Below, piece after piece: positions 1-64,000 of a DNA stretch of 64,000 nt (positions are counted from its first letter, which is position 1; each line of letters starts with the position of its first letter). Under the pieces are notes generated by a model. That model saw nothing but the letters and a program-made list of their open reading frames with translations. It ran no database searches and was not told the origin of the DNA. The translations under genes and the position numbers were made by a program. The DNA lies in assembly GCA_902526645.1 (NCBI GenBank), contig CABZLS010000004.1, positions 1 to 64,000 of the forward strand, given 5' to 3'. Origin of the DNA: an uncultured Pelagibacteraceae bacterium. GTDB taxonomy: Bacteria; Pseudomonadota; Alphaproteobacteria; Pelagibacterales; Pelagibacteraceae.

Positions 1-1
1 A

Positions 2-64
2 TATATAACTGAAGTTGCTTTTGATAATTTATTAATTAATGTACTCTCAAAAGTATCAATATAA
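2..64 (+). CDS. C-terminal fragment of an unidentified gene cut by the window edge
   Basis: Only one forward frame is open from the left edge, and it ends in TAA at 62-64. It would give the last 20 residues of a protein ending LLINVLSKVSI. The piece is too short to assign. A reverse frame is also open across this stretch, so even the strand is uncertain. Confidence 0.35.
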   Translation, partial: YITEVAFDNLLINVLSKVSI

Positions 65-87
65 CAAAATGATTTAAATAAATTTGT

Positions 88-741
88 ATGCATAAGTCAG
101 TTAATAACTTAATCGATATTCAAAAAAAATTAAATTCTTTAGGTAAAAACAATAAAATTCCAGAAATAATTGCCGTTAGTAAAACTTTTACCAACAAAGA
201 TATAATTCCTTTATTGCAGCATGGTCATAAAAATTTTGGTGAAAATAAGATTCAAGAAGCTTTGGAAAAATGGACAGAAATGAAAGAAAAATTTGTTAAT
301 GTTAAATTACATATGTTAGGAAAAATGCAGACTAACAAAGTGAAATATTTAATACCTCTTTTTGATTATTTGCATTCTTTAGATAATCTTAAATTAGCTG
401 AAAAAATAGCCAATGAACAAGAAAAAAAAAATAAGAAAATTAAAATTTTTATTCAGGTTAATTTAGGTGAAGAAGAACAAAAAAGTGGAATAGATTTAAA
501 ACAATTAGATGATTTTTATAATGAGTGTAATTCTAATTTGGGTTTGGATATAGTAGGATTGATGTGTTTACCTCCTCAAAATATATCTCCAGAAAAATTT
601 TTTATAGAATTAAAAAATAATGCAACGAAATTAGGTATTAACGAATTAAGTATGGGAATGTCCAATGATTATGAGATTGCAGCAAAAAACGGTTCTACGT
701 TTTTAAGAATTGGTTCAAAAATTTTTGGGCAAAGAATTTAA
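88..741 (+). CDS. yggS: YggS/PLPBP-family pyridoxal phosphate homeostasis protein
   Basis: This is a PLP-binding protein of the YggS/PROSC family, a single TIM-barrel domain related to the alanine racemase N-terminal domain. Family members buffer PLP in the cytoplasm and have no known enzymatic reaction. The IIAVSKTF segment near residue 29 carries the expected Schiff-base lysine, followed by FGENKIQEA (about 51-59), HMLGKMQTNK (about 75-84) and a C-terminal SMGMSNDYEIA, all family hallmarks. At 217 residues it has normal length. Its stop interlocks with that of the convergent YkuD gene in a shared TTAA. No clear Shine-Dalgarno site is seen before the ATG. Confidence 0.93.
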   Translation: MHKSVNNLIDIQKKLNSLGKNNKIPEIIAVSKTFTNKDIIPLLQHGHKNFGENKIQEALEKWTEMKEKFVNVKLHMLGKMQTNKVKYLIPLFDYLHSLDNLKLAEKIANEQEKKNKKIKIFIQVNLGEEEQKSGIDLKQLDDFYNECNSNLGLDIVGLMCLPPQNISPEKFFIELKNNATKLGINELSMGMSNDYEIAAKNGSTFLRIGSKIFGQRI

Positions 742-1229
742 TTAATTTTAATAAAAGTATTTTTTTTTATTACTTTCAGTAATATCTGCATATCATTTTT
801 GCTTATAGCAATACATCCTAAAGTAGGTTTGTAATTTTTAGTTAAATGTAAGAAGATTGCACTTCCTTTATAGGGAATGGTTTTTTTTTTATTATAGTTT
901 AATTCAATAAAATAATCGTATTTATAATCATTTCTATAGAGCTTTTCGTGCTTAATTTTTTTGTTTACTTTTATTAATTTATTATAAAATTTGTCATCAG
1001 GATCATCACACCAACCCATATTTTTGCTGATTTTAACTTTTTTTAACTTAGTGTTAAAAAAACCAACTCTGTCTGGTCTGTAATAAATTTTATTTAATTT
1101 GAAAGTTCCTTTGGGTGTGCACTTATCACCTTCTATTTTATTTTTTTTGATACCATTTTTTCCTATACTACATCTAAATTGAAACTCATCTACTTTAAGT
1201 GTATATTTTCTGTTAAGTGAAATAATCAT
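738..1229 (-). CDS. YkuD-type L,D-transpeptidase domain protein
   Basis: The protein is a compact 163-residue YkuD catalytic domain. The active-site signature is present near the C-terminus: a histidine in AIFLHL and, about 11 residues later, the nucleophile cysteine in LGCIAIS. The family makes or edits 3-3 peptidoglycan crosslinks or attaches proteins to peptidoglycan. No signal peptide or transmembrane segment is visible, since residues 1-20 are polar and begin directly with a beta strand; export is therefore unproven. The gene diverges from the winged-helix gene at 1239 with only 9 bases between starts. The domain is clear, the substrate is not. Confidence 0.85.
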   Translation of the reverse strand: MIISLNRKYTLKVDEFQFRCSIGKNGIKKNKIEGDKCTPKGTFKLNKIYYRPDRVGFFNTKLKKVKISKNMGWCDDPDDKFYNKLIKVNKKIKHEKLYRNDYKYDYFIELNYNKKKTIPYKGSAIFLHLTKNYKPTLGCIAISKNDMQILLKVIKKNTFIKIN

Positions 1230-1238
1230 AAATTAGGT

Positions 1239-1820
1239 ATGTCTAAGCAAAAAATAATTATCATAGATTTCGAGATATTGTATGACATTTTTGACGAAGT
1301 TAAAAACTTATTAAATTATGAGATTTTTAAGATAGATTTTAGTGAAATAGAGAAAAAACAGATTGATATTGAAAAAAACTGTATTTTTTTAACTAATGAT
1401 ATAGAAAAAATAAATAAACTTAATAATTTTGATACTAAGAGAGTATTAGAACTAAAATCATTACCAATTTCATTTACAAAATTAATAGAAAAAATAAATT
1501 TATTTTTTTTAAAAATTAATTTTCAGTTAAAATCTGAAATTAAGATTAAAAACTATTTTTTAAATTTGAATGAAAGATCAATAAGTAAGAAAAATAAAAA
1601 TATTAAATTAACTGAAAAAGAACTAGAAATAATTTTATATTTATCTAATAACGAAAAACCAAAATCTATATTAGAACTTCAAAATGAAATTTGGAAATAT
1701 AATGATGATTCAGAAACACACACTGTTGAAACACATATATATAGACTAAGAAAAAAAATTCAAAATATTTTTGATGATAAAAATTTTATATTGAGCAATA
1801 AAAAAGGTTATTATCTATAA
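1239..1820 (+). CDS. Orphan OmpR/PhoB-type winged-helix regulator with degenerate receiver
   Basis: The last ~75 residues are an OmpR-type winged helix: LTEKELEIILYL, the recognition-helix region HTVETHIYRLRKKI, and a terminal wing KKGYYL. The first ~110 residues are the size of a receiver domain, but the usual acidic pair and phospho-acceptor aspartate are not recognisable, so phosphorylation is unlikely. No histidine kinase is adjacent. It diverges from the YkuD gene across 9 bases, which suggests a shared control region. The DNA-binding role is well supported by the fold; targets are unknown. Confidence 0.8.
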   Translation: MSKQKIIIIDFEILYDIFDEVKNLLNYEIFKIDFSEIEKKQIDIEKNCIFLTNDIEKINKLNNFDTKRVLELKSLPISFTKLIEKINLFFLKINFQLKSEIKIKNYFLNLNERSISKKNKNIKLTEKELEIILYLSNNEKPKSILELQNEIWKYNDDSETHTVETHIYRLRKKIQNIFDDKNFILSNKKGYYL

Positions 1821-2429
1821 TTATTTTTGTATATCTACATTGAAACTAATAACAATTCTGTCTTCGTTAGATAAGTTTTCCTCTACAGAGTGGTGAAGAT
1901 AAGCCGGAAAAATTAATAAATCCCCTTCATCAGGTGTAAAGCTTAATGCTTCTGCAGAAAGTTCTGTTTGCTTTGTCTTTGTAGGTGATTTCATAATTCT
2001 TTGATCAAGAGGATCAAAAAATTTAATTTTACCACAATTTTTTTTTGCTTTTACGTAATAGGCAGCGCTTAAATGACAATTAGGGTGAAAATGTCTTAAA
2101 TTATAAGAGTTCTTAGTATTAATTACTGACCACATTCCTTCAAATCTTATTTGCTGTGTAGTGCACTTCCAACCAAAATCTTTAGTTATAATCTCAAATA
2201 GTGTAGGAGAAATAGCATTCAAAAAGTTTTTAACTTCAGTGCTCTTTGCAATTTCAAAATAAGGGGAATGCCATCCTCCTCCTGCATTTGACAATTTGAG
2301 ACCATCTTTATCTTTATCTCTAAGATTATAAATATATTTTTCTAAATCTTGGTTCAGTTTTTCGTAATTATTTACTTTTGACTCAAAAATAGGTGTTGGA
2401 AAAAGTTTATGTATTTTTTTACTAGACAT
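1821..2429 (-). CDS. Putative 2OG-Fe(II) oxygenase (TIGR02466-like)
   Basis: A 202-residue cupin-fold protein resembling the TIGR02466 family of predicted 2-oxoglutarate/Fe(II) oxygenases. The core is visible as RHFHPNCHLSAAYYVK (about 113-128), then GDLLIFPAYLHHSVEEN (about 169-185) with the distal histidine, then an arginine in DRIVISFN that would bind 2-oxoglutarate. The first metal-site position is not a textbook HxD, so the exact ligands are uncertain. It abuts the convergent regulator with no spacer and shares a base with the start of the PfkB kinase, suggesting one transcript with pfkB-nth-dapB. Substrate unknown. Confidence 0.75.
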   Translation of the reverse strand: MSSKKIHKLFPTPIFESKVNNYEKLNQDLEKYIYNLRDKDKDGLKLSNAGGGWHSPYFEIAKSTEVKNFLNAISPTLFEIITKDFGWKCTTQQIRFEGMWSVINTKNSYNLRHFHPNCHLSAAYYVKAKKNCGKIKFFDPLDQRIMKSPTKTKQTELSAEALSFTPDEGDLLIFPAYLHHSVEENLSNEDRIVISFNVDIQK

Positions 2430-3355
2430 TATATTCTTGCACCTAAAATTTGAATTACCTTAGAAGACATTTTTGTTCCCTTAGTTAAACAATCATTAAT
2501 CGGCAACTTTTTAATATATCCATCTAAAAATCCAGCAGCAAATAAATCACCAGCTCCTGTTAAATCAACTATTTTAAGATTATTTTGTGCTGGACATTCA
2601 AACACATTTTTTTTGTTTATTACCATAGAACCTTTTGAACCTCTAGTTATAATTATAACTTTGTTTAGTTCTTTTGCAAAAGAAATAACATCATTAAATT
2701 TATCGGTATCAATTAATGACATGATTTCTTGCTCATTTGCAAACACAATATTGAGTTGGTTTTTTACAAGTTCTAAGAAATGTTCTTTGTGTCTTTCTAC
2801 ACAAAAAAGATCTGATAATGTCATCGCAATATTTTTGGAGCTTTGAATTGCTTTATCAAATGCTTTTTTTGGTTCCCCTTTATCCCATAAATATCCCTCT
2901 AAAAATGTAATATCTGCCTCCCTAATTTTTTTGTCATCTATATCATTTTCACTTATTTTACCCGCAGTTCCCAAATATGTACACATAGTCCTTTCAGAGT
3001 CAGGTGTAACCAGTATTAAACATGTTCCTGTAGGCATTTGCTCTTTTTTTTTTGAGTAAATAAATTTAACATTTTCTTTTTTTAAGCCGTTCTCATAAAT
3101 TTGACCAAAATAATCATCATTGATTTTACCAATAAATCCAACATTGTTACCAAGTTGAGACAAACCTACAATTGAATTTGCTACTGAGCCTCCAGAAATT
3201 GTTTCCTCAATTTTGAGAGAAGACAACAAACTATTTAATTCAACTTCATTAATTAGCTTCATGGTACTTTTAGTTAATGAGTTTTTTATTAAAAATTCAT
3301 CACTGACTTTACAAATTACATCCACAATGGCATTACCAATTCCTAAAATTTTCAT
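2429..3355 (-). CDS. PfkB-family sugar/nucleoside kinase (adenosine kinase-like)
   Basis: The protein is a ribokinase/PfkB-family kinase of 308 residues. The N-terminal GIGNAIVDV, the glycine-rich SGGSVANSIVGLSQLG (about 54-69) and the C-terminal catalytic signature DLTGAGDLFAAGFLDGY (about 263-279), with its base aspartate, are all present. Alphaproteobacterial relatives are usually annotated as adenosine kinases, but the sequence alone does not separate adenosine from sugar substrates. It overlaps nth by one base and the upstream oxygenase by one base, so it sits in a tightly packed leftward operon. Confidence 0.88.
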   Translation of the reverse strand: MKILGIGNAIVDVICKVSDEFLIKNSLTKSTMKLINEVELNSLLSSLKIEETISGGSVANSIVGLSQLGNNVGFIGKINDDYFGQIYENGLKKENVKFIYSKKKEQMPTGTCLILVTPDSERTMCTYLGTAGKISENDIDDKKIREADITFLEGYLWDKGEPKKAFDKAIQSSKNIAMTLSDLFCVERHKEHFLELVKNQLNIVFANEQEIMSLIDTDKFNDVISFAKELNKVIIITRGSKGSMVINKKNVFECPAQNNLKIVDLTGAGDLFAAGFLDGYIKKLPINDCLTKGTKMSSKVIQILGARI

Positions 3356-4008
3356 TAAGCTTTTTTGGTTATAATAGGTTTTTTTCTTTTAGGATAACAA
3401 CTAGTACAAATTTTACAAGTAATTCCATAACAGTCCCTAGCCTTACAATACTCTCTTCCATAATAAATAATTTGTAGATGAAGTTTGTTCCATCTGTTTT
3501 TTGGAAATAGTCTTTTGAGATCTTTCTCTGTCTGAATAACATTCTTGCCATTTGTTAAACCCCATCTTTGTGCCAATCTGTGGATATGAGTATCTATTGG
3601 AAAGGCAGCATAACCAAAGCCTTGTGACATAACTACACTAGCTGTTTTATGGCCAACACCTGGTAATTTTTCCAATTCTTCAAAAGTTTTTGGGACTTTA
3701 CCTCCATGATCTTCAATTAATATTTTTGAGAGATTATATATACTTTTTGCTTTTACTCTAAAGATTCCAATTTTTTTGATAAGTTTTTCAATTCGCTTTC
3801 TTCCTAATTTTAAAAAATGAATAGGTTTGTAGTATTTAGGGTATATATTTTTTGTAACATTATTTACATTTACGTCTGTGCATTGAGCAGATAATAAAAC
3901 TGATAGTAGCAATGTAAAAACATTTCGACTTTTTAGAGGGACTTCTATTTTTGGATATATTTTATTTAGATTATTTAAAACTATCTTTGCTCTCTGAGCT
4001 TCGTTCAT
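3355..4008 (-). CDS. nth: Endonuclease III (DNA glycosylase/AP lyase)
   Basis: Nth excises oxidised pyrimidines and cleaves the abasic site. The helix-hairpin-helix LPGVGHKTASVV (about 114-125) carries the catalytic lysine, and the catalytic aspartate follows in FPIDTHIHR. Length (217) is normal. The C-terminal Fe-S loop is unusual: cysteines lie at C-x4-C-x4-C-x2-C-x2-C instead of the classical C-x6-C-x2-C-x5-C, so cluster ligation may be rearranged. It overlaps dapB and the kinase by one base each. Confidence 0.95.
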   Translation of the reverse strand: MNEAQRAKIVLNNLNKIYPKIEVPLKSRNVFTLLLSVLLSAQCTDVNVNNVTKNIYPKYYKPIHFLKLGRKRIEKLIKKIGIFRVKAKSIYNLSKILIEDHGGKVPKTFEELEKLPGVGHKTASVVMSQGFGYAAFPIDTHIHRLAQRWGLTNGKNVIQTEKDLKRLFPKNRWNKLHLQIIYYGREYCKARDCYGITCKICTSCYPKRKKPIITKKA

Positions 4009-4784
4009 TATTTAAAATTCATTAAATCTCTCATGGAATAGAGACCTGGCTTTTTCTTCATCAGCCAATCGGCTGCTGACAAAGCTCCTTCAGAATATAA
4101 AGCCCTGTCAAAAGCTTCATGGTTAAGTGTTATGATTTCTTTACCACTAGAAAACTTTACTTCATGTTCTCCAATTATTTTACCTTTTCTAATTGAATTA
4201 AAATTAATTTTATTTGCATAAGGAAATTTTTTTTTATTAAGGTATTTTTTACCAATTAAGTTATAAAAATCTTTTTTTTTACCAATTGCAATTCCAGTTC
4301 CGAGCATTAACGCTGTTCCAGATGGGTAATCTTTCTTAAATTTATGATGTGTTTCGGATATTTTACTTAAAAAATTTTTACCAAGTGAACTTGAGGCTAT
4401 TTCTGTAAGATACATAAGAAGATTTATTCCTAAGCTCATATTTCCTGCTTTTAAAATAGGAATTTTTTTTGAATATTTCTTGATTAAATCCTCTTCTTTT
4501 TTTGTAAATCCAGTTGTTCCAATAACTACTCTTTTATTTAATTGTGAAGCAATTTTTAAAATTTCAAAAGTACATTTTGGAATTGTAAAATCAATAATTA
4601 AATTTGTTTTTTTTAAAGTAACAATGTTATTTTGTGTTATTTTAATTCCATTTATTTTTTTATTTATTTTTTTTATATCTGTTAATGCAACTAATTTAAA
4701 TCTTTTATCAGATCTTACAGATTTGATTATCTGCTGACCCATACGTCCTAAACATCCAGTAATACAAATATTAATTTTTTTCAT
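4008..4784 (-). CDS. dapB: 4-hydroxy-tetrahydrodipicolinate reductase
   Basis: DapB reduces the DapA product on the diaminopimelate/lysine pathway, feeding lysA (51 kb) and peptidoglycan. The Rossmann motif ITGCLGRMGQQII (about 8-20), the GTTGF segment near 94, the catalytic SETHHKFKKDYPSGTA (about 142-157) and the C-terminal NHEAFDRALYSEGAL are all diagnostic. The length of 258 residues is within family range. It leads a leftward run dapB-nth-pfkB-oxygenase with one-base overlaps. The 120 bases between it and dnaJ show no clear terminator, so read-through from dnaJ is possible. Confidence 0.96.
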   Translation of the reverse strand: MKKINICITGCLGRMGQQIIKSVRSDKRFKLVALTDIKKINKKINGIKITQNNIVTLKKTNLIIDFTIPKCTFEILKIASQLNKRVVIGTTGFTKKEEDLIKKYSKKIPILKAGNMSLGINLLMYLTEIASSSLGKNFLSKISETHHKFKKDYPSGTALMLGTGIAIGKKKDFYNLIGKKYLNKKKFPYANKINFNSIRKGKIIGEHEVKFSSGKEIITLNHEAFDRALYSEGALSAADWLMKKKPGLYSMRDLMNFK

Positions 4785-4904
4785 TTAAAGATTAAAAATA
4801 AAAGTATCATAAGTAAATCAACAATAACACCCCAAATACAATAACTTTTAGTAGTTTAATAATACTAAAAAAAATGTGGGAATTGTTTATTTTTATGAGA
4901 CAGA

Positions 4905-6038
4905 TTAGTTATTCCAAAAGTCTTTTGCTTTTTGAAAAAATTTTTTTATACTAGGGTTAGATCTTTCATTTTCTATTTTCCTAAATTTTTCTAACAATTC
5001 TTTTTGCTCTTTATTTAAAGACATAGGAATTTCTGTTTTTACTTGTATGTATAAGTCTCCAAAATCACCTCTCCGCATAAAAGGCATTCCTTTGCCTTTT
5101 AATCTAAATTGTTTCCCATTTTGTGTACCTTCAGGTATTTTGATTTTAGCTTTACCTCCATCTATTGTCGGTATTTCGATTGTTGTTCCAAGAGCAGCAT
5201 CAGCTACTGATATTGGAAATTCAAAAAATAAATTGACGTCAGATCTTTTAAAAAGCTTATGAGACTCAACATTTATAAATAAATATAAGTCCCCACTTGT
5301 GCCGCCTCTTGTACCTGCTTCGCCTTTACCTGCAAGTCTAATTCTTGTTCCATCATCCACACCCTTAGGTATTGTTACAGATATTTTTTTTGAAGTTTGT
5401 CTATTTCCTTGACCATTACAATCATTACATGGATTTGTAATTTCCTCACCTGCACCTGCACATTGTGGGCAAGTTTGTTGAACTGTAAAGAATCCTTGAT
5501 TTGACCTTACCCTTCCATTTCCACCACAATATGAACATCTCTCAGGTGTATGACCGGGTTTCGATCCATTGCCTTTACAAGTAATGCATTTTTCTGAGGT
5601 AGAAAATTGAATATTTTGTTTTTTACCAGAGTAAGCTTCTTCTAAGGAAATGGATAAATCGTATCTTAAATCAGACCCTCTGTTATTAGAGCTCCTTTTT
5701 GAGCTTCTTCCACCACCACCAAAGTCACCAAAAAAATCTTCAAATATATCTGAAAAGTCTGAACTGCTAAAACCTCCAAAGCCACCAAAACCACCACGAC
5801 TTCCCCCACCATTTTCAAATGCGGCATGGCCAAAATTATCGTAATTTTCTTTTTTAGATTTATCAGATAGGATACCATATGCTTCACTAGCTTCTTTAAA
5901 TTTATCTTCAGCAACTTTATCGCCAGGATTTTTATCTGGATGATATTTTACAGCAAGTTTTCTATAAGCAGATTTAAGCTGATCAGGTGTAGCGTTTTTA
6001 CTTACGCCTAGGACATCATAATAATCTCTTTTAGCCAT
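4905..6038 (-). CDS. dnaJ: Chaperone DnaJ (Hsp40)
   Basis: DnaJ delivers clients to DnaK and stimulates its ATPase. The J domain (about 4-68) contains the HPD motif in [10 protein letters not shown] Gly/Phe-rich linker (about 75-118) follows, then four zinc-binding CxxCxGxG-type repeats ([32 protein letters not shown], about 151-210), then the C-terminal client domains. At 377 residues it is a complete type I DnaJ. It lies 27 bases after dnaK and is very probably cotranscribed from the heat-shock-type promoter upstream of dnaK. Confidence 0.98.
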
Positions 6039-6065
6039 TTATTAACTTGGACAAATAGATGTCAG

Positions 6066-7991
6066 TTAAGCGCTTTTTTCTTTATTTTCGTCTTTTACTT
6101 CCTCAAAATCCGCATCAACAACATTATCGTCTTTTTTTCCTTTATCATCTTTACCATCATCTTTATTAGAGTCTGGTTTCGTGTTTTGTTGTGATTTATA
6201 AATTGCCTCTCCAAGCTTCATTGACGCTTGAACTAAAGCTTCAGTTTTTTTCTTAATATCCTCAATGTTGTCACTTTTTAAAGCATCTTTAACTGCTGCA
6301 GAAGAGTCCTCTATAGCTTTTTTTTCAGCATCAGAAATTTTTGACCCATGTTCTTTTAAATTTTTTTCAGTAGAGTGAACCAAAGTATCAGCTTGATTTC
6401 TCACATCTACAGCTTCTCTTTTTTTCTTATCAGCCTCTTTATTAGCTTCAGCATCTTTAACCATCTTTTGTATTTCTTCTTCACTTAAGCCACCAGATGC
6501 TTGAATTTGTATCTTTTGTTCTTTCCCTGTTCCCTTATCTTTTGCAGAAACATTCACTATTCCATTTGCATCAATATCAAAAGTTACTTCAATCTGAGGA
6601 ACTCCTCTAGGAGCAGGCGCAATACCAACTAATTCAAAGTTTCCCAAAAGTTTATTATCTGTTGCCATCTCCCTTTCTCCTTGAAGAACTCTGATGGATA
6701 CAGCAGGCTGATTATCCTCTGCTGTTGAAAAAACCTGACTTTTTTTGGTTGGTATAGTTGTATTTTTTTCAATTAATTTTGTAGATACTCCCCCCAAGGT
6801 TTCTATACCCAATGATAATGGTGTTACATCTAATAAAAGCACATCCTTAACATCACCTTGTAAAACTCCAGCTTGAATAGCAGCTCCCATTGCAACAACT
6901 TCGTCAGGGTTGACACTCTTGTTAGGCTCTTTCCCAAAAAAATTTTTTACTTCCTCTATTACTTTTGGCATTCTAGTCATACCTCCAACCATAACTACTT
7001 CATCAATTTCGCTTGCAGTAATTCCTGCATCTTTAAGAGCAGTTTTGCAAGGAGGCATAGTTCTAGTAATTAGATCTTCAACTAAAGCTTCAAGTTTAGC
7101 TCTAGTCATTTTTAAATTTATGTGCTTTGGTCCAGTTTTATCAGCAGTAATAAAAGGCAAATTGATATCAGTTTGTTCAGCAGCTGATAATTCTATTTTT
7201 GCTTTTTCCGCAGACTCTTTTAATCTCTGAAGTGCTAATTTGTCTGATTTAAGATCAATCCCATTATCTTTTTTAAATTCAGATGTTAGATATTCAACAA
7301 TTGCATTATCAAAGTCCTCACCACCTAAAAATGTGTCACCATTTGTTGATTTTACTTCGAAAACACCATCGCCAAGTTCCAGTATAGAAACATCAAAAGT
7401 TCCTCCTCCTAAATCATAAACAGCAATCTTTTTATTTTGTTTTTTATCTAAACCATAAGCTAGAGAGGCAGCTGTTGGTTCATTTATAATTCTTAAAACT
7501 TCAAGCCCAGCAATTTTTCCAGCATCTTTTGTGGCTTGTCTTTGAGCATCATTAAAATAAGCGGGAACGGTTATTACAGCTTTTGAAACAGGTTGACCTA
7601 AATATTTCTCCGCAGTCTCTTTCATTTTTTGCAGTATGAAGGCAGAAATTTGAGATGGAGAATATTTTTGTCCTTTTGCTTCAATCCACGCATCACCTTT
7701 TTCAGAATTAACAATTTTAAATGGAGCAGAATCAATATCTTTTTTAACAGTTGGATCTTCAAAATTTCTTCCTATTAATCTTTTTACTGCAAAAATTGTA
7801 TTTTCAGGGTTAGTAACTGCTTGTCTTTTAGCGGGTTGACCAATTAATTTTTCATTTTCATCGTTAAACGCTACTACTGAGGGTGTTGTTCTAGCACCTT
7901 CGGCATTTTCTAAAACTTTAGCTTGTGTTCCTTCCATGATAGCAACACAAGAGTTTGTTGTTCCTAAATCTATTCCAATTATTTTACTCAT
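6066..7991 (-). CDS. dnaK: Chaperone DnaK (Hsp70)
   Basis: DnaK is the ATP-dependent Hsp70. The phosphate-binding loop [13 protein letters not shown] at the N-terminus, the [17 protein letters not shown] segment (about 141-157), [14 protein letters not shown] (about 189-202) and the linker [18 protein letters not shown] (about 386-403) are all present. The 641-residue length is typical. A hydrophilic Lys/Asp-rich tail ends in [11 protein letters not shown]. GrpE lies immediately upstream and DnaJ downstream, so the whole chaperone team is together. Confidence 0.99.
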
Positions 7992-8012
7992 ATAAATAAT
8001 TCCTCTTAGCTC

Positions 8013-8040
8013 ATATAGGGTTTAAATTTCAATCTACAAG
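8013..8040 (-). promoter_or_regulatory. Sigma-32 (RpoH)-type promoter for dnaK-dnaJ
   Basis: On the minus strand the 73-base gap between grpE and dnaK reads CTTG, 17 bases, CCTATAT. That matches the alphaproteobacterial RpoH pattern (CTTG-N17/18-CYTATNT). The start would fall close to base 8006, leaving a short leader with an AGAGGA-type ribosome site before the dnaK ATG. No CIRCE inverted repeat is seen. This is a motif match only. Confidence 0.65.
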
Positions 8041-8064
8041 TTGATCTCATAATTATTTAAGCTC

Positions 8065-8664
8065 TTATTTTTCCTTGTTTTCTTGAGTTTTTTGATCTTC
8101 TTGCACGTTTTTTTTTGAAACACCGACAAGAGATGGCCTTAGAAGTCTATCCTTAATCATAAAGCCTTTTTGAATTTCCTGAACTATTGTTCCTGGTTCT
8201 TTTGCATCATCAATAATTTCCATCATTGCCTGATGAAAATTTGGATCTAACTTTTTACCTAAACATTCAATTGATTTGATATTATTTTTTTCAAATATTG
8301 ATATCAAATCTTTTTTGATAATTTCTAAATGTTCTAGAGTTTTTTTCAATGCTTCACTGTTTTTTAATTTTTCATCATTTTCCAAAACCTGTTTAGAACG
8401 CTCTAAGTTATCAATTAAATTAAGAGCACCTCTGGCAAAATTAAAACCACCATATTCATAAGCATCTTCTTTTTCTTTTTCAAACCTTCTTCTTTGGTTT
8501 TCCATTTCAGCAAACGTTCTAGTTAATTTGTTCTCAAGTTCTGCAATTTTATCTTCAAGTGAGATTTCTTTGATTTCTTTATCCTCAGAAGTTTGTTTAC
8601 TTTCCTTAGTTTCATTTGGATTAATTTCTTTGCTTTTTTTTTCTAAGTTTTCTTCTTTTTCCAT
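8065..8664 (-). CDS. grpE: Nucleotide exchange factor GrpE
   Basis: GrpE releases ADP from DnaK. The first ~45 residues are a charged, low-complexity Lys/Glu stretch. A long coiled coil follows (about 38-100, including ENQRRRFEKEKEDAYEYG), then the small beta domain with DPNFHQAMMEI and the C-terminal GFMIKDRLLRPSLVGVSK signature. The 199-residue length is typical. No hrcA repressor gene accompanies it. It has its own candidate heat-shock promoter. Confidence 0.96.
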   Translation of the reverse strand: MEKEENLEKKSKEINPNETKESKQTSEDKEIKEISLEDKIAELENKLTRTFAEMENQRRRFEKEKEDAYEYGGFNFARGALNLIDNLERSKQVLENDEKLKNSEALKKTLEHLEIIKKDLISIFEKNNIKSIECLGKKLDPNFHQAMMEIIDDAKEPGTIVQEIQKGFMIKDRLLRPSLVGVSKKNVQEDQKTQENKEK

Positions 8665-8672
8665 AATTACTT

Positions 8673-8700
8673 ATATGGTAAGGATTTTAAAAATTTCTAG
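8673..8700 (-). promoter_or_regulatory. Possible sigma-32-type promoter for grpE
   Basis: The minus strand reads CTAGAAA, 13 bases, TACCATAT, close to the enterobacterial sigma-32 form CTTGAAA-N13-CCCCATNT. The predicted start lies within a few bases of the grpE ATG (8662-8664), which would leave almost no leader. The site is squeezed into the 36-base gap between the divergent grpE and rdgB start codons. The match is weaker than that of dnaK. Confidence 0.4.
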
Positions 8701-9303
8701 ATGCCTGAAAGAAAAATAAAAGAATTAATTATTGGTACCAATAATAAGGGAAAATTCAGAGAAATTAAGAATTTATTACCTAAAAATATAAAAGTTTATT
8801 CTACTTCTCATTTTAATCTCAAAAGTCCAAAGGAAAATGGCTCAAATTTTAAAGAAAACTCATTAATTAAATCAAAGTATTTTTCTAAGAAAACAGGTTT
8901 AGTATGTTTAGCAGACGACTCAGGCCTGGAGATAGATTTAATAAATAAAAAACCAGGAATTTTTTCAGCTCGATGGGCTGGAAGAAATGGTGATTTTAAT
9001 AAAGCTATAAAAAAAGTTTTTAAACAATTAAATAAAAAAGATAAACTTTGGAAAAAAAAAAAAATTAAAGCTAGGTTTGTTTGTGCTCTATCAATTTCAT
9101 ATTTAAATAAAAAAATTGTTTGCGTTGAAGGTCAAGTTGATGGATATATTTCTAATGAGCCTATAGGTAAAAATGGATTTGGTTATGACCCAATATTTAT
9201 TCCAAAAAACAAAAAATTAACTTTTGGACAAATGAGTACGTCAGAAAAATATAAGATAGATCACAGGTTTAAAGCTTATAAAAAAATTAAAAAATTTTTT
9301 TAA
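8701..9303 (+). CDS. rdgB: XTP/dITP diphosphatase (non-canonical purine NTP pyrophosphatase)
   Basis: This is the RdgB/HAM1 housecleaning enzyme, which hydrolyses ITP, dITP and XTP to monophosphates. The N-terminal GTNNKGKFREIKNLL binds the triphosphate, CLADDSGLEID (about 70-80) carries the catalytic acids, and GKNGFGYDPIFIP (about 157-169) and the later SEKYKIDHR are family hallmarks. The length of 200 residues is normal. It diverges from grpE, and its 3' end overlaps the convergent LpoA-like gene by 17 bases. Confidence 0.95.
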   Translation: MPERKIKELIIGTNNKGKFREIKNLLPKNIKVYSTSHFNLKSPKENGSNFKENSLIKSKYFSKKTGLVCLADDSGLEIDLINKKPGIFSARWAGRNGDFNKAIKKVFKQLNKKDKLWKKKKIKARFVCALSISYLNKKIVCVEGQVDGYISNEPIGKNGFGYDPIFIPKNKKLTFGQMSTSEKYKIDHRFKAYKKIKKFF

Positions 9304-10441
9304 GCCTACCTTTTTCAATTTGATAAAAATTTAATCTATGATTAATTTTATTGTTTTCTATATCAAAAATTCCAATCTTTCCCTTAAAAGAATTTTCTTT
9401 TTTAAATAATTTATTAATTTCTATAAGATCACTCTTTGTTGATAAATAATATATTAATCCGACTAAGTCATAACTGAGTAAGGATAAGTAGTTGGGCACT
9501 TCATTAAATTCTTTTTGAAATTTCTTTTTAAATTCATTTAAATTTTCTCTATTGATTGAGGGATAATATATAGGTTGAACAGACTCTTCATTAATTAAAC
9601 TTTCATCAAACCATTGATTAAAAGTAATAAAATATTTATTTTTTGGTGAAACATCTGTGTATAAAAATGATGTGATTACACTTTTAAGACTTTCATCAAA
9701 ATCAGAAATTATAATAGAATCAAAATTAACTCTTCCAATCGTATATTTTTTTTTTAATTTTTCTAGCTGTTTATCTTTGTCAGTGAGTTCAGAATTTTCA
9801 ACTCTTCTAATTTCATCTTCAAGGTTTTGTTTTCTAATTTTATAATTGGTAATTTTTTCTATCTGAGATGTTAACTTTGTGGGCTCTGTATCATAAATAT
9901 AGTGTTTTGAAATTTTAACTTTTGATTTTTTTATAGCTTTTCTTATTTCTTTTTCATAATCAAGCTTTGGAGTGAGAAATATTGTTTTTTTAACTTCTGT
10001 TGTGTCTAAAAATTTTTTAATAGTATTTAATTGTGAAGTAGCATTAACACCACTACTGATTACATTATTGGGTAAATCAATAGTTTTGTTAGTTAGAGAT
10101 ATAAAAGTTATTTCTTGAACTTCATTTAAATATTTTAGATTTTTATAAAAAATTGGACCAATGACTATTTTTATTCCCATATTTTTCAATTCAATTGCAG
10201 ACTGAAAAGTTTTGTTAGGGTTTGAATTAGTATCTTTAAGATAAATTTCTAATTTGTCAGTACTGATATCTTTGAGCGCAATCCTTGTTGATTTAATAAT
10301 TTGTTTACCTAATTCTTTATCATTGCCAGAAATTGGCACCAACAAACCTATCTTAATTTTTTCTTCGGCATTGGCATTAAATATGATTAATTGAAAGTAT
10401 CCAAATAATATTATTATAAGATATTTAAAAATTTTTATCAT
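9287..10441 (-). CDS. LpoA/LppC-like periplasmic binding-fold protein (penicillin-binding protein activator family)
   Basis: An N-terminal signal peptide (about 1-25, hydrophobic then NANAEEKI) is followed by a type 1 periplasmic-binding fold: IKIGLLVPISGNDKELG starts the first lobe. The gene sits beside rsmI, the usual neighbour of the lppC/lpoA-like gene in alphaproteobacteria, which supports a role in activating peptidoglycan synthases. There is no cysteine at the cleavage site, so it looks periplasmic rather than lipidated. A charged insert (about 205-235, NLEDEIRRVENSELTDKDKQ) is probably a short coiled coil. A substrate-binding role is the alternative. Confidence 0.75.
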   Translation of the reverse strand: MIKIFKYLIIILFGYFQLIIFNANAEEKIKIGLLVPISGNDKELGKQIIKSTRIALKDISTDKLEIYLKDTNSNPNKTFQSAIELKNMGIKIVIGPIFYKNLKYLNEVQEITFISLTNKTIDLPNNVISSGVNATSQLNTIKKFLDTTEVKKTIFLTPKLDYEKEIRKAIKKSKVKISKHYIYDTEPTKLTSQIEKITNYKIRKQNLEDEIRRVENSELTDKDKQLEKLKKKYTIGRVNFDSIIISDFDESLKSVITSFLYTDVSPKNKYFITFNQWFDESLINEESVQPIYYPSINRENLNEFKKKFQKEFNEVPNYLSLLSYDLVGLIYYLSTKSDLIEINKLFKKENSFKGKIGIFDIENNKINHRLNFYQIEKGRLKKIF

Positions 10442-10472
10442 TTAGTGGTATTATAATATCTATTTTAAAATT

Positions 10473-11327
10473 ATGGCTATAAATTCACATTTCATAAATA
10501 AAGATTTTAAAAAAGGGCTTTATTTAGTTCCAACACCAATAGGCAATTTACAAGATATTACATTAAGGGCCTTGGAAATACTAAAAATTTCAGATTTCAT
10601 TCTTTGCGAAGATACGAGAGTTTCAAAAATTTTATTAAATAAATATGAAATAAGTTCATCTTTAATATCGAACCATAAATTTAATGAAAAAAAAAATTTA
10701 TCAAAAATAATTGAAATTTTAAAAAATGGATCAATTGTGTCTATGATTTCAGATGCGGGTACTCCTACTATTTCTGATCCAGGCTCTATTTTGATTAATG
10801 AGTGTATCAATAATTATATAGATGTTATACCTTTACCTGGCCCATCATCAGTAAGTACTGCAATTTCAATAAGTGGATTTTCTGAAAAATTTTTTTTTTA
10901 TGGTTTTTTTCCAGAAAAAATAAAAAAAGGAAATGATGATTTCAAAATATTAAATAGTCTTAACTCCTCAATTGTTTTTTTTATTTCATCAAAAAAAATA
11001 AATAAGATCATCCCTTTATTACAAAAAAACTTTAGTGGAAGAAAAATTCTTATCTGCAGGGAAATGACAAAATTATTTGAGGAATACATCCGAACTGAAA
11101 TTGATCAACTTGATAAATTAAACTTAAATCTGAAAGGGGAATTAACAATAGTAATTTCTGAAAAAAAACTTGATAAAAAAACTTCACAAACATTGAGTGA
11201 ATCAGATAAAAAGATAATAAAAAAAATGATAAATAAATTTCCAGTAAAAGAAATAGTAAAATTAATAACAACTAAAAAAGTTTCAAAAAAAACTATTTAT
11301 GATTATTGTATTAAATTAAAAAAATGA
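10473..11327 (+). CDS. rsmI: 16S rRNA (cytidine(1402)-2'-O)-methyltransferase RsmI
   Basis: RsmI methylates the ribose of C1402 in the decoding centre. Signatures of the tetrapyrrole-methylase fold are clear: LYLVPTPIGNLQDITLRALE near residue 17, CEDTRVSKILL (about 45-55), MISDAGTPTISDPG (about 91-104) and PLPGPSSVSTAIS (about 116-128). The length (284) is normal. It lies divergent from the LpoA-like gene, and its stop overlaps the BON gene start by four bases, indicating translational coupling. A yraN homologue, often next in other alphaproteobacteria, is absent here. Confidence 0.95.
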   Translation: MAINSHFINKDFKKGLYLVPTPIGNLQDITLRALEILKISDFILCEDTRVSKILLNKYEISSSLISNHKFNEKKNLSKIIEILKNGSIVSMISDAGTPTISDPGSILINECINNYIDVIPLPGPSSVSTAISISGFSEKFFFYGFFPEKIKKGNDDFKILNSLNSSIVFFISSKKINKIIPLLQKNFSGRKILICREMTKLFEEYIRTEIDQLDKLNLNLKGELTIVISEKKLDKKTSQTLSESDKKIIKKMINKFPVKEIVKLITTKKVSKKTIYDYCIKLKK

Positions 11328-11914
11328 AAAAGTTTTTATTACTATTATCGATTTTTTTATTAATAAGTAATTGTGCAGGTGTTTCATCCTCTGGAGTCTT
11401 TGGAACAGGTGTTAGCATTGCATTTGATCCTAGATCAGTCGGTACACAAATTGATGATTCTATAATGCAAAAAAATCTGTCAGCAAGAATTCTTTTATTA
11501 GATAAAAAATACTTTTTATCTGTAAAATCAAAAGTTCTCGATGGTAGAATATTTATCACTGGAAAAGTTGATAATACGGAGGAAAAACTCAAAATTACTA
11601 AAATGGCATGGGAAACAAAAGGAGCAAGATCAGTCAGAAATGATATTAGAGTAAAAGAAAAATTTGATTTTAAACAATCTGCAAAAGATATTTTAATTAC
11701 ATCTCAATTGAGAACTGCAATGATTGTTAACAAAAACATTAAAGCCACAAATTACCAGATAGATACTTTTAAAAATAAAATTTACATATATGGAATAGCC
11801 ATAACCTCTAAAGAAAGGGATGAAGTTTTAATTGAAGCTAAGCAAATTTTAGATGTTGATGATGTAATTGCCAGTGTCCTTTTAGTTGACAATTTGAGAG
11901 TCCAAAAAAATTAA
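11324..11914 (+). CDS. BON-domain lipoprotein
   Basis: A lipoprotein signal peptide ends in LLISNCAGV, with the cysteine at residue 17. Two BON domains follow: one around residues 50-110 (including VLDGRIFITGKVDN and GARSVRNDIRV) and a second around 118-190 (including TFKNKIYIYGIA and VDDVIASVLLV). BON proteins of the OsmY/DolP type bind anionic phospholipids and support envelope integrity. Its start overlaps the end of rsmI by four bases, and its stop interlocks with maeB. Confidence 0.88.
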   Translation: MKKFLLLLSIFLLISNCAGVSSSGVFGTGVSIAFDPRSVGTQIDDSIMQKNLSARILLLDKKYFLSVKSKVLDGRIFITGKVDNTEEKLKITKMAWETKGARSVRNDIRVKEKFDFKQSAKDILITSQLRTAMIVNKNIKATNYQIDTFKNKIYIYGIAITSKERDEVLIEAKQILDVDDVIASVLLVDNLRVQKN

Positions 11915-14196
11915 TTTTTTTTGTAATCAATCACATCAGCTGAGTAAGCTGCAATTGAGGCTAAGTTGATAATATCTGATGTTGAACTTCTTAAAGGTGC
12001 AATCTCAATTGGTAATCCTAAACCAATTAATAATGGTCCAATAACTTTTGCCCTGCTCATTGATTTTATCATTTTATATGAAATTGCTGCGCTGTGTTGA
12101 CTTGGCATGATTAATACATTTGAATTACCAACAATTTCGGAAAAAGGATAAAGTTCTTTGTAGATTTCTTCTAGTGCAACATCAGGCTGCATTTCACCGT
12201 CAAATTTAAAATCTACTTTATCTTTTTTTAAAATTTGTACTGCATCACTTAATCTTTTAGTTCTATCTGTAGCTGGTTCCCCAAAAGTTGAGTGAGATAA
12301 GAATGCAATTTTTGGATCAAAACCAAAAAGCCTTACAACTCTAGCAGCAGATTTTGCCATATCAGCCAATTGTTTTGCATCAGGATATTCTATGACTGAT
12401 GTATCACAAATAAATATAGTTTTACCTCTATTAACAACTAAATTTAAGCCAAACATTATTTCTCCTGATCTAGGATCAACAACTTGGGTAATTTTTTCCA
12501 AAGAGGAAGAATATCTTCTAGTATTTCCGGTAATCATTGCATCAGCGTCTCCACATGCAACCATGCACGAGGACCAAATTACACGATCATTTCTTACTAA
12601 TCTATCACAATCCCATTCTAACATACCCTTTTCTCTTTGAAGTTTTTTGAATAGGTATTTGACGTATTTTTCTCTCTTAGAGGTATCTTTTGAATTTATA
12701 ATTTCGATATCAAAATTTTCATTATAACCAATTTTTTTGATTTGACTTTTGATTAACTCTTCTTTGCCAACTAAAATTGGCACACCTAATTTTGAATTTT
12801 TAAATGCTATTGCTGCTTTAAGTGTATTTTCGTCTTCTCCATCAGCAAAAACAACTTTTTTTTGTTTTTTTTTAATATAACTATTTACACCCTGCATTAT
12901 AGTGACAGTTGGATCTAGTCTCTGTTTAAGCTGCTCTTTATAAACATCAAAATCATTTATTTTTATTCTCGCTACACCAGTATCAATAGCGGCTTTTGCA
13001 ACAGCCGCAGGAATTACACTAATCAATCTTGGATCAAATGTTGATGGAATTATATATTCTCTTCCATAATGAGGCCTTTCTCCACCCATTGCTGCAACGA
13101 CTTCATCTGGTACATCTTCCTTAGCAAGATTTGCAATTGCTTTAGCGGCAGCAATTTTCATTTCTTCGTTGATAGTTTTTGATCTTACATCTAATGCTCC
13201 CCTAAATATATAAGGAAATCCAATTAAATTATTTACCTGATTTGGATAATCTGATCTACCAGTTGCTATAATTGCATCATCTCTTACTTCCTCAATTTCT
13301 TCTGGTGTAATCTCTGGGTCGGGATTTGCACATGCAAATATGATTGGATCCTTGGCCATTTTTTTTACCATTTCTTTAGTTAAAGCTCCTTTTGCAGACA
13401 ATCCTAAAAATACATCAGCATCTTTAATTGCATCTAGAAGTGACCTGTTTTTTGTTTCAATTGCATGATTTTTTTTCCATTTATTTAAGTTATCCCTCCC
13501 CTTAAAAATTACTCCTTTTCTATCAACCATTGTTATATTTTTTTGTGGAACTCCACTTTTTTTAAATAAGTTGGCGCAAGCCATCGCAGAAGCCCCAGCA
13601 CCATTTACAATTATTTTAACTTCATTGATTTTTTTTTTACTTATATCCAAAGCATTTATTAATGCTGCGGTTGTGATAATTGCTGTGCCGTGCTGGTCAT
13701 CATGGAACACGGGAATATCTAACATTTCTTTTAATCTTTCCTCTATAATAAAACAGTCAGGAGCTGCGATATCTTCAAGATTTATACCTCCAAAACTTGG
13801 AGAAAAATTTTTAATACTATTAATGATTTCATTGGTCTCGGTTGAGTCAATTTCTAAGTCTATAGAGTCTATATCAGCAAACCTTTTAAATAATACTGCC
13901 TTTCCCTCCATAACCGGCTTAGAGGCTAAAGCACCTAAATTTCCCATTCCTAAAATTGCCGAACCATTACTTATAACGGCAACAAGATTTCCTTTGCTGG
14001 TATAATCAAAAGCAGCTTCAGGATTATTACTGATAGCTCTAACTGGAGCGGCAACTCCTGGAGAATAAGCTAAAGCTAGATCTCTTTTTGTAGTCATATT
14101 TTTTGAGGAAGAAATTTCAATCTTACCTGGTTTTTTATAACTATGAAAATCTAAAGCTTCTTTGTCAGTGTAGTGATCAATTTTTGTTTTTTTCAT
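11911..14196 (-). CDS. maeB: NADP-dependent malic enzyme with C-terminal phosphotransacetylase-like domain
   Basis: This is the two-domain MaeB architecture, 761 residues. The malic enzyme domain occupies about 1-430 with LALAYSPGVAAPV (about 41-53), FHDDQHGTAI (about 140-149) and the NAD(P)-binding VNGAGASAMACANL. The C-terminal ~320 residues resemble phosphate acetyltransferase and probably regulate activity by acyl-CoA rather than catalyse. The enzyme decarboxylates malate to pyruvate and yields NADPH. It converges with the BON gene and diverges from murJ over 50 bases. Confidence 0.95.
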   Translation of the reverse strand: MKKTKIDHYTDKEALDFHSYKKPGKIEISSSKNMTTKRDLALAYSPGVAAPVRAISNNPEAAFDYTSKGNLVAVISNGSAILGMGNLGALASKPVMEGKAVLFKRFADIDSIDLEIDSTETNEIINSIKNFSPSFGGINLEDIAAPDCFIIEERLKEMLDIPVFHDDQHGTAIITTAALINALDISKKKINEVKIIVNGAGASAMACANLFKKSGVPQKNITMVDRKGVIFKGRDNLNKWKKNHAIETKNRSLLDAIKDADVFLGLSAKGALTKEMVKKMAKDPIIFACANPDPEITPEEIEEVRDDAIIATGRSDYPNQVNNLIGFPYIFRGALDVRSKTINEEMKIAAAKAIANLAKEDVPDEVVAAMGGERPHYGREYIIPSTFDPRLISVIPAAVAKAAIDTGVARIKINDFDVYKEQLKQRLDPTVTIMQGVNSYIKKKQKKVVFADGEDENTLKAAIAFKNSKLGVPILVGKEELIKSQIKKIGYNENFDIEIINSKDTSKREKYVKYLFKKLQREKGMLEWDCDRLVRNDRVIWSSCMVACGDADAMITGNTRRYSSSLEKITQVVDPRSGEIMFGLNLVVNRGKTIFICDTSVIEYPDAKQLADMAKSAARVVRLFGFDPKIAFLSHSTFGEPATDRTKRLSDAVQILKKDKVDFKFDGEMQPDVALEEIYKELYPFSEIVGNSNVLIMPSQHSAAISYKMIKSMSRAKVIGPLLIGLGLPIEIAPLRSSTSDIINLASIAAYSADVIDYKKN

Positions 14197-14246
14197 TTAT
14201 GTTAATTAGGTGTACAAATGGGGTAAAATTAAGACTAATATGATTT

Positions 14247-15776
14247 ATGAATTTAATTAAGTCAACAGGGACTTTTGGATTTTATACGATAATCAGTAGA
14301 ATTCTTGGTTATATAAGGGATATTCTTATAGCAATATTTTTAGGCACAAGTCTTATTGCCGATGTTTTTTTTGTAGCATTTAGAATTCCAAATACTTTTA
14401 GAAGATTGTTTGCTGAGGGAACCTTTAATGCAGCTTTCGTTCCTAGTTATACTTCTGAGCTGGTAAAAGGGAAAAATAAGTCTACAAAATTTGCCGACTC
14501 AATTTTTAATCTTTTGATAATAGGATTATTTTTCTTTGTTTTGTTCATAGAGATATTTATGCCAGTATTTGTAAGTTTAATTGCTCCTGGATTTGTTGGT
14601 GATATTAAAAAGTTTGAATTAGCAGTTACTTTAACTAGAATAACTTTTCCGTTTCTTTTATTTGTGTGTCTTGCCTCATTTTTCTCTGCAATTTTAAATT
14701 CACATAATAAATTTGCTGCTGCCTCTGCTGCACCTATTATATTAAATTTGATTTTGATTGGAGTTTTATTTTTTGGAAAATCACTAAATGATGATATTGT
14801 ATATTATCTTTCTTATGGTGTTTCTGTCGCTGGTTTTTTACAAGCTGTTTTTTTATATAATTTTGTTATTAAATTTTACTCATTTAGTTTTAACTTTAAT
14901 TTTAAAATTACAAAACCAGTCAGAATATTCTTTAAAAAATTATTACCTAGCATTTTTTCATCTGGTGTAACTCAAATTAACATACTTGTTGGGACAATTA
15001 TTGCCTCTTTTCAAGCTAGTGCTGTTTCTTATCTATATTATGCTGATAGAATTTATCAAATAAATTTAGCAATCGCGGGTATAGCAATCAGTGTAGTTGT
15101 TTTACCCAAGTTATCTCAATATGTTCAATTAAACAAAAAAGATAAAGTTTTATTAATTCAGAATAAAGCTTTGGAATTGAGTATGTTTTTAAGTATTCCC
15201 GCAACTATAGCTTTGATTATTGCATCAGAGGAAATAATTTCTGCTTTATTCGGTTATGGATCTTTTAGTGAACAATCAGTTCAGAATTCTGCTAAAGCTC
15301 TATATTACTTTGCTTTTGGCTTACCAGCATTTGCTTTAATAAAAGTTTTTTCAAGTTTTTTCTTTGCAAATCATGATACAAAAACTCCCTTTTATATTTC
15401 TTTGATATCTGTCATTATCAACATAACAATAAGCCTTTATTATTTTAAAAGTGTTGGATTTATAATTATACCTATAGCTACAACAATTTCATCATGGTTC
15501 AATGCAATTATTTTGTTTTTATTTTTAACGAACAATAATTTATTTAATTTCAATAAAATTTTTATTAAAAAATTTTTAAAGATTATTTTTGCATCAGTAA
15601 TAATGGGATTTGTATTTAAAAATTTTATTAATTTTTTTGAAAATAAGTTAGTTTATAATTATGATTTTAAATTACTTTTTTTGATATTATCAGTGTTATT
15701 GGGTTTTATCTTATATTTATTGGTATCTATTTTTATCAAAGCTTTTAATTCTAAAGATCTTAAATTAAAGTATTAA
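14247..15776 (+). CDS. murJ: Lipid II flippase MurJ
   Basis: MurJ flips lipid-linked peptidoglycan precursor across the inner membrane. The MATE/MOP-type topology of about 14 hydrophobic helices runs throughout. Family marks are the N-terminal GFYTIISRILGYIRD, the substrate-cavity segment RIPNTFRRLFAEGTFNAAFVP (about 48-68) and YYADRIYQINLAIAG near 267. The length of 509 residues is typical. trpS starts 3 bases after it, so the two are cotranscribed. Confidence 0.96.
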   Translation: MNLIKSTGTFGFYTIISRILGYIRDILIAIFLGTSLIADVFFVAFRIPNTFRRLFAEGTFNAAFVPSYTSELVKGKNKSTKFADSIFNLLIIGLFFFVLFIEIFMPVFVSLIAPGFVGDIKKFELAVTLTRITFPFLLFVCLASFFSAILNSHNKFAAASAAPIILNLILIGVLFFGKSLNDDIVYYLSYGVSVAGFLQAVFLYNFVIKFYSFSFNFNFKITKPVRIFFKKLLPSIFSSGVTQINILVGTIIASFQASAVSYLYYADRIYQINLAIAGIAISVVVLPKLSQYVQLNKKDKVLLIQNKALELSMFLSIPATIALIIASEEIISALFGYGSFSEQSVQNSAKALYYFAFGLPAFALIKVFSSFFFANHDTKTPFYISLISVIINITISLYYFKSVGFIIIPIATTISSWFNAIILFLFLTNNNLFNFNKIFIKKFLKIIFASVIMGFVFKNFINFFENKLVYNYDFKLLFLILSVLLGFILYLLVSIFIKAFNSKDLKLKY

Positions 15777-15779
15777 CTT

Positions 15780-16781
15780 ATGGGAAAAAAAATATTTTCA
15801 GGCGTTCAACCGACAGGGAACCTTCATTTAGGAAATTATTTAGGAGCAATTAAAAATTTTGTTGAACTGAACAATGATGATAAAAACAATTGCATATTCT
15901 GTGTTGTTGATCTTCATGCGATCACAACAAAACAAAATCCAAAAGAGCTTAAGAATAATATTCGAGAAACAGTTGCCACATTTTTAGCTAGTGGGATTGA
16001 TCCAAAAAAAAGTATTATTTTTAATCAATCAAAAGTAACTGCTCATTCAGAAGCAGCTTGGATTTTAAGTTGCACTGCAAGGACAGGATGGTTAAGCAGG
16101 ATGACACAATTTAAAGAAAAAGCTGGGAAAGATAAAGAAAAAGCCAGCGTAGGCTTGTATTCATATCCCGTTTTAATGGCGGCAGATATTTTATTATACG
16201 ACTCGACACATGTTCCAGTGGGTGATGATCAAAAACAACACTTAGAGTTATGTAGAGATATTGCCCAGAAATTTAATAAAGATTTCGAAGTTGATGATTT
16301 TTTTAAGACACCCGAACCGTTGATACAAAGAGAATTTTCAAGAGTAATGAGTCTTAAAGATGGAACAAAAAAAATGAGTAAATCAGAGTTGTCAGATCAA
16401 AGCAGAATAAACTTAACAGATGATATTGATTTAATTACAAGTAAGATAAAAAAAGCAAAAACAGATCCGTTACCAATGCCTTCAAGCAAAGAAGATTTAA
16501 ATAATAGACCAGAGGCAAAAAATTTAATTGGCATCTATTCTAGTTTAACAGGCTCTAGTTTAGAAAAATGTATAATTGAATTTTCAGGTAAAAATTTTTC
16601 AGAATTTAAGAATGATCTTTCACAAGTTTTGGTTGAGAAATTGACACCAATTTCCAAGGAAATAAAAAAATTATTATCTGAAAAAAATTACTTAGATGAA
16701 ATTCTTAAAAATGGATGTGAAAAAGCAGATAAAATTGCATCAAATAAAGTGAAAAAGATTCATGAAATAGTGGGTTTTTAG
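15780..16781 (+). CDS. trpS: Tryptophanyl-tRNA synthetase
   Basis: TrpS charges tRNA-Trp. It is a class I synthetase: the HIGH-type motif appears as [13 protein letters not shown] (about 11-23) and the KMSKS loop as [10 protein letters not shown] (about 198-207). DLHAITT near 44 and [17 protein letters not shown] (about 147-163) are tryptophan-specific family motifs. The length of 333 residues is normal. It starts 3 bases after murJ. Confidence 0.98.
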
Positions 16782-16834
16782 TAATTTTTTTATTAACAAG
16801 TTTAATTTTCTCAATAATTGATTATATATGATTC

Positions 16835-17374
16835 ATGTTTGTGCAAACCGAAACAACACCAAATCCTAATTCGCTTAAGTTTTTACCTGGCAGGGTTGTG
16901 TCTAGTCATGGGTCATTTGAGATAACTGATAAAAACGAAACTAATAATGAGTTAATAAGGAATTTATTATCAGTAAATGGAGTAGAGGGTATTTTTTTGG
17001 GTAAAGATTTTATATCGGTAAACAAAAATGACAACTTTAAATGGGATGAGGTGAAACATATTATTATTTCATTAATTAATGATTTTTATTCATCTGGAAA
17101 AGAATGTGTTATTGAAAAAGATTTAAACGAAGAGCCTCAAAGTTTAGAAGAAGTAGAAAAAAAAATAGTACAAATATTAGATCAAAAAATAAGACCTGCG
17201 ATTGCAAAAGATGGAGGTGATATTAAATTTAAAGAATTTAAAGATGGGGTAGTCAAAGTACAACTTCAGGGAAGTTGTTCAGGATGTCCTAGCTCTACAA
17301 TGACTTTAAAACAAGGAGTACAAAATCTTTTAACTCATTATTTACCAGAGGTTAAAAGAGTTGAAGCTATTTAA
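16835..17374 (+). CDS. nfuA: NfuA-type Fe-S cluster carrier (Nfu_N plus NifU C-terminal domain)
   Basis: An N-terminal Nfu domain (about 1-88, starting FVQTETTPNPNSLKFLPG) is joined to a NifU-like C-terminal domain (about 105-178). The cluster-binding CxxC is in LQGSCSGCPSSTMTL. Such proteins pass 4Fe-4S clusters to apo-enzymes; clients in this window could include MiaB, Nth and FdxA, which is inference. The preceding 53-base gap after trpS may hold its own promoter. Confidence 0.93.
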   Translation: MFVQTETTPNPNSLKFLPGRVVSSHGSFEITDKNETNNELIRNLLSVNGVEGIFLGKDFISVNKNDNFKWDEVKHIIISLINDFYSSGKECVIEKDLNEEPQSLEEVEKKIVQILDQKIRPAIAKDGGDIKFKEFKDGVVKVQLQGSCSGCPSSTMTLKQGVQNLLTHYLPEVKRVEAI

Positions 17375-17383
17375 TTTTATCTA

Positions 17384-18439
17384 ATGAAAAAGAAAATTAA
17401 AATATTAAAATTTTTTGATGAAAACAATATTGGTTCATTACCAAGGATTTTTTTAAGTAGTTTAATGGTGTTATTTTTTTTCTATTCAGCTCCTCACATT
17501 ATAGCGATGAAAAATTCTGAAAGTTACCAAAATAATTCAAAAGCTGTACTAGCCTATACTCTTAATAATGAGGGAAGAAACTTGAAAGATTCAGATGAAG
17601 TTTTAAATGAGACTGACTTACTAAGAGATATCTTTAGTTTGAATGATTTAGAAACAGACACAGTTAGATTAAATGCATCAACAATTAAACAATTATTTGA
17701 AGATACAAAGTATTCTTTAAAAGATGTTAGAGAAAAAAAATTAGTAAAACCTGTGGCTTTAACCTTACTCCCAGCCGAGATCAAAATGATTGAAAGTACA
17801 AAGCAAAGAAAAGAATTTTTTATTCAGATCGTTTTACCATTAATTTTACAAGAGAATAATAATATAAGAATTGATAGAAAAAGACTTTTTAGTATTATAA
17901 ATAAGAGTAAAAACACCGATTTAGAAAAAAAATGGCTCGCAAAAAAATATAAGCAATATGGTGTTACTTCAAAAGATCTGTCTACTTTAAAAGTTAGAAT
18001 GGACGAAATTCCAGTTTCATTAGCAATCGCTCAGGCAGCAAAAGAAACTGGTTGGGGTACTTCACGATTTGCTCAAGAAGGAAACGCACTTTTTGGACAA
18101 TGGACTTGGTCGGGAGAGGGACTTAAACCTAAAGATGCTGATAAAAGTGAAGGCCACAAAGTTATGAAGTTTAATGTGTTGCAAGCATCTGTAAGAGCTT
18201 ATCAACGAAATTTAAATACTCATTCGTCATATAAGAATTTAAGACAAGCTAGGGCAGAATTAAGAGACTCTGGCAAACCTTTAGATAGTTTAATACTTGT
18301 AAAGTATTTAAATGAGTATGCAGAGACAGGTGAAAAATATGTTGAAGTTCTTACACAGATTATAAAACAAAATAACTTAAAGGATTTTGATGATGCTAAA
18401 TTGTTGCCTTCAAGTATTGAGTTAGAAAGTTTAATTTAA
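17384..18439 (+). CDS. Bax-like glucosaminidase-domain protein, membrane-anchored
   Basis: A hydrophobic segment near residues 20-38 (ending APHIIAM) serves as a signal anchor. The C-terminal half is a glucosaminidase (GH73-like/Bax) domain: MDEIPVSLAIAQAAKETGWG (about 206-225) with a likely catalytic glutamate, then ALFGQWTW and SVRAYQRNLNTH. It probably cleaves glycan strands of peptidoglycan in the periplasm. It begins 9 bases after nfuA, and its stop interlocks with the convergent deacetylase. Confidence 0.82.
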   Translation: MKKKIKILKFFDENNIGSLPRIFLSSLMVLFFFYSAPHIIAMKNSESYQNNSKAVLAYTLNNEGRNLKDSDEVLNETDLLRDIFSLNDLETDTVRLNASTIKQLFEDTKYSLKDVREKKLVKPVALTLLPAEIKMIESTKQRKEFFIQIVLPLILQENNNIRIDRKRLFSIINKSKNTDLEKKWLAKKYKQYGVTSKDLSTLKVRMDEIPVSLAIAQAAKETGWGTSRFAQEGNALFGQWTWSGEGLKPKDADKSEGHKVMKFNVLQASVRAYQRNLNTHSSYKNLRQARAELRDSGKPLDSLILVKYLNEYAETGEKYVEVLTQIIKQNNLKDFDDAKLLPSSIELESLI

Positions 18440-19500
18440 TTATTCTTTATTGTAAACTGAGTTCCAAACCATCTCCATTTTCCATTATCATTTAAAGAAC
18501 AATTAATTCTTCCTCGTCTTGGTAAAAATTTATCTTTAAAATTTATAATTAAAGTTTGATCTTTAAATTCTAAATTTGATTTTTTCCAAGACCCACCATC
18601 ATTTGAATAACAATTGATATTATTAATATTTTTTTGTCCTTTAAAAAATTCTATAATCAATTGGGGTGGATTACCTGAATGATCTATCTTTTTCTCTTCC
18701 GGTTTAATAGATTTATATTCTAAAGGACTATAGTTTATTAATGATTTAAACCTTTTTAATTCTCCATATTTTTCATTGATTGGAAATCTAGGTAATTCAA
18801 ATTTATTTTTATTTAAGTCAATTACTCCAGAATGTTGACCAAAAGCTACTTTGAAATTTTTTGATATATAGTTTCTCATAAAAAGTGAATATTCTCCAAA
18901 AGGATATGAAAAAATTGGAGGCACATAACCTAGTTTTTTATTAAAGATCTTTGTTGATGTTTCGATATCATTTATAAATTCTTCCTCAGTCATATCAATA
19001 AGGTATTTATGAGTATGTGAATGATGACCGATGTAACCCAATTTTGAGTCATCTATTTCTTTAATTTCATCCCAAGTCATATATCCTGTTTTGCCAACAG
19101 GTTCAGTCGAAACAAATAATATAAATGGAATTTTGTTTCTTTTTAAGTATGGCCAAGCTTCATTATAAAAAGATTTAAATCCATCGTCTATTGTAATTAA
19201 AATCTTTTTTTTATTTTTTGGTTTATTTAATTCTTTTAAAAAATTTTTTGGATCATAAAATTCGTAACCCAGATCCTTGATTATACTCATTTGTTTATGA
19301 AAAATTTCCATTTTGATATTGGTTGACGGATATTTGTTTTCATTAAAGCGATGATACATTAATGATAAAATACCACTATCATTAGAATAATATTTGATAT
19401 TATCTTCTTGTGAAATAGAGTTAGTTAAAAATAAAAATTGAAAAATGATAAAGCTAATAATAGATGCTGCTAAAGACAAAATTTTTTTAATGATCATCAA
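18436..19500 (-). CDS. Secreted polysaccharide deacetylase (NodB homology domain)
   Basis: After a signal peptide (about 1-31) comes a NodB-type carbohydrate esterase 4 domain: LSLMYHRFNENKYPS near 44, then ITIDDGFKSFYNEAWPYL (about 97-114) with the catalytic and metal aspartates, then YIGHHSHTHKYL (about 156-167) with the two zinc histidines, then FSYPFGEYS. The last ~100 residues form a separate beta-rich domain. It would deacetylate an extracytoplasmic glycan; the substrate is unknown. Its first 56 bases overlap the opposite-strand tsaB start, and no later ATG keeps the signal peptide. Confidence 0.9.
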   Translation of the reverse strand: MMIIKKILSLAASIISFIIFQFLFLTNSISQEDNIKYYSNDSGILSLMYHRFNENKYPSTNIKMEIFHKQMSIIKDLGYEFYDPKNFLKELNKPKNKKKILITIDDGFKSFYNEAWPYLKRNKIPFILFVSTEPVGKTGYMTWDEIKEIDDSKLGYIGHHSHTHKYLIDMTEEEFINDIETSTKIFNKKLGYVPPIFSYPFGEYSLFMRNYISKNFKVAFGQHSGVIDLNKNKFELPRFPINEKYGELKRFKSLINYSPLEYKSIKPEEKKIDHSGNPPQLIIEFFKGQKNINNINCYSNDGGSWKKSNLEFKDQTLIINFKDKFLPRRGRINCSLNDNGKWRWFGTQFTIKNN

Positions 19501-19831
19501 TAATACTATTAATTATAGTATTACCCATGAAAATACCAAAATAAATTATGAAAAATTAACATTGCTTATAAATCAATTTTTGCAGCAAAAAGATCTCAAT
19601 TTAAATAAGATTTCAAAAATTTATGTTAATAGAGGCCCAGGCAGCTTTGGAGGTATCAGAAATTCTTTATCAATTGTAAAAGCTTTTCATTTAGTAAATA
19701 AAATAGATTATTATTGCTTCAGTTTTGATGATTTTGATGAGAAAACTGATACAAAATATGAAAATATACCAAAACTTTGTGAAAAATTAAAAGTTAAAAA
19801 AAATTTGATTAAACCTAATTATTTGAGTTAA
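19445..19831 (+). CDS. tsaB: Short TsaB-like protein (tRNA threonylcarbamoyladenosine complex)
   Basis: TsaB helps TsaD make the t6A37 base of ANN-decoding tRNAs. The N-lobe signatures are present: KLIIDAAKDKIFLMI at the N-terminus and VNRGPGSFGGIRNSLSIVKAF (about 60-80), matching the family GPGSFTGLR region. The protein is only 128 residues against about 220-230 in most bacteria, so the second lobe is essentially missing. The start is fixed by the first strand, which forces a 56-base head-to-head overlap with the deacetylase. rimI, usually between tsaB and fur, is absent. Confidence 0.8.
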   Translation: MIKLIIDAAKDKIFLMIINNTINYSITHENTKINYEKLTLLINQFLQQKDLNLNKISKIYVNRGPGSFGGIRNSLSIVKAFHLVNKIDYYCFSFDDFDEKTDTKYENIPKLCEKLKVKKNLIKPNYLS

Positions 19832-19839
19832 AATAAACT

Positions 19840-20277
19840 ATGGCGGAAACAATTGAACAAAGATGCTTATCTAAAGGTGTAAAGTTAACAGAGCAAAGAC
19901 GAATAATTGCTAAGGTAATTTCAGAATCAAAAGAAGCTTATGGAGAATCAGATCATCCAGATGTAGATGAATTGTATATTAGAGTATCAAAAATTGATCC
20001 TAAAATAAGCATAGCGACAGTTTATAGAACTGTAAAACTTTTTGAGGAAGCTGGTATTTTAACAAAGCATGATTTTAAAGGTGGAAAAGCTAGGTATGAA
20101 GCAATGATAGAAAGCCACCACGATCATTTGATTGATATTAAAACAGGTGAAATAATAGAGTTTGTTGATGAGGAAATTGAAAAACTTCAAAAAAGAGTTG
20201 CTGAAAAACATGGCTATAAATTAGTTGACCATAAACTTGAGTTATATGGAGTTAAAATAAACTCTAAAGATGAGTAA
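19840..20277 (+). CDS. fur: Fur-family metalloregulator (Fur/Mur)
   Basis: A 145-residue Fur-family repressor. The winged helix carries KLTEQRRIIAKVI and the recognition helix ISIATVYRTVKLFEEAGIL (about 50-68). The metal-binding loop is ESHHDHLIDIKTGEIIEF (about 90-107). There is no CxxC structural zinc site, as in alphaproteobacterial Fur/Mur, which respond to iron or manganese. It overlaps miaB by eight bases, a conserved fur-miaB arrangement. It may act at the Fur-box-like dyad at 40928 (inference). Confidence 0.93.
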   Translation: MAETIEQRCLSKGVKLTEQRRIIAKVISESKEAYGESDHPDVDELYIRVSKIDPKISIATVYRTVKLFEEAGILTKHDFKGGKARYEAMIESHHDHLIDIKTGEIIEFVDEEIEKLQKRVAEKHGYKLVDHKLELYGVKINSKDE

Positions 20278-21598
20278 GAAAATATTTATCAAAACTTTTG
20301 GTTGTCAAATGAACGAGTATGACACTAATAGAATATTTGATAGCGTAAGAGAAATAGGTTTTACTAAAACCGAAAATCTTGAAGAAACAAATGTTTACTT
20401 ACTAAATACTTGCCATATAAGAGATAAAGCAAAAGAAAAAGTATATCACGAAATAGGAAGAATTAAGCAAAATTTTAGTTCAAAAAAAAAACCTCTTGTT
20501 ATTGTTGCTGGTTGTGTTGCACAGGCTGAAAATGAGGAAATGTTAAAAAGGGAGCCATACATAGATATTGTAATAGGTCCTCAGGCATATCATAAGATTA
20601 ATGATAAAATTGAAGAATATTTAAATAAGCAAAAAAAAATTGATGAAACAGAATTCGATGCAATTTCTAAATTTAATTATTTAGATAATATAAAAAACAC
20701 ATCAACAAAAATCTCCTCTTTTTTAACTATTCAAGAGGGTTGTGATAAGTTTTGTCATTTTTGTGTAGTACCATATACCAGAGGTCCTGAATATTCTAGA
20801 TCTTTTGCGGAAATAATAAATGAAGCAAAAATTTTATCAGAGAATGGTGTACGTGAAATTACATTATTAGGTCAAAATGTGAATGCTTATAATAATGAAA
20901 ATTATAAATTATCTGATTTAATTCTTGAAATAGAAAAAATCAAAAAAATTAAAAGAATAAGATATACAACTTCTCATCCCATGGATATGACTGAGGATTT
21001 AATTGATGTCTATAATGTTTCAAGAAAACTAATGCCGTTAATTCACCTTCCTGTTCAGAGTGGATCTGATAGAATATTAAAATTAATGAATAGAAAACAT
21101 GAAATTAAAGATTATATAAAAATATATGAAAAACTAAAAACTATTAATCCTAAAGTTGAATTTTCAAGTGATTTTATAATTGCTTATCCAGGAGAAAGTG
21201 AAGAGGATTTTGCGGCTACTCTTGAATTAATAAAAAACATAAATTTTATAAATTCTTTTTCATTTATATTTAGTCCTAGACCAGGCACAAAGGCATCCAA
21301 TTATAAGTTAATTGATAAAAAAATATCAGTTAAAAGACTAGAAAAAGTTCAAAAACAATTATTTGATAATCAAATTAAGATGAATAAAGCTTTAGAGGGT
21401 ACAGAAATTGAGGTTTTAGTAGAAAATAAAACTCATGGAAATTCCAAATTTTTTGGTAGATCGGAATACATGACTTCAGTCATTTTTGATGGTAATTATC
21501 AAGATGTGGGCAATGTTATTAAAGTAAAAATTAAAAGTAGTAACCAAAATTCGTTATTTGGTGAAAGTATAAATAATTCTGAACAAAGAGTTGCATAG
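20270..21598 (+). CDS. miaB: tRNA-2-methylthio-N6-dimethylallyladenosine synthase
   Basis: MiaB is the radical-SAM methylthiotransferase acting on i6A37 of tRNAs. The N-terminal MTTase domain has three cluster cysteines in TFGCQMNEYDT, LLNTCHIRDKA and VAGCVAQAE. The radical-SAM CxxxCxxC is CDKFCHFCVVPYTRG (about 158-172). A C-terminal TRAM domain spans about 375-436. The length of 442 is typical. It overlaps phoH by eight bases. Confidence 0.98.
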   Translation: MSKKIFIKTFGCQMNEYDTNRIFDSVREIGFTKTENLEETNVYLLNTCHIRDKAKEKVYHEIGRIKQNFSSKKKPLVIVAGCVAQAENEEMLKREPYIDIVIGPQAYHKINDKIEEYLNKQKKIDETEFDAISKFNYLDNIKNTSTKISSFLTIQEGCDKFCHFCVVPYTRGPEYSRSFAEIINEAKILSENGVREITLLGQNVNAYNNENYKLSDLILEIEKIKKIKRIRYTTSHPMDMTEDLIDVYNVSRKLMPLIHLPVQSGSDRILKLMNRKHEIKDYIKIYEKLKTINPKVEFSSDFIIAYPGESEEDFAATLELIKNINFINSFSFIFSPRPGTKASNYKLIDKKISVKRLEKVQKQLFDNQIKMNKALEGTEIEVLVENKTHGNSKFFGRSEYMTSVIFDGNYQDVGNVIKVKIKSSNQNSLFGESINNSEQRVA

Positions 21599-22601
21599 AT
21601 TGAAGAATACATTTAAAAAAAAAATTAACTCACCATTAAAGTTTGTTTATTCTGAAAATAATTCTTTAAGTGTTATTTTCCATGAGAATGATTTACTAAT
21701 GGGAGTAGTTGGAGAGTTTAATAAAAATTTAAAAGAGTTAGAAAAAATTACTTCAGCAAGTATATATTCCCGTGGCAATTCTATTTTAATAAAATCAACA
21801 TCTGAAAAAAATGAGATAATTAAAAATGCAATTCAATTTCTAGCAAATCAATTTATTAACAATGGGGCAATAGAACAAAAAGATATTTTTTCCTCAGTAG
21901 ACCAATTTATGATAAATGAAAAAGTTAAAAACTCCAATGTTACCGATATAATTAAAACACCTAAAAAATCTATTATACCAAGATCTGAAAAACAGAAAGA
22001 TTATGTAAGATCATTAAGACAAAACGAGATAATAATTTCTACCGGACCCGCTGGGACAGGAAAAACATTTTTAGCAGTTGCAGTTGGTTTAACAATGCTT
22101 TTAGAAAAAAAAATAGAGAGAATAATTCTTTCTAGACCTGCTGTAGAAGCTGGTGAGAGGTTAGGTTTTTTACCTGGGGATATGAAAGAGAAAGTTGATC
22201 CTTATTTGAGACCTTTATACGACTCACTTTATGATCTATTTCATTTTGAAAAAATTCAGAGAATGATTGAAATTGGAGATATTGAAATTGCACCACTGGC
22301 GTTCATGAGAGGTAGAACTTTAAAAAATTCATTTGCTATTTTAGATGAGGCTCAAAATGCTACAGATACTCAAATAAAGATGTTTTTGACAAGGATAGGT
22401 GAAAATTCGAAAATTGTTGTAAATGGTGATCCGTCACAAATAGATTTGCCAAATAAAAATATGTCAGGTTTAGATAGATCAAAAAAAATTTTATCACATT
22501 TAAATGAAATTAAAGTAGTAGATTTTGATCACTCTGACGTAGTGAGACATCCTCTTGTATCAAAAATTGTTAAGGCTTATAACAATAATGATAAAAGTTA
22601 A
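21591..22601 (+). CDS. phoH: PhoH-like ATPase (YbeZ)
   Basis: A PhoH/YbeZ ATPase of 336 residues. Walker A is STGPAGTGKTFLAVAVGLTM (about 144-163) and Walker B ends in FAILDEAQNAT (about 248-258). PhoH-type proteins work with YbeY in RNA quality control, and ybeY follows directly with a 14-base overlap. The start used is ATG at 21591, overlapping miaB by eight bases. Confidence 0.95.
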   Translation: MHRLKNTFKKKINSPLKFVYSENNSLSVIFHENDLLMGVVGEFNKNLKELEKITSASIYSRGNSILIKSTSEKNEIIKNAIQFLANQFINNGAIEQKDIFSSVDQFMINEKVKNSNVTDIIKTPKKSIIPRSEKQKDYVRSLRQNEIIISTGPAGTGKTFLAVAVGLTMLLEKKIERIILSRPAVEAGERLGFLPGDMKEKVDPYLRPLYDSLYDLFHFEKIQRMIEIGDIEIAPLAFMRGRTLKNSFAILDEAQNATDTQIKMFLTRIGENSKIVVNGDPSQIDLPNKNMSGLDRSKKILSHLNEIKVVDFDHSDVVRHPLVSKIVKAYNNNDKS

Positions 22602-23049
22602 TGTACTTTCCGAGGAAAATTCTTGGTCAAAAAAAATAAGAAAAAAAGAGATTTTATTTAATCAAGTTTGCCAAAATTTTCCAAGAAAATTTCAATTTCA
22701 TAATAAAAAAGTTTATATTACACTTTTACTTTCTAATAATAAAAATATCAAAATTTTAAACAAAAAATTTAGAAAAAAAAATAACCATACAGACATTCTC
22801 TCTTTTCCATTTAATTCTAAACAAAAAGATACAAAAGAAGTTTATCTTGGAGATATAATTATTAGTTTTAATTATGTAAATAAACCTAGAAATTTAAGTA
22901 GTAATGAGATTAAAAAAAAAACCATCAAATTATTTATTCACGGTTTTTTACATTTGTTAGGCTATAATCACATTAAGTTAAAAGAATATAAAAAAATGTT
23001 TAATGAAGAAAAACAAATTTTTGCATCTATTAAAAAATTATTGAATTAA
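22588..23049 (+). CDS. ybeY: Endoribonuclease YbeY
   Basis: YbeY is a single-strand endoribonuclease for 16S rRNA 3' maturation and ribosome quality control. The metal-binding signature is HGFLHLLGYNH near the C-terminus, with all three histidines kept and the usual aspartate of GYDH replaced by asparagine. The substrate-site arginine region NHTDILSFPF precedes it. The ATG at 22588 starts the conserved sequence IKVNVLSEENSW; an upstream in-frame ATG at 22555 would only add phoH-overlapping residues. The overlap with phoH is 14 bases. Confidence 0.92.
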   Translation: MIKVNVLSEENSWSKKIRKKEILFNQVCQNFPRKFQFHNKKVYITLLLSNNKNIKILNKKFRKKNNHTDILSFPFNSKQKDTKEVYLGDIIISFNYVNKPRNLSSNEIKKKTIKLFIHGFLHLLGYNHIKLKEYKKMFNEEKQIFASIKKLLN

Positions 23050-23050
23050 A

Positions 23051-24595
23051 TTGAATAAAAAATTTTTTATTGAATCTTTGATATTACTAATTTTAGGAGG
23101 TTTAACTTCTTTAAGTCTTCCGCCTTTCAATTTTTTTTTTATAAACTTTTTTACATTTAGCATTTTCTTTAGTTTTTTAATCAAAAAATTAAAGTTCCAA
23201 ACAAATAAGAAATTTTTCTTTTACTATGGATGGCTTTTTGGTTTTGGTTATTTTTTAGCAAGCTTATATTGGATTACAATATCTTTAACTTTTGATAAAG
23301 ATCTTAATTTTTTAATTCCAATTGGTATAATTTTAGTTCCTTCTTTTTTAGCAATATTTTATGGATTGGCTACACTAATTTTATATTTGTATGATCCAAG
23401 AAATCTTTTAAGTGCTTTTTTTTTATTTTCATCCTTGTTAGGTTTTACTGAATTTATTCGAGGGAATATTTTAACAGGCTTCCCATGGAATTTGATAATT
23501 TATAGTTTATCTGAAGAACTTACTTTTATAAGTATTATATCTATAGTTGGGACTTATTCATTAAATCTAGTAATGATAAGTCTCTTTACTCTACCGGCAC
23601 TTTTCATCCTTAGACAATCTAAAAAAGAAATTTTTATATGTATTATTTTTTTACTATTACCAATATTTTTTTTCACTTTTGGAACTTTTAAAGAAAAAAG
23701 ATTTTTAAATAATGAGATTAAGCAGAGTCCTTATATTTTTAGAGTTATTGGTTCCAATATAAATCTTGAAAGATTTTATGATAATACTCAGACAGAAACT
23801 GTTATTAACGAATTAATATTACTAAGTGCACCAGAAAAAAAAAAAAAAATATTTTTTATTTGGCCAGAGGGAATTATACCAAACGCTTATCAAGATGAAT
23901 TCTATTTATATAGTGATATTATTGAGGAACATTTTGGTGAAAATCACTTAATTGGTTTAGGCATAATTGCTAGAGAGACTGAAGGTGACAAAAAAGAATT
24001 TTATAACTCTTTTTCGATTTTTGACAGTAAATTAAATTTAATTGATAATTATAGAAAACTTAATTTAGTTCCATTTGGTGAATTTATTCCGTTTGAAAAT
24101 ATCTTAAATAAGATAGGTTTAAAATCTATTACTAATGATTTTGGATCATTTACAAAAGGAAGTGAAAGAAAAATTTTTGAAATAGAAAAAAATAATAAAA
24201 AATTAAGATTTTTGCCGCTCATTTGTTATGAAATTATTTATAGTGGAAATTTAACAAAAGATTTTGATTTTGATTTTATAATTAATATTTCAGAAGATGG
24301 TTGGTTTGGACAATCAATTGGACCAAAGCAACATTTTACGCATAGTATATTTAGAGCAATAGAAAATGGAAAGTATGTATTAAGAGCTTCAAATAATGGT
24401 ATGGCGGCAATAATAAATCCTTTAGGTCAAATAGAAAAAAAAATAGATTATGGAGTGAATGGTTACATTGATTTTGAAAATAGAAGGGATTTAGATAAAA
24501 CAATTTTTTCCACATTTGGGAATGTAATTTTCATGATATTAATTTTATTGTATATTTTTTTAACATTTTCATTTAATAGGATCAGAAATGAGTAA
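23051..24595 (+). CDS. lnt: Apolipoprotein N-acyltransferase
   Basis: Lnt N-acylates lipoproteins in the inner membrane. The N-terminal ~210 residues contain six or so membrane helices; the periplasmic nitrilase domain follows. The Glu-Lys-Cys triad is visible as [20 protein letters not shown] and [13 protein letters not shown]. The start is a TTG directly after the ybeY stop. A run of 13 A at about 23827-23840 could invite slippage. It would act on the BON and LptM-like lipoproteins, among others. The end overlaps metK by eight bases. Confidence 0.94.
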
Positions 24596-25754
24596 TTTAA
24601 AAAATTTTTTTTTTACAAGCGAATCAGTATCTGAGGGCCATCCAGATAAAGTTTCCGATAGAATTTCTGATATGGTAGTTGATACTTATCTTTCAGCAGA
24701 TCCCTATTCAAGAGTAGCTTGTGAAACTCTTACAACCACGAATAAAGTTGTTCTAGCTGGAGAGGTACGTGGTCCAAAAATAAATAAAGATGAGATTATT
24801 TCTAAAGTTAGAAATTGTATTAAGGATATTGGCTACGATCAAGATGGTTTTACGTGGAAAGAAGCAACAAAAATTGAGTGCCATTTACATTCACAATCAG
24901 CGGATATTGCAATGGGAGTGGATTCCTCTAGCAATAAAGATGAAGGCGCAGGAGATCAGGGAATTATGTTTGGTTACGCATGTAATGAAACAGATGTTTT
25001 TATGCCTGCACCAATCCATTATTCACACAAGATTTTAAGATTAATGGCTGAGGATAGAAAATCTGGAAAATTGAAAAATATTGAACCAGACTCAAAAAGC
25101 CAAGTAACTTTTGAATATATTGATGGAAAACCCTTTAAAGTAAAATCTGTAGTAATTTCCTCTCAACACTCCGCTGATATAAATCAAAGTGATGTTAGAG
25201 AATTATTAAAACCATATATGTTAAATTCCATTCCTAAAAAATTTATGGAAGGATTTAATGAAGATGAATTTTATGTTAATCCAACTGGAAATTTTGTTAT
25301 AGGCGGTCCAGATGGAGATTGTGGTTTAACAGGAAGAAAGATAATAGTGGACACTTATGGTGGAGCAGCTCCACATGGTGGAGGTGCTTTTTCTGGAAAA
25401 GATCCAACAAAAGTCGATAGGTCTGCAGCATACGCAGCAAGATATATTGCTAAAAATATTGTAGCCTCAAAAATTGCTAACAAATGTCTTATTCAATTAG
25501 CATATGCTATCGGTGTCTCAAAACCATTATCAATCTATGTAGATCTATTTGATGAAGATATAAATAAAAATAAATTTGTTATTGAAAAAATAAACGAAAA
25601 TTTTGATTTAAGTCCAAGGGGAATAAGAGAAATGCTGGGTTTGAATAAACCAATTTACGAAAAAACAGCTGCCTATGGTCATTTTGGAAGAACTCCAGAA
25701 AAAGATGGTGCTTTTTCCTGGGAAAATACTGATAAAACAAACATTTTCTCATAA
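24588..25754 (+). CDS. metK: S-adenosylmethionine synthetase
   Basis: MetK makes SAM from methionine and ATP. The N-terminal [20 protein letters not shown] (about 9-28), [12 protein letters not shown] (about 118-129) and [24 protein letters not shown] with [19 protein letters not shown] are textbook signatures. The length of 388 is normal. It overlaps lnt by eight bases. No SAM riboswitch precedes it, and trmB and rimP, common next neighbours in this clade's relatives, are not downstream. Confidence 0.99.
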
Positions 25755-25763
25755 TAGTTTTTA

Positions 25764-25791
25764 TTGAATATTAAAAAAACTTTTATATATT
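25764..25791 (+). promoter_or_regulatory. Candidate sigma-70 promoter for the nusA-pnp operon
   Basis: TTGAAT (25764-25769), a 16-base spacer and TATATT (25786-25791) lie just after metK. A start near 25798 would give a leader of about 57 bases that contains the hairpin at 25814-25833. The promoter is inferred from hexamer similarity only. Confidence 0.55.
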
Positions 25792-25813
25792 GCGTTTACA
25801 TTGTTGAATTATG

Positions 25814-25839
25814 AAATGGGCTTTGGCCCATTTTTTTTT
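25814..25839 (+). terminator. Terminator-type hairpin in the nusA leader (possible attenuator)
   Basis: An 8-bp stem (AAATGGGC paired with the complementary GCCCATTT, loop TTTG) is followed by a T tract ending at 25839. The nusA ribosome site GGAG begins at 25840, immediately after the Ts. It may end metK transcription, attenuate the nusA operon, or both. A similar hairpin stands before rimP-nusA in other alphaproteobacteria, from general knowledge. Confidence 0.75.
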
Positions 25840-25854
25840 GGAGCAATCAAAATT

Positions 25855-27408
25855 ATGTTAAATAAAAGAGCAGATAAACTTGAATTATTGAGAATAGCTG
25901 AAGCAGTTGCTTTGGAAAAATCAATTGATAAAGAATTGATAATAAGCTCGATGGAAACTGGTATAGCAAAGGCGGCAAAGTCAAAATTTGGTCAAGACAA
26001 TGATATTAAAGTATTAATAAATAGAGATAATGGCGATATAGAAATTTTCAGAAAACTTGTGATTTGTGAAAATCCAGAAAATTCTAATACTGAAATTAAA
26101 TTAGAAGATGCAATTAACTTAAATCAGCAAAATAAAGAAAAAAAAATTGGTGACGAAATATTGCAACCTTTGCCGTCTTTTGATTTTGGTAGAATTGCTG
26201 CTCAAACAGCAAAACAGGTCATTAACTCTAACGTAAGAGAAGCAGAACGCGAGAGACAATTTAATGATTTTATAGATAAAAAAGATACAATTTTAAGCGG
26301 GATAGTAAAAAGATTGGAGTTTGGCAACATCATTGTTGATTTAGGTAGAACTGAAGCAATTATACAAAAAAACGAGTTAATACCTAGAGAGAATATAAAA
26401 GCTGGTGATAGAATTAAAGCCTATTGTTTTGATGTAAGAAGAGAGCCTAGGGGTCAACAGATCTTTTTATCAAGGGCGCATCCAAAGTTTATGGAAAAAC
26501 TTTTTATTCAAGAAGTTCCAGAAATATATGATGGATTGATTGAAATTAAATCTTCATCTAGAGACCCAGGAAGCAGAGCAAAAATTTGTGTAAAAGCTGT
26601 TGATACATCTTTAGATCCAGTCGGAGCTTGTGTTGGAATGCGAGGTTCTAGAGTACAAGCAGTTGTTAATGAACTACAAGGGGAAAAAATTGATATTGTG
26701 AATTGGTCTGAAGATCCTGCAGTTTTGGTTTCTAACGCATTGTCACCAGCAGAAGTTCAAAGGGTAAATGTAGATAGTGAAAGAAAAAAACTCGATGTTA
26801 TTTTGACAGAAGAAAATTTGAGTAAGGCTATTGGTAGAAGAGGTCAAAATGTTCGATTAGCTACAAAATTGTTAAATTATGAAATCAATATTATGACTGA
26901 TCAGGAAGATTCTGAGAGAAGACAAGCAGAGTTTAAAGAAAAAACTGAAAATTTTGTTAAAAACTTAGAGTTAGATGAAACCTTAGGTCAGTTGTTAGTT
27001 GCAGAAGGCTTTTCGACTATTGATGATATTAAAGATAGTTCTTTAGAAAACTTAGTTAAGATAGAGGGGATCGAGGAAGATACAGCAAAAGCACTAATTG
27101 AAAGAGCAAAAGAATTTTATGAAAAAGATCAAGCGGATATTTCTCAAAGAATAAAAGATCTAGGTCTTGCTGATGATTTAATAAATCTTAAAGGTCTTAC
27201 CCCAGGAATGTTAGTGACACTTGGGGAACAAAAAATTTTAAATTTAGAGGACTTTGCTGATTTAGCCTCAGATGAACTAACAGGTGGTTTTGATGTTGTA
27301 AAAGGTGAAAGAGTGAAGATACAAGGTTATTTAGAAGATTTTGCTTTATCAAAAACTGAGGCTGATGATCTAATAATGTCAGCTAGAAAAATTATTTATA
27401 AAGATTGA
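25855..27408 (+). CDS. nusA: Transcription termination/antitermination factor NusA
   Basis: NusA binds RNA polymerase and controls pausing, termination and antitermination. Counting from the ATG at 25855, an N-terminal RNAP-binding domain (about 1-120) is followed by an S1 domain (about 130-195), two KH domains (GACVGMRGSRVQAV and KAIGRRGQNVRLA) and C-terminal helix-hairpin-helix repeats. Total length is 517 residues. This ATG has the GGAG site 11 bases upstream; an earlier in-frame TTG at 25801 lies in the hairpin leader and is rejected. rimP is missing from its usual upstream place. Confidence 0.97.
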   Translation: MLNKRADKLELLRIAEAVALEKSIDKELIISSMETGIAKAAKSKFGQDNDIKVLINRDNGDIEIFRKLVICENPENSNTEIKLEDAINLNQQNKEKKIGDEILQPLPSFDFGRIAAQTAKQVINSNVREAERERQFNDFIDKKDTILSGIVKRLEFGNIIVDLGRTEAIIQKNELIPRENIKAGDRIKAYCFDVRREPRGQQIFLSRAHPKFMEKLFIQEVPEIYDGLIEIKSSSRDPGSRAKICVKAVDTSLDPVGACVGMRGSRVQAVVNELQGEKIDIVNWSEDPAVLVSNALSPAEVQRVNVDSERKKLDVILTEENLSKAIGRRGQNVRLATKLLNYEINIMTDQEDSERRQAEFKEKTENFVKNLELDETLGQLLVAEGFSTIDDIKDSSLENLVKIEGIEEDTAKALIERAKEFYEKDQADISQRIKDLGLADDLINLKGLTPGMLVTLGEQKILNLEDFADLASDELTGGFDVVKGERVKIQGYLEDFALSKTEADDLIMSARKIIYKD

Positions 27409-27418
27409 GAGATGAAAA

Positions 27419-29638
27419 ATGGAAAAGAAAAAAACAAAGTTAACTTTATCAAGGGGAACCAAAAAACCCATTAAGAATTTTGGAATTTCAAAAACTTTAG
27501 GAAAAAATACCGTAATTATTGATAAAAAAAATCAAAAACCTTTGTATAAGGGTAATCACTCAAAAAATGTTGGGAATAAATCGTCTTTTTCGAGTTTTAA
27601 AAAAAATACTTTATCTAAACCAAATTTCCCGTCTAAAACACCTGCATCCACTAGTGATTTTGAAAGAAGAAAACTTGCAGAACAAAGAGCAACCAAAAGA
27701 TTAAGAGGTGAAGATGAAAATAAAGATAAAAAATCTAAACTAGGATCAAAAAAAAGAGAACTTAAATTAACAGTTTCAAGAGCTTTAAGTGATGAAATTG
27801 AATATAGAGAAAGAAGTTTAGCTTCAATAAAAAGGGCGAGGCAAAAAGAACTCAAAAACGCAGAAAAAAAAGAGGAAGATAAAGAAAATTTAAAAAATAT
27901 TAAAAGAGATATAAATATTCCTGAAGCGATTACAGTTAGAGAGCTAGCAAATAAAATGGCAGAACAATCGAGTAATGTAATTAAATATTTATTTGGAATG
28001 GGTGTGTCCGTTACTATAAATCAAACTTTAGCTGCTGATACAGCTGAGTTTTTAGTTAAGGAATTTGGACATAATCCTATAAGAGAAGAAAAAGCAGAGG
28101 AAATAATTAAAAAAATTAAGGAGTCAAGATCAGAAAATTTAAAAAATAGACCACCTATAGTTACAGTTATGGGACACGTCGATCATGGAAAAACATCAGT
28201 TCTAGATGCATTGAGAAGTGCGAACGTAGTTTCAGGTGAGTTTGGAGGTATAACTCAACATATTGGTGCTTATCAAATAGAGAGTCAATCAAGTAAGTTA
28301 ACTTTTATTGATACACCAGGTCATGCTGCTTTTACAGAGATGAGAGCTAGAGGTTCCAAATTAACTGATGTAGTTGTTTTAGTAGTTGCAGCTGACGATG
28401 GGGTAAAACCGCAAACAATAGAATCGATAAAACACGCTAAAGCAGCAAATGTACCAATTGTAGTAGCTATTAATAAATGTGATTTACCAGATTCTGATCC
28501 ACAAAAAATAAAAAATCAATTATTGGAACATGAATTGATTGCCGAGGATTTATCTGGAGATACCTTAATGGTTGAAATTTCTACAAAAACAAAACTTAAT
28601 TTAGACAAGTTAGTTGAGTCAATTATTTTACAAGCAGAAATTTTAGATCTGAAAACAGATTTTGACTCAAAAGCAACAGGAGTAGTATTAGAATCAAAAA
28701 TTGATACTGGAAGAGGGCCTGTGGCATCTATAATTGTAACATCAGGAACCCTAAAAAAAGGTGATTTTTTTGTAAGTGGTTTGAAATGGGGAAAAGTTAG
28801 AGCGATAATTAATGATAAAGGGTTAAATGTAGATAAGGCAGATCCATCAATGCCCGTTGAAATTTTAGGAATAAATGGAGCAGCAAAAGCTGGGGATGAT
28901 TTTATAGTCTTAGATAGTGAAAAAGAAGCAAAATCATTAAGTGAAAATAGAGCCGAGGAAAGTAAAGTAGGCAAAAATCCTTTATCTTTTGTTACTCAAG
29001 AGTCTGCATTTTCAAATAAGTCTGCAGAGGAATTAAATTTAATTATTAAAGCAGATGTGCATGGATCTTCTGAGGCAATTAAAAACGCAATTAATCAAAT
29101 TAAAAATGAAGAAGTAAAAACAAAGATAATCTTATCTGATATTGGCATGGTTACAGAAACTGATGTAACTTTAGCAAAAGCCTCAAGTGCTATTTTAATC
29201 GCATTTAATGTTAAACCTAGTAAAGAAGCCAAAAATCTTGCAGAAAAAGAAAAGATTAAAATATCTTCATTTAATATCATCTATGAGGTTTTAGATTATG
29301 TAAAAAAAAGAATGTCAGGATTATTAACACCAGATATAGAGGAAAAAATTACAGGTTCTGCGCAAATTTTAGAAATTTTTAAAGTTTCTGGAGCTGGAAA
29401 AGTTGCAGGCTCAAAAGTTACCGATGGAGAAATTTTGAGTTCATCAAATGTAAGAGTTATTAGAGATGGAAATATCATTTATACGGGTAAAATTGGATCT
29501 ATTTTTAGAGAAAAAAATCAAGTCAAACAGGTTAACAATGGTCAAGAGTGTGGAATTACATTAAAAGACTATATGGATTTTCAAAAAAACGATACATTAG
29601 AAGCATTTAGTATTAGCTCAAAAGAAAGAACAATCTAA
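27419..29638 (+). CDS. infB: Translation initiation factor IF-2
   Basis: IF-2 places fMet-tRNA on the ribosome. The first ~160 residues are a basic, low-complexity N-terminal region. An IF2_N motif follows (ITVRELANKMAEQSSNVIKYL, about 173-193). The GTPase domain begins PPIVTVMGHVDHGKTSVLDAL near 242, with DTPGHAAF and NKCD. C-terminal domains II-IV complete it. At 739 residues it is at the short end of the family. It starts 10 bases after nusA with no ylxR between. Confidence 0.98.
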   Translation: MEKKKTKLTLSRGTKKPIKNFGISKTLGKNTVIIDKKNQKPLYKGNHSKNVGNKSSFSSFKKNTLSKPNFPSKTPASTSDFERRKLAEQRATKRLRGEDENKDKKSKLGSKKRELKLTVSRALSDEIEYRERSLASIKRARQKELKNAEKKEEDKENLKNIKRDINIPEAITVRELANKMAEQSSNVIKYLFGMGVSVTINQTLAADTAEFLVKEFGHNPIREEKAEEIIKKIKESRSENLKNRPPIVTVMGHVDHGKTSVLDALRSANVVSGEFGGITQHIGAYQIESQSSKLTFIDTPGHAAFTEMRARGSKLTDVVVLVVAADDGVKPQTIESIKHAKAANVPIVVAINKCDLPDSDPQKIKNQLLEHELIAEDLSGDTLMVEISTKTKLNLDKLVESIILQAEILDLKTDFDSKATGVVLESKIDTGRGPVASIIVTSGTLKKGDFFVSGLKWGKVRAIINDKGLNVDKADPSMPVEILGINGAAKAGDDFIVLDSEKEAKSLSENRAEESKVGKNPLSFVTQESAFSNKSAEELNLIIKADVHGSSEAIKNAINQIKNEEVKTKIILSDIGMVTETDVTLAKASSAILIAFNVKPSKEAKNLAEKEKIKISSFNIIYEVLDYVKKRMSGLLTPDIEEKITGSAQILEIFKVSGAGKVAGSKVTDGEILSSSNVRVIRDGNIIYTGKIGSIFREKNQVKQVNNGQECGITLKDYMDFQKNDTLEAFSISSKERTI

Positions 29639-29639
29639 T

Positions 29640-30008
29640 ATGGTTGATAGAATAGGAAAACCAGTTTCACAAAGGCAACTTAGAGTTGGTGAGATGATTA
29701 AACAATCTTTAAGTATGATTTTTATTAAAAATGAGGCTAAAGTTCAAGATATAGATACTAAGTCAATAACTGTTACTGAGGTAAGAATGAGTCAAGATTT
29801 AAAAATTGCAAAAGCTTATGTTTTACCATTAGGAGGTAAAAATGCTGATGAAGTAATTGAAAAATTAAAAAAAAATGCATTTTTTATTAGAAAAATATTA
29901 TCACAAAAAATAATCATGAAATTTTTACCAAAAATACTCTTTAGAAAAGATGAATCTTTTGAGTATGCGGAAAAAATCGAAAACTTAATTAAACAAACAA
30001 ATAAATAG
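29640..30008 (+). CDS. rbfA: Ribosome-binding factor A
   Basis: RbfA is a KH-fold protein for 30S maturation. The N-terminal QRQLRVGEMIKQSLSMIF, the central VRMSQDLKIAKAYVLPLG and the late FLPKILFRKDESFEYAEKIE match the family. The length of 122 is typical. It begins one base after the infB stop. truB, usually next, is absent, and rpsO follows after 11 bases. Confidence 0.94.
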   Translation: MVDRIGKPVSQRQLRVGEMIKQSLSMIFIKNEAKVQDIDTKSITVTEVRMSQDLKIAKAYVLPLGGKNADEVIEKLKKNAFFIRKILSQKIIMKFLPKILFRKDESFEYAEKIENLIKQTNK

Positions 30009-30019
30009 GAAAGCTATAT

Positions 30020-30268
30020 ATGAATAAAAGAGCAAAAGATTTAGCAATGCATGAGAGGGATACAGGATCATCTGAAATTCAAATTGCTTTGTTAACAGAT
30101 AAAATAGAGGTACTTTCAAAACATATTAAAAAGTTTAAAAAAGATAAACATTCCTCTGTTGGATTACTTAAAGCTGTAAATAAGAGAAAAAAATTGTTAG
30201 ATTATCTTAAAAGAAACAAGATGGATTCTTACAAGAATGTACTTTCAAAATTAAATTTGAGAAAGTAA
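30020..30268 (+). CDS. rpsO: 30S ribosomal protein S15
   Basis: S15 binds the central domain of 16S rRNA. Hallmarks are RDTGSSEIQIALLTDKI (about 13-29), HSSVGLLKAVNKRKKLLDYLKR (about 49-69) and the C-terminal LNLRK. At 82 residues it is about seven shorter than most, with the loss confined to the first helix before DTGS. An AGGAAAG ribosome site precedes the ATG. Confidence 0.97.
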   Translation: MNKRAKDLAMHERDTGSSEIQIALLTDKIEVLSKHIKKFKKDKHSSVGLLKAVNKRKKLLDYLKRNKMDSYKNVLSKLNLRK

Positions 30269-30284
30269 ATTTAGGATATATTAA

Positions 30285-30323
30285 ATGAGATGGAACGAAA
30301 TGAACGAAAAGAAATGGAAATGA
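30285..30323 (+). CDS. Possible 12-codon leader ORF coupled to pnp
   Basis: A short frame [12 protein letters not shown] ends in TGA at 30321-30323, one base before the pnp ATG. It has its own AGGA site at 30273-30276, eight bases upstream, while pnp itself has only a weak GGA. This geometry would let terminating ribosomes reinitiate at pnp. The purine-rich GAAATG repeats here could also merely be a ribosome standby site. Confidence 0.35.
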
Positions 30324-30324
30324 A

Positions 30325-32391
30325 ATGTTTAAAATATATAAGAAGGAAATTGAAGTAGCAGGTAAGAAAATAAGTTTAGAAACAGGAAAGGTGGCAAGAC
30401 AGGCAGATGGAGCAATTGTAGCAACATGTGGAGAGACAGTCGTTTTAGCAACAGTGGTGGGAGCAAAAAAAATAAATCCTGATGTGGATTATTTTCCATT
30501 ATCTGTAAACTATCAAGAAAAATACTACGCAGCTGGAAAAATTCCAGGCGGATACTTTAAAAGAGAAGCAAGACCAACTGAGAGCGAGACATTAATTTCT
30601 AGATTAATTGATAGACCAATTAGACCGTTGTTTCCTGATGAATTTAAAAATGAAGTTCAATTGCTACCAACAGTAATTTCATATGATAAAGAAAATGAAG
30701 CAGATATTTTATCAATCATAGCTTCATCAGCAGCATTAGCCATATCAGGAATGCCTTTTATGGGTCCGGTTGGAGCTTCTAGAGTTGGATTTATTGATGG
30801 AAAGTATGTTTTGAATCCCTCAAAAGCTGAGTTAGAAAAATCAAAACTTGATTTGGTTGTGGCAGGTACGAAAGATGCTGTACTAATGGTTGAGTCAGAA
30901 GCAAACGGTTTAACAGAGGAAGAAATGTTAAATGCGGTAAAATTTGGTCACGAAGGCTTTTTGCCTATAATTCAAATGATAGATGAACTTGCAAAAGAAT
31001 GCAGAAAATCTAATTGGATAGTTGAAAAGAAAGATCTGTCTGAAGTTAAGAAAAAACTCGAGGAAACTTTTACAAAAGATCTTCAAAAAGCTTTTGCTAC
31101 AAGAGATAAACAAGATAGATCAAACCAAATTTCAGAAATAACTGATAAAGCTAAAAAACTTTATGAGGATAACGAAAATTATACAGATCTAGATGTAAAT
31201 TCTGAACTCAAAAAGATAGAAAAATCAATTGTAAGAACAGACATATTAAAAAATAAAAATAGAATTGATGGTAGGGGTTTGTCTGATGTAAGGCCAATCT
31301 CATGTGAGGTCGGTGTTTTGCCAAGAACACATGGTTCTGCTTTATTTACTAGAGGAGAAACACAAGCAATTGTAACAGCTACTCTAGGCACATCTGATGA
31401 TGAACAAAGAATTGAAAGTTTAGATGGATTACAAAGAGAAAGATTTATGCTTCACTATAACTTTCCACCATTTTCAGTTGGGGAAACAGGTAGAATTGGA
31501 ACTGGAAGAAGAGAAATAGGACATGGAAAACTAGCATGGAGAGCAATTCATTCTTCATTACCATCAAAAGAAACATTTCCTTATACTTTTAGAGTTGTTT
31601 CTGAAATTACAGAGTCAAATGGTTCATCTTCAATGGCTACTGTTTGTGGAACCTCACTTGCTTTAATGGATGCTGGTGTGCCAATAAAAGAACCAGTTGC
31701 AGGTATAGCAATGGGATTAATTAAAGAAGGAGATGATTTTTCTGTTTTATCAGATATTTTAGGTGATGAAGATCACTTAGGTGATATGGACTTTAAAGTT
31801 GCTGGAACTAAAGATGGGATTACTTCCCTTCAAATGGATATTAAAATTACAGGTATTACCTTTGAAATTATGGAACAGGCATTAAGTCAAGCTAAAGACG
31901 GAAGAGTTCATATATTAGGAGAGATGAATAAAGCATTATCAGCTTCAAGAGCAGATGTTGGAAAACATACTCCAAAAATGGAAAAAATTAATGTTGATAA
32001 AAAAGATATCGCTGCAGTAATTGGTAAAGGTGGAGCAACAATTAGAGAGATTGTTGAAAAATCTGGTGCTAAAGTAGATGTTAATGATGAAGGAATTGTA
32101 ACAGTTTCTGCTCCAGATGAAGAGTCTAGAAACGTTGCTATGCAGATGATTAAAGACATCACAGCTAAAGCTGAATTGAATAAAATTTATTCAGGCAAAG
32201 TAATGAAGATTATGGAGTTTGGTGCATTTGTAAATTTCTTAGGAAAACAAGATGGACTAGTACATATTTCAGAACTTGCAGATAAAAGAGTAGCTAAAGT
32301 TACTGATGTTGTCAAAGAAGGTGATGAGGTAAAAGTAAAAGTGATTGGATTTGATAGAGGAAAGGTAAAACTTTCTATCAAACAAGCTTAG
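30325..32391 (+). CDS. pnp: Polynucleotide phosphorylase
   Basis: PNPase is a phosphorolytic 3'-5' exoribonuclease of the RNA degradosome. Two RNase PH cores are visible: residues 1-220 ([31 protein letters not shown]) and about 310-545 ([31 protein letters not shown]). A KH domain ([20 protein letters not shown]) and an S1 domain ([17 protein letters not shown]) end the protein at 688 residues, with almost no tail. rpsO-pnp is the classical order. Confidence 0.98.
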
Positions 32392-32438
32392 GTTTAAAAT
32401 GTAAATCAAGAAATAAGTAGAATAATTAAAATTATTTT

Positions 32439-34673
32439 ATGAGAGTTGCTGTTTTAAGTTTGATTATTTTATTATTTTTATTTAACAGTAATAAAGTTTA
32501 TTCAGGCACAGTTACTATGCCTTCAACTTTAACAACTGATACAACTGATTTTGTTTTATTATCAAGTTCAGGAACAACACCTAGTATTAGTGGTTACACA
32601 GGAACCCTTCTTGTTTCAGCTGTAGCATCGGATGGAAATATAAAGGTAACGTCTGTAACTAATTTAATGCAGGCAGCGGGCTATTGTAATTATACAAGTG
32701 ATAATTCAAGTGTACCTTCTCAGTGTACAGGTAATTCTCTTACAGAAATAGGTTTTAGAGGAACACAAGATGATATCAATAATGCACTTGCAACATTATC
32801 ATTCAAAGGCGATGGTGCTGCTGGATCACCTACAATTACTGTTGCTGTAACTCCAGCAGGTACTAATTATTTTTCAGGCAATGGTCATTATTATCAACTT
32901 GTAACGGGAAATATTAATTGGACCAATGCAAAAACTGCAGCAGAGGCATCAACTTACGAAGGTTTAACAGGTTATCTTGTAACAATTACAAGTGCAGCTG
33001 AAAATAATTTTATTAAAAATAAAATTGCTACCAATACTTGGATTGGTGGATCTGACGATGCAACGCATACATCTAATACCCATCCAGCAATAACTAGTGG
33101 TGGTGCAGGTAATTCTACTCCACATGGACTAGCTGGCGAGGGTACTTGGGAATGGGTTTCTGGACCAGATAATGGAAAAACTTTTCACTGCCAGGAAAAA
33201 ATTGAACCTAAAGCTGATCCTGCTCATCCAGATTGCACGGTAGCATCAGGATATGAATATGTAAATTGGCTAACTAATGAACCTAATGACCATAATAGTG
33301 ATAAAGATGGGCAAGAAAATTGTGCTCATATGTATGGCTCTGGAGACAACAAAGGTAAATGGAATGATTTACCTTGTACTAATACAGTTGGAGCATATGT
33401 AATTGAATATGGTGGAACAGCTGGTGAAAGTGCAACAGTAAGCGGTCAAACAACATTAACAATTAATTCAACTGAAGCTAGCGGTAGTACTTACACCGCG
33501 TTCAATGATAAACAAGTAAGTGGAATGATAAACGCTCAAACAGAATATGCTAAAAGATTTATGTTTAATACTACCAATCAAGTCATGCGTAGAATGGAAC
33601 AGTTTAGAAGAGTTGGAATTAATAAATCAACTCGAATTAAAGATATGAGATTAACTCTTGCCAATGATCAAAATAATTATAATAAACAAATACCAACTGA
33701 ATTATTTGATTATTACATTGATGAATATAAAAATTTATCTGCAAAAAATGTTGATGATTTAATTAGTAAACTTCCATTAACAAAATATTTAAAAGAAAAT
33801 TATAATATGACACCCAAGGATTGGGCATTTTGGACAGCTGGCTCAATTAATAAGGGTAGACTTAATCTTAGTTCAGTTGGTGATTTAGGAATAATAAATA
33901 GAACTGAGAGTTTTATAGTGGGTGCAGATGTTAATTATGATAAAGGTTCTTTATTTGGACTTGCTTTGAGGCATGAAGATGATCAATCTGATATAGGCAT
34001 GAAGGATAGTACTGGATTTTTAGCAAGATCTGATAATTTTTCCATTTATAATACCTGGCAAGGATCTGAAAAAAATTATATTGATTCTTTTTTAGGATTT
34101 GGAAAAACTACTTACGCTACAACACGTATTGTTGACATGTCAAACCCTTCTAATGTTGTAAAAGGTAAATTCAAAGCAAAACAAGTTTTTGGTTCGGTTA
34201 AATATAATTTCAAGAATGTCCATAAAGATTATAAATTTCACAATTATTCCAAGTTTGATTTTGGTTTTGTAAATTTTGATGGATATTCTGAGACAGGTAG
34301 CAGTATTTCAAAGTTAAAATTTGGTAAAAGAGAACTTGAAACATCATCAATTTCTGTAGGATCTGCCATTGAGAAAGAAATATATCTTACCGACTCATTA
34401 TTTATTCCTTATTTTAAGTTAGATTTTAGTAAGGATCTTACAGATGGATCAGATATACAAGCTAACTATGTTGGTAATACCACCAAATATAACACTACTA
34501 TTGATAAAAACTTTAGCTCAATGATAATTTTCGAAACCGGATTTGATTGGTTTTTTGATAATGGGTGGAATATTAAATCTGTTATTAGTAGAACTGATAA
34601 AGATGGCGTAGGACACGAAAATTTATTAGAGTTAAGAGCTGTTAGATCGAGACAAAACTTATATAAAAATTAA
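32439..34673 (+). CDS. Secreted C-type lectin fused to an autotransporter-like beta barrel
   Basis: A signal peptide (about 1-22, ending KVYSG) leads a Ser/Thr/Gly-rich beta region (about 24-145, cadherin-like pattern TLSFKGDGAAGSPTITVAV). A C-type lectin domain spans about 149-325: YYQLVTGNINWTNAKTAAEA, WIGGSDD, WEWVSGP, then EPN (281-283) and WND (308-310). EPN plus WND is the calcium site that in animal lectins favours mannose-type sugars. From about 440 to the end the alternating pattern WAFWTAGSINKGRLN onward resembles an autotransporter barrel, though the last residue is not the usual aromatic. Likely surface exposed; the ligand is unknown. Its stop interlocks with fabI. Confidence 0.8.
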   Translation: MRVAVLSLIILLFLFNSNKVYSGTVTMPSTLTTDTTDFVLLSSSGTTPSISGYTGTLLVSAVASDGNIKVTSVTNLMQAAGYCNYTSDNSSVPSQCTGNSLTEIGFRGTQDDINNALATLSFKGDGAAGSPTITVAVTPAGTNYFSGNGHYYQLVTGNINWTNAKTAAEASTYEGLTGYLVTITSAAENNFIKNKIATNTWIGGSDDATHTSNTHPAITSGGAGNSTPHGLAGEGTWEWVSGPDNGKTFHCQEKIEPKADPAHPDCTVASGYEYVNWLTNEPNDHNSDKDGQENCAHMYGSGDNKGKWNDLPCTNTVGAYVIEYGGTAGESATVSGQTTLTINSTEASGSTYTAFNDKQVSGMINAQTEYAKRFMFNTTNQVMRRMEQFRRVGINKSTRIKDMRLTLANDQNNYNKQIPTELFDYYIDEYKNLSAKNVDDLISKLPLTKYLKENYNMTPKDWAFWTAGSINKGRLNLSSVGDLGIINRTESFIVGADVNYDKGSLFGLALRHEDDQSDIGMKDSTGFLARSDNFSIYNTWQGSEKNYIDSFLGFGKTTYATTRIVDMSNPSNVVKGKFKAKQVFGSVKYNFKNVHKDYKFHNYSKFDFGFVNFDGYSETGSSISKLKFGKRELETSSISVGSAIEKEIYLTDSLFIPYFKLDFSKDLTDGSDIQANYVGNTTKYNTTIDKNFSSMIIFETGFDWFFDNGWNIKSVISRTDKDGVGHENLLELRAVRSRQNLYKN

Positions 34674-35455
34674 GTAATATTTTTAGGATCTGGCATACCT
34701 ACTTTATTATAGCCAGCATCTACGTAGTGAATTTCACCAGTAACACCATTTGCAAGCTCACTTAAAAGATACAATGCTGAATTTCCAACATCATGAATAT
34801 CAACATTTCTTTTTAGGAATGAGTGGTCTTCATTCCATTTATATAAAAATTTTGCATCACCAATAGCAGAAGCTGCTAAGGTTTTAATAGGTCCAGCACT
34901 TATTGCATTTACTCTTATACCTTTGGCACCCAAATCTCTGGCTAAGTATTTGACACTAGCTTCTAATGCTGATTTACAAACGCCCATTACATTATAATTT
35001 GGAATAGCTTTAGTAGACTCGTAAGTTAACGTAAGAAGACTTCCACCTTGTTTCATTACTTTTGATGCTTCTTTTGCAACTTCTGTAAATGAAAAACAAG
35101 AGATTAACATACTCCTTAAAAAATTTTCTCTTGTAGTATTTAAATACTCACCTGATAATTCTGATTTATCCGAAAAAGCAACTGCGTGGACTACAAAATC
35201 GATTTCTCCCCATTTAGATTTAATTTCCTCAAATAATTTTACCACTTCTTCTTTTTTTTCAACATCACAACTAAATATTACTTTTGAGTTCAATTTTTCA
35301 GCTAAAGGAACAACTCTTTTCTTAAGAGCGTCGCCTAAATATGTGAATGCTAATTCAGCTCCTGCCTCAGCAAGTTTTTGAGATATACCCCAGGCGATAG
35401 ATCTTTCATTAGCAACACCCATGATCAATCCTTTTTTACCTTTCATTAAATTCAT
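34670..35455 (-). CDS. fabI: Enoyl-[acyl-carrier-protein] reductase (NADH), FabI
   Basis: FabI completes each round of fatty-acid elongation. The short-chain dehydrogenase fold opens with GLIMGVANERSIAWGISQKLA, typical of FabI. The catalytic region is TYESTKAIPNYNVMGVCKSALE (about 150-170) with the Tyr and Lys. RVNAISAGPIKTLAAS follows. The length of 261 is normal. It is the last gene of fabA-fabB-fabI, two bases after fabB. Confidence 0.97.
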   Translation of the reverse strand: MNLMKGKKGLIMGVANERSIAWGISQKLAEAGAELAFTYLGDALKKRVVPLAEKLNSKVIFSCDVEKKEEVVKLFEEIKSKWGEIDFVVHAVAFSDKSELSGEYLNTTRENFLRSMLISCFSFTEVAKEASKVMKQGGSLLTLTYESTKAIPNYNVMGVCKSALEASVKYLARDLGAKGIRVNAISAGPIKTLAASAIGDAKFLYKWNEDHSFLKRNVDIHDVGNSALYLLSELANGVTGEIHYVDAGYNKVGMPDPKNIT

Positions 35456-35457
35456 AA

Positions 35458-36669
35458 TTAAACCTTCTCAAAAATTAAAGCAGCATTAGTACCACCAAAA
35501 CCAAAACTATTAGACATTACAGTATTTAAATTTGTTCCTGTTTCAGTTTTTGCAATAATTGGGAATTTTTTAGCCTCTTCATCCATTTCATTTATATTTG
35601 CTGAACCAGCAATAAAATTGTTTTTCATCATTATTAAACAATAAATTGCTTCATGAACAGATGCTGCACCTAATGGATGTCCTGATAACGATTTAGTTGA
35701 ACTTATTTTTGGAATATCATCACCAAAAGTTTTTCTTACAGCATTTAATTCTGTTATATCCCCGACTGGTGTAGATGTTCCATGAGTATTAATATAGTCA
35801 ATTTTATTTTTTGCAGTTGCCATTGCCATTTTCATACACCTAACTGCTCCTTCACCTGAGGGTGCCACCATATCATATCCATCAGAAGTTGCTCCATAAC
35901 CAGTTAATTCTGCATAAATTTTAGCACCCCTGGCTTTTGCATGTTCGTATTCTTCAAGAACTAGAACACCACCACCACCGGCAATCACAAAACCATCCCT
36001 AGTTTTGTCATATGCTCTTGATGCTGTCTCAGGAGTATCATTATATTTAGATGATAAAGCTGTCATAGCATCAAACATTGCAGTCATTGCCCAATGAATT
36101 TCCTCACTTCCACCTGCGAATACTATATCTTGCTTTCCCATTTGAATTAATTCCATCGAATTTCCAATACAATGACCACTTGTTGCACAAGCAGAACTCA
36201 TTGTGTAGTTCGTTCCTTTAATTTTAAATGGAACAGCGAGAGTAGCAGATGCAGTGCTTGCCATCGTTCTTGGAACAATAAATGGACCCATTAATTTTGG
36301 AGTTTTAGCTCTAGTTTTATCTGCAGCTAAAATTACATTCTCAATTGAAGGGCCTCCAGAACCCATTACAATTCCTGTTTTAAAATTGCTCACATCTTTT
36401 TCTTCTAAACCAGAATCTGTTATTGCTTCTTTCATCGCAATATAATTATAAGCTGAGCCTGATCCCATAAATCTAATAGTTTTTCTGTCTATATAATCTT
36501 CAAGTTTAATTTTTGGTTTTCCGTGAACATGACTTTTAAGATTATGCTCCTTATATTCCTCAGAAAAAGATATCCCAGATTTTGAATTAAGTAGTGATTC
36601 ATAAACTTCTGATTGATTATTTCCTAAACAAGAAACAATACCTAATCCTGTTACAACTACTTTTCTCAT
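35458..36669 (-). CDS. fabB: 3-oxoacyl-ACP synthase I (beta-ketoacyl-ACP synthase), FabB
   Basis: FabB condenses malonyl-ACP with acyl-ACP and is needed for unsaturated chains along with FabA. Active-site cysteine lies in [12 protein letters not shown] (about 160-171); the two histidines are in [11 protein letters not shown] and [14 protein letters not shown]. The C-terminal [18 protein letters not shown] is diagnostic. The length of 403 is normal. It overlaps the fabA stop by one base. Confidence 0.97.
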
Positions 36670-37169
36670 TATTTAAATAATCCCACTTTCAAACTGTCTG
36701 CTGAATAAATCTTTTTTCCATCTGCTAAAACAACCCCATTAGCGAGACCCACAGTTGTTCCTCCAGGAGACATAATTTTTTTCATATCAATTTCATATTT
36801 TACTAATTTAGCATTTTGTAAAACTTCCCCAGTAAATTTTACTGTCCCAACGCCTAATGCTCTTCCTTTCCCAGGGTTTCCTATCCAACCTAAATAAAAA
36901 CCAACCAGTTGCCACATGGCATCAAGTCCTAAACAACCAGGCATAACAGGATCCTCTTTGAAATGACAATTAAAAAACCAGAGATCATTTTTTATATCCA
37001 ATTCAGCTTTAAGAGAACCTTTTTTAAATGCACCATTGCTATCATTAATCTCTGTAATTCTATCAAACATTAGCATCGGTGGAAGAGGTAACTTTGCATT
37101 TCCTCTACCAAATAATTGGCCATTTCCACAATTAATAAGTTCATCATATGAGTATGAATTTTTTTTCAT
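36669..37169 (-). CDS. fabA: 3-hydroxydecanoyl-ACP dehydratase/isomerase, FabA
   Basis: FabA introduces the cis double bond of unsaturated fatty acids. The hotdog fold contains [12 protein letters not shown] (about 31-42), the catalytic histidine in [20 protein letters not shown] (about 69-88) and the family aspartate in the same stretch. At 166 residues it is slightly short. It heads fabA-fabB-fabI and diverges from irr, as in other alphaproteobacteria. Its promoter overlaps an ICE-like box. Confidence 0.97.
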
Positions 37170-37209
37170 AAAATAGAATACTCTTATTTACTTGATTTTA
37201 TCTACATAT

Positions 37210-37238
37210 AATATACTTTTAATACTAGATTAGAACAA
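37210..37238 (-). promoter_or_regulatory. Candidate promoter of the fabA-fabB-fabI operon
   Basis: On the minus strand TTGTTC (37233-37238), a 17-base spacer and TATATT (37210-37215) form a good housekeeping-type promoter about 40 bases upstream of the fabA ATG. The -35 hexamer lies inside the ICE-like box at 37229-37245. Confidence 0.55.
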
Positions 37239-37245
37239 TTATAAC
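37229..37245 (+). promoter_or_regulatory. ICE-like box in the fabA/irr intergenic region (site 1)
   Basis: The site reads ATTAGAACAATTATAAC, matching 11 of 14 fixed positions of the Irr iron-control element TTTAGAA-N3-TTCTAAA. It covers the fabA -35 hexamer on one strand and a TATAAC that could be the irr -10 on the other. It shares TTAGAA-N3-TTATAA exactly with site 2 near katG. Confidence 0.5.
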
Positions 37246-37263
37246 TAACAACACATTTAATGT

Positions 37264-37662
37264 ATGAAATATATTGAAAAATTAAGAAATTCTGGCCTTA
37301 GACCCACAAAACAAAGGCTTCAAATATGTGAAGTCTTGTTTGATACTAAACAAACATTTCATTTTACTATTAATGATTTAGCAAAGAAAATAAAAGATCA
37401 ATTAGATAACAGAATATCTTTAGCAACAATTTATAATACAGTTCACGCTTTTGAAAAAAAAGGATATTTAAAGCAAATTCCTATTAACTCTAATCAAACC
37501 TATTTTGACACCAACATCTCAGATCATCATCACTTCTACGATTTAAATGAGGAAAAATTAATTGATTTAGAAAATTCAGATGTGGGACCTATAAATATAA
37601 AAAGAAAAATTAATGGAAAAAAAATTAAATCTGTTGAAGTTCTAGTAAAACTTGAGGATTAA
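37264..37662 (+). CDS. irr: Irr-type Fur-family transcriptional regulator
   Basis: A 132-residue Fur-superfamily protein. The N-terminal LRNSGLRPTKQRLQICEVLF and recognition helix ISLATIYNTVHAFEKKGYL (about 50-68) are typical, and the metal or haem loop DHHHFYDLNEEKLIDLEN (about 91-108) has the histidine triplet of Irr. Irr reports haem/iron status in alphaproteobacteria. The irr | fabA-fabB-fabI arrangement is the ancestral context. Two ICE-like boxes flank the gene, suggesting autoregulation and control of katG. PerR is the less likely alternative. Confidence 0.88.
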   Translation: MKYIEKLRNSGLRPTKQRLQICEVLFDTKQTFHFTINDLAKKIKDQLDNRISLATIYNTVHAFEKKGYLKQIPINSNQTYFDTNISDHHHFYDLNEEKLIDLENSDVGPINIKRKINGKKIKSVEVLVKLED

Positions 37663-37692
37663 TTTTTTGAAGTAAGCGTCATTTTTATACAA

Positions 37693-37719
37693 TTGACACC
37701 TTTTTAGAATCATTATAAA
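37693..37719 (+). promoter_or_regulatory. katG promoter overlapped by ICE-like box (site 2)
   Basis: TTGACA (37693-37698) is followed, after 15 bases, by TATAAA (37714-37719), or after 17 bases by TAAAGT. The ICE-like box TTTAGAATCATTATAAA (37703-37719) covers the -10 and matches 13 of 14 fixed Irr-element positions. A protein bound here would block RNA polymerase. The katG ribosome site AGGAGAT follows at about 37740. Confidence 0.65.
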
Positions 37720-37750
37720 GTAAATATTGCTGAATTAAAAGGAGATATCT

Positions 37751-39988
37751 ATGAGTACTGAAAATTTTAAAAACAAGTCTTTTAAGGCCAATCAAATGAG
37801 TAAATGTCCTTTTACAGGAGTAGGAACGCCAGCAAAGTTTTCTGCAGGAAGAGGTCAAACAGTTAGAGACTTTTGGCCAAATAGTTTAAATCTTAAAATT
37901 CTGAGTCAGCACTCAAATTTATCTAACCCTATGGATAAAAAATTTAGTTATGCAAAAGAATTTAAAAAACTAAATTACAAGGCATTAAAAAGAGATTTAA
38001 AAAAATTAATGACAAATTCCCAAGAATGGTGGCCAGCAGATTATGGTCATTATGGTCCATTATTTATTAGATTAGCTTGGCATGCAGCTGGAACTTACAG
38101 AACTGGTGATGGCAGAGGTGGAGCAGGAACGGGTAATCAGAGATTTGCACCACTTAATTCTTGGCCAGATAACGTTAATTTAGATAAAGCTAGATTACTT
38201 TTATGGCCTATTAAAAAGAAATATGGAAGAAAAATTTCATGGGCAGATTTATTCATACTTGTTGGAAATGTAGCTTTAGACTCTATGGGTTTTAAAACTT
38301 TTGGTTTTGGAGCTGGTAGAACTGATATTTGGGAACCAGAAGATGATATTTATTGGGGCTCAGAAAAAGAAATGTTAGGTGTGGAAAGATATAGTGGAAA
38401 GAGAGATTTAGAACAGCCATTAGGAGCTTCACATATGGGTCTAATATATGTAAATCCACAAGGTCCTGATGCTAATCCTGATCCAAAACTAGCAGCACAT
38501 GACATTAGAGAGACATTTGGAAGAATGGCTATGAATGATTATGAAACAGCGGCATTAGTTGCTGGAGGGCATACGTTTGGAAAATCTCACGGTGCAGCAT
38601 CTGAGTCTTTTAAAGGCCCGGACCCTGAGGCTTCAAGACTTCAAGATCAGTCAACAGGATGGAATAGTGGATATAAATCTGGAAAAGGTGTCGATACAAT
38701 AAGTAGTGGTATTGAGGGTGCTTGGACTCAAAATCCAATTAAATGGGATATGGGTTATTTAGATTGTTTATATGGACATGAATGGGAGCTTACAAAAAGC
38801 CCAGCTGGCGCTCATCAATGGACTCCAAAAAAAAATGGTCAAGAAATTAAAATGGTTCCTGATGCGCATCAAAAAGGTGTATTTCATCCACCAATGATGC
38901 AAACAACAGACATATCAATGAAAGTTGACCCTAACTATGGACCTATCACTAAACATTTTCACCAAAATCCAAAAGAGTTTCATGATGCTTTCGCAAGAGC
39001 TTGGTTTAAATTAACTCATAGGGACATGGGACCAAGAGTTTGCTATCTTGGTAATGAGGTTCCCAAAGAACAATTAATTTGGCAAGATCCAATTGATAAG
39101 CCAAAATATAAACTTAAATCAAAGGATATTAAAGATTTAAAAAGTAAAATCTCTAAATCAAGAATATCAATTTCAGATTTAGTTTCTACTGCATGGGCAT
39201 CAGCATCTACCTTCAGAGGCTCAGATAAAAGAGGTGGTGCTAATGGTGCAAGAATAATGTTGGAACCCCAAAAAAATTGGAAAGTGAACAATCCGAAGAA
39301 ATTATCGAATGTAATTAAAACTTTAGAAAAAATTAAAAGTAAATTTGATAGTAAAAAGAAAAGTGTTTCAATGGCAGACTTAATCGTGTTAGCTGGAGGT
39401 GTTGGTATTGAAATGGCTGCAAAAAAAGCTGGCTATAAAGCTCAGGTTCCATTTTCAGCAGGAAGGGGAGACGCGAGGCAAGATCAGACTGATATAAACT
39501 CGTTTGCTCTTCTTGAGCCACAAGCAGATGGTTTTAGAAATTATCTGAATGGCGGAGCTTCAAATGTCTCTGCAGAGGAAAAACTTATTGATAAGGCTCA
39601 GTTGATGGGTTTAACGGCTCCAGAAATGACCGCACTTTTGGGTGGAATGAGAGTATTAAACACAAACTTTGATGGTTCAAAACATGGTGTTTTTACAAAT
39701 AGACCTGGTTCTCTTACTAACGATTATTTCATAAATCTTTTAGACATGAACACCACTTGGAAAGAAGAGGATAAATCTGAACAAACATTTGTTGGGAAAG
39801 ATAGAAAAACTCAAAAAACTAAATGGAAGGCAACAAGAGTTGACTTAATTTTTGGTTCAAACTCTCAATTAAGAGCTCTTGCTGAGGTTTATGCATGCGA
39901 AGATTCAGGTGACAAATTTGTTAAAGATTTTATCAGGGCGTGGGTAAAAGTTATGAATTCTGATCGATTTGATTTAAAGTTGAACTAA
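37751..39988 (+). CDS. katG: Catalase-peroxidase KatG
   Basis: KatG is a bifunctional haem catalase/peroxidase; its peroxidase fold is duplicated, with the N-terminal half active. The distal site is [11 protein letters not shown] (about 106-116), the proximal haem ligand is in [12 protein letters not shown] (about 275-286), and the Trp-Tyr-Met adduct residues appear in [14 protein letters not shown] and GRMAMND. The length of 745 is full. The gene follows irr through an ICE-like promoter and continues into an AspH-like oxygenase after 23 bases. Confidence 0.98.
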
Positions 39989-40011
39989 TTTTTTAATGCG
40001 GGACAAAAAAT

Positions 40012-40608
40012 ATGGGAACAGTCAGTTTTGAGGACTTTTATGAAGTCCCAGGTCTTAGTTTTGATATTTCAAAATTAAGAAAGGATCTTGAAAAAATTTT
40101 AAAATCAAAAAAATTTAACACTCCAGGCGTTACACATTTTGGCGCAATATCAATTAATCAAATTCCAAATGATGATAGTTCTATAAAAGGAAATAATATT
40201 AGAGGAAAATATTGGACTATAGCAGATGAAACTGGAAAAGAAGTACCTCGAGATGTTGAAATAGATGAGTCTAAATATACTCAATTAGTCCCTGAATTTG
40301 AACAAACATACTTTAAAGAAGTTTATGAGTCATTAAGTAAAAGATTCAAGCTTGGAAGAGTAAGATTGTTGTTAAAAGAACCTAGATCAACTTTAAGTTG
40401 GCATAAAGATCCAGAATGTAGACTTCATGTACCCATTATAACTAACAAAGGATGTTCAATGGTGATAGAAAATGTTGCCAAACATCTTCCTGCTGATGGC
40501 AAAGTGTGGATAACAAACAATACAAAATATCATAATTTTTTTAACGGAGGGGAACAAGCAAGAGTTCATTTAGTTGCATGTGTTCTTGATAGTCCTTTTA
40601 AGAAATAA
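40012..40608 (+). CDS. AspH-like 2OG-Fe(II) oxygenase
   Basis: The protein has 198 residues and a double-stranded beta-helix core like the aspartyl/asparaginyl beta-hydroxylase family. The iron site is LSWHKDPECRLHVPI (HxD, about 132-146), the distal histidine is in NNTKYHNFFNGG (about 168-179), and the arginine in EQARVHLV would hold 2-oxoglutarate. The substrate is unknown; peptidyl or free amino acids are possible. It sits 23 bases after katG and directly before the DUF2061 gene, in one apparent operon. Confidence 0.75.
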   Translation: MGTVSFEDFYEVPGLSFDISKLRKDLEKILKSKKFNTPGVTHFGAISINQIPNDDSSIKGNNIRGKYWTIADETGKEVPRDVEIDESKYTQLVPEFEQTYFKEVYESLSKRFKLGRVRLLLKEPRSTLSWHKDPECRLHVPIITNKGCSMVIENVAKHLPADGKVWITNNTKYHNFFNGGEQARVHLVACVLDSPFKK

Positions 40609-40848
40609 ATGGAACTTACTACCGGTATATTTAAAGCAGCCGAAAACATATATAGAAATAATAAAGGATCAATTCTTAGAACAATAGTTTATACAATTGG
40701 TCATTTTATTATAGCAATAACTGTTTTAATGTTAGTTGCAGACGTATCTTTTATGATTGCCCTCACAGATGCAATTGTTGAACCTATAGCAAATTCAATT
40801 TGGTACTTCATTTTAGATAAATGGTGGGCTAGCAAGTCAAAGAACTAA
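40609..40848 (+). CDS. DUF2061-like small membrane protein
   Basis: A 79-residue protein with two hydrophobic helices (about 27-45 and 49-68) and the pattern LRTIVYTIGHF...WYFILDKWW, which resembles the DUF2061 family. It begins immediately after the preceding stop codon with no spacer, so translation is likely coupled. Function is unknown. Its place behind katG and the oxygenase suggests a role in the same stress response. Confidence 0.65.
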   Translation: MELTTGIFKAAENIYRNNKGSILRTIVYTIGHFIIAITVLMLVADVSFMIALTDAIVEPIANSIWYFILDKWWASKSKN

Positions 40849-40883
40849 AGGTTTTCAATTTAAAAGATTGAATAAATTTTTAT

Positions 40884-40913
40884 CTTAATATTAAGTAATA
40901 ATAATTATTATTA
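40884..40913. repeat. Two adjacent AT-only palindromes
   Basis: A perfect 12-bp palindrome CTTAATATTAAG (40884-40895) abuts a perfect 18-bp palindrome of TAATAATAA and its complement (40896-40913). They lie in the 143-base gap between the DUF2061 gene and the cysteine-rich peptide. They could form a weak terminator or an operator, but at this base composition such palindromes also arise by chance. Confidence 0.35.
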
Positions 40914-40927
40914 TCAAAAAAAAATAT

Positions 40928-40946
40928 GCTAATGATAATTATTCGC
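40928..40946. promoter_or_regulatory. Fur-box-like dyad upstream of the cysteine-rich peptide
   Basis: The 19-bp imperfect dyad GCTAATGATAATTATTCGC matches about 15 of 19 positions of the classical Fur box and is symmetric at 14 of 19. It lies 63 bases upstream of the small peptide's centre and just ahead of a TATAAT at 40974-40979. Most matched positions are A or T, so the match is weaker than the count suggests. Confidence 0.4.
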
Positions 40947-40991
40947 AAACATTTTACTTGTTTAAAACTTTTTTATAATTAGTTTACAATC

Positions 40992-41171
40992 ATGCAAATA
41001 GAAAATTATAATTGTAAAAAATGTGGATTAACAATTTCTTCAACTTGTTCTAAATGTGATAAAGTTGTTGATGTTCAAGTCCTTGATGATGGTTGTATTG
41101 TGCAAAAAACAAAATGTGAAAATTGCGCAAATACTCCAGTAATCAAAGATGTTTGTGTTCAGCAAAAATAA
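40992..41171 (+). CDS. 59-residue cysteine-rich small protein (zinc-ribbon-like)
   Basis: An ATG-initiated frame encodes a 59-residue protein with eight cysteines: CKKC (8-11), CSKC (19-22), C35, CENC (42-45) and C55. Three CxxC knuckles suggest zinc or Fe-S binding. A TATAAT at 40974-40979 would start transcription near 40986, so the mRNA would be nearly leaderless; no ribosome site is seen. A Fur-box-like dyad lies upstream. I do not recognise the family. The cysteine spacing makes a chance frame unlikely. Confidence 0.65.
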   Translation: MQIENYNCKKCGLTISSTCSKCDKVVDVQVLDDGCIVQKTKCENCANTPVIKDVCVQQK

Positions 41172-41204
41172 TTAATTCATTTTTTAGATTTGTCGGTTAT
41201 AGGC

Positions 41205-41663
41205 TTAATTAATTTGCCCCCACATATTATCATTATTGATCCAACCTTTAAATTTTCCTGATTTAATTTTACACCAATTCCCGTTACATTTTTGTAATAT
41301 TAAAACTCTACCAGCTTTTATAAGAGCTAAAGGTTTTGAAAAATTTGAGGGTTTTTTAAATATAATTTTATCTTTAAGTGGTATCACCGAATTGACTTTT
41401 TTAAGTTGTGATTGATGTATCCATCCACTATTATTTTTCATATCGATTATTCTTCTCCAATTCTCTTTTTTATCTATTTGTTTGATGGGCAAATCAATCT
41501 TTTTAAAAATAAATTTAACAGGGGACTCAAAACTTGGACCATATCTTACATTCACTTTATTTTTTTTTAAAGATAAAAATATTTCATTTGCATTAACTAA
41601 AGATGAAAATGATATTAAAAAAAGTATTATTGGAATGTACTTAAATTTTTCTTTTTTGGGCAT
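41205..41663 (-). CDS. Secreted SH3-like domain protein
   Basis: A signal peptide (about 1-25, ending VNANEI) is followed by two bacterial SH3-like repeats. The first (about 26-85) has KKNKVNVRYGPSFESPV and a NSGWIHQSQL close, and the second (about 92-150) has KAGRVLILQKCNGNWCKIK and GWINNDNMWG. Such domains bind peptidoglycan or envelope partners. It overlaps the upstream thiF/moeB gene by 23 bases, so it is the distal member of a leftward operon beginning at ubiE. Confidence 0.8.
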   Translation of the reverse strand: MPKKEKFKYIPIILFLISFSSLVNANEIFLSLKKNKVNVRYGPSFESPVKFIFKKIDLPIKQIDKKENWRRIIDMKNNSGWIHQSQLKKVNSVIPLKDKIIFKKPSNFSKPLALIKAGRVLILQKCNGNWCKIKSGKFKGWINNDNMWGQIN

Positions 41664-42402
41664 TTTTCAACTTTTTTAATCTGACTTTTCTAAAATTCAA
41701 ATTCAATAAATCTAAAATTAAAATATTACCATTTAAATCTTTACCAATTGATAAAATTTTTTTTAATACTTCATTGGCTTGTATTGTACCTATGATTCCG
41801 GCCACAGTACCTAAAATACCTTCATATTCACAATTCAATATTTCATCAGAAACATTTTCTTCTTGAAAAAATGATCTTATACAAGGAGTTTCCTTATTTT
41901 TAAAATTGAATGTAAATATATGCCCATCAAATTTACTTATTGCACCAGTAATAAGAATTTTTTTTGTTTTTTTACAAACATCATTAATTAAAAACTTTGT
42001 CTTAAAGTTATCGGATCCATCCACTATATAATTATAATTTTTAATTATCTTTTTATAATTATTTCCACTCAGTCTTATTTTATAACAATTTACTTTTATT
42101 TTTGGATTAATTTTTTTAAGTTTTTTTTGAGCTGATTTAACTTTAGATTTATTTATATCATCAATGTCATAAAGACTTTGTCGATGTATATTAGATAAAT
42201 CGACATTGTCATTGTCTACTATTCCTAAACAGCCAATTCCAGCTCGTGTTAAAAATTCTGCTACAGGGCATCCAAGTCCCCCCATTCCAATTATTAATAC
42301 TTTTGACTCAATAATTTTTCTTTGTCCTAAAATACCGATATTCTTTAAAACAATTTGTCTTGAAAATCTTTGAACTTGATTTTTATTAAGTTTAAAATTC
42401 AT
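41641..42402 (-). CDS. ThiF/MoeB/HesA-family adenylyltransferase
   Basis: An E1-like enzyme of 253 residues. It has an N-terminal RFSRQIVLKNIGILGQRKI, the nucleotide loop IGMGGLGCPVAEFLTRAGIG (about 37-56), DLSNIHRQSLY (about 68-78) and IVDGSDNFKTKFLINDVC. It would adenylate the C-terminus of a sulfur carrier (MoaD or ThiS type). The zinc site of MoeB looks lost: the first pair reads PCIRSFF (second Cys replaced) and the C-terminal CxxC is absent. It overlaps dut by four bases. No sulfur carrier gene is nearby. Confidence 0.85.
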   Translation of the reverse strand: MNFKLNKNQVQRFSRQIVLKNIGILGQRKIIESKVLIIGMGGLGCPVAEFLTRAGIGCLGIVDNDNVDLSNIHRQSLYDIDDINKSKVKSAQKKLKKINPKIKVNCYKIRLSGNNYKKIIKNYNYIVDGSDNFKTKFLINDVCKKTKKILITGAISKFDGHIFTFNFKNKETPCIRSFFQEENVSDEILNCEYEGILGTVAGIIGTIQANEVLKKILSIGKDLNGNILILDLLNLNFRKVRLKKLKNAQKRKI

Positions 42403-42836
42403 TTTCCTGTGGAGCCAAATCCACCTTCACCTCTTAATGTTTCTGGTAACTCATTTGTTACTTCTATATCTGCTTTAATTACTGGTGCTAATACCATTTG
42501 GGCAATTCTATCGCCATTATTTACAATAAAGTCCCCATTACCATGATTATATAATATAACTTTAATTTCTCCTCTATAGTCACTATCAATTGTCCCCGGT
42601 GAATTTAAAACATTTATATTATTTTTAGCTGCTAATCCTGATCTTGGTCGAATTTGAATTTCATAATCTTTGGAAAATGCTATAGCTATTCCAGTCGGTA
42701 TTAAACAAGAACTATTTGGTTTAATATTAATTGGTTTTTTTGTAAATGCTATAAGATCCATTCCAGATGAACCAATGGTTTTGTATACAGGTAAATTTAC
42801 AGATGGATCTAATTTTTTTAAAAGGACCTTAGCCAT
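42399..42836 (-). CDS. dut: Deoxyuridine triphosphatase
   Basis: dUTPase removes dUTP and supplies dUMP. The five trimer motifs are present, including SSGMDLIAF (about 23-31), IRPRSGLAAKNNI (about 61-73), GTIDSDYRGEIKVIL (about 80-94), NGDRIAQMVLAPV and the flexible C-terminal GEGGFGSTG. The length of 145 is normal. It overlaps thiF by four bases and abuts coaBC. Confidence 0.97.
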   Translation of the reverse strand: MAKVLLKKLDPSVNLPVYKTIGSSGMDLIAFTKKPINIKPNSSCLIPTGIAIAFSKDYEIQIRPRSGLAAKNNINVLNSPGTIDSDYRGEIKVILYNHGNGDFIVNNGDRIAQMVLAPVIKADIEVTNELPETLRGEGGFGSTGK

Positions 42837-44041
42837 TAATTAATTTGAGCAACAACCCGATCTACAATTTCTTCAGATATTTCTGATTTTTTTTTAAGGA
42901 AAAGTTTTTCTTTCTTCAATTTATTGTCTTTGTAATGAATGACTACCTCATTAAATTCACTATTAAAGCCACTTTCTTTCTTTGAGACATCATTAGCAAT
43001 TATCCAGTCACAATTCTTATTTGTGAGTTTTTCAATAGCATTTTTTTCAATATTTTCTGTTTCGGCAGCAAATCCAATAACTAGTTTTGGTCTTTTAGAA
43101 TTATGATTTGATACATAATTTAAGATATCAATATTTTTTTCTAAATTAATAGTAAAATTTTCTTGTTTTTTAATTTTTTTATCATGCTTCTTAGTTAATT
43201 TAAAATCAGAAACAGCCGCAGCAAATATTGCTACATCAACCGGTAAATTTTGTTGTGTTGCTTTAAACATTTCTTCAGAGGTCTCTACTTTGATTAAATT
43301 AATACCTTCACTTACATTTATATTAGTTGGTCCAGATATCAGAGTAGTGTCAAAACCTCTTTTAAATAAAGATTTTGCTATCTCATAACCTTGAAGCCCG
43401 CTTGATTTATTTGTTATATATCTAACTGGATCTATATATTCATTTGTAGGTCCTGCTGTGACAAGAGCTTTAATCTTATTATTTTTAGTCTGGTTTGTTA
43501 AAAAATTATGAACTTCATTATATATCTTAACTGGACTCGACATTTTACCTTTACCATATTCTCCACAGGCCATATCACCAATTTCTGGGCCGATAGACTT
43601 ATACCCATATTTTTTCAAGGTCTTAAGATTATTTTGTATTGACTTATGTTCCCACATTCTGACATTCATTGCTGGAGCAAAAAAAACTTGTTTATTTGAA
43701 GCGAGTATCACGGTCGAGGCTAGATCTTGAGCTAAGCCTTGGCTAAGTTTACTAATAGTGTTAGCTGTAGCTGGCGCCACAACTATAACATCTGCCCATC
43801 TTGATAACGAAATATGATCCATTTCAATTTCATTTTCTATACTAAATAAATCATCATAAACTTTACCTTGCGATAAGGATGTAATAGATAGTGGCGTAAC
43901 AAATTTTTTTGCGTTTTCAGTTAAGATAGTTTTAATTTCAGCTTTATCTTTTCTAAATAATCTTATTAGTTCAAGACTCTTATAAGCTGAGATACCACCA
44001 CATATTACAAAAAGAATTTTTTTGTTTGTTAAATCAATCAT
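42836..44041 (-). CDS. coaBC: Bifunctional phosphopantothenoylcysteine decarboxylase/synthetase
   Basis: CoaBC carries out two steps of coenzyme A synthesis. The N-terminal flavodecarboxylase has GGISAYKSLELIR (about 15-27), MDHISLSRWADVIVVAPATA (about 74-93), FAPAMNVRMWEH and ACGEYGKGKMSSP with the catalytic cysteine. The CoaB half starts ALVTAGPTNEYIDPVRYITN near 190. The length of 401 is typical. It shares one base with dut and lies 8 bases from ubiB. Confidence 0.97.
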   Translation of the reverse strand: MIDLTNKKILFVICGGISAYKSLELIRLFRKDKAEIKTILTENAKKFVTPLSITSLSQGKVYDDLFSIENEIEMDHISLSRWADVIVVAPATANTISKLSQGLAQDLASTVILASNKQVFFAPAMNVRMWEHKSIQNNLKTLKKYGYKSIGPEIGDMACGEYGKGKMSSPVKIYNEVHNFLTNQTKNNKIKALVTAGPTNEYIDPVRYITNKSSGLQGYEIAKSLFKRGFDTTLISGPTNINVSEGINLIKVETSEEMFKATQQNLPVDVAIFAAAVSDFKLTKKHDKKIKKQENFTINLEKNIDILNYVSNHNSKRPKLVIGFAAETENIEKNAIEKLTNKNCDWIIANDVSKKESGFNSEFNEVVIHYKDNKLKKEKLFLKKKSEISEEIVDRVVAQIN

Positions 44042-44049
44042 TGTATGAA

Positions 44050-45630
44050 TTAAAATATCAAAAGACCAAAAATTACAAGAACTAATAAACCAATAATAGA
44101 TTGATTTCTAAATGCTGTCATTTCTGATTTTTGTGTATTTAATGCTGTATAGGAGTTTGAGTTTTGTGGAATTTGTCCACTTGCTAGATAAGTAAGAGCT
44201 TGATTTGCTTTATCCATTATTTCAGGAAATTCTGGTAATCTTTTAATCACCTCGCTAGTATTTTGAAGTGTTTCATTCAATTTTGTCATTGGATTTTTCG
44301 TTTCTTTTAGCCAATTTTCAAGAACAGGCTTTGAGGTAGTCCAAATATTTGTATTTGGATTTAATTTTCTTGCAACCCCCTCAACTACAACCATGGTTTT
44401 CTGTAACATAAGTAATTGAGGCTGAGTTTGCATATTAAATTTTTCAGTTACGTCAAATAATTGTTTTAACAATTTTCCCCCAGAAATATCTTTAACTGCT
44501 TGGCCAAAAATTGGCTCTCCGATCGATCTAAGAGCTTGTGCAAGATCATCAATAGGTACTTCTTTAGGAACAAGTCCAGCTATTAGATGTACTTCAGCAA
44601 CTTTACGATAATCTCTTTGAATAAAACCAAACAAAATTTCTGCTAAAAATCTTTTACTCATTTTATCAAGTCTACCCATTATACCAAAATCAATAGGTAC
44701 TATTTGACCATCATTATCTATGAATATATTTCCTTGATGCATATCAGCGTGAAAAAAACCATCTCTTACAGCATGTCTTAAAAAATTTTGAATTATATCT
44801 TCAGCAATTTTTTCCGTATTGAAATTTTTATTTTTAAGTTCTTGAGTTTCTCGAATTGATATTCCATCAACCCAATCTAATGTCATCACATTCTCACTAG
44901 TGTAATTCCAATAAATCTGAGGAACTCTAAATCCAATATCATTTTTAGTATTTTCTGCATATTCGTTTGCTGCCGCAGCCTCAAATCTTAAATCCATTTC
45001 TAAATTAGTGATTTCTTTTAATAAGAAAACAACTTCAACTAACTTAAGTCTTTTAGTTTTTTTTATAAATGACTCAACTAAAAAGGCAAATAACATAATC
45101 GAGTCTATCTCTTCATTGAATATTTTTTTTATATTTGGCCTTAAAATTTTAATTGCAACATCTTTAATTATTCCATTATCATTTATTTTTGCTTTATGCA
45201 CCTGTGCAATAGATGCAGCTGCCACGGGCTCACTAAGATTTATTATTGAATTATAAGTTTCATCTCCCAAGTCATTTTTAATTATCTCTTTTGCTTGAAG
45301 TAATGAAAATGGTGGCAATTTATCTTGAAGATTTTCAAGTTTTTTTGATAGTTCATCACCTATTATATCGGGTCTTGTAGCTAGAAATTGTCCAAGTTTT
45401 ATAAAAGTTGTTCCCATAGACTCCAATGATTTTGATAATCGTTCACCTTCGTCTTTAATAATGTTAATATTTTTTTTTGGTGACAAAGATAGCGATAAAA
45501 TTTTAAATAATATCTTTATAGCTAGAGGTGGCTCTTTAAATTTGGATACTATGTTTAAGATATCTGATTTAGCTACTTTTCTACCTAATTTAAATAAAAT
45601 AATTAATTTTTTAATCATTAAATTTTCCAA
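44050..45630 (-). CDS. ubiB: UbiB-family atypical kinase (ubiquinone biosynthesis)
   Basis: UbiB/COQ8 proteins are atypical ATPases that support the ubiquinone complex. The signature KLGQFLATRPD (about 77-87) belongs to the KxGQ extension. AADIAS-type A-rich loop, seen as AAASIAQVHKA (about 136-146), and FHADMHQGNIFIDNDG with IDFGIMGRL complete the kinase core. A C-terminal membrane helix (SIIGLLVLVIFGLLIF) anchors it. The length of 526 is typical. Overlap with ubiE is 13 bases. Confidence 0.95.
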   Translation of the reverse strand: MENLMIKKLIILFKLGRKVAKSDILNIVSKFKEPPLAIKILFKILSLSLSPKKNINIIKDEGERLSKSLESMGTTFIKLGQFLATRPDIIGDELSKKLENLQDKLPPFSLLQAKEIIKNDLGDETYNSIINLSEPVAAASIAQVHKAKINDNGIIKDVAIKILRPNIKKIFNEEIDSIMLFAFLVESFIKKTKRLKLVEVVFLLKEITNLEMDLRFEAAAANEYAENTKNDIGFRVPQIYWNYTSENVMTLDWVDGISIRETQELKNKNFNTEKIAEDIIQNFLRHAVRDGFFHADMHQGNIFIDNDGQIVPIDFGIMGRLDKMSKRFLAEILFGFIQRDYRKVAEVHLIAGLVPKEVPIDDLAQALRSIGEPIFGQAVKDISGGKLLKQLFDVTEKFNMQTQPQLLMLQKTMVVVEGVARKLNPNTNIWTTSKPVLENWLKETKNPMTKLNETLQNTSEVIKRLPEFPEIMDKANQALTYLASGQIPQNSNSYTALNTQKSEMTAFRNQSIIGLLVLVIFGLLIF

Positions 45631-46322
45631 CCACTATGTATTGAGACTATTCCACCAGATAAATTTCTGTAAATACATTTTTTAAAATTTTCTTTGATCA
45701 TTAAATCTATTAGTTCGTCTTGACTTACAAATTTTTCAATACTTTCAATTAAATACTCATAGGGCTGTCTTTGTCCTACAACAAAATTCCCAATACTTGG
45801 TATAAGTTTAGAATAATTTTTATAAAAAAATTCTAATCCACTATTTTGTATTTTTGAGAATTCTAAGCATAAAAAACGACCACCAGGTTTTAGCACTCTG
45901 TAAGCTTCTGAAAGTGATTTATTAATATTTTTGGTATTTCTTAAACCAAAACTAATTGTATAAAAATCGTATAAATTGTCTTTTAATGGAAGTTTTTCTG
46001 CAGGAGCGATAATCCAATTTATATTGTTAAACAAATTTAATTTTTCTTTACCTTTTTTAATCATTCCTTTATTCGGATCAACACAAGTTATTTGAGATGG
46101 CTCATTTACATTTTTTAAAAAAAGGTGAGCTATATCTCCAGTACCACACGCAACATCAATTAGCTTCTGTTTGTCTGAAGGATTCATCATATTAATAAGA
46201 GTTTTTTTCCACAATCTATGAATACCAAATGACATGAAGTCATTCATTAAATCATATTGATCATACACTTGATCAAAAACTTTTTGTATAAGTCCTTTTT
46301 TATTTTGTAGATATTGTTGCAT
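45618..46322 (-). CDS. ubiE: Ubiquinone C-methyltransferase UbiE
   Basis: UbiE is a SAM-dependent methyltransferase of ubiquinone synthesis. Motif I is LIDVACGTGDIAHL (about 55-68). FGIHRLWKKTLI, YTISFGLRNTKNINKSL (about 126-142), VLKPGGRFLCLEFS and the C-terminal GGIVSIHSGWKI are family marks. The length of 234 is normal. It heads ubiE-ubiB-coaBC-dut-thiF-SH3 and diverges from mutM over 34 bases. Confidence 0.97.
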   Translation of the reverse strand: MQQYLQNKKGLIQKVFDQVYDQYDLMNDFMSFGIHRLWKKTLINMMNPSDKQKLIDVACGTGDIAHLFLKNVNEPSQITCVDPNKGMIKKGKEKLNLFNNINWIIAPAEKLPLKDNLYDFYTISFGLRNTKNINKSLSEAYRVLKPGGRFLCLEFSKIQNSGLEFFYKNYSKLIPSIGNFVVGQRQPYEYLIESIEKFVSQDELIDLMIKENFKKCIYRNLSGGIVSIHSGWKI

Positions 46323-46356
46323 ATAAAAATAATTTATATAATCAATATAGTATTAA

Positions 46357-47220
46357 ATGCCAGAATTACCAGAAGTAGAAGTTGTTAGACAATCCTTAAG
46401 TAAAAAAATCAAACAAAAAAAGGTAAAAAAAGTAATAGTAAAAAACAGAAATTTAAGATTTAAGATTCCTACAAATTTTGAAAAATTGTTAATAAATCAA
46501 AAAATAATTAAAGTCGATAGATTTTCTAAATACCTAATCCTACATTTATCAAATAAAAGCTATTGTTTAATTCATCTTGGTATGTCGGGAACAATTCATA
46601 TTATTCACAATAATAAAAAAAATTTTTTTACTAACAGTAGTTTTTATAGTTCTCCAACATTACCAAAAAAACATAATCATGTTGAAATAATTTTTAGTAA
46701 TTTGAGGATAGTTTATAATGATCCAAGACGATTTGGTTTTTTTCAAATTATCAAAAATTTAGATTTATTAGAAAATAAAATATCTACTTTTGGGCCCGAA
46801 CCATTTAATTTAATGTTTGATCAAGAATATATTTTTTCATTTTTTAGAAAAAAAGAAAAAAATATTAAAAATTTTTTATTGGATCAAAAATTTGTTTCAG
46901 GAATTGGAAATATTTATGCAAATGAAATTTTATTTTTATGCAAAATTAATCCGTTCAAAAAAGCAAAATTGCTTAGTTTAGAGGAATGTAAAAAAATAGT
47001 AATAAAATCAAGAGAAATTCTTTTAGATGCAATTAAAAAAGGTGGCTCAAGTATTAGGGATTTTAAAAATGTTATAGGTAAAAAGGGAAATTTTCAAAAA
47101 ACTTTTAAAGTTTATGAAAGAGATGGTTTAAATTGTAAAAAAATAAAATGTAAAGGGATTATTCAAAAAAAAAATATTTCGAATAGATCCACTTTTTTTT
47201 GTAATATTTGTCAAAAATAA
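46357..47220 (+). CDS. mutM: Formamidopyrimidine-DNA glycosylase
   Basis: Fpg/MutM removes 8-oxoguanine. Processed N-terminus MPELPEVEVVR gives the catalytic proline and glutamates. RFSKYLILHL (about 55-64) holds the beta-loop lysine, FVSGIGNIYANEILF (about 178-192) the helix-two-turn-helix, and a C-terminal zinc finger with CKKIKC and CNIC closes it. The length of 287 is normal. It diverges from ubiE, as in other alphaproteobacteria. Confidence 0.97.
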   Translation: MPELPEVEVVRQSLSKKIKQKKVKKVIVKNRNLRFKIPTNFEKLLINQKIIKVDRFSKYLILHLSNKSYCLIHLGMSGTIHIIHNNKKNFFTNSSFYSSPTLPKKHNHVEIIFSNLRIVYNDPRRFGFFQIIKNLDLLENKISTFGPEPFNLMFDQEYIFSFFRKKEKNIKNFLLDQKFVSGIGNIYANEILFLCKINPFKKAKLLSLEECKKIVIKSREILLDAIKKGGSSIRDFKNVIGKKGNFQKTFKVYERDGLNCKKIKCKGIIQKKNISNRSTFFCNICQK

Positions 47221-47232
47221 TTAATTATTTGA

Positions 47233-47261
47233 TTGACCCGATTTAATTCTCAAGCTATACC
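47233..47261 (+). promoter_or_regulatory. Strong promoter for rpsT, predicting a leaderless mRNA
   Basis: TTGACC (47233-47238), exactly 17 bases, then TATACC (47256-47261). A start about seven bases later falls at 47268-47271, at or next to the rpsT ATG (47271). No Shine-Dalgarno sequence exists between. The message therefore looks leaderless or nearly so. Confidence 0.6.
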
Positions 47262-47270
47262 CCTGCGCAT

Positions 47271-47531
47271 ATGGCTAATACAAAATCTGCAATTAAAAGA
47301 ATAAGAAGAATTTCAAAACAAACGTCAGTTAATAAAGCACGAAAAAGCAGATATAAAAATGCTTTAAAAAAAATGAATTTGCTTATTGAAGGTAAAAAAA
47401 AGTCAGAGGCTCTTAAGTTCTTACCTAAGTTGAATTCTGAGTTAATGAAAATTGCAAAAACTGGCATTATTAAGAAACAAAATGCATCTAGAAATGTTTC
47501 TAGAATAACTAAAAAAATATCAACGCTTTAA
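47271..47531 (+). CDS. rpsT: 30S ribosomal protein S20
   Basis: S20 binds 16S rRNA and is a late helical bundle of 86 residues. The N-terminal ANTKSAIKRIRRISKQTSVNK and the C-terminal TGIIKKQNASRNVSRITKKI are diagnostic. It lies between mutM and dnaA, the usual alphaproteobacterial place. The ATG has no ribosome site upstream and sits about 10 bases after the -10 hexamer. Confidence 0.97.
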   Translation: MANTKSAIKRIRRISKQTSVNKARKSRYKNALKKMNLLIEGKKKSEALKFLPKLNSELMKIAKTGIIKKQNASRNVSRITKKISTL

Positions 47532-47815
47532 ACTATACACTCTAGGTTGTTATTTCTATACAACTATAGGATCTACAAAATCTATAAATCAAAATATTTA
47601 AGATACAATATTTAGATTTAGTAAATATTTAACTTTTAAATTTTCAATTATAAATTTTATTTCTGAAATAAAATTAATATTGGAACTGAATTAAATTTTT
47701 TTATCTTTAAAATTGAAAAAAAAAACTCAATCGTAGATTTTATTTTTTTTTTAATTATCAAAATTATTTGTTGCAATAATTGGGATATGGTTCTAACTGA
47801 ACTTTCTCCATAAAT
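47532..47815. other. rpsT-dnaA intergenic region with a 23-bp palindrome
   Basis: This 284-base AT-rich gap holds a perfect odd palindrome at 47653-47675 (arms AATTTTATTTC and its complement around a central T). It probably carries the dnaA promoter, which I could not place convincingly. Only one weak DnaA-box-like 9-mer (TTATCAAAA, 47755-47763) is seen, so it does not look like oriC. The bulged hairpin near 47543-47568 lacks a T tract. Confidence 0.5.
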
Positions 47816-49234
47816 ATGAAGAATTCTTATACAAATAATAATTTAAAAAGTGATAATGACTTATCTTTTAACTGGAGTTTAGTTCAAAATGAAATGAAGA
47901 GTAAATTGGGGCTTGAAATTTATGAGAGCTGGTTAAAAAAGATTAATTTTGTAGAAGAATTTAAAGGTTATATTTTGTTGTCAGTCCCAACAAGATTTAT
48001 TCGTGATTGGATCACCTCTAGATATTTAGATCAAATTTTACAAATAACAAAAAATTACAAAAAAGATATTATAAGAATTGAGTTTAAAATTATTGAAAAG
48101 ACTTTTAAAGAAGAGAAAAATATGAATTATTCTAAATCTTTAGATGTTCATGAAAATGTTTCGTTCATAAAAGACTCATATCTACAATATAATAGAATAG
48201 ATCCAAATAAAACATTTAAAAATTTTGTTACCGGATCAAGTAATAAGTTAGCATATGAAGCTACTCTAAAGATTACAGACACTGTATCCCATTATAATCC
48301 TCTATATCTTTATGGGGGAGTAGGGATGGGAAAAACGCATTTATTAAATGCAATAGGTATTGAGCTTAAGAAAGATAATAAAGTTATGTTTATTTCAGCT
48401 GAACGATTTATGTATCAATTTGTAAAATCGATAAAATCTAATGATATGGTGAAATTTAAAGAATATTTTAGAAATACAGATGTTTTATTGATTGATGATA
48501 TTCAATTTATAAGTGGCAAAGAGGCAATGCAGGAAGAATTTTTTCATACATTTAATGCATTATTAGATAAAGGGTCACAAATTGTAATATCTGCTGACAG
48601 AGCACCAAATAAATTATTAAGAATTCAGGAGAGAATAAAATCTAGATTTTCAGGAGGTTTAGTCGTTGATATTCAAAAACCAGATTTAGAACTTCGAAAA
48701 AAAATAATTGATAATAAAATTAGTGAATTTTGTAGTTTATCCTCTGGGGAATTTAAAATTTCAAAGGAGATTATAGAATTTCTTAGCTCAGAAATAACTG
48801 CAAGCATCAGAGAATTAGTGGGTGCTGTAAATAGGATAGCATCTTTTTCAAGAATTTATAATAAATCACCTAATTTATCAGAGGTAAAAGTAATCTTAAA
48901 AGACCTCTTAAATTTAGGAGAAAATAAAGTCACAATTGATGTTATACAAACTCTTGTTTGTAAATTTTTTAAAATTAGTAAAAATGAAATGTTATCCTCT
49001 CGTAGATCAAGATACTTAGTGAGACCGAGACAGACAGCAATATATTTAACTAAAATTTTAACATCTAAATCTCTTCCAGAAATTGGAAGAGAATTTTCTA
49101 ATAGAGACCACACAACAATTATTCACTCAGTAAAAACAATAGAGAAATTAAAAGAAAAACAACCCGAGTTAGTTGAAAATATTAATAAATTAAAAAATCA
49201 AATTTTATACTATAACAAAGATAATGAAATTTAA
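47816..49234 (+). CDS. dnaA: Chromosomal replication initiator DnaA
   Basis: DnaA unwinds oriC. Domain I spans about 15-90. The AAA+ domain begins near 135, with Walker A YGGVGMGKTHLLNAIG (about 165-180), Walker B VLLIDDIQFISGKE (about 223-236) and the arginine-finger region. Domain IV carries RPRQTAIYLTKILT and the DNA-binding signature SNRDHTTIIHSVKTIEKL. The length of 472 is normal. It overlaps dnaN by 11 bases, so the pair is one transcript. Confidence 0.99.
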   Translation: MKNSYTNNNLKSDNDLSFNWSLVQNEMKSKLGLEIYESWLKKINFVEEFKGYILLSVPTRFIRDWITSRYLDQILQITKNYKKDIIRIEFKIIEKTFKEEKNMNYSKSLDVHENVSFIKDSYLQYNRIDPNKTFKNFVTGSSNKLAYEATLKITDTVSHYNPLYLYGGVGMGKTHLLNAIGIELKKDNKVMFISAERFMYQFVKSIKSNDMVKFKEYFRNTDVLLIDDIQFISGKEAMQEEFFHTFNALLDKGSQIVISADRAPNKLLRIQERIKSRFSGGLVVDIQKPDLELRKKIIDNKISEFCSLSSGEFKISKEIIEFLSSEITASIRELVGAVNRIASFSRIYNKSPNLSEVKVILKDLLNLGENKVTIDVIQTLVCKFFKISKNEMLSSRRSRYLVRPRQTAIYLTKILTSKSLPEIGREFSNRDHTTIIHSVKTIEKLKEKQPELVENINKLKNQILYYNKDNEI

Positions 49235-50336
49235 TGTAAACCAGCAAGATTTACAACAAGCATTAAGCTATTGTCAAGGTGTCATTGAAAAAAGAAGTAC
49301 ACTTCCAATTTTATCAAATATATTACTAAATGCCAGAAACTCAAAATTAACAATAACTGCAACAGATTTAGACTTAATTTTTATTCATGAATTAAAAGAT
49401 GTGGAAGTTTTTGAGGAAGGAGACACCACCACAACATCCTCAATTATGTATGATATAGTCAGAAAATTTACATCTGGGAAAAAAATTAATTTATCATTAA
49501 AAGACTCTAATAAGCTTCACTTAGAGTCTGAAAAATCTAATTTTAATTTGAATTGTATAAATTCATCTGAATTTCCTTTGACAGATGAAAATTTTGATAA
49601 AAACGAATTTATAATTAATTCAAAACATCTTCTTAAACTACTTAATAAATGTAAGTTCTCAATTTCAAATGATGAAACTAGGCATTACTTAAGTGGAATT
49701 TTTTTTCATCAGAATGATGTTGATGAAAAAACGTATTTAACAGCTGTAGCCACAGATAGTCATAGAATGTCAATTTCTAAAATAAGATTAGATAAAAAAA
49801 TAGATTTTGATCCCGTAATTTTGCCAAAAAAAACAATTTTCCAACTATGCTCATTGTTAGATAATTATGATGGTGAAGTAAAAATTTCAAATGTAAAATC
49901 AAAAATTAAATTTGAATTAAAAAATAGTATTTTAATTTCAAAACTAATTGATGGAAAATTTCCAAATTATATTCAAGTAATACCAAAAAATAATAAAAAA
50001 AAATTAGATATAGATTTGAAATCTTTTCTAAGTTCAGTAGATAGAGTTGCTTCAGTTTCTCTTGATAAGAAAGATGGTGTAAAGTTTAATCTCTCAAAAG
50101 ATATATTAAATTTATCTGTTAATAATGCTAATAGTGGTGATGGTAAGGAAATGTTGAATGTAAAGTTTGATTATGATTTGGAAATCAGTTTTAACTCAAG
50201 ATATTTAATCGATGTTGCTTCTCAACTTGATGGCGATAGAGTAGAACTTTTATTTAATGACACAGGATCACCAGTTTTGATTAAAGATCCATCTGATTTT
50301 GATAGTATTTATGTTGTTATGCCAATGAAAGGTTAA
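49224..50336 (+). CDS. dnaN: DNA polymerase III sliding clamp (beta)
   Basis: The beta clamp tethers the polymerase to DNA. It shows three repeated clamp folds of about 120 residues; EKRSTLPILSNILLNA (about 22-37), FPLTDE, AVATDSHRMSISK (about 174-186) and the C-terminal YVVMPMKG (xPMxx clamp terminus) identify it. The length of 370 is normal. The start overlaps the end of dnaA, and its stop interlocks with the convergent acyltransferase. recF does not follow. Confidence 0.98.
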   Translation: MKFNVNQQDLQQALSYCQGVIEKRSTLPILSNILLNARNSKLTITATDLDLIFIHELKDVEVFEEGDTTTTSSIMYDIVRKFTSGKKINLSLKDSNKLHLESEKSNFNLNCINSSEFPLTDENFDKNEFIINSKHLLKLLNKCKFSISNDETRHYLSGIFFHQNDVDEKTYLTAVATDSHRMSISKIRLDKKIDFDPVILPKKTIFQLCSLLDNYDGEVKISNVKSKIKFELKNSILISKLIDGKFPNYIQVIPKNNKKKLDIDLKSFLSSVDRVASVSLDKKDGVKFNLSKDILNLSVNNANSGDGKEMLNVKFDYDLEISFNSRYLIDVASQLDGDRVELLFNDTGSPVLIKDPSDFDSIYVVMPMKG

Positions 50337-51034
50337 TTGATCAAATCTAGCTCCGAATAAATTTTTTTTTCAAGATTATTAATAAATTCATCCTTAGTTA
50401 AGCCTGGGCTAATTGGTTTTAGTATTGAAATTGTAATTACTCTATTTGAATTTTTTTTTCCTTTTTTTGGCCATACATACCCAGAATTGATTGCTATTGG
50501 TAAACAAAAAATGTTTAATTCCTCATAAATTCTAGCTACTCCTTTTTTAAAAGCAGGTCTTTCCGTTGGTGGAACTCTGGTGGCTTGTGGAAATATAATT
50601 AATGGTCTTTCAGATTTTTTTATGACTTTAGAAATGTTTTCAAAAAAATTCAAGTTTTCCTTTGTAACTTTGTCTCTTTTAATTGAAATTGACCCAATTT
50701 TTTTTAAATACCATCCAAATACTGGAATATTCAAAAGCTCTTTTTTTAATATGAATACAGGTGAATTAAATAATGTTTGTAGAAAAAAAGTTTCAAACAT
50801 AGATTGATGTGAACAAGCAATAAAAAATTTTTTATCTTTAACAATATTTTCTTTTCCTTTGACAAGTATCTTTGTTGATAAAAAAAACTTTAAACAAAAT
50901 ATTGACCAATAGCCCATTAATTTGCCCCCAAATAAAACAAATTTTTGGGGTAGAAAAAAGGAAGGAAGAAAAAATATTGATATAATAATAATTCCTATGA
51001 AAAAAAAGACTGAGAATAAAATATCTTTGAGCAT
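50333..51034 (-). CDS. 1-acyl-sn-glycerol-3-phosphate acyltransferase (PlsC-type)
   Basis: A PlsC-fold acyltransferase of 233 residues makes phosphatidic acid. N-terminal hydrophobic helices (about 1-30, 40-52) anchor it to the inner membrane. The catalytic box is CSHQSMFETFF, an HX4E variant of the usual HX4D; block II contains SIKRD and block III reads IIFPQATRVPP in place of FPEGTR. The HQSxxET form is known in alphaproteobacteria. The gene is leftward, 12 bases after lysA. Confidence 0.88.
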   Translation of the reverse strand: MLKDILFSVFFFIGIIIISIFFLPSFFLPQKFVLFGGKLMGYWSIFCLKFFLSTKILVKGKENIVKDKKFFIACSHQSMFETFFLQTLFNSPVFILKKELLNIPVFGWYLKKIGSISIKRDKVTKENLNFFENISKVIKKSERPLIIFPQATRVPPTERPAFKKGVARIYEELNIFCLPIAINSGYVWPKKGKKNSNRVITISILKPISPGLTKDEFINNLEKKIYSELDLIN

Positions 51035-51046
51035 TGCATATAAAAC

Positions 51047-52261
51047 TTACATTAGATCTTTTAAATTTTGTCTTTTACTAATAATTTTAATTTGAGAATT
51101 TTTAATCAATATTTCTGTTGGTTTAGGTCTTAAATTATAATTTGAACTTAATGACATGCCATAGGCCCCTACATCACAAATAATAACTAAGTCTTTCTCT
51201 TTTAATACTTGAAAATTTTTTGTAGATAAAAACTTATCTGTAGTTTCACATATTGGCCCAACGAACTCATATTTTTTTTTTGATTTGCTGTTATTTTTGA
51301 TGAGAGGAATAATTTGATGTTTTGCATTATAAAGGGCTGGTCTCATTAAATCATTCATTGCAGCATCTAGTATAATAAAACTTTTTTTTCCACCCTCTTT
51401 AATGTAAATAACTTTTGAAATTAATATTCCTGCACTGCCAATTATAGATCTACCTGGTTCAAAAATTATTTTAGAATTATATTTTTTTTTAAATTTTATA
51501 ATATCTTCTGCATATTTTTTTAAATTTAATTTCTTACCACCTTTTTTATAATTTATCCCCATCCCTCCACCAAGATCAATATATTCAAAATTGTATTTGG
51601 TTTTTTTAATAATCTTATCTAATATTTTAAGCGTTTTTTGATAGGGTTTTATATCAAGAATTTGACTTCCTATGTGTACACTTAAGCATTTTAAATTTAA
51701 ATTTTTCGATTTATTTACATAACTTACTAAATCTAAAAAAGTATCTTCTGATACACCAAATTTATTTTCTTTTTTGCCAGTTGAAATCTGACTTAAAGTT
51801 TTAGCATCAGTATTAGGATTAAGTCTTATGCCTATGTCAACTTTCCTCCTCTTGTTTTTTGCAATTTTCTCAATTTCTAAAATCTCACTTTTTGATTCAG
51901 CATTAATCAGTAAAATCTTGTTTTTTATTGCATAATCTATTTCGATATTAGTTTTTCCAACTCCTGAAAATACTATTTTGTCAGGTTTAATACCTGCTTT
52001 AATAGCTTTCATTAATTCTCCCATAGAAACAACATCAGCGCCTAATCCTAATTTTCCTATTTCAGAAAGCAAACTTTTATTTGGATTTGCTTTTACAGCA
52101 AAACAAATTAAGGGATTTAAATTATTAAAATTTTTTTTTAAATCATTAATATTATCTCTTATTTTCTTATAAGAATAACAATATAAAGGTGTGGAAAATT
52201 TCTTAGCTAAGATTGACGATTTAACTCCATCAACAAAATAATTTTTTCTTTTATATTTCAT
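51047..52261 (-). CDS. lysA: Diaminopimelate decarboxylase
   Basis: LysA makes lysine from meso-diaminopimelate. The PLP lysine is in ICFAVKANPN (about 52-61). The glycine-rich phosphate site is DLGGGMGINYK near 226, FEPGRSI (about 266-272) follows, and VGPICETTDKF with DVGAYGMSLSSNYN holds the substrate. The length of 404 is typical. Its ATG overlaps the TGA of the LptM-like gene (ATGA), and dapB at 4 kb feeds the same pathway. Confidence 0.97.
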   Translation of the reverse strand: MKYKRKNYFVDGVKSSILAKKFSTPLYCYSYKKIRDNINDLKKNFNNLNPLICFAVKANPNKSLLSEIGKLGLGADVVSMGELMKAIKAGIKPDKIVFSGVGKTNIEIDYAIKNKILLINAESKSEILEIEKIAKNKRRKVDIGIRLNPNTDAKTLSQISTGKKENKFGVSEDTFLDLVSYVNKSKNLNLKCLSVHIGSQILDIKPYQKTLKILDKIIKKTKYNFEYIDLGGGMGINYKKGGKKLNLKKYAEDIIKFKKKYNSKIIFEPGRSIIGSAGILISKVIYIKEGGKKSFIILDAAMNDLMRPALYNAKHQIIPLIKNNSKSKKKYEFVGPICETTDKFLSTKNFQVLKEKDLVIICDVGAYGMSLSSNYNLRPKPTEILIKNSQIKIISKRQNLKDLM

Positions 52262-52386
52262 CCTAGTACTTTAAGATTAATTTTTGTTTTATTTGATTTT
52301 AGCTCCTCATATATAGGCTCACCTTTTTTCCCACATGAAAATACCAAAATACTTATCACAAATAATAAAAGTACCTTTTTAATCAT
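52258..52386 (-). CDS. LptM-like small lipoprotein
   Basis: A 42-residue frame on the minus strand encodes a lipoprotein signal peptide with the lipobox LVFSCGKKGEP; the cysteine is residue 18. The CGKKGxP start is the hallmark of the small lipoprotein found between argH and lysA, recently named LptM in E. coli, where it helps the LptD assembly. It overlaps argH by eight bases and lysA by three, so it belongs to argH-lptM-lysA. The role here is inferred from place and motif. Confidence 0.85.
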   Translation of the reverse strand: MIKKVLLLFVISILVFSCGKKGEPIYEELKSNKTKINLKVLG

Positions 52387-53773
52387 AATTTTTTTTATAT
52401 TTTACTATCATCTTTTTAATATTATCAAAAGATGTTCCTCCAAAAGATTTTTTTGAATTAACAGAATTTTCAAGACTTAATACCTTTAAAACATCAGAAG
52501 ATAGTTTAGGCACAATTTTCTTTAAATCACTAATATCTAAATTCTCTAATTTGCTCTTTTTTTTCTCAGCTAAATTAACTATAGAAGCTGTTTTTTTATA
52601 AGCTTCTCTAAATGGCATGGAGTGATATTTGACTAAGTAATCAGCTAAATCAGTTGCTGTAATGTAGCCTTTTTCTGCAAGTTCCAACATTTTCTTTTTG
52701 TTAGGACTTAAATTATTTAAAACTTCATCCAATATTTTAAGACAATTAATTAGATTGTCATTTGATCTAAATACAATTTCTTTATCATCTTGCAAATCTT
52801 TGAAATAAGATAGAGGTAATCCCTTCAGTAAAGAGAGCATTGAAAATAAATTTCCATAAAATGATCCAGTTTTTCCTCTTAAAAATTCTAATAGATCTGG
52901 ATTTTTTTTTTGAGGCATTATTGATGAACCTGTAACAATTTTATCCGACAATTTGATTAAGTTAAATCCATCTGAATTCCATATTATTAATTCTTCTGCA
53001 ATTCTTGAAATGTGCATAGAACAAACAGAACAACTATAAAGATAGTCTAAAACAAAGTCTCTATCAGAAACTGTATCAATAGAATTATTGGTAGGATTTT
53101 TAAAACCTAATTTTTTTGCTGTATAATTTCTATCTATATTAAAGGAAGTTCCAGCAATAGCCAAGACTCCTAATGGACTTTCATTGAGACTTTCAAAATT
53201 ATTCTGAAATCTTTTTTTATCTCTCTCAAACATCTCAACATAAGCCATCAAGTAATGTGCAAATGATACAGGTTGTGCATTTTTTAAATGAGTGAAACCT
53301 GGCATAATAGTTTTTATATTTTTTTCTGAAAGTTTTAAAATAGTTTTTATTATTCTATTCAAGATATATAAAATTTCTTTATTCGATGACTTTATCCAAA
53401 TTTTTAAATCAGTAATGACTTGATCATTTCTTGATCTAGCAGTATGAACATATCCCGCTTCTTCTCCTATAATTTCAAATAATCTTTTTTCTATATTCAT
53501 ATGAATATCCTCATACTTATGATCAAATTGAAACTTATTTTTGGATATTTCTCTCTCGATCTTATTAAGTCCATACAAAATTTTATTTTTTATTTTAAAA
53601 GAAATAATTTTTTGCTTGAAAAGCATTTCAACATGAGCAATCGATCCTTTTATATCCTGTTTATATAGCCTTTTATCAATATTTAAAGAGGACCCAATTT
53701 TTTGAAAAAAACTAGAAGTTTTTTTTCCAATACGGCTATTCCAAATTGCCTTGTTGTTTTTATTTTTTGTCAT
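52379..53773 (-). CDS. argH: Argininosuccinate lyase
   Basis: ArgH performs the last step of arginine synthesis. The fumarase-superfamily loop GSSIMPQKKNPDLLEFLRGK (about 280-299) is intact, along with HTARSRNDQV (about 105-114) and TAGFTHLKNAQPVSFAHYL-type PGFTHLKNAQPVSFAHY. The length of 464 is normal. It heads argH-lptM-lysA and diverges from tlpA by 24 bases. Confidence 0.97.
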   Translation of the reverse strand: MTKNKNNKAIWNSRIGKKTSSFFQKIGSSLNIDKRLYKQDIKGSIAHVEMLFKQKIISFKIKNKILYGLNKIEREISKNKFQFDHKYEDIHMNIEKRLFEIIGEEAGYVHTARSRNDQVITDLKIWIKSSNKEILYILNRIIKTILKLSEKNIKTIMPGFTHLKNAQPVSFAHYLMAYVEMFERDKKRFQNNFESLNESPLGVLAIAGTSFNIDRNYTAKKLGFKNPTNNSIDTVSDRDFVLDYLYSCSVCSMHISRIAEELIIWNSDGFNLIKLSDKIVTGSSIMPQKKNPDLLEFLRGKTGSFYGNLFSMLSLLKGLPLSYFKDLQDDKEIVFRSNDNLINCLKILDEVLNNLSPNKKKMLELAEKGYITATDLADYLVKYHSMPFREAYKKTASIVNLAEKKKSKLENLDISDLKKIVPKLSSDVLKVLSLENSVNSKKSFGGTSFDNIKKMIVKYKKNYD

Positions 53774-53797
53774 GATAATTATTTATACCTTTTTAAC

Positions 53798-54307
53798 ATG
53801 AGATTTTTAATAATATTTATTTTTTTGATATCAAATTCATATGCAAATGAGGCAATTGATATAAAAAATCTTATTATCTATAAAGAGTTAAAAAAACACT
53901 CATCTTTAACGTTTCTTGACGCTAAGAATAATCAATTAGATATAAGTAATTTTAAAGGAAATGTGATTTTGTTGAATTTTTGGGCAACTTGGTGTGCTCC
54001 TTGTAAAGATGAAATGCCCTCTTTAGATATTTTACAAGCGAATAATTCTTTAGAAAATTTAAAAATATTTCCTATAAATGTTGGTCAAGATAGTATTGAA
54101 AAATCCTTAAAATTTTTTAAAGATTTAAATATTAAAAATTTAAATGTTTATTTTGATACACCTGTAACTTTAGCAAAAAAGTTTGAGTTAAGAGGTATTC
54201 CAACTTCAATTTTAATTAATAAAGATGGTTTAGAGTTTGCAAGAATTATTGGTTCAATTGATTTTCAGGATAAAAAATTTATAGAATGGTTAAGCGGTTA
54301 TAACTAA
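53798..54307 (+). CDS. TlpA-family periplasmic thioredoxin
   Basis: A signal peptide (about 1-16, ending SYANEA) is followed by a TlpA/ResA-like thioredoxin domain with the redox motif NFWATWCAPCKDEMPSL near residue 60 and the cis-proline in LRGIPTSILI. It reduces or shuttles disulfides in periplasmic proteins, perhaps cytochrome c apoproteins. The ATG at 53798 begins the signal peptide; an upstream in-frame ATG at 53702 lies inside argH and is rejected. The stop interlocks with the HIG1-type gene as CTAA. Confidence 0.9.
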   Translation: MRFLIIFIFLISNSYANEAIDIKNLIIYKELKKHSSLTFLDAKNNQLDISNFKGNVILLNFWATWCAPCKDEMPSLDILQANNSLENLKIFPINVGQDSIEKSLKFFKDLNIKNLNVYFDTPVTLAKKFELRGIPTSILINKDGLEFARIIGSIDFQDKKFIEWLSGYN

Positions 54308-54510
54308 TTTTTAAAAAAATAAGCAAAACTAACTAAAACAATTATAGCTACAAATTGTAATAAAACTCTCAATTGCATTAATTTATTTGAGTATTTTTTG
54401 CTTGTTTCTCCACCTTTAAACAAAGTGCTTATTCCTAAAACTAAAATGAAGCCAACTCCAATTAATAAAGCTATAGATACTACTTTAACTAATATTTCAG
54501 AATACATCAT
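54304..54510 (-). CDS. Small two-helix membrane protein (HIG1-like)
   Basis: From the ATG at 54510 the protein has 68 residues with two hydrophobic helices (about 7-26 and 45-65) around a basic loop GGETSKKYSNKLMQLRVLLQ. The MRxRVLLQ-type loop is typical of the HIG1 (hypoxia-induced) twin-helix family, which associates with respiratory complexes. An upstream in-frame ATG at 54603 overlaps the divergent esterase and is unlikely. Confidence 0.7.
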   Translation of the reverse strand: MMYSEILVKVVSIALLIGVGFILVLGISTLFKGGETSKKYSNKLMQLRVLLQFVAIIVLVSFAYFFKN

Positions 54511-54556
54511 TGTATTGTAGGGTGTTTTAAAAATAAAAAAACATAAATTATTAAGT

Positions 54557-55207
54557 ATGACATTTTGTCTGGATGCCACTATTGTTAAGCCTGACGATAA
54601 CAAGAATATAGAAAATGCAATTATCTTACTTCATGGATATGGAGGTGATGGAAAAGATATAAGTATATTATCACTTAACTGGAAAAGACATTTACCAAAT
54701 ACAATCTTTATTTGTCCAAATGGTCATGAGCAATGCTCTGTAAACCCAAATGGTTTTCAATGGTTTGATTTAACTAAAGATGATCCAAAATATATTTTAG
54801 AGGAATCAAAAAAAGCTGAAGCAATTTTAAATAAATTTATTGGAGAGGTTAAAACAAGGTTTAATTTGAATAATGAAAAGATTATTTTATCAGGATTTAG
54901 TCAAGGTTGTATGATGTCTATTAACTTAGGTCTTACATCTGAAAAGGAGTTTAATTGTATCGTGGGATTTTCTGGTAAAATTATAAACCAAAATGACCTA
55001 AAATTAAGACAAAAAGTCTCAACACGCACTTTACTGGTTCATGGTGATTCTGATCAGGTTGTTTCTCCTAATTTTTTGTTGGAGGCAAAAGATTTTTTTT
55101 TAAGAAATAATATAGAAATAGAGACTCATTTGATAAAAAATTGTGATCACCATATTCCAATTGAAGCATCCAGTATAGCATTAAATTATATTTTAAAAAA
55201 AATATAA
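54557..55207 (+). CDS. Alpha/beta-hydrolase, phospholipase/carboxylesterase family
   Basis: A 216-residue serine hydrolase of the carboxylesterase/APT-1 family. The oxyanion region is ILLHGYGGDGKD (about 22-33), the nucleophile is in LSGFSQGCMMS (about 113-123), the aspartate in LVHGDSDQVVS, and the histidine in CDHHIPIEA. Likely substrates are carboxyl or thioesters, but the specific one cannot be read. It diverges from the HIG1-type gene by 46 bases. Confidence 0.88.
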   Translation: MTFCLDATIVKPDDNKNIENAIILLHGYGGDGKDISILSLNWKRHLPNTIFICPNGHEQCSVNPNGFQWFDLTKDDPKYILEESKKAEAILNKFIGEVKTRFNLNNEKIILSGFSQGCMMSINLGLTSEKEFNCIVGFSGKIINQNDLKLRQKVSTRTLLVHGDSDQVVSPNFLLEAKDFFLRNNIEIETHLIKNCDHHIPIEASSIALNYILKKI

Positions 55208-55255
55208 TGAGTGCTTAATCTTGAAATAATTTTTTTTTTAAGTTAAAATTTGATT

Positions 55256-55825
55256 ATGAATAGTTTTCTTGAACAAGATATATCTTTAGAAAAATGTCCA
55301 GCATTAGTTTTGAATGCAGACTATAGACCTTTGAGTTATTATCCATTATCTTTATGGTCTTGGCAAGACACTGTAAAATCAGTTTTTTTGGATAGAGTAA
55401 TTATAGTTAGTAATTATGATAGAGTTGTAAGAAGTCCTTCTTTTAATATGAAGCTACCAAGCGTAATAGCATTAAGGGACTATATTGTTCCTCAATCTAA
55501 ACCAAGTTTTACAAGATTTAACGTTTTTCTGAGAGATAAATTTTCATGTCAGTATTGTGGTAGTAGTGAAGAGCTAACATTTGATCATTTGTTACCAAGA
55601 TCTAAGGGTGGAGAAACAAACTGGGATAATGTTGTGACTGCATGCTCAGAGTGTAATGTTAAAAAAGGTGGTAAATTATTAAAATCTTCAGGAATGAAAC
55701 TTTCACAATACCCTTATCAACCCTCAACTGAAGACCTTCATCGTAATGGTAAAAATTTTCCTCCAAATTATTTACATAAAAGCTGGATGGATTATTTGTA
55801 TTGGGATGTAGAATTAGAGGCTTAA
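55256..55825 (+). CDS. HNH endonuclease
   Basis: A 189-residue protein conserved in alphaproteobacteria. Residues about 95-145 form an HNH module: CQYCGSSEELTFDHLLPRS, then NWDNVVTACSECNVKKGG, with two CxxC zinc knuckles around the HxxP-N core. The N-terminal ~80 residues (ALVLNADYRPLSYYPLS) are also typical of this stand-alone family, whose cellular role is unclear. The ATG at 55256 is chosen over a TTG two codons upstream. Confidence 0.9.
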   Translation: MNSFLEQDISLEKCPALVLNADYRPLSYYPLSLWSWQDTVKSVFLDRVIIVSNYDRVVRSPSFNMKLPSVIALRDYIVPQSKPSFTRFNVFLRDKFSCQYCGSSEELTFDHLLPRSKGGETNWDNVVTACSECNVKKGGKLLKSSGMKLSQYPYQPSTEDLHRNGKNFPPNYLHKSWMDYLYWDVELEA

Positions 55826-55827
55826 AT

Positions 55828-56358
55828 TTAAACTTTCTCAGAAATATTGATAGCTATTTTTGAACCAGTTTTAATTATTTTATCCATTATAGAATAAAAT
55901 CCTTTTTTGGTTGCTCCTTTTTCATAAGCTATGTCTTTATGATGCAATTCATCTTCTCTGAACTTTATAATCTTTTTTTTAAGGTCTTTTTCATCTGGAC
56001 CAAGCTGATTTATTTGGTTTTGATAATGTTCATCAATAACTTCTTCTACGGAAGCAGTGCAAAGCATTGCGGCTTTTTTCCCTAATATTGTTGAACCAAA
56101 ACCCAAGCCTACTCCAAGCAGATCCCATAATGGTAAAAATTTAGTTGGTTTAATTTTTCTTCTTTTAATTTCGTTTTCAAAAAATTCACAATGTTCTTTT
56201 TCATGAACTTTCATTTCTTCTATAGTTTTTTTTAGATTTTCATCTTTTACAAAAGTATTTAATGCTAATAATTGACCTTCATAAATTTTTACAGCTCCCC
56301 TCTCTCCTGCGTGATCAACTCTTATAAATTCCTCAACTTTATTCTTTGAATTTTTCAT
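55828..56358 (-). CDS. coq7: Coq7-type demethoxyubiquinone hydroxylase
   Basis: This di-iron monooxygenase hydroxylates demethoxyubiquinone in the penultimate step of ubiquinone synthesis, matching ubiE and ubiB above. Six iron ligands appear in two ExxH repeats: RVDHAGERGAVKIYEGQ, MKVHEKEHCEFFE, SVEEVIDEHYQNQ and REDELHHKDIAYE. The length of 176 is short but complete. It overlaps dsbB by 20 bases. Confidence 0.94.
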   Translation of the reverse strand: MKNSKNKVEEFIRVDHAGERGAVKIYEGQLLALNTFVKDENLKKTIEEMKVHEKEHCEFFENEIKRRKIKPTKFLPLWDLLGVGLGFGSTILGKKAAMLCTASVEEVIDEHYQNQINQLGPDEKDLKKKIIKFREDELHHKDIAYEKGATKKGFYSIMDKIIKTGSKIAINISEKV

Positions 56359-56827
56359 ATTTCCTAAAAATATTAATTAAAAATATTGATATTATCAAAC
56401 TTATAATCATATTAAGGGTTGTAAGCGAAAATCCAAAAATTCTAAATGTCACATCTTTACAACTCACAGTTTTTCTTTGTAGCTCTTTAAGCAATTCTTC
56501 TTTAGACATGATATCAGTGGTATTTTTTAATGTACAAATTGCTGTTTCATTGAAAAAATTTTCTTCAATACCAAGGTGGTAAAAAGAAATTAAAAAAGAA
56601 AAGAAAAAAACCATGATTAATAATAAAATAATAAATTTTCCTTTTTTTTTAAAAAAATAACTCAAAGTTATTAAAATTATAGCAAGAACATAAGGAATTC
56701 TCTCTATTAAACATAAATTACATGGCTGGTATCCAAGGGCATATTCAATAAAATATGCTGATATCAATGAAATAAAACTAATAAATAAAATTATCTTTAA
56801 AACAATATCTTTACTTAAGTTATGCAT
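56339..56827 (-). CDS. dsbB: Disulfide bond formation protein DsbB
   Basis: DsbB reoxidises DsbA and passes electrons to quinone. It has four hydrophobic helices in 162 residues. The first redox pair is in YQPCNLCLIERIPY (about 33-46); the second pair is C98 (ETAICTLKN) and C122 (TVSCKD). It overlaps coq7 by 20 bases and the YqaA-type gene by eight. DsbA itself is not in the window. Confidence 0.9.
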   Translation of the reverse strand: MHNLSKDIVLKIILFISFISLISAYFIEYALGYQPCNLCLIERIPYVLAIILITLSYFFKKKGKFIILLLIMVFFFSFLISFYHLGIEENFFNETAICTLKNTTDIMSKEELLKELQRKTVSCKDVTFRIFGFSLTTLNMIISLIISIFLINIFRKYEKFKE

Positions 56828-57425
56828 AAAATTTTAATATCAGATATATTATTATTCCAAGTAAGAAAATTAATAATCCTACAATTGTAAACCATTTTGA
56901 TCCATTTTCCTCCATAAATTTATTAAACATATTTCCGAATTTATAAGATAGATATGAAACTATAAAAAAACGTAATCCTCTAGAGATCAAACTTATTAAA
57001 ATAAAAAGAAAAATATTAAAACCAATTAAACCACTGGTAATTGTAAAAACTTTAAATGGCAAAGGAGTAAAACCAGCTAAAAAAAGAATTCCTAGCCAGG
57101 CATAGAAACCCTCACTTTCAATTAAATTATTTTTTACATATATAAGTTTTTCCTCATAACCATAAAAATTCATTATTTGGGTTCCAATGTCAAAAAAAAG
57201 TGCTCCTATGAAGTAACCAAATATACCACCCATAACTGAAAATATTGTTGTTATTAGAAAAATTTTTAAATAGTCATTTTTTTTTGCGATAATCATTGGT
57301 ATCATCATTACATCTGGTGGAATTGGAAAAAAAGAACTCTCAATAAACGATACTAGAGCTAGGTAATATTTAGAACTTTTGTGGCCAGCTAATTTCAAAC
57401 ATTTTTTATAAAGAGTAGTAAACAT
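56820..57425 (-). CDS. DedA/YqaA-family membrane protein
   Basis: A 201-residue protein with five or so hydrophobic helices. The N-terminal half SFIESSFFPIPPDVMMIP and ILFLAGFTPLPFKVFTITSGLIG match the SNARE-associated/VTT domain of DedA and YqaA proteins. Related proteins move phospholipids or undecaprenyl phosphate across the membrane. The function here is not shown. It overlaps dsbB by eight bases. Confidence 0.87.
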   Translation of the reverse strand: MFTTLYKKCLKLAGHKSSKYYLALVSFIESSFFPIPPDVMMIPMIIAKKNDYLKIFLITTIFSVMGGIFGYFIGALFFDIGTQIMNFYGYEEKLIYVKNNLIESEGFYAWLGILFLAGFTPLPFKVFTITSGLIGFNIFLFILISLISRGLRFFIVSYLSYKFGNMFNKFMEENGSKWFTIVGLLIFLLGIIIYLILKFYA

Positions 57426-57486
57426 TTTTTGGTTTTAATATAATTTTAGTTCTTATACTATTTAATAAATTATTAAACAACTAAGA

Positions 57487-57571
57487 GGGCGAATGGCGGA
57501 ACTGGTAGACGCGCACGACTCAAAATCGTGTTTCGTAAGAAGTGAGAGTTCGATTCTCTCTTCGCCCACCA
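57487..57571 (+). tRNA. tRNA-Leu (anticodon CAA)
   Basis: An 85-base class II tRNA. The acceptor GGGCGAA pairs with TTCGCCC, followed by discriminator A and an encoded CCA. The anticodon stem CACGA/TCGTG holds the loop CTCAAAA, giving anticodon CAA for UUG codons. A long variable arm and the T arm GAGAGTTCGATTCTCTC are clear. Confidence 0.97.
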
Positions 57572-57575
57572 GATT

Positions 57576-59276
57576 ATGGAATTGAATAAAATAAATAGTT
57601 TAGTTGAACTTTTTTTTAAAAAATATGAAGAAAAAAAAATTCAACCACAACAATCTTTTTTAAAGTGGTTAAAGATTAATAAAAATAATTTTCTAACTTG
57701 GGAAAAAGTTCAAGAAGATATTCAAATTTTATCTCAGTATTTAAAAAAGATTCTATCTTCTGGAGATAGATGTGTTTTATTATCTGAAAATCGTCCTGAA
57801 TGGTTAATAACGGATATTGCAATCATGAATTCTGGTGGTGTGACAGTTCCATTATTTACCACATATTCACAAAAGGACTATGAATATATTTTCCAAGATT
57901 GTAAACCAACAATCTGTATTGTATCAAATGAAATTCAATTTAAAAAAATTGAAAAGCTTATTTCAAAAGAAATAAGAATTTTATCAATTGAAAATTTTAA
58001 TAATTCTATTGAAAGTATTGAGACTATTTTAGAAAAAAATTCAAAAGAAAAATTTAAGAATTTATCAATTGGTTATAATAATAAAATCAAAAGAAAAGAT
58101 CTTGCTTGTATTATTTATACATCGGGAACAACTGGTAGTCCTAAAGGTGTCATGCTAAGCCATGGAGGTATTTTATCTAATTGTGAAGGAGCTCAAGAAA
58201 TTTTAGAACCTTTAATTAAAAAAGAAATTCCAGTTTTTTTGACGTGGCTACCTTTATCACATTCATATGAACATACAGTACAATATGTTCAAATTTCACT
58301 CGGAGCAAAAATTTATTATGCAGAAAGTTTAGAAAAATTATTATCCAATATGTCTATTGCAAAACCAACTATAATGACAGCTGTACCAAGATTTTACCAA
58401 AATTTATATAGTAAGATTTCCGTTAATTTTTCAAAACAAAAGGGACTTAAAAAAAAGTTAATTGAAAGTACCATATTACTTGGAGTTAAAATATTGAATA
58501 GACAGAAATTAAGCTTTAATGAAAAAGTTATTAATTTTTTATGTGAAAATTTAGTAAGAAAAAAAATCAAAAATCAATTTGGAGGCAAGTTGAAAGCTTT
58601 TGTTTCTGGTGGTGGTGCTTTAGATCAGAAAATTGGAGAATTTTTAAACTCTATTGGTTTACCAACTTTACAGGGATATGGATTAACAGAAACATCACCG
58701 GTAGTAAGTTGCAATATTCCCGGAAAAATTAAGATCGAAACAGTTGGCCCACCCTTCAAAACAAATAATGTAAAAATTGCTGATGATGGTGAAATTTTGG
58801 TTAAAGGAGAAAATGTTATGCTTGGTTATTGGAACATGGAAAAAGAGACAAATGAAATTATTAAAGATGGCTGGCTTCACACCGGAGATATAGGTGAGCT
58901 CACTTTAGATGGAAATCTAAAGATTACTGACAGAAAAAAAGAAATTATAGTGAATCTTGGTGGTGATAATATTTCACCCTCTAAAATTGAAAATTTATTG
59001 TGTTTAAACGAAAAAATAAAACAAAGTTTTGTTTATGGAGATAAAAAAACTTATTTAGTTGCACTGATTGTAAGTGAGATTGAGGAAAATAAAAAAGAAA
59101 TTGAAATTTATTTAGAAAAAATCAATAAAAGTTTATCCTTAATTGAAAAAGTTAAAAAATTTAAATTAATAAAAGAAGAATTTACAATTGAAAATGGAAT
59201 GTTAACGCCAACTCTTAAGCTAAAAAGAAAAAAAATTTTAGAAAAATATAAAGAAGATTTAGAAAAACTTTATTAA
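57576..59276 (+). CDS. Long-chain acyl-CoA synthetase (AMP-forming)
   Basis: A member of the ANL superfamily that activates fatty acids with ATP and CoA. The P-loop IIYTSGTTGSPKGVMLSHGG (about 182-201), the adenine motif QGYGLTETSPVVS (about 366-378), and WLHTGDIGEL with the hinge ITDRKKEIIVNLGGDNISP are all present. At 566 residues it is slightly shorter than most FAA1/FadD15-type enzymes. It starts 4 bases after the tRNA CCA end. The exact chain length preference is unknown. Confidence 0.93.
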   Translation: MELNKINSLVELFFKKYEEKKIQPQQSFLKWLKINKNNFLTWEKVQEDIQILSQYLKKILSSGDRCVLLSENRPEWLITDIAIMNSGGVTVPLFTTYSQKDYEYIFQDCKPTICIVSNEIQFKKIEKLISKEIRILSIENFNNSIESIETILEKNSKEKFKNLSIGYNNKIKRKDLACIIYTSGTTGSPKGVMLSHGGILSNCEGAQEILEPLIKKEIPVFLTWLPLSHSYEHTVQYVQISLGAKIYYAESLEKLLSNMSIAKPTIMTAVPRFYQNLYSKISVNFSKQKGLKKKLIESTILLGVKILNRQKLSFNEKVINFLCENLVRKKIKNQFGGKLKAFVSGGGALDQKIGEFLNSIGLPTLQGYGLTETSPVVSCNIPGKIKIETVGPPFKTNNVKIADDGEILVKGENVMLGYWNMEKETNEIIKDGWLHTGDIGELTLDGNLKITDRKKEIIVNLGGDNISPSKIENLLCLNEKIKQSFVYGDKKTYLVALIVSEIEENKKEIEIYLEKINKSLSLIEKVKKFKLIKEEFTIENGMLTPTLKLKRKKILEKYKEDLEKLY

Positions 59277-59296
59277 TTTATTTAAATTATTTGATT

Positions 59297-59413
59297 ATAA
59301 TGCGCATAAACATTAACTTTTTTACACATTAAAAATATAAAAAGTTTATTTTATTTAAAATAATTTTTTAAAAATTCTAACTTCAATTTAAGAATTGACA
59401 TAACGCGCATAAA
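59297..59413. repeat. Direct repeat ATAAYGCGCATAAA, two copies
   Basis: ATAATGCGCATAAA (59297-59310) and ATAACGCGCATAAA (59400-59413) differ at one of 14 bases and are 103 bases apart. The first overlaps a TATAAT (59296-59301). The second abuts TTGACA (59395-59400). Both precede the basic miniprotein and look like a regulator site or promoter parts. The rest of the 198-base gap between 59277 and 59474 is plain AT-rich sequence. Confidence 0.5.
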
Positions 59414-59451
59414 AAAATAAAAATAACTTAATAGCGAATCAATTTGATTCG
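59395..59451 (+). promoter_or_regulatory. Promoter and palindrome upstream of the basic miniprotein
   Basis: A consensus TTGACA lies at 59395-59400, with TAAAAA 17 bases later as a poor -10. The transcribed leader would include a perfect 17-bp odd palindrome, CGAATCAATTTGATTCG (59435-59451), which can fold as a 6-bp hairpin or serve as an operator. The miniprotein ribosome site AAGGGAG follows at about 59462. Confidence 0.5.
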
Positions 59452-59474
59452 TATAACAAAAAAGGGAGCTAAAG

Positions 59475-59549
59475 ATGCCTAAGAGAAGAAAAAAAGCAAA
59501 GAAAGCTAAGAAAGCTAAGAAAAAAGCTAAGAAAAGAAGAAGAAGATAA
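59475..59549 (+). CDS. 24-residue Lys/Arg/Ala miniprotein
   Basis: After AAGGGAGCTAAAG, an ATG opens a 24-residue frame that is almost wholly Lys, Arg and Ala: MPKRRKKAKKAKKAKKKAKK plus four arginines. It contains KAKK repeats like histone H1-type tails. A clean terminator follows 20 bases after the stop, so it forms its own transcription unit. It would bind nucleic acid or ribosomes. I do not recognise it; it may be an SAR11-type conserved small gene. Confidence 0.65.
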   Translation: MPKRRKKAKKAKKAKKKAKKRRRR

Positions 59550-59568
59550 TAACTTAGTATTCTTTATT

Positions 59569-59611
59569 AAAAACGCTTCTCATAACGTTATGTGTGAGAG
59601 GCGTTTTTTTT
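59569..59611. terminator. Bidirectional intrinsic terminator shared by the miniprotein and carD
   Basis: A 14-bp stem (AAAAACGCTTCTCA at 59569-59582 with TGAGAGGCGTTTTT at 59595-59608, one G-U pair) has a 12-base loop, an A run on the left and a T run on the right. It can end transcription from both directions. It overlaps the carD stop codon (59610-59612). Confidence 0.85.
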
Positions 59612-60509
59612 ATTCCTCTACATTTTCCTCTGGCTCTGAAATTGTTTCCTCCTCAACTACAGCAGCTGCAGGTTTATTATTTTGAATTGAAGTTTTTTGT
59701 TGGTTGTCTAAATTTCTCTTTAAAGCTTTATCTAATTTTTTTTGTGTATCTTCTGTTGATGAATTAAGAATTATTTGGAATTCTGATAAAATTCTTTCAT
59801 AAGCTTTTTCAAACAGTTGTCTTTCACTATAAGATTGATCTACCATTAGATCATCTCCTTTATTTAAATCTCTTACAACTTCAGCTAGTTCATAAATCTT
59901 ACCTGAAGAAATTTTTGCTTCATATTCTTGAGCTCTTCTGCTCCACATTGATCTTTTAATTTTAGGTTTACTTTTCAATATTGAAATACATTTATTAACT
60001 TGGTTAATTGTTGCTAAAGGTCTTAGGTTTGACTGTTTATTTACTGGGACCATTCCATTAGCTTTATCTTTTTCGAATTTGATCACGTAAGTTTCAACAT
60101 CAATACCGCCAATATTTATTTTTTTAAATTCTGAAATTTGGCCAACACCATGTTTGGGATAAACAATATAATCTTTAATTTTATATTCTCGTTTTTCAGT
60201 GTCCTGTTTCTTTACTTTTTTTATTTCTGGTTTAAGTTCATTATTTTTGGGAATTCTTAAGTTTTCATTTTTGTTTTCAGTTTTTTCATTTATTTTTTTT
60301 TTGTTCTTAGGTAAAATTTTTTTGATTTTCCTAGATTTAATAGTAGATGTTTTTTTATCTATTTTTTTTGAAATTTTTTTGGGTTTAGGTTTTTTAGGTT
60401 TTTGGAGTTTTTTAGGTTTTTTAGGTTTTTTAGGTTTTTTAGTTTTTTTACTAAATGTTTTCTTTAAAATACTTTTCAAATTTATTTTGTTCATTTTTAA
60501 ACTTTTCAT
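59610..60509 (-). CDS. carD: CarD-family transcription regulator with lysine-rich N-terminal extension
   Basis: CarD/CdnL stabilises the RNA polymerase open complex, especially at rRNA promoters. Residues about 107-165 form the RNAP-interacting domain ([20 protein letters not shown]), and about 170-255 are the DNA-binding helical bundle ([35 protein letters not shown]-like). The first ~106 residues are an extra lysine-rich tail with KKP repeats; most relatives are about 170 residues. Its start overlaps the fdxA 3' end by 44-59 bases depending on which of two ATGs (60509 or 60494) is used. Confidence 0.9.
60375..60443 (-). repeat. Short tandem repeat encoding Lys-Lys-Pro in carD
   Basis: A 9-base unit (AAACCTAAA register, encoding KKP) is repeated imperfectly about seven times. 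It gives the low-complexity tract at residues 23-45 of the carD product. Such repeats are prone to length change. Confidence 0.8.
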
Positions 60510-60777
60510 GATCCAAAGGTGGATCTTTTTTTTCAGTTATATTTGGCCAAATTTCAGAATATTGCTTGTTTATCTGAAGCCATTTTTCACTGCCAGGCTC
60601 TGTATCAGCTTTGATGGCATCAACAGGACATTCTGGTTCACAAACGCCACAATCTATACACTCATCAGGTTTAATTACAAGCATATTTTTTCCCTCATAA
60701 AAACAATCTACAGGACAGACATCTACACAATCAGTTAATTTACATTTAATACATTTATCATTTACTAAATAAGTCAT
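60451..60777 (-). CDS. fdxA: 7Fe ferredoxin FdxA
   Basis: A 108-residue ferredoxin with one 3Fe-4S and one 4Fe-4S site. The N-terminal cysteines are in [17 protein letters not shown] and the second set is [15 protein letters not shown]. This type accepts electrons in soluble redox chains. Its 3' end overlaps carD, and the pair is translationally coupled. The C-terminal ~45 residues are helical and family-specific. Confidence 0.95.
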
Positions 60778-61187
60778 AATAATTTGTTTTTAATTTTTTC
60801 TTTAATATTACCCATAACTTTACTATCAATATATAACAATCCTGTAAGTCGTCTCATTAAACTTGTTTCGTATATATCTGCTTCATTGTTTGAGTAAATA
60901 ATTTCCCATAATGTCTCAATAATTTTAATTTTATGCTTTTCATCCATATCTTTGACTTTCTTAGTAAATTCTAAAATTTGGTTAGAATCTTCCTCAATTT
61001 TCTTCGCATCTACAATTATTTTGTCTAATTCATTTTTATCAACTCCAATTTTTAATAATGCTGATTTAATTATACTTTCCTCTTTAGGAGAGTAATGTTC
61101 ATCTATTTTTGCTGCATGTATTAATAGTGCAGTAATTTTTATAATATCTTTATTATTATTTACCTCTTTATTTTTTAAAAAAAACAT
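60774..61187 (-). CDS. TerB-like protein
   Basis: A 137-residue all-helical TerB-fold protein: [20 protein letters not shown] is the typical first metal-type motif, and [19 protein letters not shown] the second. Family members are cytoplasmic and often linked to stress or metal. It overlaps the fdxA start by four bases and lies 5 bases after the helicase. In other alphaproteobacteria an S4 RNA-binding gene often fills this place. Confidence 0.8.
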
Positions 61188-61192
61188 GAGTA

Positions 61193-63673
61193 TTAACTTA
61201 AGTTAAGATTTCTTAAAATTTTAAATGGGTTCTCTTTAGAGGGTTTTTTATCAAAAATTTTCTTTATTTTTTTTGAAGGATAATATCTAAAAAATATTTC
61301 ATTATTTTTTTCATTAATTTTATATCCCATAATTTTAATTAGTTTTTTAAAATCTTCTTTATTACACCCTAATAAGTTTAACATTTCAGGTATAAGTTTT
61401 ATTTCCTTTTCTCCCTCATTTTTTAAATTGATAATCTGAACAAACAATCTCTCTAAAATATCAATTCTTATATAAAATTTGTCAAATTTTTCAAATCCAC
61501 AAAGTAACATAAAATTTCTACTTTTAATATTTTTGTTATTAATAAAATTTAATCCAAATGTGGGTGGACTTAGATTAAAATATTTTTGATGATAGTTTTT
61601 CCAAAGAAGAGTTCTTAAAGATACTGCTTCAGGTTTAATTAGCCTGTGTAAGTAAACATGGTATCTTCCAAATTTTACGCCTAAATCTCTTAAAATTTTT
61701 CTATCATTTTGCTCTAGACTCTCAAGATAGCTTGAAACTTGTTCTCTCTTAAGAACACCATTATTTTCATAAAGTTGAAATGCTAACGCTTTGATTGAGG
61801 ATTTTTTTTCTTTTATATTTTTTAAATCAATGAGGCTCTTTAAAGATGTATTAATTTTATTTCTTAACCACTTCTCAATAAAATCTGTTAATTTTTTTTT
61901 TTGATTTGTTTCAAGAGTATCGTCTATTATTAATTCAAAAGCTGGGTTTAAATAATCTCTGCCTGATAAAAGTTTTGCTATAGGTGACTTATTCCAATAA
62001 ATCTTAAAATCATTATGAAGCTCAATTAAACTTGTTTCAATTATTTCTCGTATTCTTTTTTCAAGTTCTGGACCTATCGTTTGTCTTGCTGCCTTTTTAA
62101 GAGATTTAATATCAGTCTCTAATGCTCCTTTTTTTAGATCCAATTCCAACTTCAAACCATTTAATGTTCCTATAAATTGATCATCAATCATAACATCATT
62201 ATTATCTAAAATTTTCGTAATAAATTCCATATCTTGTTTTAATCCTCTTGCAAGCACGCTAGCTCGTTTATCAATAAATGTTTTTGTAAGTTCCTCATGA
62301 AGTCTATCTGAAAGTTTGTCTTCTAATAATTTTGTTTTCTCAATCCAATAGTTTTGATTTTCAGTCCAATTATTTTTATTTGAAACATATGACCAAGTTC
62401 TAACATTTGCAATTCTATTTGACAAAGAATCAACATTTCCCTCTAGATTATTCAATTTCATTAGCTGTAGGTGCATGAAATCATCAGTGATTTTACCTGT
62501 TTTTGAGTTTAAAAACTTAAAAACATTTTCAATTACTTCATAGTGATTTCCGTAGGTTTTTTTTACAAAATCAGGTATTTGACAACACTCCCATAAAAGC
62601 TTTAATCTATCTTTTTCTAATTTTGTTTTTTGTAAGTTTTTATCTTTTGTAAAAAACTTAAGAGCCTTTTCGTCTTCACATTCATAAATTTTTCTAAGCC
62701 ATTCTTTATTGGGCTTTTCGTCTAATGACTTTATTAGAGTAAATGGATTATTAAAATTTAAATTTGAATTTCTCCAAAATAAAGACTGAAGTTCCTCAAA
62801 TTTATGATTTTCAATAAGATCAACTTCATCAGCATTTATTTCTTTACATTGACCTGTAATCCCAAAACTGCCATTATTTAAGTATCTTCCTGCTCGACCA
62901 GCAATTTGTCCAATTTCTGATAAATTTAATCTTCTTAATTTTTTTCCATCATATTTTTTAAAATTTGAAAAATAAACGTGATCTAAATCCATATTGATTC
63001 CCATTCCAATTGCATCAGTTGCTATCAAAAAATCAACATCTCCAGATTGATATAATTCTACTTGGGCATTTCTGGTTTTTGGGCTTAGTGATCCCATTAC
63101 AATTGCGGCTCCACCTTTTTGTCTTCTAATTAATTCAGCAATTGCGTAAACTTCTTCTGAAGAAAAAGCAATTATTGCGGTTTTTCTATCAATTCTTGAA
63201 ATTTTCTTATGTCCAGAGTAAGACAGTTTAGATAATCTATTCCTGTTAATAAATTCTATATCGTCATCTAATTTTGAAATTATCTTTTTAATAGTATTAG
63301 AGCCCAAAAGCATAGTAAGTTTATTTCCTCTCATATTTAACAATCTATCAGTAAAAATATGACCACGTTCGTGATCAGAGCACATTTGTATTTCATCTAC
63401 AGCAATAAAGTCTAAATCTTTATCTATCGGCATGGACTCCACAGTACAAAGAAAATACTTAGCATCATTTGGTATGATTTTCTCTTCACCAGTTATTAAT
63501 GCAACTTTATTTACATTAATCCTTTTTACTACTTTATCATAAACCTCTCTTGCTAAAAGTCTTAGAGGAAAACCGATCATACCATTTTCAAAGGAAAGCA
63601 TAGTTTCGATTGCAAGGTGTGTTTTTCCAGTATTAGTTGGACCTAGTACAGCGGTTATTTTATTTTTTGACAT
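61193..63673 (-). CDS. SUV3-like DExH-box RNA helicase
   Basis: An 826-residue superfamily 2 helicase resembling the mitochondrial SUV3 and alphaproteobacterial helicases next to fdxA-carD. Walker A is LGPTNTGKTHLAIE near residue 10, motif II is AVDEIQMCSDHERGH (about 92-106, DEIQ), and motifs V-VI are DAIGMGINMDLDHVYF and IGQIAGRAGRYLNNG. The C-terminal 500 residues are a helical extension of unknown role. It probably unwinds RNA, perhaps with PNPase (pnp at 30 kb). Confidence 0.9.
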   Translation of the reverse strand: MSKNKITAVLGPTNTGKTHLAIETMLSFENGMIGFPLRLLAREVYDKVVKRINVNKVALITGEEKIIPNDAKYFLCTVESMPIDKDLDFIAVDEIQMCSDHERGHIFTDRLLNMRGNKLTMLLGSNTIKKIISKLDDDIEFINRNRLSKLSYSGHKKISRIDRKTAIIAFSSEEVYAIAELIRRQKGGAAIVMGSLSPKTRNAQVELYQSGDVDFLIATDAIGMGINMDLDHVYFSNFKKYDGKKLRRLNLSEIGQIAGRAGRYLNNGSFGITGQCKEINADEVDLIENHKFEELQSLFWRNSNLNFNNPFTLIKSLDEKPNKEWLRKIYECEDEKALKFFTKDKNLQKTKLEKDRLKLLWECCQIPDFVKKTYGNHYEVIENVFKFLNSKTGKITDDFMHLQLMKLNNLEGNVDSLSNRIANVRTWSYVSNKNNWTENQNYWIEKTKLLEDKLSDRLHEELTKTFIDKRASVLARGLKQDMEFITKILDNNDVMIDDQFIGTLNGLKLELDLKKGALETDIKSLKKAARQTIGPELEKRIREIIETSLIELHNDFKIYWNKSPIAKLLSGRDYLNPAFELIIDDTLETNQKKKLTDFIEKWLRNKINTSLKSLIDLKNIKEKKSSIKALAFQLYENNGVLKREQVSSYLESLEQNDRKILRDLGVKFGRYHVYLHRLIKPEAVSLRTLLWKNYHQKYFNLSPPTFGLNFINNKNIKSRNFMLLCGFEKFDKFYIRIDILERLFVQIINLKNEGEKEIKLIPEMLNLLGCNKEDFKKLIKIMGYKINEKNNEIFFRYYPSKKIKKIFDKKPSKENPFKILRNLNLS

Positions 63674-63702
63674 TTCTATCTTTAGTGTATATTTTTTTTT
63701 AC

Positions 63703-63777
63703 CTACCAGATGTAGTTGGCCTTAAAGAACAAAAATAGCCTAAAACATGACCGAATCAGTGGAAAAAAAGTTCTCAT
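63703..63777 (-). CDS. Possible 24-residue peptide in the helicase upstream region
   Basis: The GC content of bases about 63700-63770 rises above its surroundings, and the minus strand holds a 24-residue frame (MRTFFPLIRSCFRLF and on to a tryptophan before TAG) with no ribosome site. It could instead be a small RNA or leader. Evidence is weak. Confidence 0.2.
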   Translation of the reverse strand: MRTFFPLIRSCFRLFLFFKANYIW

Positions 63778-63847
63778 TTTTAAATAAGTTAAATTTATTT
63801 TAGCACAAAAAAACGAATTCTATTGTAAAAAAACTAAAAAAATGGAT

Positions 63848-64000
63848 TTAACCCCCTGGTCCTAAATCTGAAGGCTTTATCTTTAAAATTTTCCAAACAC
63901 CAGATGCTGATGTAATAATTTTTTCATGACATTTAAGTTCACAAAATAAAAACACTAAAGTTTTTGTTTTTTTTAAAATTTTTACACTACCAATGATTTC
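63848..64000 (-). CDS. Hotdog-fold thioesterase (PaaI type), C-terminal part only
   Basis: The minus frame is open from the right edge and stops at 63848-63850. The visible 50 residues (GSVKILKKTKTLVFLFCEL, then ITSASGVWKILKI) look like the last two strands of a PaaI/hotdog thioesterase. The active-site region lies outside the window, so the assignment is tentative. Confidence 0.6.
   Translation of the reverse strand, partial: EIIGSVKILKKTKTLVFLFCELKCHEKIITSASGVWKILKIKPSDLGPGG

Follow-up and report, generated by a model that had tools for sequence, protein, structure and literature searches.

The stretch of DNA analysed here, the 64 kb (64,000-nucleotide) window, carries the genes fabB, fabA, irr and katG in that order; the two fab genes are read from the minus strand, irr and katG from the plus strand. 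The central gene, irr (37264..37662, plus strand), encodes a 132 aa Fur-family regulator of the Irr type (Pfam FUR 6.6e-20; NCBIfam IrrA 126 bits), and katG (37751..39988, plus strand) encodes a catalase-peroxidase HPI (TIGR00198, 1113.7 bits). On the other side of irr are fabA (36669..37169, minus strand), for a 3-hydroxydecanoyl-ACP dehydratase/isomerase (TIGR01749, 258 bits), and fabB (35458..36669, minus strand), for a beta-ketoacyl-ACP synthase I (NF005935, 688 bits), which are adjacent on the same strand and likely form one operon. The fabA-irr gap extends over 94 bp and the irr-katG gap over 88 bp. An aspartyl/asparaginyl hydroxylase-like gene (40012-40608) lies immediately 3' of katG and is possibly co-transcribed with it. 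The window also encodes an autotransporter of 744 aa with a C-type lectin domain (32439-34673); for so streamlined a genome this is a large surface protein.

Each gap contains, at a promoter, a 17-bp palindrome of the type bound by Irr (the ICE or Irr box, TTTAGAA-N3-TTCTAAA). Box 1, ATTAGAACAATTATAAC (37229..37245, plus strand), lies in the fabA-irr gap and matches 11 of the 14 fixed positions; box 2, TTTAGAATCATTATAAA (37703..37719, plus strand), lies between the -35 and -10 elements of katG and matches 13. Both share TTAGAA-N3-TTATAA, and their sequences, positions and scores agree with the preliminary description. The inferred katG promoter consists of a -35 TTGACA (37693..37698, plus strand), whose TTGAC columns are each 92-96% conserved among 48 katG gaps after thinning, and, after a 17-nt spacer, a -10 TAAAGT (37716-37721, plus strand), such that box 2 covers the spacer and runs into the -10. 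For fabA, the inferred -10 is TATATT (37210..37215, minus strand), which as TATAATATA on the plus strand is kept in 38 thinned gaps, and the inferred -35, TTGTTC (37233-37238, minus strand), can be read inside box 1. The further proposal that box 1 covers an irr -10 is plausible, with TATAAC (37240-37245, plus strand) as the candidate, but this lacks a convincing -35. Between the fabA -10 and the start codon, at 37189-37198, the sequence TACTTGATTT (fabA strand: AAATCAAGTA) is near-invariant in thinned fabA-irr gaps and constitutes a fabA leader element of unexplained role.

The exact pattern TTAGAANNNTTATAA matches only box 1 and box 2 in the window, and TTAGAANNNTTMTAA matches six times in the whole 1.08 Mb genome, in every case in the TTATAA form. 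In this genome of 28% G+C the abundance of the box pattern does not exceed chance, with reversed-pattern controls matching equally often or more, and whole-genome motif counting was discarded as evidence because such AT-rich controls match just as often. The placement of the boxes is another matter, since the chance that the 94-bp gap and the 88-bp gap each hold a match is about 1e-7, given four other matches per 1.08 Mb and treating the gaps as chosen beforehand. At up to one mismatch most of the other sites in the genome fall within coding genes, whereas restricting the centre to pyrimidine-N-purine (YNR) with no mismatches leaves only the irr and katG sites genome-wide. Across 61 genomes TTTAGAAYNRTTMTAAA gives 53 strand-hits, mostly at the irr locus, compared with about nine for the reversed control. 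Among the matches in the genome itself, no iron-uptake or haem-synthesis gene carries a convincing box and no genome-wide regulon emerged.

Gaps were taken from 61 relatives and from 80 named Pelagibacterales loci, with some genomes present in both sets. A box matching at least 12 of the 14 positions occurs in 77% of 111 fabA-irr gaps and in 96% of 110 gaps downstream of irr, as against 0.7% and 0.9%, respectively, in dinucleotide shuffles of the same gaps, and boxes in relatives score up to 14/14. The search among related SAR11 genomes that had been proposed earlier thus came out strongly in favour of the boxes, and it is this conservation, rather than motif counts alone, that is decisive for regarding them as real and shared across the group. 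After thinning of near-copies, the box columns of the fabA-irr gap show 85% mean identity compared with 67% outside, with TTTAGAATAATTATAAA at the position of box 1 in the aligned relatives, and in 48 thinned irr-katG gaps the 14 fixed box columns show 95% mean identity against 59% outside, within a fixed promoter layout, aTTGACa....TTTAGAAtnATTATAAa. The right half-site TTATAA doubles as the -10, and part of the box conservation is consequently promoter conservation.

Conservation differs between the two gaps. In several lineages, namely family f2 and loci such as L020, L030, L031, L140, L152, L193 and L203, the fabA-irr box is weak or missing while the peroxidase box is kept; some of these, for example family f2 and L030, L031 and L193, retain the gene order. 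Those genomes of the window's genus that lack irr also lack fabA, and this joint absence probably reflects an assembly gap or loss of the block. In one further genome (G025, L100:1416-1598) irr is partly readable at a contig end and carries an internal stop, through either decay or an assembly error, with the two boxes and katG remaining.

Among the SAR11 loci, the gene downstream of irr is katG in 70 and rubrerythrin in 40. These two genes were never found together in the 61 genomes, 19 of which carry katG and 29 rubrerythrin (hypergeometric 1.2e-7, a value that ignores kinship and genome incompleteness). On a FabA+FabB tree, which cannot itself polarise the changes, the slot requires 11 changes, at least four of them forced by well-supported branches. 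Outside SAR11, the comparison covered 30 alphaproteobacterial loci, the best-scoring ones rather than a random draw. In most of them the gene after irr is rubrerythrin; around a dozen have fab genes on the opposite side of irr, and in some the irr-rubrerythrin box reaches 14/14. Elsewhere in the Alphaproteobacteria irr is thus typically paired with rubrerythrin, in many cases together with fabBA and in many cases with the same box; since this arrangement prevails there, it is probably ancestral, with katG as the replacement. At the level of sequence, the box persists in both gaps throughout the Pelagibacterales, and the downstream one goes with an enzyme that consumes peroxide, either KatG or rubrerythrin. 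It has been reported that katG is common to most offshore SAR11 genera (PMC12636525).

Two genomes of family f2 demonstrate that the box is separable from mere synteny. In G038 the irr-katG pair lies away from fabA, and a perfect Irr palindrome stays beside fabA (L092:837-1113), where irr usually lies, in front of a 67-aa ORF with no Pfam or NCBIfam match. In G050 an independent katG gene, about 60% identical, is unlinked to irr and lies beside a tRNA-Pro-like sequence, with the box TTTAGAATCATTATAAT before its start (L127, reverse strand 570-586); it has the look of a gene acquired by horizontal transfer and brought under Irr control, and it rules out the generalisation that katG always adjoins irr. 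In five near-identical f2 genomes an Irr box is common to a 1-Cys-type peroxiredoxin gene and a divergent gene of the metallo-beta-lactamase fold (L089:373-1804). Peroxiredoxin was rejected as a general target, the box being confined to those five genomes, with none in front of the copy carried by a genome from the same genus as the window, and single additional sites before or within other genes in G006, G020, G023, G024 and G046 did not recur and were taken as chance.

The window protein is ranked first by the IrrA (126 bits) and Irr (115 bits) profiles, ahead of PerRA (58) and Fur (41), and it falls below the NCBIfam naming thresholds of 150 for IrrA and 170 for Irr. A family f2 ortholog reaches 151.3 bits, above the IrrA cut-off of 150, and the sub-threshold score can accordingly be read as divergence of the SAR11 branch. 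The HHH cluster (H88-H90) does not vary among 20 SAR11 sequences or among 28 from across the class, the latter having been picked for containing HHH, and the gene neighbourhood is also conserved, fabBA-irr and irr-rubrerythrin occurring in other Alphaproteobacteria. The Cys-Pro haem motif, which is limited to some Irr proteins, is absent from the window Irr, which has a single Cys in the whole protein. The five metal ligands of PerR align with H33, D82, H88, H90 and D101. All five are invariant in SAR11 and in 28/28 Irr sequences from across the class, whereas the genome's other Fur-family protein (window ~19846-20187) has Glu at two of these positions; Asp in PerR as against Glu in Fur matters for peroxide sensitivity. 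These residues would allow metal-based peroxide sensing without demonstrating it, and the Cys-X-X-Cys pattern of the PerR structural Cys4 zinc site is absent from the sequence. By analogy with the family, haem or iron would be the signal of the SAR11 Irr, which would bind the ICE without haem and be released with it. The Irr fold is settled by sequence, and the fold would not separate haem from metal sensing.

The boxes occupy two positions relative to the -35 TTGAC. Some start 20-21 nt before it and stop just short of the -35; the others start 10-12 nt after it and cover the spacer and -10. Paired boxes lie about 31 bp apart, or three helical turns. A spacer box is present in 55/62 katG promoters as against 15/40 rubrerythrin promoters, and an upstream box in 39/40 rubrerythrin promoters as against 30/62 katG promoters, with kinship partly corrected for in both comparisons. 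The two enzymes thus differ in where their boxes lie, and perhaps also in whether Irr represses or activates them. Apo-Irr is known to bind ICE boxes, with repression or activation set by the position of the box (PMC7762939). Iron limitation raised the rubrerythrin transcript SAR11_0399 of Ca. P. ubique HTCC1062 by a factor of 1.57, while irr showed no response to iron (PMC2864753), and we hypothesise that the upstream box position may explain this rise.

We consider it fairly probable that both boxes are operators of the adjacent Irr, which would repress katG and irr when haem is scarce, and repression at katG, taken by itself, is likewise probable. An Irr dimer would bind the palindrome under haem scarcity; at the katG promoter, where it would cover the spacer and -10, RNA polymerase would be blocked and haem spared, and at its own promoter Irr would limit its own synthesis. 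With more haem, or with an oxidised His/Asp site, Irr would be released and katG made. Perhaps fabA is repressed as well, given that its inferred -35 lies under the shared box, and this is the weakest link of the model; the argument for it is the shared gap, and regulation of fabA by Irr appears to us slightly doubtful. We counted in favour of the model the conservation of the boxes and of the katG promoter layout, the presence of a box at the katG unlinked to irr in G050, the mutual exclusion in 61 genomes, the minimum of four slot changes, the boxed irr-rubrerythrin loci outside SAR11, the invariance of HHH, H33, D82 and D101 and the published behaviour of other Irr proteins (PMC3413700, PMC7762939), and against it the score of just 11/14 for box 1 in the window itself, the Irr score below the NCBIfam cut-offs and the share of box conservation that belongs to the promoter. 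The rise of SAR11_0399 also speaks against simple repression by haem-free Irr at that gene, which may or may not adjoin irr in HTCC1062. Because the boxes are conserved, and box 2 probably controls a slot in which the enzyme has been exchanged repeatedly, a single ancient iron/haem regulator, Irr, probably governs the catalase-peroxidase in many SAR11 bacteria. The preliminary description had envisaged one haem/iron sensor controlling three pathways; conservation upholds the operators at irr and katG, and the case is weaker for fabA, with the box weak or missing in several lineages, and for haem or iron as the signal. Rather than a three-pathway sensor, Irr seems to form a local module whose target is the peroxidase that happens to lie downstream, rubrerythrin in many relatives. 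A bolder extension, speculative and in our view improbable, is that in SAR11 a once global iron regulator, Irr, has been reduced to the local control of one exchangeable peroxidase slot, katG or rubrerythrin by lineage, with the operator moving between repressing and activating positions with the enzyme and with peroxide as much as haem as the signal.

Operators and regulator could be the same with control of a different sign at different promoters, Irr repressing katG and activating rubrerythrin, so that at low iron the haem enzyme is turned off and the non-haem enzyme kept. This would be compatible with the preferred reading at katG, and the contrasting distributions of spacer and upstream boxes, the position-dependent action of Irr (PMC7762939) and the HTCC1062 response all point in its direction. 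We nevertheless give it only a minority chance, since a spacer box and an upstream box, some 31 bp from each other, occur together in many katG and many rubrerythrin promoters, as cooperative repression would give, the 1.57-fold change is a small effect and kinship between loci was only partly corrected for. Rather unlikely, too, is that Irr acts mainly as a PerR-like peroxide sensor, in which H2O2 would oxidise the metal at H33/D82/H88/H90/D101 and the repressor would leave katG or rubrerythrin. Its conserved targets would indeed be irr and H2O2-consuming enzymes, including the peroxiredoxin of the five f2 genomes, convincing boxes at iron-uptake or haem-synthesis genes were not found among the own-genome matches, and the five ligands match invariant Irr residues, two of them being Glu in the other Fur protein. 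The same five residues are, however, invariant in all 28 class-wide Irr sequences and are thus not a mark of a change in SAR11, and the structural Cys-X-X-Cys site is missing.

It is very improbable that a different factor, for instance the second Fur-family protein, owns the boxes: a Fur-type protein is present in the same genome, but the boxes have the pattern of the known Irr element rather than a GATAAT-type Fur box, and they travel with irr, also outside SAR11, where irr-rubrerythrin loci score up to 14/14. Least credible of all are chance AT-rich matches that include a -10 TATAA. The genome pattern counts, which do not exceed the reversed controls, would agree with this, but it conflicts with cross-genome conservation at fixed positions, which extends to the TTTAGAA half, a part for which a -10 does not account, and with the upstream boxes of rubrerythrin, which do not lie on a -10.

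In surface seawater SAR11 bacteria are among the most abundant, and some isolates appear to depend on neighbours for the removal of peroxide. In the literature examined we found no account of the regulation of SAR11 katG. A 2006 computational regulon study by Rodionov et al. reportedly covered P. ubique, and some of these sites could have been predicted earlier. The katG gene of offshore SAR11 now gains a candidate regulator and a candidate operator, at a locus where the enzyme was exchanged repeatedly while the regulator and box stayed, and it becomes testable whether a SAR11 cell makes its own catalase or not according to its iron or haem status.

Among known systems, PerR regulons resemble the SAR11 locus in having a catalase-type enzyme or rubrerythrin, together with the regulator itself, as targets, and the five metal ligands align with those of Bacillus subtilis PerR; the operator differs, the Cys-X-X-Cys zinc site is lacking and the best profile is that of Irr, not PerR. 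The Irr protein of Bradyrhizobium japonicum, which undergoes haem-triggered degradation, shares the HHH haem/iron cluster, but the window protein lacks its Cys-Pro haem regulatory motif (PMC4700492) and degradation via that motif is therefore not expected. The closest counterpart is the Irr/ICE regulon of Rhizobiales and Rhodobacter, with its Fur-family HHH protein, its operator TTTAGAA-N3-TTCTAAA and its targets, which include rubrerythrin-like and peroxide-defence genes (PMC3413700), and the SAR11 system is Irr/ICE in a variant form. It differs in that no wide iron regulon was found here and in the right half-site, which is mostly TTATAA as a result of its merging with the -10. The boxes bound by Irr in R. 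sphaeroides lie at two genes assigned to peroxide defence, mbfA and ccpA, whereas katE, which encodes a catalase, lacks a box and is left unbound (PMC3413700); in SAR11, by contrast, the predicted direct target is katG, in the slot held elsewhere by rubrerythrin.
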